Assembly: GCF_006538365.1 (NCBI RefSeq)
Contig: NZ_BJKN01000002.1
Span: 1-64,000 of the forward strand
Reading direction: 5' to 3'
Length of the DNA stretch: 64,000 nucleotides
From: Moorella sp. E308F
Lineage (GTDB): Bacteria > Bacillota > DSM-521 > Neomoorellales > Neomoorellaceae
Shown here: positions 1 through 64,000 of the stretch, piece by piece
How positions within the stretch are numbered: position 1 is the stretch's first letter
How the letters are laid out: each line of letters begins with the position of its first letter
Translations under genes and position numbers: made by a program
The notes under the pieces: generated by a model
Told to the model about the DNA's origin: nothing
Database searches by the model: none
What the model saw: only the letters and a program-made list of their open reading frames with translations

Positions 1-2
1 TA

Positions 3-431
3 CCGCCCCAGTATGACAGCGAGCAGAAGGACCAGGAAAAGCCCCCGGCGCCGGTTACCGTACCCAATGTCGTCGGCCTTGACCTTGCTGCGGCCCGGGC
101 TGAACTGGATAAGGCCGGCCTGGCCGTTCGGGTGGAAGGCAGTGGAGGACAGGTAATTGCCCAGGTGCCTAAAGGAGGAGCCGTCGTCCCGGCGGGAACC
201 CATGTGATCCTGTACCTACAGGGCGATCCCGACAGGCCCCGGGTACCGGATGTTGCCGGCCTGCGGATTAGCGAGGCGGCGGAAATCCTCGAGGCTTATG
301 GACTGGGCCTGGTACCGGAAGGGACCGGCCAGGCGGCCGAGCAGGATCCTCCCCCGGGAACAGTTGTCTCCCATGGCACAAAAGTAAGGGTCAAGTTCTT
401 TGAACCATCCCTGGAAGCACTGGGACCGTAG
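3..431 (+). CDS. C-terminal PASTA region of a class B penicillin-binding protein (SpoVD/FtsI type), partial
   Basis: The 5' part lies outside the window; the open frame starts at the first complete codon (position 3) and ends at TAG 429-431. It encodes two consecutive PASTA modules. The first begins near TVPNVVGLDLAAARAEL and the second near RVPDVAGLRISEAAEIL; each ends in a short beta strand. PASTA modules sit at the extracytoplasmic C-terminus of class B transpeptidases and of some Ser/Thr kinases. Position immediately before murE in a division and cell-wall cluster points to SpoVD or PBP2B, where such paired modules are usual. The transpeptidase domain cannot be seen, so sporulation versus vegetative division cannot be decided here. 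Confidence 0.88.
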   Translation, partial: PPQYDSEQKDQEKPPAPVTVPNVVGLDLAAARAELDKAGLAVRVEGSGGQVIAQVPKGGAVVPAGTHVILYLQGDPDRPRVPDVAGLRISEAAEILEAYGLGLVPEGTGQAAEQDPPPGTVVSHGTKVRVKFFEPSLEALGP

Positions 432-438
432 TATAATA

Positions 439-461
439 GCCCGGCGCTTGCGGCGCCGGGC
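439..461. other. GC-rich hairpin after the PBP gene
   Basis: A 9-bp perfect stem (439-447 with 453-461) lies 8 bases after the PBP stop. No U-tract follows, so it is not a typical intrinsic terminator. It could be an mRNA 3'-end stabiliser or a weak terminator. A second hairpin with an 8-bp stem (531-538/543-550, loop CATA) sits in the same gap, also without a U-tract. Confidence 0.45.
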
Positions 462-601
462 TAAAACCATTCCAAGGTTAAATTGCCAGCAGATGGTAAA
501 AATATAGCTAAACCACTCAGGGCAGGTAGGGGCGGGGACATATCCCCGCCAGAAGGCACCATTTCTGGCAGAACCCTTTTTCCGAGGAGGAACATTTTGC
601 A

Positions 602-2101
602 GTGACCTTGGAGGAATTAGTAGCTGCTATAGATGTTATAGATTGCGGCGGCGAACAGCAGGTTCCCCTTACCGGGCTCCATTATGATTCCCGGCAGGTG
701 CAGCCTGGTTTTCTTTTCGTAGCCATCAAAGGCTTTAAGACTGACGGCCACTTATATATAAAGGACGCTATAGCTAGAGGCGCGGTAGCCATCGTCCTGG
801 AGGAGGAAGTCTCCTTGCCACCCGGCGTGGCCTGGGCACGAGTAGGTAACAGCCGCCGGGCCTTAGGTATGCTTGCGGCCCGTTTCTACGGTTATCCCAG
901 CCGGCGGTTGCGCCTTATCGGAGTAACCGGCACCAATGGCAAGACTACGACCACCCACCTCATCCAGGCTACGCTGGAGGGCGCCGGCCGGCCTACCGGT
1001 TTGCTGGGCACCATCGGCAATCGCCTGGGCGATAAGGTCTTGCCGGCCGCCCACACCACCCCGGAAGCCCTGGACTTGCAGGCCCTTCTGCACCAGCTGG
1101 TTAACCTGGGGGCTCAAGGAGTGGTCATGGAGGTATCCTCCCATGCCCTGGCCCTGCACCGGGTGGAAGGGGCTGAGTTTGACGTGGCGGTTTTTACCAA
1201 TTTAACCCAGGATCACCTGGATTTCCACCGGGATATGGAGGACTATTTTAAAGTCAAAGCCAGTCTTTTCCAGAACCTGGGCCAGGGTGTTAAAGGAGGA
1301 CCCAAATACGCCGTCATCAACGGCGATGACCCCTACAGCGCCCGCTTAAAAACCTTGATCCCGGTACCCGTGATTACTTATGGCTGCAGTCCTGAATGCC
1401 AGGTCCGGGCCCGAGATATAAATTTGACAGCGGGCGGTGCTACCTGCCGGGTGACCTGGCCGGAGGGAGAAACGGAACTCGAACTCCAACTTACCGGTCG
1501 CTTTAATATTTACAATGCCCTGGCGGCTTTTACCGTAGCCTGGCGGGAAGGCATTGACCACGTGGCGATTGTGAAAACTTTAGGAGAAGTCAAGGGTGTA
1601 CCCGGCCGCCTGGAGCAAGTGCGCCAGGGTCAGCCCTTCAATGTAGTCGTCGATTATGCCCATACCCCCGACGGCCTGGAGAATGTCCTCCAGGCGGCCC
1701 GGCAGGTAACCAAGGGGGATTTGATTGTTGTTTTCGGTTGCGGCGGTAACCGGGATCGGGGCAAGCGTCCCCTGATGGGTAAAGCAGCCGTCCGATTAAG
1801 CGATTACTGCATTATTACGTCTGACAACCCCCGCGATGAAGATCCGGAGGCCATAATTGCCGATATTCTTCCCGGGGTAGAGGAAGTACCCGGCGCCAGC
1901 TACCAGGTGGTGGTGGACCGGCGCCGGGCCATTGCCGCGGCCCTGGCGCGGGCCCGGCCGGGGGATATGGTGGTTATTGCCGGCAAGGGTCACGAGACCT
2001 ACCAGATCGTCAAGGGCCGGATCCTGCCTTTTGATGATCGCCAGGTAGCCAGGGAAGAACTGGCAGCCCTGGGTTATACCGGGGAGGGAAGTTCATGTTA
2101 G
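602..2101 (+). CDS. murE: UDP-N-acetylmuramoyl-L-alanyl-D-glutamate:meso-diaminopimelate ligase MurE
   Basis: Cytoplasmic ATP-dependent ligase that adds the third stem-peptide residue to UDP-MurNAc-L-Ala-D-Glu. The 499-residue product has the normal Mur-ligase layout: N-terminal UDP-binding domain, central ATPase with the [10 protein letters not shown]-loop near residue 110, and a C-terminal ligase domain. A DNPR motif near residue 407 is the family signature for meso-DAP rather than lysine. This agrees with the dapF-dapL genes further along the window. GTG start at 602 behind GAGGAGG at 584-590. The stop overlaps the murF start, indicating translational coupling. Confidence 0.97.
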   Translation: MTLEELVAAIDVIDCGGEQQVPLTGLHYDSRQVQPGFLFVAIKGFKTDGHLYIKDAIARGAVAIVLEEEVSLPPGVAWARVGNSRRALGMLAARFYGYPSRRLRLIGVTGTNGKTTTTHLIQATLEGAGRPTGLLGTIGNRLGDKVLPAAHTTPEALDLQALLHQLVNLGAQGVVMEVSSHALALHRVEGAEFDVAVFTNLTQDHLDFHRDMEDYFKVKASLFQNLGQGVKGGPKYAVINGDDPYSARLKTLIPVPVITYGCSPECQVRARDINLTAGGATCRVTWPEGETELELQLTGRFNIYNALAAFTVAWREGIDHVAIVKTLGEVKGVPGRLEQVRQGQPFNVVVDYAHTPDGLENVLQAARQVTKGDLIVVFGCGGNRDRGKRPLMGKAAVRLSDYCIITSDNPRDEDPEAIIADILPGVEEVPGASYQVVVDRRRAIAAALARARPGDMVVIAGKGHETYQIVKGRILPFDDRQVAREELAALGYTGEGSSC

Positions 2102-3492
2102 CGGCAAAGGCCGGGGAAATATGTGCCGCCGTTCAAGGCCGGCTGGTTGGCGGGGAAGTGACAACCACGGTCAGGGGCGCCAGCACTGATAGCCGTTCCA
2201 TCAAGCCGGGGATGCTTTTTATCGCCCTTAAAGGGGAGCGCTTTGACGGCCATGACTTTATCGGGGCGGCCCTGGCCGCTGGAGCGGCGGCGGCCATAGG
2301 TGAACACTTCCCGGCGGAAATAGTGGCCGGCCGGCAGCCGGAACAGGTCCTGATTCAGGTGGAGGACACCCTTAAGGCCCTGCAACGGCTGGCCGCTTTC
2401 CACCGGCAGAAAAATTTTAACGGTCCTCTCATCGCCGTTACCGGCTCCAGCGGCAAGACCACGACCAAAAATCTGGTGGCCGCTGTGTTAAGTTCGGGAA
2501 TGAAGGTTTTAAAGACCCCGGGCAATTTTAACAACGAGATTGGCCTGCCCCTGACCCTTTTGAGCCTATCACCTGAACACGAGACCGCCGTGGTAGAGAT
2601 GGCCATGCGGGGCCGGGGAGAGATAGCCGCCCTTTGTGCTATCGCCCGTCCCACCATGGGCATCATAACCAATATCGGTACGGCCCACCTGGAACGCCTG
2701 GGTTCAGTGGCCAATATCGCCGCGGCCAAGGGGGAACTTCTGGCCGCCCTGCCCCCCGGAGGGGTGGCCATTTTAAACGGCGACGACGAATGGTGCCGTA
2801 AGCTGGCAGCTACCTGCCCCTGCCGGGTAATCTTTTACGGTATCAGGAGCCAGGCGGATGTCATGGCCCGGGACATTACCGTCCTGGGAGCGCAGGGCAC
2901 GATCTTTACCGCCGTTTTTCCTGAAGCAGAGATCCGGCTGCAAATACCGGTGCCGGGCCTGCACAATGTTTACGATACCCTGGCCGCCCTGGCCGCCGGT
3001 TACACCTTAAACCTGGCTCCGGATACCATGACCGCGGGGCTGAAAAACTGGCCGGCTGAAAACTTGCGTCAGGAGATGCGGCCGGGACCGGGGGGCTGCC
3101 TGGTTTTTAACGATGCCTACAACGCCAATCCCGAGTCCATGCAGGCCGCCCTCCAGGTCCTGGCCGCTCTGCCGGGCCGCAAGGTGGCCGTCCTGGGGGA
3201 TATGCGCGAACTGGGACCCATGGCTCCGGCCCTCCACCGGGAGGTGGGCAGGTTTGCCGCTGGATTAGGCCTTTTTCGCCTGGTTACCGTAGGGGAACTG
3301 GCCCGGGAAATAGCTGCCGGGGCAATAGCCGCCGGCATGCCGCCGGGACAGGTTTTCAGCTGCGCCAGTCACAGGGAAGCAGTGGGGCACCTGCTGGATC
3401 TAGGGGCCGGGGATGTCGTCCTTTTTAAGGGCTCCCGCCTGGCGGGGATGGAGCAGGTCCTGGCCGCCTGGGAGGGGGAGGCCGATGGCTGA
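2095..3492 (+). CDS. murF: UDP-N-acetylmuramoyl-tripeptide:D-alanyl-D-alanine ligase MurF
   Basis: Adds D-Ala-D-Ala to UDP-MurNAc-tripeptide, completing the cytoplasmic pentapeptide precursor. The 465-residue protein has the Mur-ligase P-loop GSSGKTTTK near residue 117. It also carries the family segments TPGNFNNEIGLPLT and FNDAYNANPESM and a GDMRELG motif. The ATG at 2095 overlaps the murE stop by 7 bases and has GGGGAGGG a few bases upstream inside murE. The 3' end overlaps mraY by 8 bases. Confidence 0.97.
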   Translation: MLAAKAGEICAAVQGRLVGGEVTTTVRGASTDSRSIKPGMLFIALKGERFDGHDFIGAALAAGAAAAIGEHFPAEIVAGRQPEQVLIQVEDTLKALQRLAAFHRQKNFNGPLIAVTGSSGKTTTKNLVAAVLSSGMKVLKTPGNFNNEIGLPLTLLSLSPEHETAVVEMAMRGRGEIAALCAIARPTMGIITNIGTAHLERLGSVANIAAAKGELLAALPPGGVAILNGDDEWCRKLAATCPCRVIFYGIRSQADVMARDITVLGAQGTIFTAVFPEAEIRLQIPVPGLHNVYDTLAALAAGYTLNLAPDTMTAGLKNWPAENLRQEMRPGPGGCLVFNDAYNANPESMQAALQVLAALPGRKVAVLGDMRELGPMAPALHREVGRFAAGLGLFRLVTVGELAREIAAGAIAAGMPPGQVFSCASHREAVGHLLDLGAGDVVLFKGSRLAGMEQVLAAWEGEADG

Positions 3493-4441
3493 GGCTTTAA
3501 AAGCCCTGGGCCTGGCGGCGGGGATTACCATAATCCTGGGGCCAGCGGTAATTGCTATTTTAAAACGTCTGAAGGCCGGGCAGACTGTTCGCGATGACGG
3601 CCCTCGCCGCCACCTGGCCAAAACCGGTACCCCGACCATGGGTGGCATCTTATTTTTAACCGGCTTGACCGCCGCTTCCCTGGTAATGGCCCCGGTTTCA
3701 CCGTTAATGTTATCGGCTCTCATTCTAACCTGGGGTTATGCTTTGATTGGCCTTGCTGACGATGGCTTGAAGGTAGTTTGCCACCGCCCTTTAGGCCTTT
3801 ATGCCCGCCAGAAGCTGGGCGGCCAGGTGTTCCTGGGCCTGGTAGCCGGCGTGGTGGCCATGCTCTGGCTGGGCCGGGGCAGCGCCCTCCAGGTGCCTTT
3901 AACCGGTTTAACCCTGGACCTGGGCTGGTCTTACCCGCTGCTGGCGGCCTTGCTCATGGTGGCTACAACTAACGCCGTTAACCTGACGGATGGGCTGGAC
4001 GGCCTGGCGGCCGGCATTACCCTGTGGGTGGCCCTGGCCTATGGCCTTATAGCCCTGGCTGCCGGGCAGCGGGAGATGGCAATATTTGCTGCCGCCCTGG
4101 CGGGAGGATGTCTGGGTTTTTTAGCGTATAATTTCCATCCGGCGAAAGTTTTTATGGGTGATACCGGTTCCCTGGCCCTGGGGGCGGCCATCGGTTTCCT
4201 GGCCATCATGACCCGGACGGAACTGGTATTGCCGGTCCTGGGCGGGGTTTACGTTATCGAAGCCCTTTCGGTGATCCTCCAGGTAGCTTCCTTTCGCCTT
4301 ACCGGCCGGCGCCTCTTTCGCATGAGCCCCCTGCACCATCACTTTGAACTGGCCGGCTGGCCGGAAACGAGAGTAGTGCTTTTTTTCTGGGTCCTGGCCA
4401 TAGTTCTGGCTGCAGCCGGGCTTTATGTTTTAACTATTTAA
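3485..4441 (+). CDS. mraY: Phospho-N-acetylmuramoyl-pentapeptide transferase MraY
   Basis: Integral membrane enzyme that transfers phospho-MurNAc-pentapeptide to undecaprenyl phosphate, making lipid I. The 318-residue product is highly hydrophobic with about ten membrane segments. It holds the hallmark cytoplasmic motifs: TPTMGGI, the Asp-rich [33 protein letters not shown] and the His motif [12 protein letters not shown]. An open frame continues upstream to 3413, but ATG 3485 fits the family N-terminus and sits 5 bases after GGAGGGGG. It overlaps the end of murF. Confidence 0.97.
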
Positions 4442-4466
4442 AAGTGGACAGGAAGAAGGTAGAAAA

Positions 4467-5873
4467 ATGTCCTGGCAGGGCAAGAAAGTACTGGTAGTAG
4501 GCCTGGGTAAAAGCGGCCGGGCGGCAGCAGCCGAATTGGCCCGCCTGGGCGCCAGGGTTACGGCCTGTGATCACAAATTGCTGGAGGGGGAAGAATTAGA
4601 TGCTTTAAGCAGGGCCGGGGTGGAGCTTATCTTAGGCCGCTACCCGGAAGTAGCTTTGCTGCAACCCCACCTGGTGGTAACCAGTCCCGGTGTACCTTCC
4701 TGGGAACCGCCCCTGGCTGGGGCGCGGCAGCTGGGGATTCCCATATGGAGTGAACTGGAGCTGGCCTACCGCCTCCTGCCGCCGGGGGTAAAGATAGCAG
4801 CCGTTACCGGGACCAACGGCAAGACAACTACCACCGCCCTGTGCGGGCAGATCCTCCAGGATGCCGGCCTGCCGGTGGTAGTAAGGGGCAATATCGGCAT
4901 TCCCCTGGTAAAGGAAATAAAGGAGATAGCTCCGGGAGGCTATGTCGTTTGCGAGGTCAGCAGCTTCCAGCTGGAGACCGTAGCCTCTTTCCGCCCGCGG
5001 GTGGCGGTGATTTTGAATATTACCCCGGACCACCTGGACCGCCATGGCGATTTAGCCGGCTATATAGCCGCCAAAGCTCGCCTCATGGCCTTCCAGGAGG
5101 CGGGAGATTTTGCCGTTTTAAATTACGATGATCCCTTAACCCGCGATCTGGCTGATAAGACGAAAGCCCGGGTATTATTTTTCAGCCGCCGGCAGCAGCC
5201 GGAGCCGGGTGCCTTTCTTAAAGACGATGTAATCTACGCCAACCTCGGGCACGGGGAAATCAGGTTGTGCCACCGGGCAGAGCTTTCTTTAAAAGGCGCC
5301 CATAACCTCGAAAACTGCCTGGCAGCTTCCCTGGTTGCCCTGGCTCTGGGGGTAAAGCCGGAACAGTTAATAGCCACTCTAAAAACCTTCCCCGGTGTTC
5401 CCCACCGCCTGGAACGGATAGCCGAAGTGGACGGTGTCCTCTATATTAATGACTCTAAAGGGACGAACCCCGAGGCGACCATGAAGGCTATTGAGGCCTA
5501 TCCCAACCCCCTGGTCCTTATTGCCGGGGGGAGGAATAAAGGCAGTGACTTTACTCTGCTGGCTCAGAAAATGGCCGGCCGGGTCAAGTACCTGGTCCTG
5601 GTGGGCGAAGCGGCTTGCGACCTGGAGCAGGCTGCCAGGAGGGCGGGGATTGAGCATATCTACCGGGCCTCTGATTTTAAAGATGCCGTCCTTAAGGCAG
5701 CCCGACAGGCCTCCCCAGGGGACATCGTCATGCTCTCGCCGGCCTGCGCCAGCTGGGATATGTTTAAAAACTACGAAGAACGGGGCGACCTGTTCAAAAG
5801 TATAGTACGTGAACTGGCGGAAAACAGCTACGGAGGAGGTAACCATCATGCGCCGCAGGGCGGGGCCCGTTGA
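4467..5873 (+). CDS. murD: UDP-N-acetylmuramoyl-L-alanine:D-glutamate ligase MurD
   Basis: Cytoplasmic ligase adding D-Glu to UDP-MurNAc-L-Ala. The 468-residue product has an N-terminal Rossmann-like UDP-binding domain ([14 protein letters not shown]). It also has the [10 protein letters not shown]-loop near residue 115 and the [11 protein letters not shown] and [12 protein letters not shown] motifs of the family. The last dozen or so residues extend past the usual end (around [12 protein letters not shown]) and read through the ftsW ribosome site. The 26-base overlap with ftsW suggests coupled translation. Confidence 0.97.
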
Positions 5874-6942
5874 TTTCTGGATCTTACTGCCATGTGTGCT
5901 CCTGCTCGGGATAGGGATTATCATGGTTTTTAGCGCCAGCGCCCTTACTTCCTCCTACAACTATGGCGACCCCTACTACTTTTTAAAACGCCAGCTGGCC
6001 TGGGCGGCTATAGGCCTGAGCGGGCTTTTTTTTACCATGCAGCTTGATTATATCTATTTGCGCCGCCTGGCAGCTCCTTTCCTGGGGTTGGCCGTTATCC
6101 TTCTGGTGCTGGTCCTGATTATCGGCACCGCTTCCCGGGGTTCGGCCCGTTGGCTGGGGGTGGGCTCCTTAAGTTTCCAGCCTTCGGAAACTATAAAACT
6201 GGCCATGGTCATCTTCCTGGCAAGCAGCCTGGCCCAGAACCGCCAGCGTCTCCATTCCCTGGTGCAAGGGATAGGACCTTATCTCGCCCTGATGGCCATG
6301 GTGTGTCTCCTTATCCTGGCCCAGCCCGACCTTGGCACAGCTGTGGCCGTGGCCGGGACCACCTACTTCATGCTCATGGTAGGGGGGGCGGATAAACGTT
6401 ACCTGGCCCTGCTGGCGGTCCTGGGGGTGGCGGCGGTGGCCCTGGCCATTATCATTGCCCCCTACCGTATGGCCCGTTTTACCGCCTTTCTAAACCCCTG
6501 GGCCGACCCCCGCGGGAATGGCTGGCAGACGATCCAGTCCCTGCTGGCAATTGGCTCCGGCGGCCTCTTCGGTACCGGTCTGGGCCAGGGGCGGCAGAAG
6601 CTGTATTACCTTCCGGAAAACCACACGGACTTTATCTTCGCCATTTTAAGCGAAGAGCTGGGGTTTATCGGCGCCGCCCTGGTGGTAATCCTCTTTTTAA
6701 TCCTGGTCTGGCGAGGGTTCCATACCGCTTTTAAAGCTCCCGATGCCTTTGGGAGCCTCCTGGCCGCCGGCCTGACCATAATGCTGGCCCTCCAGGCCCT
6801 GATCAATATGGGGGTGGTCACGGGGATGCTGCCGGTGACGGGCATCACCTTGCCCCTGGTGAGCTACGGGGGTTCTTCCCTGATTTTTACCTTGCTGGGT
6901 GTCGGTATTTTGCTCAATATATCCCGCTATGCCCGGCACTAA
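5848..6942 (+). CDS. ftsW: Septal peptidoglycan polymerase FtsW (SEDS family)
   Basis: SEDS-family glycosyltransferase that polymerises lipid II together with a class B PBP at the septum. The 364-residue product has about ten membrane helices. It shows the SEDS motifs [40 protein letters not shown] with the HTDFIFA loop, and the C-terminal [12 protein letters not shown] 5848 is preceded by GGAGGAGGT at 5832-5840; the frame is open further upstream, but that part lies inside murD. Clostridial clusters may carry ftsW or spoVE at this place, and sequence alone does not separate them. Confidence 0.93.
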
Positions 6943-6978
6943 CGCGGTGGCCGGTGCTGGTTTAGAGGTGAACTACCC

Positions 6979-8100
6979 TTGCGAATTATTATTACCGGCG
7001 GGGGGACCGGCGGTCATGTCTACCCGGCCTTGGCTATTGCCCGGGGCCTGCACCAGGTACGGCCGGAGATAGAATTATTGTATATTGGTACAGGTAGGGG
7101 GCTGGAAGCCGATGTCGTTCCCCGGGCCGGCCTGCCTTTTGCAACCATTACCGTCCAGGGGCTGGAACGGCGCCGGATCTGGAAGAACGTCCCCGCCCTG
7201 GCGAAAATAGCCCGGGGCCTGGGAGAAGCCTGGTTCCAGGTGCGGCGCTTCCGACCCGATCTGGTTGTAGGTACCGGCGGCTACGTTAGTGGCCCGGTGT
7301 GCCTGGCCGCTGCCCTGCAGGGCATACCGGTGGTTATCCATGAACAGAATGCCTTTCCCGGCCTTACCAACCGCCTGCTGGCCAACATGGCCCGGGCCGT
7401 TTGCCTCACCTTCCCCGAAGCGGCAGGAAGTTTCCCCCGCCGTGCCCGCCTGGTAACAACCGGCCTGCCGGTGCGGCCGGAAATTCTCCGGGCCGACCGC
7501 GGCGTTAGCCGCCGGCAGTTGGGCCTCCCAGAAAATCAGTTCTTCATAGTGGTTGTCGGCGGCAGCCAGGGGGCCCGGAGCCTCAATCAGGCCATGTTGC
7601 CGGTACTGAAAGAATTGGCCGGGCGGCCTGATGTGAGTATACTTCAGGTAACAGGGCGCCGTGACTATGAAGGATACCTGCAGCAGGTGCGGGAACGGGG
7701 AATAGACCTGGACAAATATGGAAATATTACCATCAAGCCCTATGTTTATGACCTGGAGCATGCCCTGGCGGCGGCTGACCTGATAATCGGACGGGCAGGG
7801 GCTTCTTTTTTGGCGGAAATACTGGCCAGGGGCTTACCTTCAATCCTGATTCCTTACCCTCATGCTGCCGCCAATCACCAGGAGTATAACGCCCGGGCTG
7901 TAGCCAGGAAAGGGGCGGCCATTCTCATCCTGGACCAGGAACTGAAAGGCGGACGTCTCCATCAGATAATTAACCATCTCCTGGCCGATCGCGGGCGCCT
8001 GCAGGCCATGGCAGCAGCAGCGAAGAGATTGGGCCGGCCTGATGCCCTGGAGGCCATATTAGAAATAATTTTAGCCGAGCTGGAAAGGTATAAACGTTAA
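6979..8100 (+). CDS. murG: Lipid II synthase MurG (UDP-GlcNAc:lipid I transferase)
   Basis: Peripheral membrane GT-B glycosyltransferase that adds GlcNAc to lipid I. The 373-residue product starts at TTG 6979 with an N-terminal GGGTGGHVYPALA glycine loop. It contains HEQNAFPGLTNR, GGSQGARSLN, and the C-terminal donor-binding region GRAGASFLAEILARGLPSILIPYP. A GAGGTG ribosome site lies about 10 bases before the start. It is followed by a 147-base structured gap before murC, the longest spacer between the mur genes. Confidence 0.96.
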   Translation: MRIIITGGGTGGHVYPALAIARGLHQVRPEIELLYIGTGRGLEADVVPRAGLPFATITVQGLERRRIWKNVPALAKIARGLGEAWFQVRRFRPDLVVGTGGYVSGPVCLAAALQGIPVVIHEQNAFPGLTNRLLANMARAVCLTFPEAAGSFPRRARLVTTGLPVRPEILRADRGVSRRQLGLPENQFFIVVVGGSQGARSLNQAMLPVLKELAGRPDVSILQVTGRRDYEGYLQQVRERGIDLDKYGNITIKPYVYDLEHALAAADLIIGRAGASFLAEILARGLPSILIPYPHAAANHQEYNARAVARKGAAILILDQELKGGRLHQIINHLLADRGRLQAMAAAAKRLGRPDALEAILEIILAELERYKR

Positions 8101-8247
8101 TTCTAACGCAGGACAAGCCTGTATCCCGCCCCGGGAGTTGTCCTCCCATGCTGGGAACCGGCTGCACTCTTCTCAGGCACCTGTTATGCAGGCCATGCAT
8201 ATGATGCAAATGTAGCAGCCAGGGCGGGAGCAGCTTCGCGGAGGGAG
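8101..8247. other. Structured spacer between murG and murC
   Basis: The spacer folds on paper into several successive hairpins. The first is an outer stem 8111-8116/8138-8143 enclosing a 5-bp stem 8124-8128/8132-8136. The second is a 5-bp stem 8144-8148/8152-8156 with loop TGC. The third is a 5-bp stem 8186-8190/8196-8200. None is followed by a U-tract. The ribosome site of murC (GGAGGGAG, 8240-8247) comes after them. A short frame of Met and His codons (8186-8215) seems incidental. No known regulatory RNA was recognised. Confidence 0.4.
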
Positions 8248-9654
8248 ATGAAAGATTTGGAAGCAAGGGGGTGGACCCACTTCGTCGGTATTGGTGGGGT
8301 GGGTATGAGCGGCCTGGCCCAGCTGTTGCTGGTCCAGGGTTACCGGGTATCAGGCTCGGACCCCAAGGAAAATCAATTTACCCGGCAACTGGCAGCACAG
8401 GGTGCCGTAATCTACCATTGTCATGAAGCAGGGAATATAGCTCCGGAAGTGCAGGAGGTTGTTATCTCCTCGGCAGTGCCGCCGGATAATCCGGAAATTA
8501 TTGCCGCCTGCAGCCGAGGTTTACCCGTTATCAAGCGCGGGGAACTGTTGGCGCGGTTATTTAACGCCCGGCGAGGTATTGCTGTGGCCGGCGCCCACGG
8601 TAAAACCACTACCTCTGCAATGGTAGCCCTGGCCCTGAAGGAAGCCGGCCTGGATCCAACAGCCGTTATTGGCGGTTATGTCCGTGAGTTTGATGGTAAT
8701 ACATTGCCGGGGAGGGGACCTTATTTCGTAGCCGAGGCCGATGAAAGCGACGGTTCGTTTTTATGGTTAAAGCCGGAAATCGCCCTGGTAACTAATATCG
8801 AGAGCGATCACCTGGATCATTACGGCAGCCTGGAAAGAATCGTCGCCGCCTTCGCCGCATTTTTGGACCAGGTCCGTCCGAACGGCAGGGCCGTTTTGTG
8901 TACCGAAGATCCCCGGGTGGCGCTGCTTGCCAGGGGATGCAGGCGGGCGGTAATTACTTATGGCTTTAATGGCGAGGCCGACTACCGGGCCAGCAAGGTA
9001 ACCTTACAGGGCCTTGGGGGACGTGCTACCATATATTACCATGAACGCTACCTGGGAGAACTCGTTTTAAAGGTACCGGGGCGTCATAATATTTTGAATG
9101 CCCTGGGGGCCATTGCCGTAGCTCACCAGGTGGAAATACCCTTTCCGGTCATTGCCCGGGCCCTGGAGGCTTTTCGTGGTGCCGGCCGCCGCTTTGAGGT
9201 CCTCTGGGATGATGGTGCTATCCGGGTGGTTGATGACTATGCCCACCACCCGACGGAAATTGAAGCTACCCTGGCGGCGGCTAGCCAGGTGGGAGCGCGG
9301 CGGGTGGTAGCCGTCTTCCAGCCCCACCGTTATACCCGGACCTACCACCTCTACCGGGAATTCGGGCGTGCCTTTAACCGGGCTGATATTGTCATTATCA
9401 ATGACATATATGCAGCCGGGGAAAAACCCATGGATGGGGTAACTTCCCGGCTTATCCTGGACGAAATCAAAAGAAACGGCCACCCGCAGGTTTATTACCT
9501 GCCTACCCTGGAAGAAACCATGGCTTTTCTAAAAGAATCCTGTACTGCCGGGGACTTGATTTTAACCATGGGAGCCGGGGATGTGTGGCAGGTAGGGGTT
9601 CAGCTGGCCCGCTTCCTGGCTGCAAAACAGGCTTTTTGCGAGGTGGGCGCTTGA
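8248..9654 (+). CDS. murC: UDP-N-acetylmuramate:L-alanine ligase MurC
   Basis: Cytoplasmic ligase adding the first stem-peptide residue, L-Ala, to UDP-MurNAc. The 468-residue protein has the N-terminal [14 protein letters not shown] nucleotide loop and the GAHGKTTT P-loop near residue 115. It also has EADESDGSF, the [13 protein letters not shown] segment, [10 protein letters not shown] and FQPHRYTRT, all typical of MurC rather than Mpl. ATG 8248 directly follows GGAGGGAG. It is followed at once by murB. Confidence 0.97.
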
Positions 9655-9656
9655 TC

Positions 9657-10565
9657 ATGCATCTAGCGTCCCTGGCGCGAGAACTACAGCAGGGTTTACA
9701 GGGAGAAGTGTTGATCAACGAACCTCTGGCCCGCCACACGACCTGGCGCATAGGCGGGCCGGCCGATTTGCTCGCCCGGCCGGCAACCGGAGAAGAATTT
9801 GATTTCTGCCTGGATTTTGCGCGACGAAAGGGTTTACCCCTGCATATTATGGGTAACGGCTCCAATCTTTTAGTGCGGGACGGCGGTGTCCGCGGCCTGG
9901 TAGTCCAGACCAGAGCCTGGCGCCAGGTTGTGGTCCTGGACCAGGTCATAAAGGCCTGCGCCGGCGCTCTCCTTGCCCGGGTGCTGGAGATCGCCGTCCG
10001 GCATGGCCTGGGGGGCCTGGAGTTTGCCGCCGGTATTCCGGCCACCATAGGCGGGGCCGTGATCATGAATGCCGGTACTCCGGAGGGCTGCCTGGGAGAT
10101 ATTGTCCGCGGGGTGGAGGTAGTTGCCCCTGACGGCAGCCGGCGTTACCTGGAGGGCCAGGATATAACCTTTAGCTATCGTTCCACTTCCTTACGCCGGA
10201 ATGAGACGGTTGTTGTTGTCGATTTGGCAATGACTGCCAGGGACCCCCGGCTTATCAAAGAAAGGGTGCAGGCAAATCTTGAGCGTCGGCGGGCCAGGCA
10301 GCCCCTGGAATGGCCCAATGCCGGCAGCGTCTTTAAAAACCCGCCGGGCTATTATGCGGGTCAGCTCATTGAAGAGGTGGGGGCCAAGGGGTGGCTGGCC
10401 GGCCAGGCGCAGGTGTCAACCAAACACGCTAACTTTATCATTAACCTGGGCCGGGCTACTGCTGCCGATGTCCTGGAACTCATAGCCAGGATCCAGGAGG
10501 CTGTAGCCAGGGCTTTCGGGATCAACCTGGAACTGGAAGTGGAAGTTTGGGGTGAAGGCCTGTAG
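9657..10565 (+). CDS. murB: UDP-N-acetylenolpyruvoylglucosamine reductase MurB
   Basis: FAD- and NADPH-dependent reductase that converts UDP-GlcNAc-enolpyruvate to UDP-MurNAc. The 302-residue product has the FAD-binding segment TTWRIGGPADLL, GNGSNLLVRDGGVRG and GLGGLEFAAGIPATIGGAVIMNAG. It also has FSYRSTSLR and the catalytic-serine region NAGSVFKNP, fitting type II MurB. The start could be ATG 9657 or the in-frame TTG 9651; GAGGTGG near 9640-9646 suits either. Frame sequence further upstream is inside murC. The stop is 18 bases before murA. Confidence 0.95.
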   Translation: MHLASLARELQQGLQGEVLINEPLARHTTWRIGGPADLLARPATGEEFDFCLDFARRKGLPLHIMGNGSNLLVRDGGVRGLVVQTRAWRQVVVLDQVIKACAGALLARVLEIAVRHGLGGLEFAAGIPATIGGAVIMNAGTPEGCLGDIVRGVEVVAPDGSRRYLEGQDITFSYRSTSLRRNETVVVVDLAMTARDPRLIKERVQANLERRRARQPLEWPNAGSVFKNPPGYYAGQLIEEVGAKGWLAGQAQVSTKHANFIINLGRATAADVLELIARIQEAVARAFGINLELEVEVWGEGL

Positions 10566-10583
10566 CTAGGGGAGGGGTAGGCC

Positions 10584-11843
10584 TTGGAGGAGTGTCTGGT
10601 TATCAATGGGGGGCGGCGCCTGGAAGGGACGGTGACCGTCAACGGGGCCAAAAATGCGGCCCTCCCTATTATGGCGGCCATGCTCCTGGCGACAGGGGAG
10701 TGCACTTTGCGGCGCGTACCAAACCTCCAGGATGTTGCCGTGATGGCGGCCGTCATTCGCTCCCTGGGGCTAAAGATAGAACGAAGTAATACAGCCCTGC
10801 ATGTGAGTCCGGCAACGGTAACCTCGCCCGAAGTAGCGGCAGAATTGATGCGGCAACTCAGGGCTTCCAACCTGGTTATGGGACCCCTCCTGGGGCGTTA
10901 CCACTACTTCCGGGTTCCCTATCCCGGCGGCTGTGCCATCGGCTCCCGGCCCATGGATCTGCACCTGAAAGGTTTCAGGGCCATGGGCGCTGAAGTAACG
11001 GAAAATCAGGGCTACATTGAAGCCAGAACGACCGGCCTCCAGGGAACTTCCTTCTATTTGGACTTTCCCAGCGTCGGGGCGACGGAAAACCTGATGATGG
11101 CCGCCGTCCTGGCTGAAGGGGTTACCATCCTCCACAATGCCGCCCGGGAACCGGAAATCGTTGACCTGCAGAATTTCTTAAATAGCCTGGGAGCGCGGAT
11201 TCACGGCGCTGGCCAGGATACCATCCGCATTGAAGGGGTTAAGGAGCTTAAGCAGGCAGACTATGAGATTATTCCGGACCGGATTGAAGCCGGCACCTTC
11301 CTGGCGGCAGCAGCCGGAGCCGGCGGCGATGTTTTTGTAAAGGATTGCCGGGCGGAACACCTTCTGGCCGTCCTGGCCAAGTTAACGGAGATGGGGGCGA
11401 AGATTACGGTTAAAAGGGACGGCATTCGCCTCAAGAGCCCGGCACGATTAAAGGCCGTCGACTGCAAGACTTTACCCTACCCGGGTTTTCCTACCGATAT
11501 GCAGCCCCAGCTCATGGCGTTGATGACGGTAGCCAGCGGGACCAGCGTCCTGGTGGAGAGCATTTTTGAAAATCGTTTTAAACATGCTGCTGAATTGCGG
11601 CGCCTGGGAGCCGATATTAAAATTGAGGGGCGGGTGGCAGTAATCAACGGCGTCCCGGGTTTAAGCGGCTGTCCGGTGGAAGCTTCCGACCTGCGGGCCG
11701 GGGCGGCCCTGGTGATTGCCGGCCTCATGGCTGAAGGGCAAACCCGGGTAGAAGGCGTTGCCCACCTGGATCGGGGCTACGAACAACTGGAAGTACGCTT
11801 AAGCAGTTTGGGGGCGGATATCCGGCGGCTAGAGGGGAGGTGA
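10584..11843 (+). CDS. murA: UDP-N-acetylglucosamine 1-carboxyvinyltransferase MurA
   Basis: Transfers enolpyruvate from PEP to UDP-GlcNAc, the committed step of peptidoglycan synthesis and the target of fosfomycin. The 419-residue protein has VNGAKNAALP near the N-terminus and the catalytic cysteine in PGGCAIGSRP (about residue 117), so fosfomycin sensitivity at this residue is expected. Two-fold repeats such as the FPTDMQPQLMAL region are as in the family. TTG start at 10584 behind GGAGGGG. Its last codons lie in the left arm of a large inverted repeat. Confidence 0.96.
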   Translation: MEECLVINGGRRLEGTVTVNGAKNAALPIMAAMLLATGECTLRRVPNLQDVAVMAAVIRSLGLKIERSNTALHVSPATVTSPEVAAELMRQLRASNLVMGPLLGRYHYFRVPYPGGCAIGSRPMDLHLKGFRAMGAEVTENQGYIEARTTGLQGTSFYLDFPSVGATENLMMAAVLAEGVTILHNAAREPEIVDLQNFLNSLGARIHGAGQDTIRIEGVKELKQADYEIIPDRIEAGTFLAAAAGAGGDVFVKDCRAEHLLAVLAKLTEMGAKITVKRDGIRLKSPARLKAVDCKTLPYPGFPTDMQPQLMALMTVASGTSVLVESIFENRFKHAAELRRLGADIKIEGRVAVINGVPGLSGCPVEASDLRAGAALVIAGLMAEGQTRVEGVAHLDRGYEQLEVRLSSLGADIRRLEGR

Positions 11844-11940
11844 GAAGTGGGAGATGGGAGGCAAAAAATTTGGAAGGAATTAGCTATGCCAATCCCTTCC
11901 ATAAAATTCCACCTCTCACTTCCCACTTCTCACCTCCCCT
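11833..11940. repeat. Imperfect inverted repeat of about 108 bp spanning the murA stop
   Basis: The outer arms, 11833-11852 and 11921-11940, are perfectly complementary over 20 bp. Pairing continues imperfectly inward, and a further 7-bp pairing (TGGAAGG with CCTTCCA) occurs near the centre. The left arm is purine-rich and contains the murA TGA stop; the right arm is pyrimidine-rich. No U-tract follows. It separates murA from the ftsQ promoter. It could act as an RNA 3'-end structure or be a copy of a small dispersed palindromic element. Confidence 0.8.
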
Positions 11941-11943
11941 TAC

Positions 11944-11971
11944 TGGACAGGCCTGCATTTTCTGGTATAAT
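11944..11971 (+). promoter_or_regulatory. Sigma-A-type promoter before ftsQ
   Basis: TGGACA at 11944-11949 and a perfect TATAAT at 11966-11971 are spaced 16 bp apart. A TG one base upstream of the -10 makes an extended -10. It lies 21 bases before the ftsQ start and just after the large inverted repeat. This suggests that ftsQ-sbp-ftsA-ftsZ can be transcribed separately from the mur genes. Confidence 0.75.
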
Positions 11972-11992
11972 GGCAGTAAATGAGGTGGGTAA

Positions 11993-12763
11993 ATGGTTAT
12001 CCAGGCCCATTCACCCCGCGTTTACCGGCGGCGCCGACAGCGGATGCGCCGAATATTGTTTTTCTTATTAACGGTAACGGCCTTATTTTATTTTATCCAT
12101 TCTGGTTTCTTTAGCCTGGAAAACATAGAGATTAAAGGAAACGAGCATATCCCCAGGGTTGAACTGGAAAATTTAATAGGCGTGGCCAGGGGCATTAACC
12201 TCTGGCAGGTGGATACTTCGGCAATTGCCAAACGACTGGCCACCCATCCCCTGGTGGCCAGGGCCAGGGTGAGCCGTCACTGGCCGCGAACCTTGGTCGT
12301 TCAGATCGAGGAAAGGACACCGGTGGCTATCCTGGTGCAGGATGGCAGCTTTTTACTCGTTGATGGCAGTGGTGTAGTCATGGAAAGAATACCGCGCATA
12401 GGCCACCTGCAGCTGCCCCTCATTTCCGGCGTGGGCAAGCTGGAGAATACCGGCCCCGGCAGGGAGATTAATCACCCCGGCCTGCAGGCTGCCCTGGCAG
12501 TGGTCCGGCAGGTGCCACCTGACGATTTAAACCAGCTTCAGGAGATAATAGCCTCTTCCCCTGATAACCTGCAGTTGATCTGGGCGGGCAATATCCTGGT
12601 TAAGTTTGGCGACGAGCAACAGGTGGCGGAGAAGCTCAGCAGGCTCCATGAAGCCCTCCGGGGCCTTGCCGGCAGGGAGGCTGTTGAGTATATTGATGTT
12701 AGTTTTGCGGGACCGCCGGTAGTAAAATTTAATCAGGTTGAAAAACAGGAGAAGAAGGGATGA
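11993..12763 (+). CDS. ftsQ: Cell division protein FtsQ/DivIB
   Basis: Bitopic division protein that links FtsL/FtsB (DivIC) to the septal synthase. The 256-residue product has a basic N-terminal tail (RVYRRRRQRMRR), one membrane helix at about residues 20-37, and a POTRA domain starting near SLENIEIKGNEHI. An FtsQ domain follows with VSRHWPRTLVVQIEERTPVAIL. ATG 11993 follows GAGGTGGG at 11981-11988. It is the first gene after the ftsQ promoter. Confidence 0.92.
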   Translation: MVIQAHSPRVYRRRRQRMRRILFFLLTVTALFYFIHSGFFSLENIEIKGNEHIPRVELENLIGVARGINLWQVDTSAIAKRLATHPLVARARVSRHWPRTLVVQIEERTPVAILVQDGSFLLVDGSGVVMERIPRIGHLQLPLISGVGKLENTGPGREINHPGLQAALAVVRQVPPDDLNQLQEIIASSPDNLQLIWAGNILVKFGDEQQVAEKLSRLHEALRGLAGREAVEYIDVSFAGPPVVKFNQVEKQEKKG

Positions 12764-12769
12764 AAAAAG

Positions 12770-13099
12770 ATGTGGATACCCTTAATCGGCCTTATCTTTG
12801 GGGTATTGATTGGCCTCATGATACCCGTAAAGGTACCGGTTGTCTACAGCAAGTATATGTCGGTGGCCGTCCTGGCAGCCCTGGATTCCGTTTTTGGGGG
12901 CATTAGGGCCAACATGGAGGATAATTTTGATAATGCCATCTTTCTCACGGGTTTTTTTTCCAATACTTTGCTGGCGGCCTTTTTAGCTTATATAGGTGAT
13001 CAGCTGGGGGTTGAGCTGTATCTTGCTGCCGTTCTGGTCTTTGGCATGCGTTTATTCCAGAACCTGGCTATCATCCGGCGCCACCTGCTGAAAAAGTGA
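12770..13099 (+). CDS. sbp: Small basic membrane protein Sbp (DUF1290)
   Basis: A 109-residue protein with three hydrophobic segments: near the N-terminus (PLIGLIFGVLIGLMIP), around residues 58-75, and around residues 80-95. The conserved AVLAALDSVFGGIRA and GMRLFQNLAIIRRHLL segments match the DUF1290/Sbp family. In Bacillus and many Clostridia this family lies between ftsQ and ftsA, as here. Its molecular role is not established; a link with division is inferred from position. A short AT-richer gap (13100-13189) follows. Confidence 0.88.
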   Translation: MWIPLIGLIFGVLIGLMIPVKVPVVYSKYMSVAVLAALDSVFGGIRANMEDNFDNAIFLTGFFSNTLLAAFLAYIGDQLGVELYLAAVLVFGMRLFQNLAIIRRHLLKK

Positions 13100-13189
13100 G
13101 AAAATCTATTTGCAAAAAAAGGGAAAGCGAAAGTTATGTTGAATTCTCCTTCTTAATAGAAGCCCCGGGGAGCCTGGAGGTGCCAGAGT

Positions 13190-14422
13190 TTGCCCAAGGA
13201 TAACGTGGTGGTCGGTCTCGATATAGGCACCACCAAGGTGGTTGCAGTTGTGGCGGAAATCACGCTACAGGGCCGCCTGAACATCATCGGCCTGGGGGAA
13301 ACACCGTCCGGAGGCTTGCGTAAAGGTATAATTGTGGATATAGAAAATACAGCCCGGGCCATTGAAAAAGCGGTGGAACAGGCCGAGCGCATGAGCGGTT
13401 GTCATATTTCTTCGGCCTTTGTTGGCCTGACAGGTCCCCATATTGGCTCCGTTAACAACCGCGGGGTAGTAGCCGTTACCGGCGAAGACGGTGAAGTAGG
13501 GCCCGAAGATGTGGAACGGGTCCTCCAGGCAGCCCGGGTAATCCCCCTGCCGGCCGACAGGAGGATTATCCACGTCCTGCCGCGCCAGTATATTGTTGAT
13601 GGCTATGATGGCATCATGGACCCCATCGGCATGAGTGGTTCGCGCCTGGAAGTGGAAACCCAGATTGTCACCGCAGCCGGGGCCGCCGTCCAGAACACCA
13701 TAAAAAGCGTGCAGCGAGCCGGCTTGGCAGTTGATGAACTGGTTTTGAATCCCCTGGCCTCGGCCGAGGCGGTACTCCAGCAAGCAGAGAAGGAGCTGGG
13801 TACCGTTGTGGTAGATATCGGCGGGGGGACGACGGAAATCGCCGTAATCTCCCAGGGGTGCCTGTGGTTTGCCGCTGTTCTGCCCATAGGGAGCGAGCAT
13901 ATAACCAGTGACCTGGCAGTAGGTTTACGCACCCCCCTCACTCAGGCCGAGATCATTAAAAAGGAACATGGTTGCGTCCTGGCGGAGCTGGCAGCGGAAA
14001 ATGAATTTGTTGAGGTGCCGGCAGTAGGGGGCAAGGAGAAAAAGCGGGTACCCAGGAAGATGCTGGCGGCCATTATCGAGCCCCGGGTAGAGGAGATTTT
14101 TAACCTCGTTCGCCGGGAGATTGACGGCTCCCATTTCCAGGGCCTTTTACCGGGAGGAGTGGTTTTGACAGGAGGCGGTGCATTACTCGAAGGAATAACC
14201 CAGCTGGCAAGCGAAGCCTTAGCCATGCCGGTCCGCCTGGGCTGGCCAGAGAACAGCGGTGGGCTGGCCGATATGGTGGCTTCTCCGGCTTATGCTACAG
14301 CTGTAGGCCTGGTGAATTACGGCGCCGGTCGCCTGGCCCATACCCAGGCGGCCGCCGCACGCGAGGCTATCTGGGAGAACTTCTGGTCACGGCTAAAAAA
14401 CTGGTGGCGGGAACTTTTTTAA
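13190..14422 (+). CDS. ftsA: Cell division protein FtsA
   Basis: Actin-like ATPase that tethers FtsZ filaments to the membrane. The 410-residue protein has phosphate loop 1 in VVGLDIGTTKVVAVVAE, the 1C subdomain, phosphate loop 2 in VVDIGGGTTEIAV, and the adenosine motif GVVLTGGGALLEG. The C-terminal residues WENFWSRLKNWWRELF form an amphipathic helix, the usual membrane-targeting sequence. TTG 13190 lies 8 bases after GGAGGT. Confidence 0.96.
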   Translation: MPKDNVVVGLDIGTTKVVAVVAEITLQGRLNIIGLGETPSGGLRKGIIVDIENTARAIEKAVEQAERMSGCHISSAFVGLTGPHIGSVNNRGVVAVTGEDGEVGPEDVERVLQAARVIPLPADRRIIHVLPRQYIVDGYDGIMDPIGMSGSRLEVETQIVTAAGAAVQNTIKSVQRAGLAVDELVLNPLASAEAVLQQAEKELGTVVVDIGGGTTEIAVISQGCLWFAAVLPIGSEHITSDLAVGLRTPLTQAEIIKKEHGCVLAELAAENEFVEVPAVGGKEKKRVPRKMLAAIIEPRVEEIFNLVRREIDGSHFQGLLPGGVVLTGGGALLEGITQLASEALAMPVRLGWPENSGGLADMVASPAYATAVGLVNYGAGRLAHTQAAAAREAIWENFWSRLKNWWRELF

Positions 14423-14472
14423 TAAAAACATGAAAAATATTATGGCCATATCGTGTTAAAGGAGGAGTTCGG

Positions 14473-15534
14473 GTGCTGGAATTTGAGGACGGTGATCTCA
14501 ATCAATTTGCGGTCATTAAAGTGGTGGGGGTAGGTGGAGGTGGCAGTAATGCTGTTAATCGCATGATTGCTGCCGGCCTGCGGGGAGTAGAATTTATCAG
14601 CGTTAATACAGATGCCCAGGCACTGCGCCTTTGCCAGGCAGAACAGAAGATCCAAATTGGTGCCAAGCTGACCAAGGGCCTGGGGGCGGGGGCCAATCCC
14701 GAAATTGGTAAAAAGGCAGCTGAAGAAAGCCGGGAAGAGCTGGCCCAGCGTCTGCAGGCGGCTGATATGGTTTTTGTCACTGCCGGCATGGGCGGCGGTA
14801 CAGGTACCGGGGCGGCCCCGGTGGTGGCCCAGATCGCCAAGGAGGCCGGGGCCCTGACTGTTGGCGTTGTTACCCGCCCCTTTAGCTTTGAAGGCCGGAA
14901 ACGGGCCAAACAGGCGGAGGCCGGCATAGAGGAGTTAAAGACAAAGGTTGACACACTGATTATTATTCCCAACGACCGGTTGCTGCAGGTAGCCGATAAG
15001 CAGACCTCTATCCTGGAAGCCTTCCGCATAGCCGATGATGTGTTGCGCCAGGGCGTCCAGGGCATTTCCGACCTTATTGCCGTGCCCGGATTGATCAACC
15101 TGGATTTTGCCGATGTCAAGACCATTATGAGCGATGCCGGTTCGGCTCTGATGGGTATCGGTAGGGCTACTGGGGAAAAAAGGGCTGCGGAAGCAGCCAG
15201 GATGGCCATATCCAGCCCTTTGCTGGAAACCTCCATTGAAGGGGCTCGCGGTGTGCTGCTAAATATTACCGGGGGCACCAACCTGGGGCTCCTGGAAGTT
15301 AATGAGGCGGCGGAAATCGTGGCCGCGGCGGCCGACCCGGAAGCGAACATAATTTTTGGTGCCGTCATTGATGAAAGCTTGAAGGATGAAATCCGCGTTA
15401 CCGTCATTGCTACCGGTTTTGAAACCGTGCCGGCAGCCCAGAAAGAGGCAGCGGCAGCCCGGGATGTGGATCTCAATATTAAGCCCTTTAATATTGACGA
15501 CCTGGACATACCGGCCTTCCTGCGGCGCAGGTAA
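14473..15534 (+). CDS. ftsZ: Cell division GTPase FtsZ
   Basis: Tubulin homologue that forms the Z-ring. The 353-residue product has [15 protein letters not shown] at the N-terminus and the tubulin signature [10 protein letters not shown] near residue 110. It also has the T7 loop region [13 protein letters not shown] and the conserved tail [12 protein letters not shown] that binds FtsA and SepF. GTG 14473 follows AAAGGAGGAG, the strongest ribosome site of the cluster. It is last in the division cluster and is closed by a perfect terminator. Confidence 0.98.
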
Positions 15535-15545
15535 TTGTCTTTTAA

Positions 15546-15577
15546 ACCTGTTACCTTTAGGGTAACAGGTTTTTTAT
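15546..15577 (+). terminator. Rho-independent terminator after ftsZ
   Basis: A perfect 10-bp stem (15546-15555 with 15561-15570), loop TTTAG, followed by TTTTTATT. It cleanly separates the division cluster from the sporulation block. Confidence 0.93.
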
Positions 15578-15587
15578 TACCCATTAA

Positions 15588-15620
15588 ATGACAAAATTTT
15601 CCATGAGGAGGTTATATAAT
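15588..15620 (+). promoter_or_regulatory. Candidate Spo0A-activated sigma-A promoter of spoIIGA
   Basis: A perfect TATAAT at 15615-15620 is preceded by ATGACA at 15588-15593 with a 21-bp spacer, too long for an ordinary sigma-A promoter. The Bacillus subtilis spoIIG promoter is known for a similarly long spacer (22 bp) and for Spo0A binding over the -35. Here the -35 overlaps a sequence whose reverse strand reads TTTTGTCATTT, a partial match to the 0A box. The assignment is by analogy. Confidence 0.55.
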
Positions 15621-15703
15621 AAGTTATAGTTATGAAACTGCCATAATACTCATATCATGGTAATAATTAGCCTAACCTCCGGGAAAGGGAGGCTGATCTA
15701 CCT

Positions 15704-16618
15704 GTGGTTTATTTAGATGTCCTGCTGGCCATTAACCTGGTAATGGATTACTTAATCCTCTGGACGACGGCCAGGCTGGGACAGTTGGCGACAACCGGCT
15801 GGCGGCTGCTCGCCGGAGCAGCGGTAGGAGCAGTTTATTCCCTGGTCATCCTGTTTCCCGGTGGCGAGTGGGGTCAGTCTCTGCTTGTTAAGATTTTATT
15901 TTCCCTCGTTATGGTCGTGGCAGCCTTTTATCCTTTAAACGGGCGGCGGTTTCTCCAGGCCCTGGTCTATTTTTACCTGGCGGCCTTTGCCATGGGAGGG
16001 GCGATGCTGGGGGCTATTTACCTAACCGGCGGTGAGGCGGCAACACCGGTGATGGGGGGAATGATGGTTCTGTCCCAGAATATCCGTTACCCGTGGCTGC
16101 TGGCGGCCGTGGCTGCTGCCGGGCTGCTGGCCGTTCTTGGGACAAACTGGCTTAAAAAAAACTTCTGGCAGCAGGTACTGCGCCTTAAGGTGATCATAAC
16201 CTTTGCCGGCCGGCAGCGGGCCTTAAAGGCCCTGGTTGATACCGGCAACAGCCTGCGCGATCCCCTTACCCAGAGGCCGGTAATTATTGTCGAATACAGC
16301 GCCCTTCAGGGCCTTCTCCCGGAAGAAATTATTAAACACTACAGCAGCCAGGAGGAGACCGACCTGGAAAGCCTGGTAAAGTCCCTGGCCGGCTCGCCCT
16401 GGGCGACAAGGCTCCACCTGCTACCATATCATTCCCTGGGCCGGAGCCATGGTATGTTGCTGGGCCTTAGACCCGACGAAGTAATTGTCATCACTAACGA
16501 ACGCATGATTAAGATAAAAAACGTCATTCTGGGCCTGTACAGGGAAAGGCTGTCCACGGAGGGGAATTATTGCGCCTTATTACACCCAGATTTGCTACAA
16601 GCCAGTATGGGCCTCTAG
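15704..16618 (+). CDS. spoIIGA: Sporulation sigma-E factor-processing peptidase SpoIIGA
   Basis: Membrane aspartic protease that removes the pro-sequence of sigma-E in the mother cell after the SpoIIR signal. The 304-residue product has five or so N-terminal membrane helices and a C-terminal protease half. The catalytic Asp is in ALVDTGNSLRDPLT, and PVIIVE follows. GTG 15704 is the only start near the usual N-terminus. It is followed 12 bases later by sigE, the classical spoIIG pair. Confidence 0.94.
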   Translation: MVYLDVLLAINLVMDYLILWTTARLGQLATTGWRLLAGAAVGAVYSLVILFPGGEWGQSLLVKILFSLVMVVAAFYPLNGRRFLQALVYFYLAAFAMGGAMLGAIYLTGGEAATPVMGGMMVLSQNIRYPWLLAAVAAAGLLAVLGTNWLKKNFWQQVLRLKVIITFAGRQRALKALVDTGNSLRDPLTQRPVIIVEYSALQGLLPEEIIKHYSSQEETDLESLVKSLAGSPWATRLHLLPYHSLGRSHGMLLGLRPDEVIVITNERMIKIKNVILGLYRERLSTEGNYCALLHPDLLQASMGL

Positions 16619-16630
16619 GGGGGAGAGCTC

Positions 16631-17359
16631 GTGCGGGAGCTGTTTGTAATTGCTAAATTAAAAATCCAGGCGTTTTACAGCCACCTGGTAGCCAGGTTGA
16701 AATGGTTGGGCGAAGTTTTTTATGTCGGCAGCAGTGAAACCTTACCGCCCCCCCTTTCCAGCGATGAAGAATCCGACCTTCTCCTGCGCCTGGAGGACGG
16801 CGACGCCGGTGTAAAAACCGTCCTTATCGAGCGCAACCTGCGCCTGGTAGTCTACATCGCCCGCAAATTTGAAAATACCGGCGTGGGGATTGAAGACCTG
16901 GTCTCCATTGGTACCATCGGCCTTATTAAAGCTGTCAATACCTTTGATCCCAAGAAGCGCATCAAGCTGGCCACCTATGCTTCCCGCTGTATTGAAAATG
17001 AAATTTTAATGCACCTGCGGCGTAACAATAAAACACGGGCCGAGGTTTCTTTTGACGAGCCGTTAAACATTGACTGGGACGGCAATGAGCTTTTGCTTTC
17101 CGATGTCCTGGGGACGGAAAACGATATTATTTATAAATCCATAGAAGAAGAGATCGACCGCAAGCTCCTGCAGATGGCCATGCGGAAGCTCTCGGCCCGG
17201 GAGCGCAAGATTATGGAATTTCGCTTTGGCCTCCTGGACGGCGTGGAAAAAACCCAGAAGGAGGTAGCCGACATCCTGGGCATCTCCCAGTCCTACATTT
17301 CCCGCCTGGAAAAACGGATTATCAAACGCCTGCGTAAAGAGATCGCCAGGATGGAATAA
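16631..17359 (+). CDS. sigE: Mother-cell sporulation sigma factor, pro-sigma-E
   Basis: RNA polymerase sigma factor of the early mother cell, made as an inactive precursor. The 242-residue protein begins with a hydrophobic pro-peptide of about 30 residues ending near [16 protein letters not shown], where SpoIIGA cleavage is expected. Regions 2 to 4 are very conserved: [50 protein letters not shown] and the [22 protein letters not shown] start at 16631. Confidence 0.97.
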
Positions 17360-17380
17360 AATGTCCGCCCTACTTTTTCC

Positions 17381-17406
17381 GGGAGCTTAAATAGCTCCCT
17401 TTATTT
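17381..17406 (+). terminator. Terminator after sigE
   Basis: A 7-bp perfect stem (17381-17387 with 17393-17399) with loop TAAAT is followed by TTTATTTT. It separates the spoIIGA-sigE transcript from sigG, which has its own promoter. Confidence 0.78.
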
Positions 17407-17424
17407 TGCCCTTTTGCCGGTCCC

Positions 17425-17454
17425 GTATAAAAGCCGGGAGGCATGGTAATAATT
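17425..17454 (+). promoter_or_regulatory. Candidate sigma-F-type promoter of sigG
   Basis: GTATA at 17425-17429 and GGTAATAATT at 17445-17454, 15 bp apart, match the Bacillus sigma-F pattern GYATA-N15/16-GGNNANANTR at all fixed positions except the last. B. subtilis sigG is first transcribed by sigma-F in the forespore. The site sits just upstream of the sigG ribosome site and overlaps an upstream ATG at 17443. This argues that translation starts further down. Confidence 0.6.
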
Positions 17455-17487
17455 ATGCCAGAGCCACCGTCAGGAGGTTTCTCGCCA

Positions 17488-18261
17488 GTGATGCTCAATA
17501 AAGTAGAAATTTGCGGTGTGAATACCTCCAAGTTGCCCTTGCTGACCAGCGAGGAGATGCGGCAGCTTTTTGAGGCCATGCAAAGGGGGGAACCGGAGGC
17601 CCGTGAAAAGCTCATTAAGGGTAATTTACGCCTGGTATTGAGTGTAATCCAGCGCTTTACCAACCGCGGCGAGTATGTCGACGACCTTTTCCAGGTGGGC
17701 TGCATCGGCCTGATGAAGGCCATCGATAACTTTGATCTGAGCCAGAACGTCAAGTTCTCCACCTACGCCGTACCCATGATCATCGGAGAGATCAGGCGTT
17801 ACCTGCGGGATAATAACCCCATACGGGTCAGCCGTTCTTTAAGGGATATTGCCTACAAAGCTCTCCAGATAAGGGATGCGCTGGTAAATAAACTGGCCCG
17901 GGAACCTTCGGTAGCGGAAATAGCCAGGGAAATCAATCTCCCCCAGGAAGAAGTAATCTTTGCCCTGGATGCCATCCAGGAACCGGTATCCCTCTTTGAG
18001 CCCATCTACCATGACGGCGGCGATCCCATATATGTTATGGACCAGATAGGTGATGAAAAAAACCAGGATGGCAGCTGGCTGGAAAACATAGCCATCCGGG
18101 AAGCCATGAATAAATTAAACCCCCGGGAGCGCCTGATTTTATCCCTGCGCTTTTTTGAAGGTAAAACCCAGATGGAGGTGGCCGATGAAATCGGCATCTC
18201 CCAGGCCCAAGTTTCCCGGCTGGAAAAAGCTGCCTTGCAACATATGCGCAAGTATATATAA
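17488..18261 (+). CDS. sigG: Late forespore sigma factor, sigma-G
   Basis: RNA polymerase sigma factor of the engulfed forespore. Starting at GTG 17488 the product has 257 residues beginning MMLNKVEICGVNTSKLP, close to the family N-terminus. AGGAGG at 17472-17477 serves GTG 17488 or ATG 17491; an in-frame ATG at 17443 lies within the likely promoter. Region 2 (VSVIQRF-like, GEYVDDLFQVGCIGLMKAID), the conserved FSTYAVPMIIGEIRRYLRDN and the region 4 HTH GISQAQVSRLEKAA are all present. Confidence 0.96.
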   Translation: MMLNKVEICGVNTSKLPLLTSEEMRQLFEAMQRGEPEAREKLIKGNLRLVLSVIQRFTNRGEYVDDLFQVGCIGLMKAIDNFDLSQNVKFSTYAVPMIIGEIRRYLRDNNPIRVSRSLRDIAYKALQIRDALVNKLAREPSVAEIAREINLPQEEVIFALDAIQEPVSLFEPIYHDGGDPIYVMDQIGDEKNQDGSWLENIAIREAMNKLNPRERLILSLRFFEGKTQMEVADEIGISQAQVSRLEKAALQHMRKYI

Positions 18262-18310
18262 GAAGCCGGCAGCCGGCGGTTCGATTTCCTATTTACGGAG
18301 GTGGCAAGGA

Positions 18311-18937
18311 GTGTCTTTATTGAAGAAGTCGATATTATTCTTTGTCCTGGCCGGCTTATTATTCCTCGGCGGGGACGCGGCCTGGACGGGCAGAAAGACA
18401 GCAGTACCGGCCTATAATTCCCATAACTTAATCCGGCTCCACGTCATTGCCAACAGCGATACCGTTGCCGATCAGGAGCTAAAACGCCATGTCCGCGACG
18501 CCGTTCTCACCAGTATAGGCCGGAACCTGGCGGTAGCCGGGGATATCGGCGCCGCCCGGCGGCTGGTGAGCAGCAATCTGGCTGCCATTACCGCTGCAGC
18601 CGAGACCCAAATCCGGCAGGAAGGACAAAATTATACCGTGAGGACGGAATTCGGGGACTTTGCCTTCCCCACCCGAGCTTACGGGGATATAACTCTCCCG
18701 GCGGGAAACTACGAGGCCGTTCGTGTGGTGATTGGCGCCGGGAAAGGGGAAAACTGGTGGTGCATCCTGTTTCCACCTCTCTGCCTGGTAGATGTCACCG
18801 GTAAAGTAAATGCCGGCTTCTTTACCAGCCGGCAGGTAATGGCCGGGGAGGAAGGCCCGCCAAAAGTCCGATTGGGCTGGAAAATCCTAGAGATATGGCA
18901 ATCCTCACGCCACCGCCTGGCGGGATTGCGGCCTTAA
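18311..18937 (+). CDS. spoIIR: Stage II sporulation protein R (SpoIIR)
   Basis: Secreted forespore signal that activates SpoIIGA across the septum. The 208-residue product starts at GTG 18311 behind GGAGGTGG. It has an N-terminal signal segment (KKSILFFVLAGLLFLGGDAA) and the family block NLIRLHVIANSDTVADQELK. The C-terminal half contains GENWWCILFPPLCLVD. The frame is open upstream into sigG, but that part is only overlap. Lying next to sigG, with spoIIGA and sigE nearby, it completes the sigma-E activation circuit within 3.3 kb. Confidence 0.93.
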   Translation: MSLLKKSILFFVLAGLLFLGGDAAWTGRKTAVPAYNSHNLIRLHVIANSDTVADQELKRHVRDAVLTSIGRNLAVAGDIGAARRLVSSNLAAITAAAETQIRQEGQNYTVRTEFGDFAFPTRAYGDITLPAGNYEAVRVVIGAGKGENWWCILFPPLCLVDVTGKVNAGFFTSRQVMAGEEGPPKVRLGWKILEIWQSSRHRLAGLRP

Positions 18938-18961
18938 ACCAGCAATGCTGGTTTTTCTTTT
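18936..18961 (+). terminator. Terminator after spoIIR
   Basis: An 8-bp perfect stem (18936-18943 with 18947-18954) with a 3-base loop is followed by TTCTTTTTT. It starts within the spoIIR stop codon region. Confidence 0.85.
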
Positions 18962-18963
18962 TT

Positions 18964-19012
18964 GGCCTTCGAGCTATATGTAGCTCATATAATTAAATAT
19001 AACAGGAAGGCC
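18964..19012 (+). promoter_or_regulatory. Palindromic leader with a TATAAT box before ylmC
   Basis: An outer 7-bp pair (18964-18970 with 19006-19012) encloses a 6-bp hairpin (18971-18976 with 18981-18986). A perfect TATAAT at 18988-18993 lies inside; no good -35 is visible at the standard distance. It may be the promoter of the ylm gene group, possibly under a factor binding the palindrome. Confidence 0.35.
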
Positions 19013-19038
19013 CCGGGCTACAGCCGGAGGTGGTGACC

Positions 19039-19308
19039 GTGATCCGGGTGACCGAACTGCGCCAGCGGGAGGTAATTAATGTCATTGACGGGCGGCGGCT
19101 GGGGACAATTAAAGATATTGACCTGGACCTGGAGGCCGGACGGGTAAAAGCTTTAATCGTACCTGGACAGGGAGGCAGGTTTTTTTTCTTTTTCGGCCGG
19201 GAAGAAGATTTAATTATCCCCTGGGAAAATGTGGTTAAAGTAGGAGTTGATGTTATCCTGGTAGAAAGTTATAGCTGTACATCCCCCGTGCACCGGGAAA
19301 AGGCTTAA
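19039..19308 (+). CDS. ylmC: PRC-barrel protein, YlmC/YmxH family
   Basis: An 89-residue protein with a PRC-barrel fold, recognisable by VIRVTELRQREVINV, DGRRLGTIKDIDLDLEAGRVKALI and the C-terminal WENVVKVGVDVILVE. Members occur in endospore formers; a sporulation role is assumed but the function is not established. GTG 19039 lies 7 bases after GGAGGT; earlier in-frame GTG codons (19030, 19033) are too close to that site. It opens the ylm cluster. Confidence 0.85.
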   Translation: MIRVTELRQREVINVIDGRRLGTIKDIDLDLEAGRVKALIVPGQGGRFFFFFGREEDLIIPWENVVKVGVDVILVESYSCTSPVHREKA

Positions 19309-19350
19309 GGAAGGGCGGCCTTATGTTATAATAAAGGCGGGGGGATTCTT

Positions 19351-20172
19351 TTGGCGCCCTTTATCAGGGAGAACAAGGAAGGAATTGGTTACTGGCGGGT
19401 TGCCTTTTTAGAAGAGCAGGCGCCGGTGAAGGCTTTTTATAGCAGTCGTGCCGGTGGTGTCAGCCAGCCGCCCTATAGCAGCTTGAACCTGGGCTTGCAT
19501 GTTGGCGATGAACCGGCAGCAGTGCTGGTCAACAGGCGAAGGCTGGCAGGGGTCCTGGACCTGCCCCTGGAGGGCTGGGTTGTCGGTGAGCAGGTCCACG
19601 GCAACAAGGTGGCCCTGGTGGCCCGGCAGGACGCCGGTCGGGGTGCCGTGGAACTGGCGGCGGCCCTGCCGGGTGTTGATGCCCTGGTGACGGCTGCACC
19701 GGGGATTACCCTGGTTGGCTTTTATGCCGACTGCGTTCCCCTTTACTTTGTTGACCCGGTAAAGGGTGTTATCGGCCTGGCCCACGCGGGCTGGAAAGGG
19801 ACAGTTTTACAGGTGGGGAGCAAGGTGGTGGCCAGGATGGCAACTGAATTTAACAGCAACCCGGCTGACCTCCTGGCAGCTATCGGTCCGGCTGTAGGGC
19901 CCTGTTGCTACCAGGTAGATACGCGGGTGGCTGATGCGGTCAGGGAGCACCTCCCCTGGGCCGCTGAAGTTTTAATCCCGGATGGACCCGGCCACTACCG
20001 CCTGGACCTTCCCCGGGCCAATTTTCTGGAACTCCTGGCCGCCGGACTAAAGCCGGAACATATTGCCATAGCCGGTCTCTGTACCTGCTGCCAGGCAGAT
20101 GCTTTTTTCTCTTACCGGGCGGCCGGTGGCCCCACCGGGCGCCAGGCGGCTTTATTATCCCTCTTGAGGTAG
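19351..20172 (+). CDS. pgeF: Peptidoglycan editing factor PgeF (YfiH/YlmD, laccase-domain family)
   Basis: A 273-residue member of the multicopper-polyphenol-oxidase-like family. PgeF in E. coli hydrolyses wrong UDP-MurNAc-L-Ser precursors; other members have purine nucleoside activities. The metal-site motifs are visible: EQVHGNKV, FYADCVPLYFVD, GLAHAGWKGT and IGPCCYQV-like AVGPCCYQV. TTG 19351 is preceded by GGGGG. A perfect TATAAT at 19327-19332 lies just upstream. It belongs to the ylmC-pgeF-ylmE-sepF group, where it may link wall-precursor quality control with division. Confidence 0.9.
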   Translation: MAPFIRENKEGIGYWRVAFLEEQAPVKAFYSSRAGGVSQPPYSSLNLGLHVGDEPAAVLVNRRRLAGVLDLPLEGWVVGEQVHGNKVALVARQDAGRGAVELAAALPGVDALVTAAPGITLVGFYADCVPLYFVDPVKGVIGLAHAGWKGTVLQVGSKVVARMATEFNSNPADLLAAIGPAVGPCCYQVDTRVADAVREHLPWAAEVLIPDGPGHYRLDLPRANFLELLAAGLKPEHIAIAGLCTCCQADAFFSYRAAGGPTGRQAALLSLLR

Positions 20173-20177
20173 ATACT

Positions 20178-21149
20178 ATGAAGACAGCTTACAGTCCAGG
20201 CCTCCCGGCCCGGCCGCGGCAGCGCCGGCGGTGGAGGCGTATTATCTTGCCGGTACTGGGCTTGCTTCTTTTTACCCTTGTGGCCTGGTTGGGTTTTAAG
20301 GAGGCCTTCCAAGCTATTGCCTGGCACCTTTTAAAGGTCGAACGAGTTGATTACGGCGTCCTGGAGGACAATCTCTCTCTGGAGGTTTTTATTGCCAGGG
20401 AAGAGCAAGTTCTGATAGCCCCGGCGACAGGAACCCTGGTCCCGGTAGTCCCCGAAGGGGAACGGGTCCCGGTGGGAGCTACCATTGCCCGGATATTGCC
20501 AGTAGCCTCCACTCCGCCGGGGCAGGAAACCCTGGAAATCGAAGCCCCCTTTCCCGGCCAGGTTTCCTACCAAACCGATGGCCTGGAAAAGGCCATCCAG
20601 CCCGCCACCATTGGCAATATACAATATCAGGAACTAAAGCGCCTGGTGGAACTAGCCGCCCCGGTGACGGCTGGGGGTCAGGTGAAAGCCGGTACGGCCG
20701 TTGGCCGTCTGGTCAATAACCTGGCTCCCCTGGTAGTATATGCCCCCCTGGAAGAGTTTCCACCTGGCTGGCAGGCTGGCAAAAGAGTAACTCTTAAACT
20801 GCCGGGGGACGGGGACGAGGTGCGAGCCAGCATTACCCGGTTGCAGGATGAAGGTGAGCAAAAGGCCGTTCTCATGACTATCACTTCCTGGGATGAGCGC
20901 TGGCTGACCCCCCGTCGGCTGGAAGTAGCTGTGGTATTAAACCGTTACCGGGGCACAATATTACCTGCGGCTGCTTTGATTAACGGGCCGGGAGGGGCAA
21001 AGGGGGTCTACCTTCTGGCAGCGCGGGGAATCAAATGGCAGCCAGTTACCATTACAGGTCGGGTAGGGGATAGGGTAGCCGCCCAGAACCTGGAAGCCGG
21101 CGCGGAAGTCATTGTCAACCCGGGTCTGGCCCGGTGGCTGGTAAAGTAG
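20178..21149 (+). CDS. HlyD-like membrane-anchored protein of the ylm cluster
   Basis: A 323-residue protein with a strongly basic N-terminus, one membrane helix at about residues 26-42, and a long extracytoplasmic part. Two biotinyl-lipoyl-like beta segments can be seen (LIAPATGTLVPVVPEGERVPVGATIARI and a second with KAGTAVGRLV). This is the arrangement of HlyD/RND membrane-fusion proteins. No partner ABC or RND pump lies nearby. Similar proteins are found beside ylmE and sepF in Peptococcaceae-type genomes, as I recall. The function is unknown; a role at the wall or division site is only suggested by position. Confidence 0.75.
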   Translation: MKTAYSPGLPARPRQRRRWRRIILPVLGLLLFTLVAWLGFKEAFQAIAWHLLKVERVDYGVLEDNLSLEVFIAREEQVLIAPATGTLVPVVPEGERVPVGATIARILPVASTPPGQETLEIEAPFPGQVSYQTDGLEKAIQPATIGNIQYQELKRLVELAAPVTAGGQVKAGTAVGRLVNNLAPLVVYAPLEEFPPGWQAGKRVTLKLPGDGDEVRASITRLQDEGEQKAVLMTITSWDERWLTPRRLEVAVVLNRYRGTILPAAALINGPGGAKGVYLLAARGIKWQPVTITGRVGDRVAAQNLEAGAEVIVNPGLARWLVK

Positions 21150-21226
21150 CGGTGTTACATTTCGCCAGTTCAGCAGGATTCATTATAAAGATGTAGAAAT
21201 TAAAGAGGATTGACGGAGGAAAAAAG

Positions 21227-21913
21227 ATGGTCAACCTGGCAGAAAATATCGCTTTGGTACGGGAAAGGATAGCCGCTGCCGCCCGCCGCAGCGGGCGGCA
21301 GCCGGAAGAGATAACCCTGGTGGCGGTGACCAAAACCATTTCCCCGGAACGTATTCAGGAGGCCGTAAGTTTGGGCCTCAAAGACCTGGGAGAAAACCGG
21401 GTCCAGGAACTCCTGGCCAAGCAGCCCTACATAAGCGGTGTCAGCTGGCACCTCATCGGTCATCTCCAGCGCAATAAAGCCCGCCAGGTATGGGATAAGG
21501 TAACCCTGATCCATTCGGTCGACAGCCTGGAACTAGCCCGGGAACTGGACAGGCGGGCCGCGGTTGCCGGTCGCCGGGTTAACATCCTCGTGGAGGTTAA
21601 TGTGGCCGGCGAGGAGAGTAAATTCGGCCTGGCACCCGAGGCGGTAATCCCTTTCATCCGGGAGCTCACAGGGTTTACCGGCCTGCACGTCCTGGGCCTG
21701 ATGACGGTAGCTCCCCTGGTAGATGATGCCGAAGAGGTGCGGCCGGTTTTTCGCCGACTGGCAGGCTTACGGCGGGAGGTGGAAGCCCTGCACCTGCCGG
21801 GAGTAGACATGCGTTACCTTTCCATGGGTATGACCAACGATTTTGAAGTAGCCATTGAAGAAGGAGCCAACATGGTGCGAATAGGCACGGCCATCTTTGG
21901 CGCCCGGGTATAA
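21227..21913 (+). CDS. ylmE: Pyridoxal phosphate homeostasis protein YlmE (YggS/PLPBP family)
   Basis: Single-domain alanine-racemase-fold protein that binds PLP but has no known catalytic activity; it buffers PLP and affects amino acid pools. The 228-residue product has the PLP lysine in LVAVTKTISPE and the DLGENRVQELLAK segment. It also has SWHLIGHLQRNKAR, VNVAGEESKFG and the C-terminal LSMGMTNDFEVAIEEGANMVRIGTAIFG phosphate-binding region. ATG 21227 follows GGAGG. Location directly before sepF is the usual Firmicute order. Confidence 0.94.
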   Translation: MVNLAENIALVRERIAAAARRSGRQPEEITLVAVTKTISPERIQEAVSLGLKDLGENRVQELLAKQPYISGVSWHLIGHLQRNKARQVWDKVTLIHSVDSLELARELDRRAAVAGRRVNILVEVNVAGEESKFGLAPEAVIPFIRELTGFTGLHVLGLMTVAPLVDDAEEVRPVFRRLAGLRREVEALHLPGVDMRYLSMGMTNDFEVAIEEGANMVRIGTAIFGARV

Positions 21914-21938
21914 TTAATCTGCGGCGGAGGTGAGGGAT

Positions 21939-22382
21939 ATGGCCTTTTGGGATAGTTTACTTAACTGGCTGGGTTACGGCCACGAAGAAGGTTCCCAGGG
22001 CACATACAATCAGGTCAAGGAATGGGAATTGCCCCCGGCCCCATCTAGCCCCGGTAAAGCTAAACTGGTAAGCTTGCCGACGGCGCGCCAAACTTTACGC
22101 TTGGTAATTGCCCGGCCCCAGTCCTTTGACCAGGCGGCAGCTCTGGCGGAAAACTTGAAAAACTACCGGCCGGTAATTGTCAATGTCGAAGCCCTGCCGG
22201 TTGACGAGGCGCGGCGGATTGTCGACTTTCTAAGCGGGGCTACCTATGCCCTGGGGGGACGGGTGCGCCGGGTAACGAGCGGCATCTTTTTATTTACTTC
22301 CAGCAATATTGATTTGAGCGGTGACCTGGAAGAACAGGTGGCGGGCGGTATCAGCTGGTTGGAAGCAGCTGGCCGTAAATAG
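21939..22382 (+). CDS. sepF: Cell division protein SepF
   Basis: Membrane-binding partner of FtsZ that forms rings at the septum. The 147-residue product begins with the amphipathic membrane-targeting helix [15 protein letters not shown] variable linker follows, then the conserved core [19 protein letters not shown] and [22 protein letters not shown] 21939 follows GGAGGTGA; an in-frame GTG at 21930 lies within that ribosome site and is unlikely. Confidence 0.93.
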
Positions 22383-22400
22383 CAGGGAGGATTAAATGTT

Positions 22401-23201
22401 ATGGAGGGTAATATTGGCTTTCTGGGTGCCGGCGCCATGGGGGAGGCCCTGATTCGCGGCCTGTTGCAGAGCCGCCAGATACCTGCGGCAAGGATCCTGG
22501 CCTGGGACATCCGGCGGGAAAGGCTGCAGGAACTGGAGGGTACTTATGGCCTGCAGACCGTGGTCGGCAGGGAAGAGCTGGCAGCAAGGGCGGATATTCT
22601 TATCCTGGCTGTCAAACCACAAAACGTGAAGGAGGCCCTGGGTGGCCTTATAGTCGGAAAGGAAAAACTGGTAATATCGATCATTGCCGGCGTTACCCTG
22701 GCCAGGCTGGCCTCTTACCTTGGGGAAGTGCCGATAGTGCGGGTGGTACCTAATACCCCCGCCCTGGTAGGGGAGGGCATGACTGCCCTGGCGGCCAACA
22801 AATTTGTGCAGCCGGAAGCTCTGGAGAAAGCTCTGGCCATTTTCCGCTCCGTCGGCCGGGCTATAGTTTTACCGGAGGAACAGCTCAATGCCGTCACCGG
22901 TTTAAGCGGCAGCGGGCCGGCCTATATTTATATGCTTATTGAAGCCATGGCCGACGGTGGCGTGCGCCAGGGACTTGCCCGGTCGGTGGCTTTAGAGCTG
23001 GCGGCCCAGACCGTCCTGGGAGCGGCGCGGATGGTACTGGCCACCGGCGAGCATCCGGGGGTTCTGAAGGATAAAGTGACTTCGCCGGCGGGGACCACTA
23101 TTGCCGGCCTGACTGTTCTGGAAGACCGGGGTGTGCGGGGAGCCATTATCCGGGCGGTAGAGGCAGCCACCTTGCGCGCCGAGAGCTTAAGTAAGGAGTA
23201 G
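22401..23201 (+). CDS. proC: Pyrroline-5-carboxylate reductase
   Basis: Reduces 1-pyrroline-5-carboxylate to proline with NAD(P)H in the cytoplasm. The 266-residue protein has the Rossmann motif IGFLGAGAMGEALIRGL. It continues with ILAVKPQNV, VRVVPNTPALVGEG, and the substrate-binding signature GLSGSGPAYIYMLIEAMADGGV with TSPAGTTIAGL near the C-terminus. It lies between sepF and yggT, a place where proC occurs in several Firmicutes and other bacteria. Confidence 0.95.
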   Translation: MEGNIGFLGAGAMGEALIRGLLQSRQIPAARILAWDIRRERLQELEGTYGLQTVVGREELAARADILILAVKPQNVKEALGGLIVGKEKLVISIIAGVTLARLASYLGEVPIVRVVPNTPALVGEGMTALAANKFVQPEALEKALAIFRSVGRAIVLPEEQLNAVTGLSGSGPAYIYMLIEAMADGGVRQGLARSVALELAAQTVLGAARMVLATGEHPGVLKDKVTSPAGTTIAGLTVLEDRGVRGAIIRAVEAATLRAESLSKE

Positions 23202-23206
23202 AGTTC

Positions 23207-23473
23207 ATGCAAACTTTATTACTGCTAATCCGAACTGCCTTTGAAGTACTAAATTGGCTGATTATTGCCCGTATCCTCATATCCTGGTTTCCCCATGACC
23301 CCTATCATCCTGTTATGCGCTTTATCTACGAAGTTACAGAACCGGTCCTGGCCCCCTTTCGCCGCCTCATGCCGCGTACCAGTATCCCCATTGACTTTTC
23401 CCCTATAATAGCGGTCCTGGTTTTACAGCTGGTAGAACGCTTGCTCATCAGTTTTATTCTGCACCTGGGATAG
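23207..23473 (+). CDS. YggT/YlmG family membrane protein
   Basis: An 88-residue protein with two membrane helices and the family motif ILISWFPHDP between them, then PVLAPFRRLMPR. YggT/YlmG proteins are implicated in division or in membrane-protein insertion; the molecular function is not settled. ATG 23207 is 5 bases after proC. It lies between sepF and divIVA as in Bacillus, but no ylmH gene is present before divIVA. Confidence 0.9.
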   Translation: MQTLLLLIRTAFEVLNWLIIARILISWFPHDPYHPVMRFIYEVTEPVLAPFRRLMPRTSIPIDFSPIIAVLVLQLVERLLISFILHLG

Positions 23474-23485
23474 GAGGGGGATACA

Positions 23486-23992
23486 GTGCTGACGCCGCTG
23501 GACATCAACAAAAAAGAATTCCACCGCTCCTTTCGCGGCTACAGCTGCGAAGAGGTCGATGAATTCCTGGAACAGGTCTTGCGGGACTACGGCCAGGTTT
23601 ACCGGGAAAACCAGGAGTTACGGGAGAAAAACCTGCGCCTGGCGGAGGAACTGGAGCGCTATAACAAACTGGAGCAAACCCTTAAAGATGCCCTGATCAT
23701 GGCCCAGCAAACGGCCGATGAGATGCGCCAGAACGCCCAGCGGGAAGCCGGCCTCATTGTCCAGGAGGCGGAGAATAAAGCTAGGGAGATTTTAAACCAG
23801 GCCCGGCTGCAGGTGGAAAAGGCCGAGCGCTACCGGAGCGACCTGGAAGCTATGGCCGCAGCCTTTAAAACGCGACTGCGTTCTTTCCTTCAGGCCCAGC
23901 TGGAACTCCTGGCCGCTGAGGAGGCAGCAGCTTCTACTGTTGCTGATAGCCAACCGGGCGAGGAAACTATTTTTGAAGAGTTTAAGGAGTGA
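23486..23992 (+). CDS. divIVA: Cell division / polarity protein DivIVA
   Basis: Coiled-coil protein that binds negatively curved membrane at poles and septa. The 168-residue product starts with the conserved lipid-binding region LTPLDINKKEFHRSFRGYS and CEEVDEFLEQVLRDY. A long coiled coil follows, from about residue 30 to 135. GTG 23486 follows GGAGGGGG. It is followed 10 bases later by ileS, the same neighbour as in B. subtilis. Confidence 0.94.
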   Translation: MLTPLDINKKEFHRSFRGYSCEEVDEFLEQVLRDYGQVYRENQELREKNLRLAEELERYNKLEQTLKDALIMAQQTADEMRQNAQREAGLIVQEAENKAREILNQARLQVEKAERYRSDLEAMAAAFKTRLRSFLQAQLELLAAEEAAASTVADSQPGEETIFEEFKE

Positions 23993-24001
23993 CGACGTTA
24001 A

Positions 24002-26782
24002 GTGGATTATAGCAAAACCTTGAATCTTCCGCGGACCGATTTTCCCATGCGGGCCAACTTGCCCCAGCGGGAGCCGGAGATCCTCAAATTCTGGGAAGAA
24101 CAAGATATTTACCGACAGGTACAGGAAGCCAACAAAGGCAAACCCAAATTTATTCTCCATGACGGGCCGCCCTATGCCAACGGCCATATTCATCTGGGGC
24201 ATACTTTAAATAAAATCCTCAAAGACATCATCGTTAAATATCATTCCATGAACGGCTACGATGCGCCCTATGTCCCGGGATGGGATACCCACGGCCTGCC
24301 CATTGAGCAGCAGGCCATTAAAGACCTGGGGCTCAACCGTCGGGCCATTGATGTCGTAGAGTTCCGCAACCGCTGTCGCGATTACGCTTTAAAATACGTC
24401 AACATCCAGCGGGAGGAATTCAAACGCCTGGGTGTCCGGGGCGACTGGGAACACCCCTATCTTACCCTGGAGCCGGAATACGAGGCCATCCAGATCGGCG
24501 TCTTTGGGGAGATGGCCAAAAAAGGTTATATCTATAAGGGGCTTAAGCCGGTCTACTGGTGCACCGATTGCGAAACGGCCCTGGCCGAAGCCGAAGTCGA
24601 ATACGGCGAGAAGCGTTCGCCCTCTATTTATGTCAAATTCCCCGTAATCGATGCCCGCGGCCTTTTTGAGGCGGAGGGAAGCTCTGTCGTCATCTGGACG
24701 ACAACGCCATGGACCCTACCGGCCAATGTAGCCATTGCCCTGCACCCGGAATTCAAGTACGTCCTGGTCCAGGTGGGGGATGAACGTTACCTCATGGCAG
24801 AGGAGCTTTACCGCCAGGTATTTGAATTGCTGGCAATTAAAGATTACCAGGTGGTGGCTGCCTTCACCGGTGCCGAACTGGAAGGGGTCGTCTGTCGCAA
24901 CCCCCTTATGGAGAGGGATTCGGTCGTTATCCTGGGCGAACACGTTACCCTCGAACAGGGTACCGGCTGCGTCCACACGGCCCCAGGCCATGGCCTGGAG
25001 GACTACGAAGTAGGCATGCGCTATAACCTGCCGGTGCTCTCACCCCTGGATGACCGGGGCTACTTTACCCCCGAAGCTGGACAGTTTGCCGGCCTGTTCA
25101 TTGAAGATGCCAATAAAGCCGTGGTTAAGGAGCTGGAAGCCAGGGGGGCGCTGTTGCATTTCGCCTTTATCAAGCACCAGTACCCCCATTGCTGGCGCTG
25201 CAAGCATCCTGTTATCTTCCGGGCCACGGAGCAGTGGTTTGCTTCCATTGACGGTTTCCGCCAGCAGGCCCTGGCTGCCATTAAAGAAGTAAAGTGGATT
25301 CCGGCCTGGGGCGAAGAACGTATTTACAACATGGTGGCCGAGCGCAGCGATTGGTGTATCTCCCGCCAGCGGACCTGGGGCGTACCCATTCCTATCTTTT
25401 ACTGCGTAGACTGCGGCAAAGAAATTATCAACGACGCCACTATCAGCCATCTACAGAAACTTTTCCGGGAATTCGGTTCCAATGTGTGGTTTGCCCGGGA
25501 GGCGCAGGAGCTGGTGCCGGAAGGGTTGAAATGCCCTGCCTGCGGTGGCCGTAAATTCCGCAAGGAAACGGATATCATGGACGTATGGTTTGATTCCGGT
25601 TCCAGCCACGCCGCCGTGCTCACCACCAGGCCGGAACTGGGCTGGCCGGCTGACCTGTACCTGGAGGGCAGTGACCAGCACCGGGGTTGGTTTAACTCCT
25701 CCCTGTCGACGGCAGTGGCCACCCGGGGCCGGGCTCCTTACCACCAGGTTCTGACCCATGGTTTCCTGGTAGATGAGGAAGGACGCAAGATGTCCAAATC
25801 CCTCGGTAACGGCATCGACCCGGCGGATGTCATCCGGGAAAAGGGGGCCGATGTCCTGCGTCTGTGGGTGGCTTCGGCCGATTACCGGCGGGATGTAGCT
25901 GCATCACCCGGCATCATGCAGCAGCTGACCGAGGCTTACCGTAAAATCCGCAATACCTGCCGGTTCCTGCTGGCCAATCTTTACGACTTTGATCCCGGAA
26001 AAGATAAGGTAAGCCGGGAGGAAATGCTGGAAATAGACCGCTGGATAATGGATAAACTCCAGCGCCTGGTGGCCAGGGTCACGCAAGCCTATGAAGATTA
26101 TGAGTTCCACGTGGTCTACCATATCATCCACAATTTCTGTGCCGTAGATTTAAGTGCTATTTACCTGGATATCATCAAGGACCGCCTCTATACCTGGCCG
26201 GCCGCCTCAAAAGGGCGGCGTTCGGCCCAGACGGTCCTTTATGAAACCATTAACGTGCTGGTACGACTGTTAACGCCGATACTCGCCTTTACCACGGAAG
26301 AAATCTGGCGTTATCTGCCGGCAACCCCCGGCAAGCCCATCAGTGTCCAGCTGGCCGGCTGGCCGCAGGTGCAGGATGCATTCCTGGATGACGAGCTGCA
26401 GGCCCGGTGGGATAAGATTTTGCAGGTACGCGATGTTGTTACCCGCGCCCTGGAAAGAGCCCGCCAGGAGCAGGGCCTGGGCAATTCCTTAAATGCCGCC
26501 GTCCACCTTTACTCTGATTCCGGGTTGTACCGGTTCCTCCAGTCCCTGGAGGGGGAGCTGGCGACCATTTTCATTGTTTCCCAGGCCGTTTTGCACGCTC
26601 CGGGAGAAGAAGCTCCGGCCACGGCCTTTGCCGCCGAAGACCTGCCCGAACTCAAGGTCGTGGTCGAGAAGGCCCCCGGTGAAAAATGTGAACGCTGCTG
26701 GATGGTCAGCTCTACCGTAGGCCGGGATAGCGATCATCCCACTCTGTGCGAGCGCTGTGCAGCCGTTTTGCGCCAGGCTTAA
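24002..26782 (+). CDS. ileS: Isoleucyl-tRNA synthetase
   Basis: Class I synthetase that charges tRNA-Ile and edits valine. The 926-residue product has the HIGH motif within GHIHLGHT near residue 63 and the CP1 editing domain with [14 protein letters not shown]. It also has the KMSKS loop (about residue 595) and a C-terminal zinc finger CERCW plus CERC. Length and the terminal zinc finger fit the bacterial type (IleS1). GTG 24002 is 10 bases after divIVA. No T-box leader can fit here, so it is probably cotranscribed with divIVA. Confidence 0.97.
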
Positions 26783-26886
26783 AATACAGCCATAAAAACA
26801 GAAGAACTGGCTATACTAAAAAAGCGGTTAACTTGCTGCCCAAAGATCGAGGCAGAAGTAATAAGAGGAAAGGAAGGGCAGGGACG

Positions 26887-27489
26887 GTGAGGCTATTCCA
26901 GGCAGAAGACTTTTTGCCCGTGGAAGTTCCGGTGGGGGTTTCCGGCCGCCATATCCATCTCTGCCGGGAGGATCTCGAGGCCCTTTTTGGACCCGGTTAT
27001 GAACTGACATTGTACCGGGAGCTCAGCCAGCGGGGGGAATTTGCCGCCAGGGAAACAGTTACCATCGTCGGCCCGCGCGGCGTTCTGGAGGGTGTACGGG
27101 TTTTAGGTCCGGTCCGGCCTTACTCCCAGGTGGAAATAGCTATGACCGACGGTTTCCGCCTGGGATTAAAGCCGCCAGTAAGGGAATCCGGCGACCTGGC
27201 TGATACGCCCGGCATAGCTGTGGTCGGTCCGGCCGGCGCCATCAACCTGCGCCGGGGGGTCATTCTGGCCGCCCGCCACATCCATATGGAAGAAGACCGG
27301 GCCAGGGCCCTCCACCTCCATGACGACCAGCTGGTCCGGGTTTGGGTGCCCGGGATAAGGGGCATGATCTTAGATAACGTTATTATCCGGACCAGCCCCC
27401 ACTACCGCCTGGAGCTGCACCTGGATACCGACGAAGCCAATGCCGCCCTGCTGTCCGGCGGCGATAAAGTCAAAATCCTGCGTCCTTGA
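26887..27489 (+). CDS. pduL: PduL-type phosphate acyltransferase
   Basis: Zinc-dependent enzyme that interconverts acyl-CoA and acyl phosphate; unrelated to Pta. The 200-residue product has two similar half-domains with the metal-binding His motifs VSGRHIHLCRED near the start and AARHIHMEEDRA in the second half. GTG 26887 gives an N-terminus (RLFQAEDFLPVEVPVGV) without a clear microcompartment-targeting helix. No microcompartment shell genes lie nearby. M. thermoacetica is known to use PduL enzymes as its phosphotransacetylases; if this is that genus, the gene serves acetate and ATP formation. It lies alone between ileS and a terminator. Confidence 0.9.
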   Translation: MRLFQAEDFLPVEVPVGVSGRHIHLCREDLEALFGPGYELTLYRELSQRGEFAARETVTIVGPRGVLEGVRVLGPVRPYSQVEIAMTDGFRLGLKPPVRESGDLADTPGIAVVGPAGAINLRRGVILAARHIHMEEDRARALHLHDDQLVRVWVPGIRGMILDNVIIRTSPHYRLELHLDTDEANAALLSGGDKVKILRP

Positions 27490-27507
27490 AGCAGGATTTT
27501 TTATTTT
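27472..27507 (+). terminator. Terminator overlapping the pduL stop
   Basis: A 10-bp perfect stem (27472-27481 with 27491-27500) has the pduL stop codon in its 9-base loop. TTATTTT follows. It ends the divIVA-ileS-pduL stretch. Confidence 0.88.
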
Positions 27508-27555
27508 GGGTACGGGGAAAGCTATAAAGGAGTTTTTTAGGAGGAGTAAACCCTA

Positions 27556-27849
27556 TTGGTTGATAATGAAAAGACAGCCGTTTTTCTGGCCGAAAAGATG
27601 CAGCAATTAATAACCGCCATAGAAAAAGCCAGCATCGCCGAGTGGATAGAACTCTACCGCCGGCCCTGGCGGCTCCTGTACCTCAACTTTGCCGCCGGGG
27701 TGGCCAGGGGCCTGGGTATAGCTGTGGGTTTTGCCATCCTGGGCGCCATTGTGATCTATATCATCCGCGAGCTGGCCCTGCTCAACCTTCCGGTCATCGG
27801 TAAACTCATTGCGGAAATTGTCCGCATGGTCCAGCAGGAGGTTTATTAA
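27556..27849 (+). CDS. DUF5665-type small membrane protein
   Basis: A 97-residue protein: an N-terminal amphipathic helix, the conserved WRLLYLNFAAGVARGLGIAVGF, and one long hydrophobic segment (GIAVGFAILGAIVIYIIREL). It ends in IGKLIAEIVRMVQ. This matches the DUF5665 family of spore-forming Clostridia, whose function is unknown. TTG 27556 follows GGAGGAG. It is followed 16 bases later by the DksA/TraR-type gene. Confidence 0.75.
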   Translation: MVDNEKTAVFLAEKMQQLITAIEKASIAEWIELYRRPWRLLYLNFAAGVARGLGIAVGFAILGAIVIYIIRELALLNLPVIGKLIAEIVRMVQQEVY

Positions 27850-27865
27850 ACTGGGAGGCTTTCAT

Positions 27866-28615
27866 ATGGATGCAAAATCCTTAAAGCATTTTCGCAGGAA
27901 ATTGCTGGAAGAAAAGAAAAAGCTGCAGGAACAAATAGATTCCTTTAACAGCGGGGGATTGCGGGAGCCCCTGCTGGAGTCCACCCAGGAACTGTCCCGT
28001 TACGATAACCACCCCGGGGATCTCGGCAGTGAGGAATTCGAGCGCGGCAAAGACCTGGCTTTGAGGGATAACGCCCGTATCCAGCTGCAAAAGATAGACG
28101 ATGCCCTGGAAAGCATCCAGGATGGGACCTACGGCTACTGCCGGGTGTGCGGTCGGGAGATACCCCGGGAACGGCTGGAGGCCATACCCGAGACAACCCT
28201 GTGTCTGGAGTGTCGTAAAAAAATGGAAGGGGCAGGAGACATCAACCATCGGCCCATCGAGGAGCAGGTTATCCTGCCTCCCTTTGGCGGCCAGGTCTCC
28301 GATCCCTATCAAAAGCACCCGGACGAGGAGGAAGCCCTCATGTATGATGGGGAAGATACCTGGCAGGACCTGGCCCAAACTATTGAACACGCCTCCGAAT
28401 CCCGTAGCGGCGCCTACTTCGGCCCTCTGGATCTGGATGAAGACCAGGGCTATGTTGAGCCGGTAGATGGCATCCCCTATTTTAAGGGTGCCGAAGGTAT
28501 GTTTTATGAAGATACCGGGGCCTACATTGATGATGAAGGGTCTCCGGAGGAAAAGGTAATTGGCGATGCTGGCTGGGACCGGGTGGTGCGTGATGGAGAC
28601 GAAATAGATAGTTAG
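27866..28615 (+). CDS. TraR/DksA-type C4 zinc finger protein, YteA-like
   Basis: A 249-residue protein with an N-terminal coiled coil (residues 1-35) and a region RYDNHPGDLGSEEFERGKDLAL. The DksA/TraR zinc finger YGYCRVCGREIPRERLEAIPETTLCLEC lies at about residues 90-120. Its acidic C-terminal half has EDTWQDLAQTIEHAS and YFKGAEGMFYEDTG. The extended C-terminus is as in the YteA family found in spore formers. An effect on RNA polymerase is possible but unproven. ATG 27866 follows a GGAGG site. Its stop overlaps the end of the minus-strand DUF1540 gene. Confidence 0.88.
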   Translation: MDAKSLKHFRRKLLEEKKKLQEQIDSFNSGGLREPLLESTQELSRYDNHPGDLGSEEFERGKDLALRDNARIQLQKIDDALESIQDGTYGYCRVCGREIPRERLEAIPETTLCLECRKKMEGAGDINHRPIEEQVILPPFGGQVSDPYQKHPDEEEALMYDGEDTWQDLAQTIEHASESRSGAYFGPLDLDEDQGYVEPVDGIPYFKGAEGMFYEDTGAYIDDEGSPEEKVIGDAGWDRVVRDGDEIDS

Positions 28616-28815
28616 TCATAGGGTATAGTTTCCAGGGTATCATTGGCCTTGCCAAAGGAAAAGACGGTGGTGGTATCCTTTTCCGGCAGCAATCGTTGAA
28701 AATCGCCGCAGTTGGTATCCAGGCCGTTCCTGGTGATGTGAATGGTCTCCAGCTTGCAGAAACCGGCCCCATCGTGGTGGACGCAGATATCTACCTCACA
28801 GTATATGCGGAGCAA
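28612..28815 (-). CDS. DUF1540-type small Cys-rich protein
   Basis: Minus-strand gene of 67 codons starting at TTG (28815-28813). A strong GGAGGAGGG site lies 8 bases upstream on that strand (about 28824-28832). Four cysteines in the order C-x4-C-x8-C-x15-C within YCEVDICVHHDGAGFCKLETIHI and TNCGDF fit the DUF1540 metal-binding-like family, common as small proteins in Clostridia. The function is unknown. It converges on the preceding zinc-finger gene with stops overlapping by 4 bases. Confidence 0.75.
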   Translation of the reverse strand: MLRIYCEVDICVHHDGAGFCKLETIHITRNGLDTNCGDFQRLLPEKDTTTVFSFGKANDTLETIPYD

Positions 28816-28832
28816 AGTAAATCCCTCCTCCG

Positions 28833-29133
28833 AAAATAACTCTATCGCAGGCTGGCATTGTCTCGCTCGCTACCTGTGCCCTTGTGGAGCGCTCAGCACT
28901 CACTAAACTCAGGTACCTCCAAAGGTAGTGCGACTGCAAAAACCCAAGAACTGGTTGCTGTAACTTGGTTACTGTGAGTGCTGGGCCGCTTATTCGGCAT
29001 CCTTGCCTTTAGAACTCGGCCGAAGGCCTCTTTGTTTTCGGCCCCGCTTATCATCCCTGGAGCTTCGCCTGGGCTGCTTCGCCACTCGGTAGAAGCTCAC
29101 TCGCTCCAGACAAAAGCCACCCCTCAAAAGTAG
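28833..29133. other. Gene-free stretch with inverted repeats between the DUF1540 gene and thiD
   Basis: No convincing gene was seen on either strand. The stretch contains a 10-bp inverted repeat (28894-28903 with 28974-28983). Inside it are a short hairpin GTAAC-TTG-GTTAC near 28960-28973 and a 5-bp pair CCAAG/CTTGG. A GGCCGAAGGCC-like palindrome occurs near 29020. GCTTCGCC occurs twice within 17 bases near 29064-29086. It could hold a structured RNA or be the remnant of a mobile element. Confidence 0.4.
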
Positions 29134-29162
29134 TTTACCCATAACGGCTGACGTGGTATGAT
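29134..29162 (+). promoter_or_regulatory. Promoter before thiD
   Basis: TTTACC at 29134-29139 and TATGAT at 29157-29162 are 17 bp apart, with a TG one base before the -10 (extended -10). It lies 28 bases before the thiD start. Confidence 0.55.
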
Positions 29163-29190
29163 AGAGAACTAGAGAATGGGGGAGAAGTTT

Positions 29191-29985
29191 ATGCACAAGG
29201 CTTTGACCATTGCCGGATCCGATTCCGGGGGCGGAGCCGGTATTCAGGCCGACTTGAAGACCTTTGCCGCCCTCAAAGTTTACGGTTCCAGTGTGATCAC
29301 TTCTGTGACGGCACAGAATACCTTGGGGGTGCAGGGGACCTTCGACCTGCCGCCGGAATTTGTCGGCCGGCAGATGGATGCCGTTTTAAGCGATATCGGT
29401 GCGGATGCCGCCAAAACCGGGATGCTGGCCAATGCCGGTATTATCGAAGTCGTAGCTGCCAAGGTTAAAGAGTACGGAATAAAGAATCTGGTCATTGACC
29501 CGGTAATGGTGGCCAAGAGCGGCGATCTCCTGCTGGCCCGGGAAGCGCGCCAGGTTTTGCAGAAAAAACTGTTTCCCCTGGCCCTGGTCATTACCCCTAA
29601 CCTGGATGAAGCCGGCGTTCTCACGGGGCGCGAGATTAGCAGTGAAGATGAGATGGTAGCTGCAGCCCGGGAGTTACATGACCAGGGCGTACCCTATGTT
29701 TTAGTAAAGGGAGGGCACCTGGCCGGTGCGGCAACTGATATTCTCTTTGACGGCCGGGAAGTCCGGCGTTTTTCCGCTCCCCGCCTGGATAACCGCCACA
29801 CTCACGGGACGGGCTGTACCCTGTCGGCAGCCATCACCGCTTTCCTGGCCCGGGGTTTGACGGTACCCGCAGCGGTAGCGGCGGCCAAGGAGTATATCCA
29901 GACGGCCATCAGCCAGGCCCTTGCCGTAGGTCAGGGCTGCGGGCCGGTACACCACCTGGCACCTTATTATTCCTGGGGGGATTGA
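29191..29985 (+). CDS. thiD: Hydroxymethylpyrimidine/phosphomethylpyrimidine kinase ThiD
   Basis: Ribokinase-fold kinase that phosphorylates HMP and HMP-P in thiamine synthesis. The 264-residue product begins ALTIAGSDSGGGAGIQADLKTF. It has VIDPVMVAKSGD, TPNLDEAGVLTG, and the anion-hole/catalytic motif NRHTHGTGCTLSAAI. ATG 29191 is 8 bases after GGGGGAG. Pyridoxal kinases of the same fold (PdxK) are the main alternative. No other thi gene and no THI-box is visible nearby. Confidence 0.9.
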   Translation: MHKALTIAGSDSGGGAGIQADLKTFAALKVYGSSVITSVTAQNTLGVQGTFDLPPEFVGRQMDAVLSDIGADAAKTGMLANAGIIEVVAAKVKEYGIKNLVIDPVMVAKSGDLLLAREARQVLQKKLFPLALVITPNLDEAGVLTGREISSEDEMVAAARELHDQGVPYVLVKGGHLAGAATDILFDGREVRRFSAPRLDNRHTHGTGCTLSAAITAFLARGLTVPAAVAAAKEYIQTAISQALAVGQGCGPVHHLAPYYSWGD

Positions 29986-29987
29986 GC

Positions 29988-30440
29988 GTGCCCTTTTTGT
30001 TGCTGGTAGCTCTGGTCCTGGGCATTGACCAGTTGAGCAAGTATATTATCCGGGTCAATTTCCAGCCCAATGAGAGCCTGCCGGTAATCAATTCAGTTTT
30101 TCATTTAACTTACGTCAATAATCCCGGGGCGGCCTTTGGCCTCCTGGCCTATAAAACACCGGTTTTTGTGACCGTGACCCTGCTGGTGGCGGTTGTCATC
30201 CTGGTGGCCTACCGCTTCCTGCCTCCGGACCGCATCCTCTTGCGCCTGGCCCTGGCCCTGATGCTGGGCGGCGCCCTGGGTAACCTCATTGACCGCCTGC
30301 GCTTTGGTTATGTAGTTGACTTCCTTGATTTCCGCATCTGGCCGGTTTTTAACCTGGCTGACATGGCTATCGTTGGCGGCGTTATTCTCCTCTGCTGGGA
30401 ACTTTTGGGGCCGGCAGGTGAACAGGGGAAGAGCCTGTGA
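29988..30440 (+). CDS. lspA: Lipoprotein signal peptidase LspA
   Basis: Membrane aspartic protease that cleaves prolipoprotein signal peptides after lipidation. The 150-residue product has four membrane helices and the family motifs GIDQLSKYII, YVNNPGAAFG, GNLIDRLRFGYVVDFLDF and FNLADMAI, with the two catalytic Asp residues. GTG 29988 is 7 bases after a G-rich site; TTG 29982, overlapping the thiD stop, is an alternative. The stop overlaps the next start by 4 bases. Confidence 0.94.
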   Translation: MPFLLLVALVLGIDQLSKYIIRVNFQPNESLPVINSVFHLTYVNNPGAAFGLLAYKTPVFVTVTLLVAVVILVAYRFLPPDRILLRLALALMLGGALGNLIDRLRFGYVVDFLDFRIWPVFNLADMAIVGGVILLCWELLGPAGEQGKSL

Positions 30441-31375
30441 GCCGTCGCATAGAGCTGGAAGTCACCCCGGAAGACAGGGGAAAACGGCTGGATTCCTGGC
30501 TGGCCGGGAAGCTGGAAGGGGTATCCCGTTCCCGCGTCCAGCAACTGCTGGATGCCGGCAAGGTTGCTTTCTCCGGAGGGGGAAGGCCGAAAGCCAATTA
30601 CCGCCTGCGGGGTGAGGAAAAAATCCAGGTCAACCTGCCGGAGCCGGTGCGGCTGGAGGTAAGACCTGAACCCATCCCCCTGGACATCCTGTACGAAGAT
30701 GAGGATGTTATTGTCGTCAACAAGCCCCAGGGCATGGTCGTCCACCCGGCTCCCGGCAATGAACATGGCACCCTGGTCAATGCCTTATTGTACCACTGTG
30801 GTGATCTGTCGGGTATAAACGGCGTCCTGCGGCCGGGCATAGTCCACCGCCTGGATAAAGATACCTCCGGCATCCTGGTGGCAGCTAAAAATGATGCGGC
30901 CCACCTGGGCCTGGCGGCCCAGGTAAAGGCCCATAGCATGAAAAGGGTTTATCTGGCCCTGGTCCACGGGGTAGTAACCGAGCCCCGCGGCCGTATTGAG
31001 GCGCCCATTGGCCGGCACCCTGTCGACCGGCAGCGCATGGCGGTTACTGACAAAAATTCCCGGGAGGCCATCACCCATTACCGGGTTCTAGAGCAGTTTG
31101 ACCGGTATACTTTGCTGGAGGCGCGACTGGAGACGGGGCGCACCCACCAGATCCGGGTGCACATGGCCTTCCTGGGTCATCCGGTGGTAGGTGACCCCAA
31201 GTACGGCCCCCGCCGCTGCCCCTTTGACCTGCCGGGGCAACTCCTGCATGCCGGTTGCCTGGGTTTTAACCACCCCGTACGAGGCGATTACCTGGAGTTT
31301 ACGGCACCGCCGCCGCCGATTTTTTTACGGGTTCTGGAAAACTTAAGGCGGGAGAAAAGGGGAGAGGGTAGATAA
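30437..31375 (+). CDS. rluD: Large-subunit pseudouridine synthase, RluA/RluD family
   Basis: Modifies uridines in 23S rRNA. The 312-residue protein has an N-terminal S4 domain (RLDSWLAGKLEGVSRSRVQQLLDAG) and the catalytic block RPGIVHRLDKDTSGILVAAK containing the essential Asp. EARLETGRTHQIRVHMAFLGHPVVGD follows. GTG 30437 overlaps the lspA stop, a coupling common in Firmicutes (lspA-ylyB). The exact target uridines cannot be told from sequence; RluD-type is the most likely. Confidence 0.92.
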   Translation: MSRRIELEVTPEDRGKRLDSWLAGKLEGVSRSRVQQLLDAGKVAFSGGGRPKANYRLRGEEKIQVNLPEPVRLEVRPEPIPLDILYEDEDVIVVNKPQGMVVHPAPGNEHGTLVNALLYHCGDLSGINGVLRPGIVHRLDKDTSGILVAAKNDAAHLGLAAQVKAHSMKRVYLALVHGVVTEPRGRIEAPIGRHPVDRQRMAVTDKNSREAITHYRVLEQFDRYTLLEARLETGRTHQIRVHMAFLGHPVVGDPKYGPRRCPFDLPGQLLHAGCLGFNHPVRGDYLEFTAPPPPIFLRVLENLRREKRGEGR

Positions 31376-31376
31376 G

Positions 31377-31616
31377 ATGCCTGACGGATGGGTTACTGTG
31401 GCCGTGAAGGAGAGGGTAGAAGCCCTGATGATCCAGGGTTTACTGGCGGCCGCCGGCCTGCCGGTGCGCCTGCTGGGAGAGCCCTTGGGAAACATTTACG
31501 GTTTAAATATAGGCCCCCTGGGGCTGGTCCAGGTTCAGGTGCCGGCGGGGGCTGCCGGGCAGGCGCGGGACATCCTGGCGGCAAGATTCCGGGGTGAAGC
31601 AGCCCATGACCGGTAA
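31377..31616 (+). CDS. DUF2007-type small protein
   Basis: A 79-residue protein with the DUF2007 pattern: VAVKERVEALMIQGLLAAAGLPVRLL, then a beta strand LGLVQVQVPAGAAGQARDILA. The fold is ferredoxin-like and the function is unknown. ATG 31377 is 1 base after the pseudouridine synthase stop, and its end overlaps the following methyltransferase start. Confidence 0.75.
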   Translation: MPDGWVTVAVKERVEALMIQGLLAAAGLPVRLLGEPLGNIYGLNIGPLGLVQVQVPAGAAGQARDILAARFRGEAAHDR

Positions 31617-32451
31617 ACATCAGAACCGCCTCAACGACCTCGACGGCCGGGAATGGCTGTACTGGACCGACACCCTCTACATTACCACCTATCCCCCCGA
31701 TGCTACCCATCCTTTACGCAAACAACACGGGGCTATGAAGCCACCGGAGGTCATGGCGGAAATTATCCGTTTTTTTACTAAAAAAGATGAACTCGTCCTG
31801 GACCCCTTTGCCGGCGTGGGGGGAACCCTCCTGGGGGCGGCCCTGGCCGGGCGGCCGAGTCTTGGTTTTGAACTCGACCCCCGCTGGGTAGCCATCTACC
31901 GGGCCATCCAGAGCGATTTTATCATTGCGAATGGGGTTATCTGTCGCCGGGAAGAGGCGGTTGCCGGTGGGGAACCCCTGACCGGGGAAATGCGCGAGGG
32001 CGACTGTCTGTCCCTGCTAAAGGAATTACCCTCCGCATCTGTTCCGGCGGTAATTACCGATCCTCCTTACGGGATTAACCATGGCGCTACAGGCTTCAGT
32101 AAGGAGACCAACTTTAATATGCTTTCTCCTTGGCTGGAAAATGACCTGGGCCGGGCCCCTGACCTGCCCAGTTTCCTGGGGCGCCTGCAGGAAATCGGGC
32201 AGGAGATCCGGCGGGTACTCATGCCCGGCCGCTACCTGGTCATGCTGGTGGGGGATCGTTACCAGCAGGGAGAATATGTTCCATTGGGCTTTTTAGTGGC
32301 CCAGGCCATGCGTGAGATCGGTTTCAAATTTAAAGGGCTGAAGATCTGGTCCAACAAGGCCACCCGCCGCCACCTTAAGCCCTATGCTATAAAATCAGTC
32401 TTCGTACCCAATATCACCCACCAGAACATCCTTATCTTGCGGAAGGAATGA
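31606..32451 (+). CDS. Orphan DNA adenine/cytosine-N4 methyltransferase
   Basis: A 281-residue protein with an AdoMet-binding motif I, DPFAGVGGTLLGAALAGRPSLGFELD, at about residue 66. The catalytic motif IV DPPYG lies at about residue 152. This makes it an amino-methyltransferase of the N6-adenine/N4-cytosine group. Motif I before motif IV, but with the FAGVGG style normally found at the C-terminus of beta-class enzymes, suggests a permuted order. No restriction endonuclease or specificity gene is near. ATG 31606 overlaps the end of the DUF2007 gene; GTG 31594 is an alternative start. Target sequence and role are unknown. Confidence 0.82.
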   Translation: MTGKHQNRLNDLDGREWLYWTDTLYITTYPPDATHPLRKQHGAMKPPEVMAEIIRFFTKKDELVLDPFAGVGGTLLGAALAGRPSLGFELDPRWVAIYRAIQSDFIIANGVICRREEAVAGGEPLTGEMREGDCLSLLKELPSASVPAVITDPPYGINHGATGFSKETNFNMLSPWLENDLGRAPDLPSFLGRLQEIGQEIRRVLMPGRYLVMLVGDRYQQGEYVPLGFLVAQAMREIGFKFKGLKIWSNKATRRHLKPYAIKSVFVPNITHQNILILRKE

Positions 32452-32461
32452 AGCAAAGTTG

Positions 32462-33400
32462 ATGCAACTACTGGCTGTCGGGGCCCAGGTGGGTGCCCTG
32501 TTTTTCTATGTCCTTTTGGGTTTCCTGGGGCGCCAGCGTAAGATTTTAACCGCCCAGGGCGACAAAGTCATTTCTGACATTATTTTTTACTTTACCATGC
32601 CTGCCCTTACCATCACCTCCATGAACCTCAAGGTTTCCGGCCAGGAATTAACAAACGCCTTTCTGATCCTGGCCGCCGCTGTGGTACTGGTCCTTGGATC
32701 CTACGCCTTGTGCGCCCTGGCAGGGGCCTGGCTGCGCCTGCCCTTAAAGACGAATTATGCCTTTCGCTTTACCACCGCCTTCGGCAATGTGGCCTACCTG
32801 GGCTTCCCGGTGGCCTACATTCTCTGGGGCCAGCTGGGGGTCTTTTATGCAGCCATGTATGCCCTGGGCCACAATGTCCTCTTCTGGACTTTAGGTGTCT
32901 GGTTAATGCAGGATCACCAGGAACACAAAGGCCTCGACTGGCGCCAGATTTTGAACATCAATGTCCTGGCCATTATCCTGGGCCTGGTCCTGGCCCTCTT
33001 CCATTTCCAGCTGCCGCCCCTTATTTTCCGTCCCCTGGATGGGCTGGGCCAGGCTACCATACCCCTGGCCCTCTTCCTGGTGGGTTCCATGCTGGCCGAA
33101 TCTCCTATCCGTACCCTGGCCGGCAAAAAGATAGTTTACCTTATAGTGGCAGTCAGGTTGATAATCTTACCCCTCCTGGCCCTAGGGGCTATGTTCCTTG
33201 TCCCGGGCTGGGATAAGAATGTCCGCCTGCTGGTGATTATGGAGATGGCCATGCCAGCAGCTGCCATTGCCCCGGCTGTGGCGCGGAAGTATGACGGCGA
33301 TTACAACCTGATCTCCGAAGGGGTGGTGGCTACCACCCTGGTTTCCCTGTTAACCATCCCTCTCTGGGCCTGGTTGTTAAATTACCATATATTGACATAA
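32462..33400 (+). CDS. AEC family membrane transporter
   Basis: A 312-residue membrane protein of the auxin efflux carrier (AEC) fold with about ten helices. The first half has VISDIIFYFTMPALTITSMNL and FGNVAYLGFPVAY. The second half has NVLAIILGLVLALFHFQLPP, LDGLGQATIPLALFLVGSML and MEMAMPAAAIAPAVARKYDGD, arranged as an inverted repeat. Bacterial members export or import organic acids such as malate; the substrate here is not known. ATG 32462 or the adjoining TTG 32459 may start it. Confidence 0.88.
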   Translation: MQLLAVGAQVGALFFYVLLGFLGRQRKILTAQGDKVISDIIFYFTMPALTITSMNLKVSGQELTNAFLILAAAVVLVLGSYALCALAGAWLRLPLKTNYAFRFTTAFGNVAYLGFPVAYILWGQLGVFYAAMYALGHNVLFWTLGVWLMQDHQEHKGLDWRQILNINVLAIILGLVLALFHFQLPPLIFRPLDGLGQATIPLALFLVGSMLAESPIRTLAGKKIVYLIVAVRLIILPLLALGAMFLVPGWDKNVRLLVIMEMAMPAAAIAPAVARKYDGDYNLISEGVVATTLVSLLTIPLWAWLLNYHILT

Positions 33401-33493
33401 AGTTCCATTTTTCTGGCAGGAAAATCCAGCATGGGTGTCATATATTACCAGTTAAATAATGGTTAATACTAAAAACTGGAAGAGGTGACACCC

Positions 33494-34873
33494 GTGGCCA
33501 AAAAACCTAAAAATGCCCCGGCTCCCAAGATAACTAAAGTTAAAGTAACAGGAAAACTGGATTCCCTTACCGACCTGCTTAAATTACGTTTATTCGAGTA
33601 CTCGCCCCAATCGATGGACGAGCTAGTCCAGGAAGCGCAGCAGCACCTGCTGACCAGCCATAATCTGGCCAAGATCCAGAAAAACGTGAACCGCTGCTTG
33701 ACCAAGAACCCCTGCTTTCGCAGTGAAGGCAAGGGATTGTGGTGCCTGCGCCTGGACGGATTGAAGGAAAACGATGCCGCTCACCGCGTCCTTCAGGCCC
33801 ATGGAGATGCCCTGCGTTTAAGTGAAATCAACGCGGAGTTAAAGGAAGCCGGCAAGCCGGAAGTACCGGGAGAACAAAAGCTGGTAGCCGATGGCCGTTT
33901 CTTGCGGCTAAAAGACGGCCGCTGGGGCCTCATCCACTGGGCCTATGTCGAACCGGAGCCGGCGGGAGATAAGTCCCCGCTCCAGCCGGTAAATGCGGCC
34001 GGGCCTACCGGTAACGGCCAGGAAACGCAGTCTCCGGGATCTCCAACCAGAACAGCGCCAGGCAAGGGCGGCAGTGGTCCCCAGTTAGTGGAAATGCCCC
34101 GGGCCGGCGAGCAGATTCTCCCCCTGGCCAAACCGGCACCAGCGGCTAAAGAAGGCGATTTTTGGGACAAGTTATTCCCCCTGAAGCACACCGGCGAGAA
34201 GGCGTCGCCACCGGCGGCCCCGAAATTTACGCCGGTAAAGAACGCCACCGTGGAACCGCCGGCCTGGGAGGAAATAGCCGCCGGGGCCGAAGCCGCCGCC
34301 CTCACTCTGGAAACAGAAAAGTTAACCCCGGCCCCCAAGGAATTTAGCCTCATTAACGGCGGTAAGGCTGCCGCCGGCCGCCAGGTGGAGCAAAAGGATG
34401 AAGAAAAAGAAAAGCTGCGCCAGGAAATAGAAGACCTGCGCCAGGAGAATAAAAACCTGTTAAGCGATCTGGAAAAACTCCACCGGCGTAAGGAAGAATT
34501 GCGCCAGGAGCTCACCCAGATAGAAGAACAGCTGGTAAACTTAAGGGTTGAGCGGGATACCTTGAAGAAAAGGGTCAGCCACCTGGAGACCCGCCTCATG
34601 CAGCTCCAGGGAACCCTCAATAAAACCGTCAGCGATGCCCAGGCCGAACAGGCGCGCCTGAAGCAACAGCTGCGGGAGCAGGAATACCGCCTCCAGACGA
34701 CTCTCATCGCCAATGAAGACCTGGAACGGACGGTGGCCGACCTGCAGAAGGAACGGCAAGAGTTAAAACGCCAGCTCGCCTTCTGGCCGGTGCGCCTGGC
34801 CTTACGCCTGGCGGCTCTCTTCGGTTTTAGCCTGCCCCGGGAGAGGACGCGGGCCAGGGCCTACAGCCGCTAG
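33494..34873 (+). CDS. Unrecognised protein with two N-terminal winged-helix-like modules and a C-terminal coiled coil
   Basis: A 459-residue protein not placed in a named family. The N-terminus is Lys-rich. Residues about 20-85 (LTDLLKLRLFEYSPQSMDEL to GKGLWCLRL) and 90-150 (VLQAHGDALRLSEINAELKE to RWGL) each look like HARE-HTH/RpoE-delta-type winged helices. A Pro/Ala-rich low-complexity linker spans about 155-290. A strong heptad coiled coil covers about 295-430. The tail FWPVRLALRLAALFGFSL is amphipathic, followed by basic residues. It is cytoplasmic by appearance, possibly membrane- or nucleoid-associated. GTG 33494 follows AGAGGTGA. The gene is monocistronic with a terminator-like hairpin after it. 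Confidence 0.75.
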   Translation: MAKKPKNAPAPKITKVKVTGKLDSLTDLLKLRLFEYSPQSMDELVQEAQQHLLTSHNLAKIQKNVNRCLTKNPCFRSEGKGLWCLRLDGLKENDAAHRVLQAHGDALRLSEINAELKEAGKPEVPGEQKLVADGRFLRLKDGRWGLIHWAYVEPEPAGDKSPLQPVNAAGPTGNGQETQSPGSPTRTAPGKGGSGPQLVEMPRAGEQILPLAKPAPAAKEGDFWDKLFPLKHTGEKASPPAAPKFTPVKNATVEPPAWEEIAAGAEAAALTLETEKLTPAPKEFSLINGGKAAAGRQVEQKDEEKEKLRQEIEDLRQENKNLLSDLEKLHRRKEELRQELTQIEEQLVNLRVERDTLKKRVSHLETRLMQLQGTLNKTVSDAQAEQARLKQQLREQEYRLQTTLIANEDLERTVADLQKERQELKRQLAFWPVRLALRLAALFGFSLPRERTRARAYSR

Positions 34874-34877
34874 GCCC

Positions 34878-34907
34878 TTGCTAAAAATGGCAATCATGGC
34901 TTATAAT
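34878..34907 (+). promoter_or_regulatory. Possible promoter before the ABC exporter genes
   Basis: TTGCTA at 34878-34883 and a perfect TATAAT at 34902-34907, 18 bp apart. The start point would fall only a few bases before the hairpin at 34921, so either the hairpin acts on this transcript as an attenuator or the match is fortuitous. Confidence 0.4.
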
Positions 34908-34920
34908 ATTATTAAACTTC

Positions 34921-34949
34921 ACCCCGGCGAAAGCGGGGTATTTTTATTG
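34921..34949 (+). terminator. Terminator between the coiled-coil gene and the ABC genes
   Basis: A 6-bp GC stem (34921-34926 with 34934-34939) followed by ATTTTTATT. It ends the coiled-coil gene transcript, or attenuates the ABC transcript if the promoter just upstream is real. Confidence 0.65.
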
Positions 34950-34967
34950 AGGCAGGGTGGATTGGCT

Positions 34968-35888
34968 TTGACGGATGTTGTCCGGGCGCGGGGCCTGGTA
35001 AAGAAATATAACGGTTTTACGGCTGTCAAGGGGATAGATTTTACGGTCCGTCCCCGGGAGTGCTTCGGCTTTTTGGGACCCAACGGCGCTGGAAAAACCA
35101 CCACCATCAAAATGATCCATTGTTTTACCCCTGTGACTGCGGGTAGTTTGGAAGTGCTGGGCTATGACGTGCGCCGCCGGCCGCGGGAAATTAAGGCCCG
35201 GCTGGGGGTAGTATCCCAGGAGGATAATCTGGACCCGGAGTTAACAGTAAAGGAAAACCTGTTTCTCTATGCCGGCTATTTCGATATCCCCCGGGGGGAG
35301 GCCCACAAACGCGTCCAGGAACTCATGGCCTTTGCCGGCCTGGAGGAAAAGGCCCATATTGAGGTCGAGCACCTTTCCGGGGGTATGAAGCGGCGCCTGG
35401 CCATTGCCCGGGCCCTGGTAAATAAACCGCAGCTTTTAATTTTAGATGAACCCACCACCGGCCTGGACCCGGAAGCCCGCCACATGATCTGGGAGAAATT
35501 GCGCCAGCTAAAAGCGGCCGGTGTAACCCTAATTCTCACTACCCACTACCTGGAGGAGGCGGCCCAGCTGTGCGACCGGCTGGTCATTATGGACCGGGGG
35601 ATAATCCTGGAAGAGGGGTCGCCCGGAGAGCTGGTCGAGCGCCATGTCGGCCGGGAAGTCCTGGAACTGGCACCGGTAGACGGCGAAGCCGGGTCCATTT
35701 TAACCCTGGTGGGTGGCAGCATCCTGGCCCACCAGACCATAGGCCGGACCCTGTATTTATATACCAGCGACGGCCGCGAAGTCTGGCGGCAGGTCCAGGG
35801 CTTAAACAGTAAATTCAGCCATATGAGGTTAAGGCCGGCGACCCTGGAAGATGTTTTCCTTAAGCTAACCGGGAGGGGCCTGAATTAA
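34968..35888 (+). CDS. ABC-2 exporter ATP-binding protein
   Basis: Nucleotide-binding subunit of an exporter. The 306-residue product has Walker A FLGPNGAGKTTTIKM, the Q-loop VVSQEDNLDPELTV, the signature LSGGMKRRLAIARAL, Walker B LLILDEPTTGLDP and the H-loop TTHYLEEAAQ. A C-terminal domain follows, as in NodI/DrrA-type proteins. TTG 34968 is 7 bases after AGGGTGG; TTG 34962 is an alternative. The frame extends upstream over the terminator, so earlier starts are unlikely. It is paired with the permease 4 bases later. Confidence 0.9.
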   Translation: MTDVVRARGLVKKYNGFTAVKGIDFTVRPRECFGFLGPNGAGKTTTIKMIHCFTPVTAGSLEVLGYDVRRRPREIKARLGVVSQEDNLDPELTVKENLFLYAGYFDIPRGEAHKRVQELMAFAGLEEKAHIEVEHLSGGMKRRLAIARALVNKPQLLILDEPTTGLDPEARHMIWEKLRQLKAAGVTLILTTHYLEEAAQLCDRLVIMDRGIILEEGSPGELVERHVGREVLELAPVDGEAGSILTLVGGSILAHQTIGRTLYLYTSDGREVWRQVQGLNSKFSHMRLRPATLEDVFLKLTGRGLN

Positions 35889-35892
35889 TAAG

Positions 35893-36654
35893 ATGGATAT
35901 CTCTTACCGTGCCTGGAAAGTTTTCTGGCGTAATTTTGTCGTCTTTCGCAAAACATGGCTGACCAATATTATGTTCAATTTCCTGGAACCACTCCTTTAT
36001 CTTGCAGCCATGGGTTACGGTATGGGCTATTACATTCCGGCCATCAATGGTATGAGCTACCTCCAGTTTCTAGCCCCGGGGCTGATTGCCTCTTCGGCCA
36101 TGTGGGCTACGGCCTCCGAGTGTACCTATGACAGCTTTGTCCGCATGAAGTTTCAAAAGACCTACCATGCCATTGTGGCGACCCCGGTGAGCTTGGATGA
36201 GGTAGTGGTGGGGGAAATGCTTTTTGGGACCTTTAAGAGTGTCCTCTATGGTACGGTAATTTTACTGGTGATTTCCCTTCTTGGCCTGGTGCAATCGCCA
36301 GCGGCCTTGCTGGTGCCCCCGGTCCTGGTGTTATGCGGCTTTGCCTTTGCCGAACTGGGGATGATCTGGACCGGCCTGGTACCTAAGATTGATACCTTCA
36401 GCTACTTTTTCACCCTGATTATTACCCCCATGTTTCTTTTTGCCGGAGTTTTCTTTCCCCTGGATGCCCTGCCGTTAATCGTCCAGCGTCTGGCCTGGCT
36501 GATCCCCCTTTACCATGTGGTGGAGCTGGTACGGCCCCTGGTCCTGGGGCAGTTAAGTCCGGAACTCCTGGTCCATGTAGCCTGGCTGGTAGTTTTTATT
36601 GCCATTTTTTTCTACCCGCCCCTTTACCTCTTGCGTCGGCGTTTAACGGGCTAG
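35893..36654 (+). CDS. ABC-2 type exporter permease, NodJ/DrrB-like
   Basis: A 253-residue membrane protein with six helices and the ABC-2 features FLEPLLYLAAMGYGMGYYI, FLAPGLIASSAMWATASECTYDSFVRMKFQKTY and FFPLDALPLIVQRLAWLIPLYHVVELVRPL. It pairs with the upstream ATPase to form a two-gene exporter; such systems export polysaccharides, lipids or drugs. The substrate is not apparent, as no biosynthetic genes flank it. Confidence 0.88.
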   Translation: MDISYRAWKVFWRNFVVFRKTWLTNIMFNFLEPLLYLAAMGYGMGYYIPAINGMSYLQFLAPGLIASSAMWATASECTYDSFVRMKFQKTYHAIVATPVSLDEVVVGEMLFGTFKSVLYGTVILLVISLLGLVQSPAALLVPPVLVLCGFAFAELGMIWTGLVPKIDTFSYFFTLIITPMFLFAGVFFPLDALPLIVQRLAWLIPLYHVVELVRPLVLGQLSPELLVHVAWLVVFIAIFFYPPLYLLRRRLTG

Positions 36655-36719
36655 CAGGTTGTCCCGGAAGGGAGAATATGTTATCCTGGGTATAAGGTTA
36701 AAAAAGGGGGGCAATAACC

Positions 36720-36890
36720 ATCGTAACCCTCGGCACTTTATTCAGCCCTTACGCATGGATACTCATTATCCTGGCGGCGATAATCATCTTTGGTCCCAAA
36801 AGGTTGCCGGAACTCGGTCGCGGCCTGGGCCGGACCATCAACGAATTTAAAAAAGGCCTCAAGGCTGACGACAATCCGGAGAAGAAATAG
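36720..36890 (+). CDS. tatA: Twin-arginine translocase subunit TatA, with a non-standard start codon
   Basis: Sec-independent export component. The 56-residue frame encodes [18 protein letters not shown], the Phe-Gly hinge [17 protein letters not shown], and the amphipathic helix [11 protein letters not shown] with an acidic-basic tail; the protein is clearly a complete TatA. No ATG, GTG, TTG or CTG lies between the in-frame stop at 36699-36701 and the membrane helix. The best candidate start is ATC at 36720, 8 bases after AGGGGGG (36705-36711); ATA at 36714 is too close to that site. A base error in the A6G6 run is possible. No tatC is nearby. Confidence 0.85.
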
Positions 36891-36921
36891 GGCATCCCAT
36901 CCCCTGTACGGAGGTGGCAAA

Positions 36922-37992
36922 ATGCTAAGCCGGCCTTTACTGGCCATAGACATCGGCGGCGGCACCCAGGATATCCTGCTCTACCGTCCGGACCAGCCCC
37001 TGGAAAACTGCGTCCAGCTCATTTTACCCTCGCCAACAGTAATCTGCGGCCGGCAGGTGGAGGCAGCCACAGCCGCCCGCCGGGACGTCTTCCTTACCGG
37101 TTACCTTATGGGTGGTGGAGCCCTGGTAGGAGCTTTGCGCCGCCACCTGGCTGCCGGTTTAAAAGTCTATGCTACGGCCGCAGCAGCGCGGACGGTTTAT
37201 GACGACCTGGATAGGGTGCGGCAACTGGGCATTGAAATAACCGAAGAACCGCCCGGGGATGCAGTAACCATTAAGACGGGCGATGTTGATCTTGATACCC
37301 TGGCCGGTAGCCTGGCTCCCTATGGCGTCAGCCTTCCAGCGGAAGTGGCCATAGCCGTCCTGGATCACGGCGAGGCGCCGAAAGGCACGAGCGACCGCTT
37401 CTTTCGTTTTCAGCACTGGCAGCGCTTTGTTGCCGGCGGCGGCCGCCTGGCAGACCTGCTTTACCGGGAGCCGCCGCGTTATCTAACCCGGATGCAGGCC
37501 GTACAGGAGCAGGTACCGGGGGCCTGGCTCATGGACACCGGCGCGGCCGCCCTGTGGGGTGCCCTGTGCGATGCCAGGGTAGCGGCCCATAGCAAGGAAG
37601 GGTTGATCGTTGTCAATTGCGGCAACCAGCACACCATTGGGGTTCTCCTCCAGGAGCAGCGGGTATGGGGCCTGTTTGAGCATCATACCAGCTGTTTAAG
37701 CGGCCACAAGCTGGCTAGTTTTGTTGAAAAGTTGAGGGCCGGGGAGCTTACCAATGAGGAAATCTTTAATGACGGCGGCCACGGATGTTATATTGATCCC
37801 GGTTACCGGCCGGGTGGGGGCTTCCGTTTCGTTGCCGTAACGGGTCCGCAGCGCCGGCTGACCATACACCAGGATTACTACTGGGCCGCTCCTTATGGTG
37901 ACATGATGCTCAGCGGTTGCTTCGGCCTGGTGGCCGCGGTGGCCGGTGACATCGGTAAAATTGCCCTTGACAGGGGACAAACTTTGGGCTAA
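36922..37992 (+). CDS. DUF1786 protein of the ASKHA (actin-like ATPase) fold
   Basis: A 356-residue protein beginning LLAIDIGGGTQDILLY, the phosphate-1 loop of ASKHA proteins. It has DTGAAALWGAL and the C-terminal half VNCGNQHTIGVLLQEQRVWGLFEHHTSCL. It fits the DUF1786 family, sometimes labelled 'pyruvate formate-lyase activating enzyme-like'. No radical-SAM cysteine motif is present, so that label is probably wrong. Function unknown. ATG 36922 follows GGAGGTGG; the open frame upstream overlaps tatA in a shared frame region and is not expected to be translated. Its last codons contain the pyr promoter. Confidence 0.78.
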   Translation: MLSRPLLAIDIGGGTQDILLYRPDQPLENCVQLILPSPTVICGRQVEAATAARRDVFLTGYLMGGGALVGALRRHLAAGLKVYATAAAARTVYDDLDRVRQLGIEITEEPPGDAVTIKTGDVDLDTLAGSLAPYGVSLPAEVAIAVLDHGEAPKGTSDRFFRFQHWQRFVAGGGRLADLLYREPPRYLTRMQAVQEQVPGAWLMDTGAAALWGALCDARVAAHSKEGLIVVNCGNQHTIGVLLQEQRVWGLFEHHTSCLSGHKLASFVEKLRAGELTNEEIFNDGGHGCYIDPGYRPGGGFRFVAVTGPQRRLTIHQDYYWAAPYGDMMLSGCFGLVAAVAGDIGKIALDRGQTLG

Positions 37993-37995
37993 ACT
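37967..37995 (+). promoter_or_regulatory. Promoter of the pyrimidine operon
   Basis: A perfect TTGACA at 37967-37972 and TAAACT at 37990-37995, spaced 17 bp. The -10 covers the stop codon of the DUF1786 gene. Transcription would start about 38002, giving a leader that contains the first PyrR site. Confidence 0.75.
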
Positions 37996-38020
37996 ACCAT
38001 CTTGAAGGTCCTTTTAAGTT

Positions 38021-38692
<672 letters not shown>

Positions 38693-38696
38693 AATT

Positions 38697-38770
38697 AGTC
38701 CCGCGAGGCTAATAAGGACGGGCGGGAGCAGTCCTCCTTATTAGCCAGTAAGCTGATAAGGAGTTTTTTT
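38697..38770 (+). promoter_or_regulatory. Second PyrR-dependent attenuator, between pyrR and pyrB
   Basis: 38697-38710 reads AGTCCCGCGAGGCT, again a full match to the PyrR loop consensus. The terminator is a 12-bp stem with one G-U pair (38734-38745 with 38752-38763) followed by TTTTTTT. The segment from GGCTAATAAGGAC can pair with the left arm of the terminator (about 38735-38745), forming the antiterminator. The whole three-way switch can be read directly. Confidence 0.94.
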
Positions 38771-38797
38771 ATGCCCGGGAAACGGAGGGATTTTGCT

Positions 38798-39721
38798 ATG
38801 CGGTTACAACATAAAGACCTGCTGGGGTTAAAGGACCTTACAGCGGAAGAAATTGAACTCATCCTGGAGACAGCAGCCCCTATGAAAGAGATTCTCGGCC
38901 GCGATATTAAAAAAGTCCCTACTCTCAGGGGCAAGCTGGTTGTCACCCTTTTCTACGAACCCAGCACCAGGACGCGGACTTCCTTTGAACTGGCCGCCAA
39001 GTACATGGGCGCCGATACGGTGAGCATCGCTACCGCCACCAGCAGCATCCAAAAGGGCGAGTCTTTAAAGGATACGGCCCGCACCTTGGCGGCCATGGGA
39101 ACCGACGCTGTCATCATCCGCCACAGCGCTGCCGGCAGCCCGGCGCTTTTGGCCCGTACCATTGAGGCTTCGGTTTTAAATGGGGGTGACGGCATGCACG
39201 AGCATCCTACCCAGGCCCTGCTGGACATGTTTACCATCAAAGAAAAACTGGGCGGCTTTAAGGGCCTAAAGGTGGCCATCCTGGGGGATATCCTTCACAG
39301 CCGGGTGGCCCGTTCCAACATCTGGGGCCTGACTAAAATGGGAGCGGAAGTCCGGGTAGTCGGCCCGGCGACCCTGATGCCCCCCGAGGTGGAAAAGCTG
39401 GGTGTTAAAGTGTATTACAGCGCCGAAGAAGCTCTCAAAGACGTGGACGTCATTAACGTCCTGCGTATCCAGAAGGAGCGGCAGAAGAAGGGCCTCTTCC
39501 CCTCGCTCCGGGAATATGCCCGCCTGTATGAATTAACTCCCCAGCGCCTCAAACTCGCCCGGCCCGGCGCCTTGGTGCTGCACCCCGGTCCCATGAACCG
39601 CGGCGTGGAGATTGCCCCGGCGGTAGCCGACGGCCTGCAAGCGGCCATTAACGAACAGGTTACCAACGGCGTGGCCGTACGCATGGCCCTGCTTTATCTG
39701 CTGATTGGAGGTGCCAACTGA
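38798..39721 (+). CDS. pyrB: Aspartate carbamoyltransferase catalytic subunit
   Basis: Condenses carbamoyl phosphate with aspartate. The 307-residue product has the carbamoyl-phosphate loop [42 protein letters not shown] and [12 protein letters not shown]. No pyrI regulatory gene is present, as in Bacillus. ATG 38798 is 8 bases after CGGAGGGA; an earlier ATG (38771) directly abuts the attenuator U-tract and lacks a ribosome site. The stop overlaps the pyrC ATG by one base. Confidence 0.96.
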
Positions 39722-41016
39722 TGGCTATTTTAATCAAAGGCGGGCGCGTAATTGACCCGGCCCAGAATCTGGACGCCCGGCGCGACCTGCTCCTTGAAGG
39801 AGATAAAATCGTTGCTCTGGAAGCCGACATCACCCCCACAGCGGGTACAGAGGTAATTGCGGCAGAGGGTAAAATTGTTACCCCCGGCCTGATTGATATG
39901 CATGTTCATTTACGTGAGCCGGGGTACGAGCAGAAGGAGACTATTGCCACCGGTACCCGGGCAGCGGCTGCCGGGGGGTTTACGGCTGTGGCCTGCATGG
40001 CCAATACCAATCCTGTGGCCGACAGCGCCAGCGTCATAACCTTTATCAAAGAAAAGGCGCGGCAGGAAGGGGTAGTCCGGGTTTATCCCGTAGGTGCCCT
40101 GTCCAAAGGGCTGGAAGGTAAGGAGATAGCGGAAATCGGGGAACTGGCGGCGGCCGGCGCAGTAGCTATTTCCGACGACGGCCACCCGGTAATGAACGCC
40201 CTGGTCATGCGGCATGCCCTAGAGTATGCCAAAATGTTCAACCTGCCGGTAATTAGCCACTGTGAAGATACCAATCTGGCTAACGAAGGTCTCATGCATG
40301 AAGGCATTTTGTCTACTATCCTGGGCCTTCGGGGGATACCGGCGGCGGCGGAGGAGGTGATGGTCGCCCGGGATCTTATCCTGGCGGAAATTACAGGAGG
40401 AAGGCTGCACCTGGCCCACGTCAGCACGGCAGGTTCCGTCCGTCTCCTCAAAGAAGCCAGGATGCGAGGTGTTAAAGTAACGGCTGAAGCTACCCCCCAT
40501 CACCTCTGCCTGACGGACGAACTGGTCCAGAGCTATGACACCAGCACCAAGGTCAACCCGCCCCTGCGGCCGGCGGACCACGTGGCGGCCGTCGCAGCGG
40601 CCCTGGCGGCCGGGGAGATTGATGCCATCGCTTCCGACCACGCTCCCCATGCCGATGAGGATAAAGATGTAGAATACGATTACGCTCCCTTCGGTATGGT
40701 AGGCTTAGAGACGGCCGTGCCTCTGGTGGTGACGGAACTGATTCTGCCCGGCAAATTGACCTGGCTGCAGGCGGTACAGGCCTGGACGGTAAATCCGGCC
40801 CGGATTTTAAATGTACCCGGGGGCAGCCTGGCGCCGGGAGGGGTAGCCGACGTGACCATCATTGACCCGGAGTTGGAGAAAGAAGTCAATGTCAACGAAT
40901 TTTACTCCCTGGGTCATAACTCGCCCTTGCATGGCCGCAAGCTAAAGGGCTGGCCGGTAGCGACCATCGTCGGCGGCCGCATCGTTATGGAGCAGGGGAA
41001 GGTCATAGAGGATTGA
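39721..41016 (+). CDS. pyrC: Dihydroorotase
   Basis: Zinc amidohydrolase that cyclises carbamoyl aspartate to dihydroorotate. The 431-residue class I enzyme has the metal motif PGLIDMHVHLREPGYEQKETI, HCEDTNLANEG, LHLAHVSTAGSVRLL, AEATPHHLCLTD and the catalytic Asp in IASDHAPHADEDK. It is translationally coupled to pyrB. Confidence 0.96.
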   Translation: MAILIKGGRVIDPAQNLDARRDLLLEGDKIVALEADITPTAGTEVIAAEGKIVTPGLIDMHVHLREPGYEQKETIATGTRAAAAGGFTAVACMANTNPVADSASVITFIKEKARQEGVVRVYPVGALSKGLEGKEIAEIGELAAAGAVAISDDGHPVMNALVMRHALEYAKMFNLPVISHCEDTNLANEGLMHEGILSTILGLRGIPAAAEEVMVARDLILAEITGGRLHLAHVSTAGSVRLLKEARMRGVKVTAEATPHHLCLTDELVQSYDTSTKVNPPLRPADHVAAVAAALAAGEIDAIASDHAPHADEDKDVEYDYAPFGMVGLETAVPLVVTELILPGKLTWLQAVQAWTVNPARILNVPGGSLAPGGVADVTIIDPELEKEVNVNEFYSLGHNSPLHGRKLKGWPVATIVGGRIVMEQGKVIED

Positions 41017-41122
41017 CTTATGAGGGCCAACAACCCCGCCACGAAGGCAAATAATTTGGCGAAAGAACCTAACCTCTCCTGCAAGAAGATATCGAAACGT
41101 TATTTTAGAGGAGTGAACGCCG

Positions 41123-42211
41123 GTGCAAGGTTTTTTGGTGCTGGCAGACGGTACGGTTTTTACCGGCGAGGCCTTTGGCTATCCCGGCTACTGCCATGGC
41201 GAAGTAGTTTTCAATACCAGCATGACCGGTTACCAGGAAATCCTGACCGATCCCTCTTACTGCGGCCAGATTGTTGTCCTCACCTATCCCCTTATTGGTA
41301 ACTACGGTATTAATGCTGAGGATTGGGAATCCGAAGGCCCCCGGGTGGCTGGCTTTATCGTCCATGAAGCCTGTCCCCGGCCCAGCAACTGGCGGGCCAC
41401 CGGGGATATCGACCATTATTTAAAAGAAAACCGCATCCCGGCCCTTCAGGGGGTAGACACCCGCGCCCTTACCAGGCACCTGCGTCGCCATGGTACCATG
41501 CGGGGCATCCTGGCCACAGGAGAAGTTGACGTGGAGGAGCTAAAGACCCGGGCCGCCATGGAGCCACCTTTAAGCGGCCCCAAACTGGTGCCGGCCGTGA
41601 CCAATAAGGAACCTTTTACGGTTGAAGGCGGCGAGCGCCGCATCGTCCTCTATAATTTCGGTGTCAAGGAGAATATCATCCGCTGGCTCCATCGCGTGGG
41701 CTGTACGGTCATGGTCATGCCGGCCCGGAGTACGGCGGCTGACATCTTAGCCACCCGGCCCCACGGGGTGGTCATCTCCAACGGCCCGGGCGACCCCAAG
41801 GATGTACCTTACGGCGTGGCTACCATCCGGGAACTCCTGGGCAAAGTACCTATGATGGGCATCTGCCTGGGCCATCAGCTTCTGGCCCTGGCCCTGGGGG
41901 GTGATACCTATAAGCTCCCCTTCGGTCACCGGGGCGGCAACCACCCGGTCAAGGATTTAAGTACCGGCCGGGTCTACATCACCTCCCAGAACCACGGCTA
42001 CGCCGTCCGGGCTGAAACACTACCGGGAGAAGTGGCCGTCTCCCATATCAACCTTAATGACGGTACCGTTGAAGGCTTGCGTCACCGGCAGTTGCCTATC
42101 TTTTCCGTCCAGTACCACCCCGAGTCTTCTCCGGGCCCGACGGATTCCGAGTACCTTTTTCATGAATTCATTCAGATGGTAGATGGCAATCGGAGAAAGG
42201 AGGGCCACTGA
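41123..42211 (+). CDS. carA: Carbamoyl phosphate synthase small (glutaminase) subunit
   Basis: Hydrolyses glutamine and channels ammonia to CarB. The 362-residue product has the N-terminal CPSase domain ([21 protein letters not shown]). The class I glutaminase nucleophile lies in [17 protein letters not shown] (about residue 249), and the catalytic His and Glu are in [20 protein letters not shown] 41123 follows GAGGAGTG. A 106-base gap separates it from pyrC, with no PyrR site in it. Confidence 0.96.
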
Positions 42212-42212
42212 G

Positions 42213-45200
42213 ATGCCGGTTAAACCCGGGTTAAAAAAGATTATGGTCATCGGTTCCGGGCCCATTATCATCGGCCAGGCGGCGGAATTTGATTACGCCG
42301 GTACCCAGGCCTGCCGGGCTTTAAAGGAAGAAGGAATGGAGGTTGTCCTGGTCAATTCCAACCCGGCCACCATCATGACCGACCGGGACATGGCCGACCG
42401 CGTTTACCTGGAACCCCTGACCCTGGATTTTGTAGCCAAGATCGTCCGTAAGGAGCGGCCCGACGGTCTGATCCCCACCCTGGGGGGGCAGGTAGGGTTG
42501 AACCTGGCCCTGGAGCTGGCCGAAGCCGGCGTCCTGGAGGAAACCGGGGTAGAGCTGCTGGGAACGTCTTTAAAGGCCATCCAGCGGGCTGAGGACCGGG
42601 AGCAGTTCAAGGCCATGATGCTGGAACTGGGGGAGCCGGTACCCGAGAGCCGGATTGTCAACACCGTCGAGGAAGCCCTGGCCTTTGCCGGGGAAATCGG
42701 CTACCCCGTCATTGTGCGGCCGGCCTATACCCTGGGCGGTACCGGCGGCGGGGTGGCCCGGAGTGAGGCGGAGCTGGAGGCCATCGCCCTGAAGGGCCTG
42801 AAGCTAAGCCTTATCAAACAGATCCTGGTGGAGCGCTCCGTCGCCGGCTGGAAGGAGATCGAGTACGAAGTCATCCGCGACGGGGCCGATAACTGTATTA
42901 CCGTTTGCAATATGGAAAATATTGACCCGGTAGGCATCCATACCGGCGACAGCATCGTCGTCGCCCCCTCCCAGACCCTCTCCGACCGGGAGTACCACCT
43001 GCTGCGCCGCTCGGCCCTCAAGATCATCCGCGCCCTGGGCATCGAAGGGGGCTGCAATATCCAGTTCGCCCTGGATCCCGGCAGCATGCGTTATTACGTC
43101 ATTGAGGTCAATCCCCGGGTCAGCCGCTCCAGCGCCCTGGCTTCTAAGGCTACCGGCTATCCTATTGCCCGGGTGGCCACCAAGATCGCCTTAGGTTTAA
43201 CCCTGGACGAGATTCCCAATGCCGTCACCCGGGAAACCAAAGCCTGCTTTGAACCGGCCCTGGATTATGTCGTCGTGAAAATCCCGCGCTTTCCCTTTGA
43301 TAAATTCTCCCTGGCCGAGCGCCTCCTGGGCACCCAGATGAAGGCCACCGGGGAGGTAATGGCCATTGACCGCACCTTCAGCGGCGCTCTCTTAAAGGCC
43401 ATTCGTTCCCTGGAATTAAAGCTTGATGGTTTAAGGGTACCGGCCTTCCAGCGTTTCAGCGACGGCGCCCTGCGCCGCAAAATGGCCGAGGCCGACGACG
43501 AGCGCCTGTTTGTTATTGCCGAAGCCCTGCGCCGGGGCTGGACCATTGCATCAATCCATGAAATCACCGGCATTGACCCGTATTTTTTAGGCGAGATTGA
43601 AGCCATTGTTGCCATGGAAGAAAAACTCATAGCGGCAGGCCCTACCCTGGATGGGGCCACCTTAAGGCGTGCCAAGGCTATGGGTTTCAGCGACGGCGAG
43701 ATTGCCAACTTTACCGGTCTGCCGCCGGCGGCCATAGCCCGGCAGCGGCGGGAAGAGGGGATCAGGCCCACCTTTAAAATGGTGGATACCTGCGCAGCCG
43801 AGTTTGAAGCCGTTACGCCCTATTATTATTCCAGCTACGACGTTGAAGACGAGGTCCGGCCCCTGAACGGCCGCAAAGTTGTGGTCCTGGGGGCAGGGCC
43901 CATCCGCATCGGCCAGGGGATCGAGTTCGACTACTGCTCGGTCCATGCCGCCTGGGCCCTGCGCCGCGCGGGTGTACACCCCATAATGATCAATAACAAC
44001 CCGGAAACGGTCAGCACCGATTTTGATACCTCAGACCGCCTTTACTTTGAGCCCCTGACACCGGAAAATGTCTTAAACGTCCTGGAACAGGAGCAGCCGG
44101 AAGGGGTGATTGTCCAGTTCGGCGGCCAGACGGCCATCAACCTGGCCAGGGTAGTGGCTGATGCGGGCTTTAAGGTCCTGGGTACTACGGTGGCCGATAT
44201 TGACCGGGCCGAAGACCGGGAAAAGTTTGACGCCCTGTTAAATGAACTCCAGATCCCCAGGCCCCGGGGCGGAACGGCGACTTCCGTAGCCGGGGCGGCG
44301 AGGATTGCCAAAGAACTCGGCTTCCCGGTGCTGCTGCGGCCTTCCTACGTCCTGGGCGGCCGGGCCATGGAGATCGTCCACAGCGAGGGCGAGCTCCTGG
44401 AGTATGCCACCACCGCCGTGCGCGTCGCCCCGGAACACCCCATCTTGGTGGATAAATACCTGCCGGGGACCGAGGTAGAAGTGGACGCCGTCAGTGACGG
44501 TGAGACAGTCCTAATCCCCGGCATCATGGAACACGTCGAGCGGGCCGGCGTCCATTCCGGTGACAGCATTGCCATTTATCCGGCCCACAGCTTACCAACG
44601 GGAGTGGCCGAAAAAATTGTTGCTTATACCCAACAGCTGGCCCGGGCCCTGCGCGTTCGCGGCCTCCTCAATATCCAGTTCGTAATTCACCAGGGAGAAG
44701 TTTACGTCCTGGAGGTCAACCCCCGTTCCAGCCGGACGGTACCGTATCTTTCCAAGATTACCGGCGTGCCCATGGTGGCCCTGGCCACCAACGTCATGCT
44801 GGGCAAAAGCCTGCCGGAGCAGGGCTACCGGGGCGGCTTAATGCCGCCGCCGGATTTTACCGCCGTGAAAGTCCCCGTCTTTTCCTTCGGCAAGCTCCTC
44901 CAGGTGGATACTTCCCTGGGACCGGAGATGAAGTCCACCGGCGAAGTTATGGGTATTGATCCCGTCTATGAGAGGGCCCTTTACAAAGGCTTGCTGGCTG
45001 CCGGTTGCGCCATCCCCGGCCGTGGGACCCTTCTGGCTACCATTGCCGATAAGGATAAGGCGGAAGCGGTCTCCATTATCAAGGGCTTTGCCGAACTGGG
45101 CTTCAAAGTGGTGGCTACGGCCGGTACGGCCGGTGCCCTGGCCGCGGCCGGGCTCTTCGTGGAAAGGGTGGGTAAGATCCGCGAAGGTTCGCCCCACATC

Positions 45201-45428
45201 CTGGATTATATCCGCGAAGGGAAAATCCACTTCGTCCTCAATACCCTGACCCGGGGCAAGATGCCCGGGCGGGACGGCTTTAAGATCCGCCGCGCCGCCG
45301 CCGAACTGGGCATCCCCTGCCTTACCTCTCTGGACACGGCTCGGGCCCTGCTTAAAGTCCTCCAGTCTCTGAAATCCGGGGATGAATTTGAACTTAAACC
45401 CCTGCAGGAGTATGTATCCCGCCCTTAA
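42213..45428 (+). CDS. carB: Carbamoyl phosphate synthase large subunit
   Basis: Makes carbamoyl phosphate from bicarbonate, ammonia and two ATP. The 1,071-residue protein has the two homologous ATP-grasp halves, each starting with a [14 protein letters not shown] motif. Repeats such as [12 protein letters not shown] and [12 protein letters not shown] lie in the two halves. A C-terminal MGS-like allosteric domain (about residues 935-1071) is present, where UMP or PRPP may act. ATG 42213 follows AAAGGAGGGCC. It shares the operon with carA and pyrB, so carbamoyl phosphate for pyrimidines is likely its main product. Confidence 0.97.
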
Positions 45429-45465
45429 CCAATAAAGTGAGATTGCCGGACAGGAGATGATCTTT

Positions 45466-46188
45466 ATGCCAGCCAGAGATAAAATAATCGTGGCTTTGGA
45501 TGTTGCCAGCCTGGCGGCCGGGGAAACGCTGGTAGACCAGCTTTTCCCTTACGTCGGCATGTTTAAAGTAGGCCTGGAGTTTTACACGACCGCCGGGCCG
45601 GCGGCCATCCGCATGATTAAAGAGCGGGGCGGTAAAGTCTTTGCCGATCTGAAGCTTCATGACATACCCAACACCGTGGCCGGGGCGGCCCGGGCCCTGG
45701 TGCGCCTGGGGGTGGACATGCTCAACGTCCATGCCGCCGGCGGCAGGAACATGATGGAGGCGGCCGCTGCCGCCGTCCGGGAGGAGGCCGCGGCCCTGGG
45801 CTGCCAGGTGCCGGCACTTATCGCGGTTACCGTTTTGACCAGCCTTGACAGGAAAGCCCTGCAGGAAGAGGTGGGCATTGAACGGGAAGTAGAGGATCAG
45901 GTGGTCCGCTGGGCCAGGCTGGCTAAAGAAGCGGGGCTGGACGGGGTGGTGGCTTCGCCCCGGGAGATACGGGCCATCCGGGAAGCCTGCGGTCCGGAAT
46001 TTCTCATTGTAACGCCGGGAGTGCGTCCGGCGGGAGCCGACCGCGGCGACCAGCGCCGGGTTATGACCCCGGCCGCGGCACTGCAGGAGGGGGCTTCTTA
46101 CCTGGTAATCGGCCGCCCCATTACCGCTGCTCCCGACCCGGCTGCCGCCGCCAGGGCCATCGGGGAAGAAATGGAGGGCGTTATATAA
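45466..46188 (+). CDS. pyrF: Orotidine 5'-phosphate decarboxylase
   Basis: Last step of UMP synthesis. The 240-residue TIM-barrel protein has the catalytic signature VFADLKLHDIPNTV with the Asp-Lys-Asp array. It also has VHAAGGRNMMEAA, ITPGVRPAGADRGDQRRVMTP-like VTPGVRPAGADRGDQ, and YLVIGRPITAA at the phosphate site. ATG 45466 is 10 bases after AGGAG; ATG 45457 is too close to it. It follows carB directly, where Bacillus has pyrK and pyrD in between. Confidence 0.96.
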   Translation: MPARDKIIVALDVASLAAGETLVDQLFPYVGMFKVGLEFYTTAGPAAIRMIKERGGKVFADLKLHDIPNTVAGAARALVRLGVDMLNVHAAGGRNMMEAAAAAVREEAAALGCQVPALIAVTVLTSLDRKALQEEVGIEREVEDQVVRWARLAKEAGLDGVVASPREIRAIREACGPEFLIVTPGVRPAGADRGDQRRVMTPAAALQEGASYLVIGRPITAAPDPAAAARAIGEEMEGVI

Positions 46189-46192
46189 CGTT

Positions 46193-47080
46193 ATGAAGGA
46201 TTACCTGGTGCGGGCTACGGCGGGCGAGGGCCAGATCCTGGCCATAGCGGCGCAAACTACCCTGCTGGTGCAGGAAGCGAAGGACTTGCACAACACTTCG
46301 CCGACGGCGACGGCGGCCCTGGGTCGGGTGTTGACCGGGGCAGCCCTGATGGCGGCAACCCTCAAGGAAGGTCAGAGTATTACTGTACGCATCCTGGGTG
46401 ACGGCCCCCTGGGCAGCATTGTGGCTGTGGCTCGCCCGGGGACGGTGAAAGGCTATGTGGCGGAACCGGGGGTAGACCTGCCTTTGAGGCATGACGGCAA
46501 GCTGGACGTCGGCCGGGCGGTAGGCAGGGGAATGATGTATGTGGCTAAAGACCTGGGGTTGAAGGAGCCTTACAACGGCAGCGTGCCGCTTGTTTCCGGC
46601 GAGATCGGGGAGGACCTGGCCTACTATTTTACCGCCTCCGAACAAAAACCTTCAGCCGTGGGGTTAGGAGTCCTGGTAGAACCCGGCGGAAAGGTGGGGG
46701 CTGCCGGCGGTTATCTTTTGCAGCTTCTGCCGGGATCGGCCGAAGGAACAGCTGCAACCCTGGAAAAAAATATTGAGGCGGCAGGCCCGGTGAGCCGCCT
46801 CATCGCCCGGGGGCACACGCCGGAAGATATCCTGGCCCTGCTTCTTAAAGGATTTTCCCTCAAAATCCATGAGCGTCGGCCTTTACACTACGCCTGCGAT
46901 TGTTCCCGGGAGCGCTTGCAGGATATTCTCCTGGCTTTAGGGCCGGGAGAACTACAAAAGCTCCTGGAAGAACAGGGTGGTGCCGAGGCCCGGTGCGCCT
47001 TCTGCAGCCGGACATATCGTTTCAGCCGGGAGGAAGTGGCGGAACTTCTCGCTGCCCTTCCAGGGCAGGAAGAATCATGA
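46193..47080 (+). CDS. hslO: Redox-regulated holdase chaperone Hsp33
   Basis: Cytoplasmic chaperone switched on by oxidation and unfolding. The 295-residue product has the N-terminal Hsp33 domain (LVRATAGEGQILAIAAQTT; ALGRVLTGAALMAATLK). The C-terminal zinc switch is CDCSRERL and CAFC, giving the C-x-C and C-x2-C arrangement. It begins 4 bases after pyrF; its ribosome site GGAGG lies inside pyrF, so it is probably a last gene of the pyr transcript. A palindrome CGTTATATAACG covers the junction. Confidence 0.93.
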   Translation: MKDYLVRATAGEGQILAIAAQTTLLVQEAKDLHNTSPTATAALGRVLTGAALMAATLKEGQSITVRILGDGPLGSIVAVARPGTVKGYVAEPGVDLPLRHDGKLDVGRAVGRGMMYVAKDLGLKEPYNGSVPLVSGEIGEDLAYYFTASEQKPSAVGLGVLVEPGGKVGAAGGYLLQLLPGSAEGTAATLEKNIEAAGPVSRLIARGHTPEDILALLLKGFSLKIHERRPLHYACDCSRERLQDILLALGPGELQKLLEEQGGAEARCAFCSRTYRFSREEVAELLAALPGQEES

Positions 47081-47343
47081 CCCTCCGGAGCATTAGCAGC
47101 TTAATTTACCGGCGAAGGGGAGTTATTTCCTGCCAACACGGGAAAAATAACAATATAACTTACAGCGCGCAAATTAGTGCACCTGTTTGAGGCTCTGCTG
47201 CGCAGCAACCAGTTTTACATGCCCTAAGGGATTAAAGAGGGATTAGTTTAGCACTACTTATTGCCATTAATATTTGGTAATGAGATGGTTTTTATTGTCT
47301 TTTCTTAATCTAAACAGATTACCCTTTTACCGAGGTGATGTTT
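47081..47343. other. Gene-free, AT-richer stretch before the flavoprotein gene
   Basis: No gene or clear terminator is seen here. Base composition drops from GC-rich to AT-rich toward the flavoprotein gene, with runs such as TTTTTATTGTCTTTTCTTAAT near 47290-47310. The boundary of an accessory segment probably lies in this stretch. Confidence 0.5.
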
Positions 47344-47970
47344 ATGAAAATTCTTGGCGTGGTCGGCAGTAATAGGAAACATGGCAATACATCCGGTTTG
47401 GTGAAGGCAGCCTTGCAGGCTGCTGAAAAAGAGAATGCAGATACTGCGCTAGTTTTTCTAGGAGATTACTCAATTCAGGACTGCGTAGGATGTGAAGGCT
47501 GCAAAGATACAATGCGGTGTGTCATCAAGGATGATATGCAGAAGCTATATCCCCTTTTATTGGAAGCTGACGGGATTATTCTGGGGTCTCCGACTTATTT
47601 TTATAATATTACCGCTACTATGAAGGCTTTTATTGACAGGTGCTACTGCTTTGAAGCGTTTGCAAGGGATGATCGGGCCAGTTGGGTGGGGCTTCATGAA
47701 GCCTTAGGCATTAAGTATGCTGTTGTTATTGCTGTGTGCGAGCAGCATGATGAAGCAGATATGGGTTTTACCGCTGAAGCCATGATAAAACCCCTGGAAG
47801 CCTTAGGATACAGAATCATCAGCACTATAAAAGCGATTGGTTATTTTAAGGCGGGAGAAGCTTTGCAGGACGAAAGGGCTGTGGAGAATGCCCGGAATGC
47901 CGGAAAAAAGCTGGCAAGAACCATCAGCCTTCGTAAGGAGGTAGAAAGAAAAATGCAGGAAATAATCTAA
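47344..47970 (+). CDS. Iron-sulfur flavoprotein, NADPH-dependent FMN reductase family
   Basis: A 208-residue flavodoxin-fold protein. The FMN phosphate loop is GVVGSNRKHGNTSGLV, and the GSPTYFYNITATMKAFIDR segment is typical of Isf-type and FMN_red proteins. A compact cysteine cluster CVGCEGC plus RC (about residues 48-60) could hold a 4Fe-4S centre. ATG 47344 is 6 bases after GAGGTG. Codon use is more AT-rich than in the pyr operon. It converges with the LigM-like gene, stops overlapping by 4 bases; a redox role with that enzyme is possible but unproven. Confidence 0.82.
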   Translation: MKILGVVGSNRKHGNTSGLVKAALQAAEKENADTALVFLGDYSIQDCVGCEGCKDTMRCVIKDDMQKLYPLLLEADGIILGSPTYFYNITATMKAFIDRCYCFEAFARDDRASWVGLHEALGIKYAVVIAVCEQHDEADMGFTAEAMIKPLEALGYRIISTIKAIGYFKAGEALQDERAVENARNAGKKLARTISLRKEVERKMQEII

Positions 47971-49361
47971 AAGAGAAAGTATTTCCTGTAACGCGGAATC
48001 GTCTCCACATCCCGGTGTTCATTGCGGATTAGATCAATATACGGGTAGCGGGCAACTTTAACGCGAATCTCCTTCTGCGGCGTACCCGGGGTTCCCCAGA
48101 TCAAGGTTAGCTCTTTTCCTACCTCTGCATACCTGGGGTCAATAAACCCGAGAGATATCATCCTGTTGTAGTAATAGCTGCAAATTCGGCCGGTGCTGAT
48201 GCCGACCATCTTTCCATCCGCCATGACCTTGTCCGCGCGGTAAATAAATCCTTCGTCGGGCCATCCGGCAATATTTTCCTGATAAGCTATATCTAGCGGC
48301 TCAGCATCAATTCTTTCGCAGGGTTCCACTTCCCTGCCCCGGAACTGAGTGGCATACACAGCGGCGATATCCTCTGCGTTCCACTCCAGGGTGACTACAG
48401 TCCGCGGGGGATTTTGAGCAATCTTCTCCAGGGCCTTCCTGCCGGGAAATTCATGATTGAACTTTACAAGGTGTCCCCAGCCGACATCGTAAGGTGTCAC
48501 AAAGCGGACGTCCAGGTCGTCCCCAACGCTTCCCCGCAGCCGGCGGTTTATATTATAAATAGCAATATCAGGACGGTCTTTTAGGTAGACAGAGAGCCCC
48601 CCGTCAACCGCATAACGGCCCTCATCAGATTCAAACCAGGGGAGGGGATAATGAATATGGATGTTAGGGAACCCGCCTTCGGTATGGCTCAGGCAATAAG
48701 CATGGAAACCGAGCTTTTTCGCCCCAAATGACCTGCCTGACTCCCAGATCCGTTGATAGACCTCTTCAAAATCTTCCATGGGGTCGTGGACTTCATAGGC
48801 CAGATTTCCGGTCATACCCAGCCTGATTACCCTCATATCCTTGCCGTTGATTTTTGTCATGCGGTGGGTGGCGAATTTGATGTCGTGCAGGTCACACTCG
48901 CAGGCCTTCTCCAGGATTTCCAGCGATTTTTCCCCTGCGATCTGGATAAAGTATTCTCGTCCGGTGATGTCTTCGCCTTCTACGTCCATACCGCTTGTTT
49001 TAACGAGATAATCAATGGGAGGATTCAGCCAGTAGGTGCGGAAGGTATCCTCCGCAATTTTAATCACCACGCCGTCTGTCAGGATCTGCCCTTTTTCATT
49101 GCAAATGACGGCATGCCGGATTCCTTTTTCACCTAGATTGGCAAAATCGTTAACACAGACAGAGTTCAAAAAATTCACCGCATCAGGGCCTTTTAAGTCA
49201 TAAACCGGCGAGTTCATTAGACTGAGTCCGATCCAGGCGGTGGTTTTTGAGGCCAAAATCTCCTCTTTGTATCCTGTGTATTCAAAGGGAACAATCAGTC
49301 CTGGACCCAAAGGAAATAATAGAGTGGCACCCTCATACACCGGACTGTTTGGTGAATACAT
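47967..49361 (-). CDS. GcvT-fold methyltransferase resembling LigM/DesA aromatic O-demethylases
   Basis: A 464-residue protein, close to the 470 or so of LigM. It has the GcvT-fold folate-binding domain (for example RHAVICNEKGQILTDGVVI, TGNLAYEVHDPMEDFEEVY). The C-terminal block resembles LigM: VTPYDVGWGHLVKFNHEFPGR, VVTLEWNAEDIAAVYAT and GKELTLIWG. LigM moves the methyl group of vanillate to tetrahydrofolate. In an acetogen the methyl-tetrahydrofolate would enter the Wood-Ljungdahl pathway. The substrate is inferred; a betaine or DMSP-type demethylase is the alternative. ATG at 49361-49359 with an AGGAG site about 10 bases upstream. Confidence 0.8.
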   Translation of the reverse strand: MYSPNSPVYEGATLLFPLGPGLIVPFEYTGYKEEILASKTTAWIGLSLMNSPVYDLKGPDAVNFLNSVCVNDFANLGEKGIRHAVICNEKGQILTDGVVIKIAEDTFRTYWLNPPIDYLVKTSGMDVEGEDITGREYFIQIAGEKSLEILEKACECDLHDIKFATHRMTKINGKDMRVIRLGMTGNLAYEVHDPMEDFEEVYQRIWESGRSFGAKKLGFHAYCLSHTEGGFPNIHIHYPLPWFESDEGRYAVDGGLSVYLKDRPDIAIYNINRRLRGSVGDDLDVRFVTPYDVGWGHLVKFNHEFPGRKALEKIAQNPPRTVVTLEWNAEDIAAVYATQFRGREVEPCERIDAEPLDIAYQENIAGWPDEGFIYRADKVMADGKMVGISTGRICSYYYNRMISLGFIDPRYAEVGKELTLIWGTPGTPQKEIRVKVARYPYIDLIRNEHRDVETIPRYRKYFLF

Positions 49362-49758
49362 AATCCCATCTCCTTTTTAGGATAAATTAAATAAATTCAC
49401 ACCTCTGGCCTGGAGCAACCCGGATATCCGGTTTATGTTGTATCATCGAATAGCTCCACCTACCCACGCCACAAACTGGTTTGTCTTCCGCTCTCCTGTC
49501 GAAAAACTAAGGTAAATCCGACTTTCCTCCTCCTGTTTCCGGTTCGGCCGCGGCCGGTCTGTCTTCCGGTCTATATCTATCAAAACACTGCCCGTGGTCC
49601 CGGATCATCGTCAGTATGATCAGAAACCGAGCTCGTTTTTTCGTCATTTTTGCACAAGGCATCAACAAAAAGGGCAACGCCGGGATAGACGGGGCACTGG
49701 CAGCCACAAATATCACCCGGGGGAATAAAGCTACGTCAGCGGGGCGGCTCGTGCTTAT
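49362..49758. other. Stretch of about 400 bases without a supported gene, between the LigM-like gene and rqcH
   Basis: Short frames exist on both strands (plus 49616-49801, minus 49507-49716), but neither shows a family motif and neither has a convincing ribosome site. The promoter of the LigM-like gene should be at its left edge. The rest may be degraded accessory DNA. Confidence 0.45.
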
Positions 49759-51513
49759 TTATTCCGCTGGCGTTACAAAAACCGTCCGCTGGTGGTCGTA
49801 AATGACCATGCCGGGCCTGGCGCCGGCGGGTTTGCGGACGTTTTTCACCAGGGTGTAGTCGATCGGCACCCGGCTGGATTGGCTGGCACGGCTGTAGCGG
49901 GCCGCCAGGCGGGCGGCCATTTCCAGGGTGGGGGCGGGCACTTCCCGGCCTCCGGTGCGGATAATCACATGGGAGCCGGGGATGTCCTTGGCATGGAGCC
50001 AGAGGTCGCTTGAAGCGGCATATTTTAAGGTCAGCCAGTCGTTCTGGCGATTATTTTTGCCGACCAGGATTTTAAAACCATCGGGTGAAGTAAATTCCAG
50101 GGGCCGGGAGGGCCGGGCGGCATCTTTTTTATCACCCTTTTTTCCCGGCTTTTCTTTTTCCTTTTCTTCCGGCAGATACCCTGCCTGACGCAGCTCCCGC
50201 CGAATTTCCGCTAGGTCGTCGAAGTTTACAGCCATGCTCAAGGCCTGGGCGATGCTTTCCAGGTAAGCTATCTCGGCGCGGGTTTGTTCCAGCTGCTCTT
50301 TAGCCAGGCGGGCGGCATTTTTGGCCTTGTTGTAGCGGTGGAAATACATCTGGGCGTTTTCGGCCGGTGTCAGAGACGGGTCCAGCTCGATGGTTACCAT
50401 TTCGCCCGCCGGATCATAGAAGTTGGGGGCCGTTAAAGTAGACTGCCCTTTTTCCAGACGGTAGATATTGGCTGTTATGATTTCCCCGGCCAGGCGGAAT
50501 TTTTCCGCGCCGGCAGCCTCAGCCACCGTAGCCGCCTGCAGTCCTTCTTTTTTATAGCAGCGTTTCAATTCCCGATCGAGGATATGCTCCAGGCTGCGCC
50601 GGGCTCCTTCCAGGAGCTGCCGTTCCCGCCGGGCTTGATAAAAACTGTCGCAGGCGGCCGAGGGGGTTGGAAAAGGCTGCCGTGGTAATCCCTCGTACTG
50701 GTGTAGTTCAAAGGCGGCAAAGGCCAGAGGCTGCCGTTCCTGGCCCATGACGACGACCGGTTGCCAGGCCTCAGGGCTGGCAGCCGCCACAACTTCCCGG
50801 AGGGCCTGATAAATACGGGCCAGTTCGTATTCGCCGCAGCTTTCCATGGTTGTTCCGGCCGGCAGGCCGGCGCGGCAGACGACTTCCCGGGCGGTTTCCG
50901 GTCCTAATCCTGCGAGTTTTTCCACCAGCAGGCGCTCCAGGGGTGTATCCCAGGGGCTTTCCCACAGGAGGCGGGTAAAGGCTTCGGCATCAAGGCCGCG
51001 GGGATCGGCCTTAACCTGAGCCGGCGGCGGGACATAAGGGCGCCCGGGCAGGACTTCCCGGTGGCGGCTGACGGCGTGGGTGTAACGGCGGGCAGCGTCA
51101 ATAATGCTGCCCTCGGGGTTAAGGAGAATAATGTTGGAGTGCTTGCCCATGATTTCAGTTACCAGTTGCCGCGTCGCCGGCCGGCCCAGTTCATCGGTCG
51201 TATGAAAATGGAATAACAGGACTCGCTCCAGGCCCGGCTGCTCGACGGCCGCCAGGGTTCCACCCTCCAGGTGCTTGCGCAGGACCATGCAGAAGAGGGG
51301 TGGTGTGACGGGATTGGTAAAGCCGGCCGCCGTTAGATGCACCCGGGCCTGGTCGGCCAGGCTGCAGAGGAGGAGTTTTTTGGTGTCGCGACCTTTACGC
51401 AGGTGGAGAATGATGGTTTCTTTTTCAGGTTGAAAGATGCGGTCAACACGGCTGCCTATCAGCCCGGTTAATTCTTCCTTGATGGCAGCAAGGAAAAGAC
51501 CATCAAAAGCCAT
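49759..51513 (-). CDS. rqcH: Ribosome quality control protein RqcH (NFACT/FbpA family)
   Basis: Binds obstructed 50S subunits and adds C-terminal alanine tails to stalled peptides; earlier annotated as fibronectin-binding protein. The 584-residue product has the NFACT-N domain (MAFDGLFLAAIKEELTGLIG; FQPEKETIILHLR) and a central coiled coil. The NFACT-R domain carries SPDGFKILVGKNNRQNDWLTLKYA and DLWLHAKDIPGSHVIIRT. The ATG at 51513-51511 fits the family N-terminus; an open frame extends upstream over the divergent gene but is only a shadow. It is transcribed divergently from the Ca2+-ATPase gene. Confidence 0.94.
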   Translation of the reverse strand: MAFDGLFLAAIKEELTGLIGSRVDRIFQPEKETIILHLRKGRDTKKLLLCSLADQARVHLTAAGFTNPVTPPLFCMVLRKHLEGGTLAAVEQPGLERVLLFHFHTTDELGRPATRQLVTEIMGKHSNIILLNPEGSIIDAARRYTHAVSRHREVLPGRPYVPPPAQVKADPRGLDAEAFTRLLWESPWDTPLERLLVEKLAGLGPETAREVVCRAGLPAGTTMESCGEYELARIYQALREVVAAASPEAWQPVVVMGQERQPLAFAAFELHQYEGLPRQPFPTPSAACDSFYQARRERQLLEGARRSLEHILDRELKRCYKKEGLQAATVAEAAGAEKFRLAGEIITANIYRLEKGQSTLTAPNFYDPAGEMVTIELDPSLTPAENAQMYFHRYNKAKNAARLAKEQLEQTRAEIAYLESIAQALSMAVNFDDLAEIRRELRQAGYLPEEKEKEKPGKKGDKKDAARPSRPLEFTSPDGFKILVGKNNRQNDWLTLKYAASSDLWLHAKDIPGSHVIIRTGGREVPAPTLEMAARLAARYSRASQSSRVPIDYTLVKNVRKPAGARPGMVIYDHQRTVFVTPAE

Positions 51514-51535
51514 TACATCTCGCCCCTTCCCCCAT

Positions 51536-51564
51536 AGTATACCATGCCCCCCGCTGACTGGAAA
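51536..51564 (-). promoter_or_regulatory. Candidate promoter of rqcH
   Basis: On the minus strand, TATACT (51541-51536) and TTTCCA (51564-51559) are spaced 17 bp. The start point would lie about 15-20 bases before the rqcH ATG. Confidence 0.45.
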
Positions 51565-51643
51565 CTCCCTGCCCGGCTGTTCTTTTCTTCCAGGGACAGG
51601 CATAGACTGATGGTGATTCTGGAAGAAAGAAGGGACGAGGGGA

Positions 51644-54415
51644 ATGCAGTCACGTCTTTGGTACCAGATGAGTCCTGACGAAGCCTTGCAGGTTTTGCAG
51701 TCAGACGGCCAACGGGGCCTGGCAGGGGCGGAAGCACGCCGGCGCCTGGAGGAAGCCGGTCCCAACCAGCTAAAGGCCAAACCGAAGGTACCGCCTTATA
51801 TAATCTTCCTGAACCAGTTTCAAGATTTCATGGTCCTGGTGTTACTTGCGGCTACTGCTGTTTCGGCCTTTCTTGGGGAAATAGCCGATGCGATAACCAT
51901 TGTGGCCATTGTGGTTATCAATGCCATCCTGGGCTTTATCCAGGAATACCGGGCCGAACGTTCCCTGGAAGCTTTAAAAGAAATGGCGGCGCCGGAGGCC
52001 CGGGTGCGGCGGGATAATGAGGTGCGGCGGGTACCGGCACGGGAGGTTGTCCCCGGCGATATTTTGCTCCTGGAAAGCGGCGACCGGGTGGCGGCCGATG
52101 CCCTGCTCTTAAAAGCCGTTAACCTCCAGGCCGATGAGGCGGCCCTCACCGGCGAGTCGGTTCCGGTCCATAAAGTGCCCGGTCCTCTGCGAGGACCGGT
52201 AGCCGTCGGCGACCGGCGCAATATGGTCCACCAGGGGACGGTGATCACCTGCGGCCGCGGTGAGGCTGTAGTGGTAGCCACAGGAATGAACACGGAAGTA
52301 GGAAAGATTGCCGGCCTGCTCCAGGAAGTGGAAGATGAAGATACTCCTTTACAAAAGCGCCTGGCTGCCTTAGGCCGCTGGCTGGTGCTGGCCTGCCTGG
52401 CTATCTGCGCTGCTGTGGTTAGCATCGGTACCTTCCGGGGCGAAGAATTGTATAGTATGTTCCTGGCCGGCGTAAGTCTAGCCGTGGCAGCCATCCCCGA
52501 GGGCCTGCCGGCCATTGTCACCGTATGCCTGGCCCTGGGGGTACAAAAGATGGTGCAGCGCCAGGCCATCATTCGCAAGCTGCCGGCCGTAGAGACCCTG
52601 GGATGTGTTACGGTGATTTGCTCGGACAAGACCGGGACCCTCACCCAGAACCAAATGACCGTGCGCCGGGTCTGGGCCGGCGGCAGAAGCCTAATGGTGA
52701 GCGGAACTGGATATATTCCCCAGGGTGAATACCTGGACCAGGGCCGGCGGGTGACCGTGGCAGGCGACCTTAAAATGCTGCTCAGCATTGCCGCCCTGTG
52801 CAACAACGCCGTCCTGCAGAAGGCCGGCCTGACCATTGGCGGCTGGCTGCGCCGGAACGGCGGCCGGGAGAGGGCCGGTGAGGGACCAAAGAACCGCAAC
52901 AGCGGCAGCTGGAGTATCAGCGGCGATCCTACGGAAGGCGCCCTGCTGGTGGCAGCTGCCAAAGGTGGTCTCTGGCGGGAACGGCTGGAACGGGAAGAAC
53001 CCCGGGTGGCCGAAATTCCCTTTGATTCCGGCCGCAAGCGCATGAGCGTCATCTGCCGGGCCGGCCGGGGCTTACGGGCTTATGTCAAAGGGGCCCCGGA
53101 TGTGATCCTCGACCTCTGTGACCGGATCCTCGTGGACGGCAGGGTCCTGCCCCTGGATGCCGCCCGGCGCGAGCTCATCAGAGCCGAGAATGAGGCTATG
53201 GCCGGGCAGGCCCTGCGGGTCCTGGCCCTGGCTTACCGCGACCTGGAGGCGGGAGCGGAATTAAATGGAGAAACGGTAGAAAAGAACCTTATCCTGGTGG
53301 GCTTAATGGGTATGCTGGACCCGCCGCGGCCGGAAGCGGCAGCGGCCATCCGCGTCTGCCACCAGGCGGGAATTAAAGTGGTTATGATTACCGGCGACCA
53401 CCAGGTAACGGCGCGGGCCGTGGCCAGGGAACTGGGACTGCCGGCAGGAGAAGGTCAGGTTTTAAACGGCCGGGAACTGGAAACGATGACCGATGCCGAG
53501 CTGGCCGGGGTGGCCCCGGAAATCAATGTTTACGCCCGGGTTTCGCCCCACCACAAGCTGCGCATCGTCCGGGCTTTAAAGGCCGGCGGCCATATTGTGG
53601 CCATGACCGGGGACGGGGTCAACGATGCTCCGGCCATTAAAGAGGCTGATATCGGCATTGCCATGGGCCGCAGCGGCACCGACGTGGCCAGGGAAGCCGC
53701 CGCCATGGTCCTGGCCGACGATAATTTCGCCACTATTGTGGCCGCCGTGGAAGAGGGCCGCGGCATTTATGATAATATCCGTAAATTTATCCGCTACCTG
53801 CTGTCCTGTAATATCGGGGAAGTATTTACCATGTTCGTGGCGGTTGTCAGCGGCCTGCCCCTGCCCCTCTTACCCATCCAGATTCTCTGGATGAACCTGG
53901 TTACCGACGGCCTGCCGGCCATGGCCCTGGGGGTGGACAACAAGGAGCCGGGCTTGATGCAGCGGCCGCCCCGACCGCCCGGAGAAAGTGTTTTCGCCCG
54001 TGGTTTGGGCAGGGGCATGGCCGTCCTGGGTCTCCAGATCGGCCTGGCCACCCTGGCCGTATTTATCCTGGGCCTGTACCTGGGCGATGGCGATTTACTC
54101 ACCGCCCGCACCCTGTCCTTTACCACCCTGGTCATGGCCCAGCTCTTCGCCGTCTTTGAATGCCGTTCCGAACACCTTTCCCCCTTTGCGGCAGGCTATT
54201 TTTCCAACCCCTACCTGGTGCTGGCCGTAGCCTGTTCAGCCGCCATGCAGCTCCTGGTACTTTACATACCCCTGCTCCAGGCCGTCTTTAAAACAGTACC
54301 TTTGAACTCCTTCCACTGGGGTATAGTTATCCTGGCAGCCGGATGGCGCACCATCCTCCAGGCCATATATTACTACCTGTTGGCCCCGGCCAGGCGCCTG
54401 GTGTGGCAGAGATAA
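51644..54415 (+). CDS. Calcium-transporting P-type ATPase
   Basis: P2A/P2B-type cation pump of 923 residues. Features in order: the N-terminal cation-ATPase domain; helices 1-4 with the PEGLP ion-binding motif (VAAIPEGLPAIVTV); the phosphorylation motif CSDKTGTLTQNQMTV at about residue 328; the nucleotide domain with VKGAPDVIL; the hinge MTGDGVNDAPAIKEADIGIAMG; and the six-helix C-terminal domain with ILWMNLVTDGLPAMALGVD. The helix 4 to 6 residues fit SERCA/PMCA-like calcium pumps; manganese is possible. ATG 51644 has AAGGGACGAGG upstream. It is divergent from rqcH. Confidence 0.93.
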   Translation: MQSRLWYQMSPDEALQVLQSDGQRGLAGAEARRRLEEAGPNQLKAKPKVPPYIIFLNQFQDFMVLVLLAATAVSAFLGEIADAITIVAIVVINAILGFIQEYRAERSLEALKEMAAPEARVRRDNEVRRVPAREVVPGDILLLESGDRVAADALLLKAVNLQADEAALTGESVPVHKVPGPLRGPVAVGDRRNMVHQGTVITCGRGEAVVVATGMNTEVGKIAGLLQEVEDEDTPLQKRLAALGRWLVLACLAICAAVVSIGTFRGEELYSMFLAGVSLAVAAIPEGLPAIVTVCLALGVQKMVQRQAIIRKLPAVETLGCVTVICSDKTGTLTQNQMTVRRVWAGGRSLMVSGTGYIPQGEYLDQGRRVTVAGDLKMLLSIAALCNNAVLQKAGLTIGGWLRRNGGRERAGEGPKNRNSGSWSISGDPTEGALLVAAAKGGLWRERLEREEPRVAEIPFDSGRKRMSVICRAGRGLRAYVKGAPDVILDLCDRILVDGRVLPLDAARRELIRAENEAMAGQALRVLALAYRDLEAGAELNGETVEKNLILVGLMGMLDPPRPEAAAAIRVCHQAGIKVVMITGDHQVTARAVARELGLPAGEGQVLNGRELETMTDAELAGVAPEINVYARVSPHHKLRIVRALKAGGHIVAMTGDGVNDAPAIKEADIGIAMGRSGTDVAREAAAMVLADDNFATIVAAVEEGRGIYDNIRKFIRYLLSCNIGEVFTMFVAVVSGLPLPLLPIQILWMNLVTDGLPAMALGVDNKEPGLMQRPPRPPGESVFARGLGRGMAVLGLQIGLATLAVFILGLYLGDGDLLTARTLSFTTLVMAQLFAVFECRSEHLSPFAAGYFSNPYLVLAVACSAAMQLLVLYIPLLQAVFKTVPLNSFHWGIVILAAGWRTILQAIYYYLLAPARRLVWQR

Positions 54416-54491
54416 AATAAAGGTGGTAAAAATTAAAGGGTAATGTTAAAATAAGAGCATCAAATGCCGTGAAAGATAAGGGTGATTGCCG

Positions 54492-55337
54492 TTGCATTTT
54501 GTCAAGATGCATGGCCTCGGGAATGATTTTGTCCTGGTAAACGCCCTGGAAGAAAAATTGCCGGGCGATTTAGCCGAACTTGCCCGGCGGGTCTGCCATC
54601 GCCGTTTTGGTATTGGCGCCGATGGCCTTATCCTGGTATTGCCTTCAGTCCGGGCGGACTTAAGGATGCGCATTTTTAATCCCGACGGCAGTGAGCCGGA
54701 GATGTGCGGTAATGGCATCCGCTGTTTTGCCCGCTATGCCTATGAAGCAGGGCTGGTCCGGGGACCGGAAATCCAGGTGGAAACCCTGGCCGGGATTATA
54801 AAGCCCCGGCTGATCCTCAAGGACGGTAAAGTAGCCGGCGTCCGGGTAGACATGGGCGAGCCCCGCCTGGAGCGGAGCCAGATTCCCATGGCCGGGGAAG
54901 GTTCCCCGGTGCTGGACGAGCCGGTGACGGTGGCCGGTACCACCTGGCGGGGAACCTGCGTGTCCATGGGAAACCCCCACTGCGTTTTTTTTGTTGCGGA
55001 TGTGGAGGAGGCTCCCGTGACTACGGTAGGACCGGCGGTAGAAAACCATCCCCTCTTTCCCCAGCGCACCAACGTCGAGTTCATTGAGGTCCTGAACACC
55101 GGCGAGCTAAAAATGCGCGTCTGGGAGCGGGGGGCCGGGGAGACCATGGCCTGCGGTACCGGCGCCTGCGCCGCTGCTGTTGCCGGGGCCCTCACCGGCC
55201 GCAGCAACCGGGAAGTGACGGTCCACCTGGCTGCCGGCGACCTGCAGATAGAATGGTCAAAGGATAATAATCATGTCTACATGACCGGACCGGCAGTAGA
55301 AGTCTTCCGGGGTGATTTCCCCCTTTCTGAGGACTAA
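54492..55337 (+). CDS. dapF: Diaminopimelate epimerase
   Basis: Converts LL-DAP to meso-DAP by a two-cysteine mechanism. The 281-residue product begins HFVKMHGLGNDFVLV. One catalytic Cys is in MCGNGIRCFARYA (about residue 73) and the other in MACGTGACAAAVAG (about residue 220). TTG 54492 is 8 bases after AAGGGTG; TTG 54486 is a weaker alternative. With dapL just after it, it supplies meso-DAP for MurE and lysine synthesis. Confidence 0.96.
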   Translation: MHFVKMHGLGNDFVLVNALEEKLPGDLAELARRVCHRRFGIGADGLILVLPSVRADLRMRIFNPDGSEPEMCGNGIRCFARYAYEAGLVRGPEIQVETLAGIIKPRLILKDGKVAGVRVDMGEPRLERSQIPMAGEGSPVLDEPVTVAGTTWRGTCVSMGNPHCVFFVADVEEAPVTTVGPAVENHPLFPQRTNVEFIEVLNTGELKMRVWERGAGETMACGTGACAAAVAGALTGRSNREVTVHLAAGDLQIEWSKDNNHVYMTGPAVEVFRGDFPLSED

Positions 55338-55443
55338 AACCGCCACTGCAGGTGGCAGGTAATATCGTTTACCGAGGCAAAGCTTTTGAGCGGTGGGTGG
55401 CCCCCGCTTAAAAGATGCTATTCTGGTAAGGAGGATAAAATTA

Positions 55444-56616
55444 ATGCAAGAAGCAAGGCGTATCCGTGAGTTACCACCCTATTTATTTGCCCGCATTGAG
55501 AAAAAAATAGAAGAAGCCCGGGAACGGGGAGTTGATATCATCAGCCTGGGTATCGGCGATCCTGATATGCCCACCCCGGCCCATGTCATAGAAAAACTGG
55601 TGGAGCAGGCCCATAACCCCGAAAACCACCGCTATCCCACTTCGGTAGGGATGCTCTCTTTTCGCCAGGCCGTGGCCGATTGGTATCGTAAACTTTACAA
55701 TGTGGACCTTGATCCCCGCCGGGAAGTAGTAACCCTCATTGGGTCCAAAGAGGGTATCGCCCATATCTCCTTCTGCTACGTTGACCCCGGCGATATCAAT
55801 CTGGTACCCGACCCCGGCTATCCCGTCTACAATATCGGCACCCTGCTGGCCGGCGGGGAATCCTACTTTATGCCTCTCACGGCAGCCAACGGCTTTTTAC
55901 CCGATCTCAGGGATATTCCTAGCGATGTCGCCCGCCGGGCCAAGCTGATGTTTATCAATTACCCCAATAACCCTACCGGCGCCGTAGCAGACTTAAAATT
56001 TTTCCAGGAAGTGGTTGAGTTCGCTAAAAACTATGATCTTATTGTCTGCCATGATGCCGCCTATAGCGAAATTACCTACGACGGCTACCGCGCCCCTTCC
56101 TTCCTGCAGGCTCCCGGAGCTAAAGACGTCGGTATTGAGTTTAACTCCGTATCCAAACCCTATAATATGACCGGCTGGCGGCTGGGCTGGGCCTGCGGCC
56201 GCGCTGATGTCATCGAAGCCCTGGGACGGCTCAAGTCCAACATTGACTCCGGGGTCTTCCAGGCCGTCCAGTATGCCGGCATTGCCGCCCTGACGGGGCC
56301 CCAGGAAGGTCTTGACGAGGTACGGCGCATTTACCAGGAGCGGCGGGACATCATCGTTGACGGTCTTAACTCCCTGGGCTGGCAGCTTGAAAAGCCCAAA
56401 GCTACTTTCTATGTCTGGGCGCCGGTACCCAGGGGCTATACTTCGGCCGAGTTTGCCGAGATGGTCCTGGAGAAGGCCGGCGTGATCATAACCCCGGGTA
56501 ATGGCTATGGCAGCTATGGCGAAGGTTATTTCCGCATTGCTTTGACTATCAGCAAAGAACGCATGCAGGAAGCCATTGAACGCCTGCGGCGGGCTTTAGG
56601 TAAAGTAGAGTTTTAG
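55444..56616 (+). CDS. dapL: LL-diaminopimelate aminotransferase
   Basis: PLP enzyme that makes LL-DAP from tetrahydrodipicolinate in one step, bypassing succinylated or acetylated intermediates. The 390-residue fold-type I protein has [12 protein letters not shown] and [16 protein letters not shown]. It also has [14 protein letters not shown] and the PLP lysine in [18 protein letters not shown] (about residue 238). ATG 55444 follows AAGGAGG; the frame is open further upstream to 55393. Adjacency to dapF supports this over a general aspartate aminotransferase. Confidence 0.94.
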
Positions 56617-56628
56617 AAGGAGCAGGCC

Positions 56629-57507
56629 ATGCTGAACAGTATGACTGGTTACGGCCGGGGTGAAGCCAGGGGCGCCGGCAGGACGGTTACCGTAGAGATC
56701 CGGGCCGTAAACCAGCGTTTCCTGGATGTGGTAATCCGACTGCCCCGCCTTTATACAGCCCTGGAAGAAAAGATACGCCAGGTTATTAAAAATAGCCTCA
56801 GCAGGGGCCGCGTCGAAGTAATGGTGAGCATTAGCGAAGAAAATGGGGAGAAACGGCCGCTAACCGTTGACATGGGCCTGGCAATGGCGTATTATAATGC
56901 CTTGAAGGAATTGGCGCAAAATCTGGCTATTCCGGCGGATATTACCGCCGAAAAGCTGTTAGCTATACCAGAGGTCGTTAAAGTTGCCGAACCGGAATGG
57001 GACGAGGCCACCCTCTGGCCGGTAGTAGCCGGGGCTTTAGAAAAAGCCGTAGAGAACTTGCTGGCCATGCGGCGGGCCGAAGGGCAACGCCTGCAGGCCG
57101 ACCTGGAAGAACGGGTGGCGTATGTGCGCCGGCAGGTGGAAGCCATCCGGGAACGGGCGCCGGAAGTACCTCGGGAGTATGCCCGGCGTCTTAAAGAGCG
57201 GGTTGCCGAACTAAGCGGGGGCATAACCCTTGATCCCGGGCGCCTGGAGATGGAGGTAGCCCTGCTGGCCGAAAAGGCCGATATCACCGAGGAAATCGTC
57301 CGCCTTTTAAGTCACCTGGAGCAAATGGCCACGGCCATGGCCGGTACGGAACCGGCCGGGAGGCGGCTGGATTTTATCCTGCAGGAAATGTGGCGGGAAA
57401 TAAATACCATCGGATCCAAGGCCGGTGATCTGGCCATAAGTAACCTGGTAGTAGCGGTTAAGGGCGAACTGGAGAAGATGCGCGAACAGGTCCAGAACGT
57501 GGAGTAG
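56629..57507 (+). CDS. yloC: YicC/YloC family endoribonuclease
   Basis: A 292-residue protein starting LNSMTGYGRGEARGAGRTVTVEIRAVNQRF, the conserved YicC N-terminus. It ends with the DUF1732 region FILQEMWREINTIGSKAGDLAIS. Members act as endoribonucleases in E. coli and B. subtilis. The Glu-rich middle part is helical. The gene heads the yloC-remA-rpoZ-coaBC string known from Bacillus. Confidence 0.93.
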   Translation: MLNSMTGYGRGEARGAGRTVTVEIRAVNQRFLDVVIRLPRLYTALEEKIRQVIKNSLSRGRVEVMVSISEENGEKRPLTVDMGLAMAYYNALKELAQNLAIPADITAEKLLAIPEVVKVAEPEWDEATLWPVVAGALEKAVENLLAMRRAEGQRLQADLEERVAYVRRQVEAIRERAPEVPREYARRLKERVAELSGGITLDPGRLEMEVALLAEKADITEEIVRLLSHLEQMATAMAGTEPAGRRLDFILQEMWREINTIGSKAGDLAISNLVVAVKGELEKMREQVQNVE

Positions 57508-57523
57508 GTAAAGGAGGGGGAGT

Positions 57524-57799
57524 ATGGACATCAAATTAATTAATATTGGCTTTGGCAACATTGTTTCCGCCCGGCGCATAGTAGCAATTGTCAGCCCCGA
57601 GTCCGCACCCATTAAACGAATTATCCAGGAAGCCCGCGACCGCGGCAGGTTAATTGATGCCACCTATGGCCGCCGGACCAGGGCGGTGATTATCACTGAC
57701 AGCGATCATATCATCCTGTCGGCAGTCCAGCCGGAAACAGTGGCCCATCGCCTTTCCTCCCGGGAAGCTATCAATACAAGTGATGAAGCGGAAGAGTAA
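57524..57799 (+). CDS. remA: Extracellular matrix regulator RemA (DUF370)
   Basis: Small DNA-binding protein that activates biofilm-matrix genes in B. subtilis; its role in Clostridia is less known. The 91-residue product has the invariant start [50 protein letters not shown] and [17 protein letters not shown]. It sits between yloC and rpoZ; gmk would normally follow it but is absent. Confidence 0.94.
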
Positions 57800-57881
57800 G
57801 CTTGTATTTACCGGGAGGCCTGGTTTTCTATAAATAAGTATTTCCCGGCAGGTGTTTTTATCTTTTCAGGAGGAAGGAATA

Positions 57882-58085
57882 TTGAAACAGCCATCCCTGG
57901 ATAAACTGGAAAAGAGAGTTGGCAGCAAATACGCCCTGGCGGTCCTGGCCGCCAAGAGGGCGCGGTCGCTGACAGAAGGACAATTTGCCGATTTGTACCC
58001 CAAGGGGACCAAGCCGGTAACGGTAGCCCTCATGGAAATTGCTGAGGGCAAAATAAAATACGAGTGGGGTAAAAAGAAAGCGTGA
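57882..58085 (+). CDS. rpoZ: RNA polymerase omega subunit
   Basis: Small subunit that assists folding and assembly of the beta' subunit. The 67-residue product has the family segments LDKLEKRVGSKYALAVLAAKRAR and KPVTVALMEIAEGKI. TTG 57882 follows AGGAGGAAGG. The stop overlaps the coaBC GTG by 4 bases. The 82-base gap upstream contains no remnant of gmk that I can recognise. Confidence 0.9.
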   Translation: MKQPSLDKLEKRVGSKYALAVLAAKRARSLTEGQFADLYPKGTKPVTVALMEIAEGKIKYEWGKKKA

Positions 58086-59314
58086 AGTTTTTAGAGGGGA
58101 AAACCATCCTTCTGGGAGTCTGCGGCGGCATTGCCGCCTACAAGGCAGCCGAGCTCTGCCGGCTTTTGGTTCAGGAAGGAGCTACCGTACGGGTGATCAT
58201 GACGGCAGGGGCAAGGGAGTTTATTAGCCCCCTGACCTTCAGCACCCTGACGGGGCAACCGGCCCTGACGGCAATTTTCGGGGCCGGGAGCGATGGTCCC
58301 TTGACCCATATTGATCTGGCCAACAAAGCGGATCTTTTTGTCGTCGCCCCGGCGACGGCCAACATCCTGGCCAAGCTGGCCGCCGGCCTGGCTGATGATC
58401 TCCTGAGTACAACGGCCCTGGCCGTGAACTGTCCCACCCTGGTGGCTCCGGCCATGAATGTCAACATGTATGCTAAAGCCGCCGTGCAGGAAAATCTGGC
58501 GACATTAAAACGGCGCGGCTGGGGCATTATTGAACCCGAGGAAGGCTTCCTGGCCTGCGGTACCACGGGAAAAGGGCGACTGGCCAGTTTAGAGCGTATT
58601 GTCGCGGCCTGCCGGCGAGCCCTGGCACCTCAGGATTACCAGGACCTGGCAGTATTGGTGACTGCCGGCGGTACGAAGGAACCCCTGGACCCGGTAAGGT
58701 ACATAGGTAATTATAGCTCCGGTAAGATGGGCTATGCCCTGGCCCGGGCAGCCTGGGAGCGGGGTGCCAGGGTGACGCTGATCACTGCCAGCCCGCTGCC
58801 CCCACCACCTGAGGTAAAAGTCGTACGGGTGCAGACGGCGGACGAAATGCTGGCCGCTCTGGAGGAGCGTTTTAAGGGAGCAGATATAGTCCTGAAGGCT
58901 GCCGCGGTTGCCGATTTCCGGCCGGTGGCTCAAGCAGCGCAGAAGATCAAAAAAGGGTCTAAAAAGAAACTAACCCTTGAGCTGGAACCGACGGTCGATA
59001 TCCTGGCTTCCTTAAGCAGGATGAAAGAAAGACAAATATTGGTCGGTTTTGCCGCGGAAACTGAGGACCTGCTGGCGAACGCCAGGCAAAAGCTCCAGAG
59101 CAAGCAGTTAGATTTAATCGTAGCCAATGATGTTACCCGGCCCGGGGCAGGATTTGACAGCGAAACAAATATTGTCACTCTGCTTTTTCCTGACGGGGGC
59201 AAGCAACAATTACCGCAGCTGTCCAAGCTGGAAGTGGCCCACCGCATCCTGGATGCTGTCAAAACCCTGCCACGCTTTCAGGGAAGGGGAACAGGGCCGG
59301 AAAGGGAGGAATGA
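58082..59314 (+). CDS. coaBC: Bifunctional phosphopantothenoylcysteine decarboxylase/synthetase CoaBC
   Basis: Two steps of coenzyme A synthesis. The 410-residue protein has the flavin-dependent CoaC domain ([27 protein letters not shown]; the Cys-containing [10 protein letters not shown]). The CoaB domain follows, with [29 protein letters not shown] and [13 protein letters not shown] 58082 overlaps rpoZ. In Bacillus priA follows; here metK follows. Confidence 0.96.
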
Positions 59315-59318
59315 AGAA

Positions 59319-60506
59319 ATGGCACGCAAGTTATTTACTTCCGAATCGGTAACAGAAGGGCATCCTGATAAAATAGCCGACCGTATTGCCGACGCCGTCC
59401 TGGATGCCATTTATGAAAAGGATCCCCTGGCCAGGGTGGCCTGTGAGTGTCTGGTCAGTACTGGCCTGGTTCTGGTGGCCGGGCAGATAACAACCGATTG
59501 CTATGTGGATATACCGAGGGTGGCCCGGGAAACCATCCGCGAGATTGGCTACACCAGAGCGAAATTTGGCTTTGACTGCGATACCTGTGCCGTGATCACC
59601 TCCATTGATGAGCAGTCGCCGGATATTGCCATGGGCGTCAATGAAGCCTGGGAGAAAAAGGAGGGGGTGGCCAGGGATGAGCTGGAGACTCTGGGTGCAG
59701 GTGACCAGGGGATGATGTTTGGCTATGCTACCCTGGAGACACCGGAGTATATGCCCATGCCCATTGCCCTGGCCCATAAACTAACACGCCGGCTGGCTGA
59801 GGTGCGCAAAGAAAGGATCTTGCCCTATTTACGGCCGGACGGCAAGGCCCAGGTGACGGTGGAGTATGAAGACGGCCGGCCGGTAAGGGTGGATACGGTT
59901 GTTATTTCTACCCAGCACCGACCCGATATCGATATGGCGGCCTTAAGGGACGACATCCTGGAAACCGTCATCAAACCGGTTATTCCGGCGGAGATGCTGG
60001 ATAACCGGACGAGATACTTTATTAATCCCACGGGACGTTTTGTCATCGGCGGTCCCCAGGGCGATACGGGCCTCACCGGCCGCAAGATTATTGTCGATAC
60101 CTATGGTGGCATGGCCCGCCATGGCGGGGGTGCCCTTTCCGGCAAGGATCCCACCAAGGTGGACCGCTCGGCTGCCTATGCCGCCCGCTATGTGGCCAAA
60201 AACGTGGTGGCAGCCGGACTGGCCGAACGCTGCGAGGTGCAGGTGGCTTATGCCATCGGTGTGGCCCGGCCGGTATCCATCAGCGTGGAAACCTACGGGA
60301 CCGGCAGAATCAGCGACGAGCGGCTGGTGGAATTGATCCGGTCTCACTTTGACCTGCGGCCGGGGGCCATTATCCGCGACCTGGATTTACGCCGGCCTAT
60401 CTACAAGCCAGTATCTGTCTACGGCCATTTCGGCCGGTCTGATCTGGACCTACCCTGGGAACGCCTGGACAAGGTAGAAGCCCTGCGGGAGGCTGCCGGG
60501 CTATAG
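59319..60506 (+). CDS. metK: S-adenosylmethionine synthetase
   Basis: Makes AdoMet from methionine and ATP. The 395-residue product has [24 protein letters not shown], the ATP motif [12 protein letters not shown], and [30 protein letters not shown] 59319 is 8 bases after GGGAGGA. It immediately follows coaBC and appears cotranscribed with it; no SAM riboswitch is visible upstream. Confidence 0.97.
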
Positions 60507-60546
60507 CCACGGTCCCCGGCCTTGTTCACCGGGAGCAGGTCCGTCA

Positions 60547-61107
60547 ATGCTTAAAAGGATAATCATTACTGCAGTTTTGGTAGTTATTATAACTACAGGG
60601 TTGATGTACGGTTACATTGAGTGGTATGGGCGAAACTTAGAGGCCGAAAGTGCCGATGTGATCATCGTGCTGGGTGCCGCCGTTTGGCAGAATGGTCCCA
60701 GCCCGGCTTTGCTGGAACGGATTTCCCTGGCCGAAGATCTCTTTCGCAGGGGATATGCGCCGGCGATAATAACGACGGGCGGTACCGGTACCTTTAATCC
60801 AACACCCGAGGGTACCGCCGCCCGCTTAACCTTAATCGCCCGCGGCGTACCCCCTGAAGTAGTTCATGAAGAAGTTAAATCACGTAATACCAGAGAGAAC
60901 CTCGACGAGGCCAGAAAAATCATGCTCAGGTACGGGTGGCAGAAAGCTATTATTGTCACCCACGATTACCACTTGCTGCGAGCAATCACCGAAGCCCGGC
61001 GGCTGGGCATAGAGGCTTCAGGTGCCGGGGTTCACAGGACGACCATGTTTCGACCACCGCTTGTGTTGCGGGAGGTACTAGCAAATCTGGTAAGATTGAT
61101 TGTCTGA
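60547..61107 (+). CDS. YdcF/SanA family (DUF218) membrane-anchored protein
   Basis: A 186-residue protein with one N-terminal membrane helix and a DUF218 domain. That domain includes ADVIIVLGAAVWQNGPSPALLERI, IITTGGTGTFN, KSRNTRENLDEARKIM and IIVTHDYHLLRA. Members are thought to act in envelope processes such as vancomycin resistance in E. coli (SanA); the enzymatic activity is not known. It is the last gene before the tRNA. Confidence 0.86.
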   Translation: MLKRIIITAVLVVIITTGLMYGYIEWYGRNLEAESADVIIVLGAAVWQNGPSPALLERISLAEDLFRRGYAPAIITTGGTGTFNPTPEGTAARLTLIARGVPPEVVHEEVKSRNTRENLDEARKIMLRYGWQKAIIVTHDYHLLRAITEARRLGIEASGAGVHRTTMFRPPLVLREVLANLVRLIV

Positions 61108-61209
61108 GGCAGAACCGCCTGTGCTGGTATCAGGCCGGACAGGGTGCGTGAAAAGGATGCAGTATTGATTTCCCGGCTTGGCGGTGTTATAATATCACCT
61201 GTGATAAAT

Positions 61210-61284
61210 GCTGATGTGGCTCAGTGGTAGAGCAGCGCACTCGTAATGCGCAGGTCGAGGGTTCGAATCCCTCCATCAGCTCCA
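61210..61284 (+). tRNA. tRNA-Thr (anticodon CGT)
   Basis: The acceptor stem 61210-61216 pairs with 61274-61280, and CCA is encoded at 61282-61284. The anticodon arm is GCGCA-CTCGTAA-TGCGC with CGT at 61242-61244, reading ACG. The T-arm has GGTTCGAATCC. The base before CCA (discriminator) is U. It stands alone, followed by a terminator. Confidence 0.96.
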
Positions 61285-61294
61285 GGAATATCAA

Positions 61295-61326
61295 GGCCTC
61301 CGAGGTTTGACCCGGAGGCCGTTTTC
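61295..61326 (+). terminator. Terminator after tRNA-Thr
   Basis: An 8-bp GC stem (61295-61302 with 61313-61320) is followed by GTTTTCC. It ends the tRNA transcript. Confidence 0.75.
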
Positions 61327-61476
61327 CTAATCGTTGCCTTTCTTTTTCATTACCCCGATCTTGCGGCCGACAACAGTCGGCCAGGATCCCACCATATGCC
61401 TTGTATAGTTTGGGTAACAAAACATCTGCCGGGGTAAGCTACATCTTAAGTGATCCCAGTAGCAGTTTTTTTGCCA

Positions 61477-61515
61477 TGAAAAAGGCTGTTGACCCACTAT
61501 TTGTCAACAGCCTTT
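61477..61515 (-). terminator. Terminator of the minus-strand hypothetical gene
   Basis: A 13-bp perfect stem (61481-61493 with 61503-61515). Read on the minus strand it ends in a run of U. It lies 47 bases past the stop of the minus-strand gene. An additional 7-bp hairpin (61365-61371 with 61376-61382) sits between it and the tRNA terminator. Confidence 0.75.
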
Positions 61516-61561
61516 GATGTGTTTGCAATGCTAAGTGATACCCATGGTCATGATATTCAAG

Positions 61562-61915
61562 TTAGGGGTCCACTTGCACCGGTTCAATTTCAATAGCACA
61601 AATACGGCCTACAGGAATTATGATTTTCCTCATGATCTGTTTATCAACGAGTTGACCACCGCTGAAAACCTTCATGAAGAGGCAATCGCCCGGCGCTGGA
61701 AGCAGAACTGCAAAATTAAAGACAAAAAATAATTTGGATCCGTTTATAACTTTTTTGCAACAATCTCCACACTCGAATTCAATGCCAATTTTTTTGTCTC
61801 CGTTGAGTTGCATTTCGTTGAGGGCGGCCTCCAGCCCTTCCAATGCGGGGTCCTTTTCGGATGAACCCTCTTTAATCTTGTCAAAAATTGTGTTCAACTC
61901 AGCTTCTTGAGACAT
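61562..61915 (-). CDS. Hypothetical protein with a CxxCC motif
   Basis: A 117-residue minus-strand product with ATG at 61915-61913 and AGGAGG 9 bases upstream. The N-terminal third is an acidic helical region (SQEAELNTIFDKIKEGSSE). The middle has IGIEFECGDCCKKVINGSKLFFVFN, and the C-terminal part is mainly beta. No family was recognised. A candidate sigma-K-like promoter precedes it and a perfect terminator follows, so it is an independent transcription unit. Lower GC than its neighbours. Confidence 0.7.
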   Translation of the reverse strand: MSQEAELNTIFDKIKEGSSEKDPALEGLEAALNEMQLNGDKKIGIEFECGDCCKKVINGSKLFFVFNFAVLLPAPGDCLFMKVFSGGQLVDKQIMRKIIIPVGRICAIEIEPVQVDP

Positions 61916-61947
61916 GGGGATCGCTCCTCCTTTTATTCTTTGATAAA

Positions 61948-61975
61948 TATATTATGGCTTCATACGAAAAAGGTT
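61948..61975 (-). promoter_or_regulatory. Candidate sigma-K-like promoter of the hypothetical gene
   Basis: On the minus strand, AC (61974-61973) and CATAATATA (61956-61948) are spaced 16 bases. This fits the Bacillus late mother-cell pattern AC-N16/17-CATANNNTA. The pattern is short, so a chance match is possible. Confidence 0.35.
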
Positions 61976-62067
61976 CCATATTAAGCCAAATAAATTAGGC
62001 TAGGTTTGCCAGAAGCTTAGATCGTCCGAAAGGAAAAATTATGCAAATTCTGCCGATAGATCTAAGG

Positions 62068-62096
62068 TTGTATTTTCCATCATTAAGTTTTACAAT
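62068..62096 (+). promoter_or_regulatory. Promoter of the VapBC-type operon
   Basis: TTGTAT at 62068-62073 and TACAAT at 62091-62096, 17 bp apart, 37 bases before the antitoxin start. Type II antitoxins usually repress such promoters by binding nearby. Confidence 0.6.
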
Positions 62097-62132
62097 AAGG
62101 TTAGAGGTAAAGCAAAAGAAAGGTGAGGGTTA

Positions 62133-62381
62133 ATGCCGACGGTGAAGATTTCCGCTAAGGGGCAAGTGGTTATCCCTGCTCATTTACGCCAAAAATATGG
62201 CCTGCAGGCGCCGGGACGGGCCATAATCACAGAGAAGGAAGGTCAAATCATTATTACCCCTGCCCCGGCCGACCCGGTTAGAGGTGCGCGAGGCATGTTG
62301 AAAGCAAAACAATCATTGACAAAAACCCATGCTGCCTATAAGCGGGAAGAACGTAAATTAGAGGAAGACCATGAACGGTAG
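62133..62381 (+). CDS. AbrB/MazE-type antitoxin
   Basis: An 82-residue protein with the swapped-hairpin DNA-binding domain: VKISAKGQVVIPAHLRQKYGLQAPG, then IITEKEGQIIITPA. The charged C-terminal tail (about 48-82) is likely the toxin-binding part. It overlaps the PIN gene by 11 bases, the common antitoxin-toxin order. Confidence 0.88.
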   Translation: MPTVKISAKGQVVIPAHLRQKYGLQAPGRAIITEKEGQIIITPAPADPVRGARGMLKAKQSLTKTHAAYKREERKLEEDHER

Positions 62382-62808
62382 TTCCCATAAAAATTTTGTC
62401 CTTGACGCTTATGCCGTCATTTGTTACCTGGAAGACGAAATCGGTGCTGAGGAAGTAGCTCTGCTGCTAAAAAAAGCCGGGGATCACACTGTGCGGCTAT
62501 TCATGACGTGGATAAATTTAGGTGAAGTATATTACCGGGTACACCGGAAATATGGGGAAATAGAAGCTGAAAGGGTACTGGAAACGGTTAAAGACTGGCC
62601 GGTAGAGTTTTTGGCAGGTGACGAAGATTTAACGCTGGTGGCCGCCAGAGTAAAGGCTTCGTATGCACTGTCTTATGCCGACGCCTATGCCATTGCTGCG
62701 GCGTTAAAAAATAATGCTTCTATAGTGACGGGTGATCCGGAAATTAAGAATGCCAGTGTTAAAATGGGTTTTCCTTTAACTTGGCTGGGACAGGGTAATC
62801 CAGAGTAA
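62371..62808 (+). CDS. PIN-domain ribonuclease toxin, VapC type
   Basis: A 145-residue PIN protein. The acidic active-site residues are visible in VLDAYAVICYLEDE (first Asp), the middle LGEVYYRV (Glu), and LSYADAYAIAAAL with a later GDPEI. VapC toxins usually cut tRNA or rRNA. Together with the AbrB-type antitoxin it forms a type II toxin-antitoxin pair. It sits in the segment between tRNA-Thr and the tRNA-like scar. Confidence 0.88.
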   Translation: MNGSSHKNFVLDAYAVICYLEDEIGAEEVALLLKKAGDHTVRLFMTWINLGEVYYRVHRKYGEIEAERVLETVKDWPVEFLAGDEDLTLVAARVKASYALSYADAYAIAAALKNNASIVTGDPEIKNASVKMGFPLTWLGQGNPE

Positions 62809-62852
62809 TCCCTTACCCCTTGTTAGGGTTTTAGCTTATAAAGTTATACTGA

Positions 62853-62873
62853 ACTCGTAATGCCCAGGTCAAG
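62853..62873 (+). repeat. Imperfect copy of the tRNA-Thr anticodon arm (possible attachment-site scar)
   Basis: 62853-62870 matches 17 of 18 bases of the tRNA-Thr anticodon loop and following stem (61239-61256). Two more matches lie among the next three bases, after which similarity ends. It lies 1,614 bases downstream in the same orientation. This is the layout left by integration at a tRNA gene. No integrase is present in the interval. Confidence 0.6.
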
Positions 62874-62951
62874 ACGTGGGAGCAGGAAAAATATGGCCCG
62901 GTGCCGAACTAACCTTGAACAGAAAGGCAAGCGGTTGAAGAGGCGATAGAT

Positions 62952-64000
62952 TTGCAGGCTTCCCTACTGCGAGAGCTGGCAAGGATTGTCGGGAAGGAGC
63001 GGGTGCAGGCGTCACCGGAAGACCTCCTTTGTTATTCTTACGATGGTACCTTTGTGGCCTGCAGGCCGGATGTCATGGTTAAACCGGTTAGTACCGAACA
63101 GGTGGCCCGGGTCTTGGAATTTGCTTACCGGGAGGGGATCCCGGTCCACCCCCGCGGCGCCGGCACGGGCTTGAGCGGCGGGTCGGTGCCCCGGGGCGGG
63201 GGCATAGCCCTGGTAATGACGGCTATGAACAACATTTATGAGATTAACCCCGAGGACATGCTGGCCGTAGCAGATCCGGGGGTAATTACCGCTCAACTGC
63301 ACCGGGCGGTAGAAGAAAAGGGGCTTTTCTATCCCCCGGACCCCGGCAGCGCGGAAGTTTGCACCCTGGGTGGCAACGTTGCCGAGTGCGCGGGGGGGCC
63401 CCGCGCCCTCAAGTATGGCGTCACCAGAGACTACATCCTGGGCCTGGAAGTGGTGCTGGCCGGCGGCCGGGTAATCCGTCCGGGAGGCCGGACCGTTAAA
63501 AACGTCACCGGCTATGACCTTTGCCGGCTGTTTACCGGCTCTGAAGGGACCCTGGGGGTCATCACCAAAATTACCCTGCGTCTTATACCCAAGCCCCCGG
63601 CCGTCAAAACCATCCTGGCAGCCTTTAAAGACCTGGTGCAGACAGGTGAAGCAGTAAACGCTATCCTTAGCGCCGGCATCATACCGAGGACCCTGGAGAT
63701 TATGGACAGTATATCCATCGCCATTGTAGAACAGTTCAGCCCGTGCGGTTTACCCCGGGAAGCAGCAGCCGTGCTCCTTATCGAGACTGATGGAGACAGG
63801 GAGCAGGCTCAAAGGGACGCTGAAAAGGTGGTAGCGGTTCTGGAAGAAATAGGAGCTACTCAAATCAGATTGGCCGCTGATGCCAGGGAAGCAGGAGAAT
63901 TATGGCGGGCACGACGGGCAGTTTCCCCGGCCATAACCCGGATTAAACCCACCAAAATTTCTGAGGATGCTACTGTCCCCCGCAGCCAGGTGCCGGCCAT
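62952..64000 (+). CDS. glcD: FAD-linked oxidase, GlcD (glycolate/D-lactate dehydrogenase) type, partial
   Basis: The frame runs off the right edge, giving 349 codons. The PCMH-type FAD domain shows RGAGTGLSGGSVPRGGG, PPDPGSAEVCTLGGNVAECAGGP, LKYGVTRDYILGLEVVLA and GYDLCRLFTGSEGTLGVIT. A C-terminal oxidase domain begins after RLIPKPPAVK. TTG 62952 is 8 bases after GAAGAGG and gives MQASLLRELARIVG, the family N-terminus. It oxidises 2-hydroxy acids; glycolate or lactate cannot be told apart. An Fe-S partner (GlcF-like) would be expected beyond the window. Confidence 0.92.
   Translation, partial: MQASLLRELARIVGKERVQASPEDLLCYSYDGTFVACRPDVMVKPVSTEQVARVLEFAYREGIPVHPRGAGTGLSGGSVPRGGGIALVMTAMNNIYEINPEDMLAVADPGVITAQLHRAVEEKGLFYPPDPGSAEVCTLGGNVAECAGGPRALKYGVTRDYILGLEVVLAGGRVIRPGGRTVKNVTGYDLCRLFTGSEGTLGVITKITLRLIPKPPAVKTILAAFKDLVQTGEAVNAILSAGIIPRTLEIMDSISIAIVEQFSPCGLPREAAAVLLIETDGDREQAQRDAEKVVAVLEEIGATQIRLAADAREAGELWRARRAVSPAITRIKPTKISEDATVPRSQVPA

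Follow-up and report, generated by a model that had tools for sequence, protein, structure and literature searches.

The locus and its genomic setting

The window (the whole stretch of DNA that was analysed, 64,000 nucleotides from Moorella sp. E308F) contains the following features of interest.

47967..49361, minus strand: SesA-type (GcvT/LigM superfamily) folate-dependent C1 transferase gene; 464 aa, ATG start
49370..49374, minus strand: AGGAG, probable ribosome-binding site, 8 nt before the ATG; read from the sequence, kept in Moorella stamsii
49113..49118, minus strand: codons of Arg82-His83 (R81/H82 of SesA; Lys-Gln in LigM, x-Tyr in GcvT)
48696..48698, minus strand: codon of Tyr222, in the column of the LigM catalytic Tyr247 and SesA Y221
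48684..48686, minus strand: codon of His226 (H225 of SesA; Thr in LigM, Arg in GcvT)
49362..49662, minus strand: 5' region of the SesA-type gene, delimited by blastn and alignment against M. stamsii
49662..49664, no strand: junction at which the divergent PucR-type regulator of M. stamsii (L022:7184-8761) is absent, from blastn and alignment
47335..47970, plus strand: NADPH-dependent FMN reductase/flavodoxin-like gene (Pfam FMN_red, 5.7e-26)

The open reading frame that the initial annotation had placed at 47967-49361 is borne out by its start codon, length, strand and upstream AGGAG. Orthologues with 87-89% identity are found in M. stamsii and in another genus of the Moorellaceae (G016), and the dN/dS values are 0.11 and 0.04, respectively, which rules out a chance reading frame; the SesA-type frame is real and intact, and selection on it is purifying. 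Within Moorella, two of the 11 genomes have the gene; it also occurs in one further genus of the family and in five of the 398 sampled genomes of the phylum. Its GC content is 50%, that of the FMN reductase gene 45%, and that of the flanking housekeeping genes 59-61%. Composition and distribution mark the gene as a low-GC sequence that was acquired sporadically in the Moorellaceae.

The order hsp33 - EamA - NFACT is found uninterrupted in one relative (G010). In M. stamsii the SesA-type gene and a divergent PucR-type regulator lie between EamA and NFACT, while in the window the FMN reductase segment takes the place of EamA. Upstream of the gene, blastn and alignment pair positions 49362-49433 and 49538-49662 with intergenic sequence of M. 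stamsii; an insertion of about 104 bp separates the two segments. The regulator has been lost cleanly, with window position 49662 corresponding to L022:8790 and 49664 to L022:7162, and no close copy of it was found elsewhere in the window genome (best match 44 bits). The region around the SesA-type gene yielded no sigma-70-type promoter.

The FMN reductase gene is convergent with the SesA-type gene, their 3' ends overlapping by 4 bp, and its segment, joined exactly at the 3' end of the SesA-type gene, adds four residues to the C-terminus of the SesA-type protein. An operon of the two was rejected on account of this convergent arrangement and the absence of the neighbour from the M. stamsii locus, and the neighbour is not counted as a component of the system. 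Readthrough of the in-frame TAG of the two closest orthologues was also considered and rejected, as this is a normal stop after RYRK. The FMN reductase-like gene (47335-47970, 45% GC) encodes a cysteine cluster, GCEGCKDTMRC.

The deleted regulator, the foreign DNA and extra residues at the 3' end, and the presence of the gene in just 2/11 genomes of the genus could be taken to mean that a recently acquired gene is now in decay. This is very improbable, since the frame is open, the examined active-site columns are intact, dN/dS is 0.11, and the window branch carries no excess of changes (0.048, versus 0.086 for M. stamsii).

The window genome (3.06 Mb, 99.98% complete) encodes a separate, normal GcvT of 366 aa, and an acetyl-CoA synthase homologue in an open frame of 769 codons. 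The genome is thus acetogen-like, as had been proposed from the window. No components of a corrinoid O-demethylase (B12-binding, URO-D/MT) were found beside the SesA-type gene; URO-D-family genes occur elsewhere in the genome.

Family placement and active-site residues

The protein matches the GCV_T folate-binding domain of Pfam (4.9e-33), while its C-terminal barrel falls under the Pfam cut-off. Among family models the highest scores are for DesA (177 bits) and LigM (159), followed by TMAO demethylase (82), GcvT (75), sarcosine oxidase alpha (68) and DmdA (45); these values are far under the NCBIfam equivalog cut-offs for DesA (800 bits), LigM (580) and DmdA (410), and DesA proteins from sphingomonad genomes reach 833-837 bits with the DesA model. 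The best sequence match in the PDB is LigM (4.7e-30). In the predicted structure (mean pLDDT 90) the closest fold is again LigM (TM 0.77, E 2.6e-35), with the T-protein of Bacillus subtilis at TM 0.68. Together, these matches point to a single-protein, corrinoid-independent and THF-linked enzyme of the LigM superfamily, in agreement with the initial annotation.

Homologues were gathered from genomes and plasmids, DesA being anchored by the NCBIfam cut-offs and LigM by the PDB-match sequence, and GcvT served as the outgroup. In a 67-row maximum-likelihood tree LigM and DesA form one clade (support 100/98), and the window protein belongs to a separate 51-row clade (99/97), within which its own clade of 18 rows has support 100/100. 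Forcing the trio containing the window protein into LigM/DesA costs 142 log units and is rejected (p-AU 7.6e-7), the group for this test having been picked once the first tree had been seen. The likeness to LigM and DesA that had been proposed from the sequence thus holds at the level of the superfamily, through top models, fold and PDB match, and fails as clade membership; the resemblance is real but distant (27-30% identity). LigM/DesA orthology is ruled out by the sub-threshold scores, the separate clade, the topology test and the absence of the motifs described below. The protein also falls in none of the other families against which a comparison had been called for: DmdA is ruled out by 44.6 bits against a cut-off of 410; sarcosine oxidase by family-model score, residues and tree; and GcvT by score, residues, outgroup position and size (about 365 aa).

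The residues of the sesamin demethylenase SesA provide a more specific comparison. In PMC5547118, R81, H82, R100, R179 and H225 of SesA are described as the expected proton donors, while D95, E189 and Y221 are predicted to contact THF. Their counterparts in the window protein are R82, H83, D96, K101, R180, E190, Y222 and H226, so that seven of the eight residues are identical at a constant offset of +1, the eighth being the conservative change of SesA Arg100 to Lys101; this link to SesA is made through published residue numbers rather than a direct alignment. In the same eight columns LigM has K Q D Y R E Y T and GcvT has x Y D x R E R R. A relative from Arthrobacter sp. CAU 1506, 55% identical to the window protein and in the same 18-row clade (100/100), has all eight SesA residues at identical numbers. 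A search for SesA orthologues in 197 genomes of the Arthrobacter family returned the starting genome alone. SesA (Kumano et al. 2016) belongs to the same superfamily but comes from an aerobe, whereas the window gene stands alone in an acetogen.

According to the same paper (PMC5547118), BrdA lacks R81 and mostly Y221 and keeps H82 and H225. The sister clade in our alignment has the pattern K H D/E R R E A/V H, which is that stated for BrdA, and provides an independent cross-check of the SesA numbering. The BrdA berberine demethylenases (Takeda et al. 2017) would thus be the sister clade by motif; they share both histidines and the Arg/Glu positions with the window protein, and the BrdA-type proteins in our set differ from it in having Ala/Val for Tyr222 and Lys for Arg82 (30-34% identity).

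LigM and DesA, the vanillate and syringate O-demethylases of Sphingobium SYK-6, resemble the window protein in fold, in size, in the acidic residues of the THF pocket and in the column of the catalytic Tyr247, to which Tyr222 is aligned. They differ in clade and motifs, and LigM has Gln and Thr at the positions of His83 and His226. Arg122 of LigM (in VGR), which we take to be the substrate-side arginine, is absent from the window protein, as are LFDQSHHM and GWIPSPLP; the window protein has Leu112, WIGLSLMNS and GFPNIHIHYPLPW. Published primers for DesA, LigM and dicamba demethylases (PMC9404685), translated here, encode LFDQSHHM and GWIPSPLP, and the two motifs therefore appear to be common to dicamba O-demethylases too. 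Thus, the O-demethylases considered seem to carry LigM-type motifs, and the proven demethylenases the His-His signature of the window protein.

These comparisons bear on two other functions. The protein could be a LigM-like but non-orthologous O-demethylase, which would transfer the methyl group of a methoxyphenol (for example methoxyhydroquinone or a guaiacyl compound) to THF and supply 5-methyl-THF to the Wood-Ljungdahl pathway. This would agree with LigM as the nearest solved structure, with the top rank of the DesA and LigM family models and with the kept catalytic-tyrosine column; O-demethylation is also a common trait of acetogens. Against this stand the rejected clade membership, the absence of all three LigM motifs and the presence of both demethylenase histidines. 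Alternatively, the C1 unit may come from a non-aromatic donor (dimethylglycine or sarcosine, DMSP, methylated amines, quaternary ammonium compounds) and pass to folate as in the GcvT domains of DMGDH, sarcosine oxidase and TMAO demethylase. The scores with the last two families are in keeping with this, but they and the corresponding folds rank below LigM, there is no fused flavin domain, and the Tyr and Arg of GcvT are absent at the two histidine columns.

Gene neighbourhoods of relatives

In anaerobes, a PucR-type regulator lies beside or near the gene at 26 loci (by locus clustering), mostly divergent and adjacent, and none of the nearest anaerobic relatives is accompanied by pathway genes from which a substrate could be named. 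More is seen in aerobes. Genes for hydroxyquinol 1,2-dioxygenase and maleylacetate reductase are found near three aerobic relatives, all of which fall in the window protein's own clade of 18-20 rows: those of Arthrobacter, Agreia and a plasmid of Sphingobium EP60837. The dioxygenase scores are 472 bits for Arthrobacter (versus 1TMX) and 357 bits for Agreia. Demethylenation of sesamol would release hydroxyquinol.

The Sphingobium protein is the nearest aerobic relative (62% identity), the two sharing a nine-row clade (100/99). Directly upstream of its SesA-type gene, and in the same orientation, are genes for maleylacetate reductase and a hydroxyquinol-type dioxygenase together with folD and folB; no metF was found in this locus. 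The co-directional set (Sphingobium sp. EP60837 plasmid pEP1, L157:11944-17386) is located on a conjugative plasmid and resembles a sesamol-type degradation cluster.

PurU and/or FolD are found beside 13 SesA- or BrdA-type loci. The two fit a methylene-THF product, as both are needed to turn methylene-THF into formate. Hydroxyquinol genes near the relatives would also fit methoxyhydroquinone as the substrate of an O-demethylase; this is less fitting because methyl-THF needs MetF, for which no gene turned up at these loci, and the nearest aerobic relative has folD without metF. The missing MetF is itself weak evidence, because MetF is scarce near LigM-type loci too (one weak match in 13), and its presence was dropped as a discriminator between the clades. 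Overall, the aerobic neighbourhoods suggest a methylenedioxyphenol substrate and 5,10-methylene-THF as the product. With the residues, they point away from the methoxyaromatic substrate and methyl-THF product that had been proposed, and we regard O-demethylation of a methoxyphenol by the window protein as rather unlikely.

One anaerobic locus points the other way. A BrdA-type paralogue (genome G197, L035:3626-10652) is accompanied by two MFS transporters, a corrinoid protein and MetF; this MetF and corrinoid context would fit a methyl-THF product and counts against the demethylenase reading. The locus also encodes an FMN reductase that belongs to the family of the window neighbour.

On plasmids of Psychrobacter and Deinococcus (L160:1219-3482 and L159:7923-10323, respectively), a more distant SesA-like gene lies by an SMR multidrug efflux gene and a TetR regulator, and it is conceivable that it encodes a demethylating enzyme for a cationic substrate. 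That such distant paralogues adjoin SMR efflux genes on small plasmids would agree with a non-aromatic C1 donor, but the close aerobic relatives lie in aromatic catabolic clusters; for the window protein, we consider such a donor improbable.

Two further associations were seen. A recurrent neighbour of the SesA-type gene, in anaerobes as well as in Sphingobium, encodes an NmrA-type NAD(P)-binding protein (L041:5284-6228, L039:3136-4080, L045:7003-7965, L047:6932-8017). In genome G197, a set judged by eye to comprise a malate-CoA ligase-like pair, a CoA-ester lyase of the malyl-CoA lyase type and a malic enzyme (L033:325-5166) directly precedes a tandem pair of SesA-like genes and a PucR regulator.

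Predicted reaction and its place in acetogens

Considering fold, clade, residue conservation, purifying selection, the neighbourhoods of relatives and the acetyl-CoA synthase homologue in the genome, we favour, with a probability of about 0.58, the reading that the gene encodes an anaerobic THF-dependent demethylenase of the SesA/BrdA group, which delivers methylene-THF to the Wood-Ljungdahl pathway. Counting against this reading are also Lys101 in place of the SesA Arg100, the lost regulator of the window gene and the lack of substrate-naming genes near the closest anaerobic relatives. The protein should be labelled a SesA-type demethylenase candidate, not a LigM-type O-demethylase.

In the proposed mechanism, THF would be held in a GcvT-type pocket, with Asp96 and Glu190 in the folate-contacting columns, and would attack the acetal carbon of a methylenedioxyphenyl ring. 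The candidate substrate is a plant compound of the sesamin, sesamol or piperonyl type. His83, His226, Arg82 and Arg180 would supply protons to the leaving phenolate oxygens, with Tyr222 in a central position; the bridging carbon would pass to THF, with a catechol and 5,10-methylene-THF as the products. For SesA, 5,10-methylene-THF is the reported product (PMC9560768, citing Kumano 2016). Neither oxygen nor a corrinoid protein nor an activating enzyme would be required. Direct delivery to the folate pool by the window enzyme is plausible: methylene-THF would feed the Wood-Ljungdahl methyl branch at a point one step ahead of the methyl-THF of O-demethylation, and in Moorella it would be reduced to methyl-THF for the synthesis of acetyl-CoA.

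Most, if not all, of the O-demethylases characterised from acetogens are corrinoid-based (PMC12915777). The three-component enzymes, such as MtvABC of Moorella thermoacetica, would have the same sink, the Wood-Ljungdahl folate pool, but consist of unrelated proteins, whereas the window enzyme consists of one polypeptide that lacks a corrinoid-binding domain, and its gene has no corrinoid gene next to it. The characterised THF-dependent demethylenases found in the literature come from aerobes, and a search of open-access literature turned up no SesA-type enzyme described from an acetogen. The SesA-type enzyme is of a known kind; the acetogen setting is unexpected. If the demethylenase reading is true, it would add a class of substrates for acetogenesis whose carbon enters as methylene-THF instead of methyl-THF, so that the redox balance would differ.

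The same clade occurs in gut bacteria, which would provide gene candidates for the anaerobic cleavage of the methylenedioxy rings of dietary lignans and alkaloids. In a broader form, which we put forward tentatively and at somewhat less than even odds, acetogens and gut anaerobes (Moorella, Acetobacterium, Fusibacter, Lachnospiraceae, Coriobacteriaceae) would use SesA-type enzymes to open methylenedioxyphenyl groups without oxygen or corrinoid, the bridge carbon entering acetogenesis as 5,10-methylene-THF; the gut members would then be candidates for the anaerobic step from sesamin-type lignans to catechols on the way to enterolignans.

The genome of the acetogen Acetobacterium wieringae DSM 1911 (G412) contains five paralogues of the LigM/SesA superfamily (including those at L053, L122 and L130), and the paralogue at L053 is located near genes of the corrinoid-methyltransferase type.
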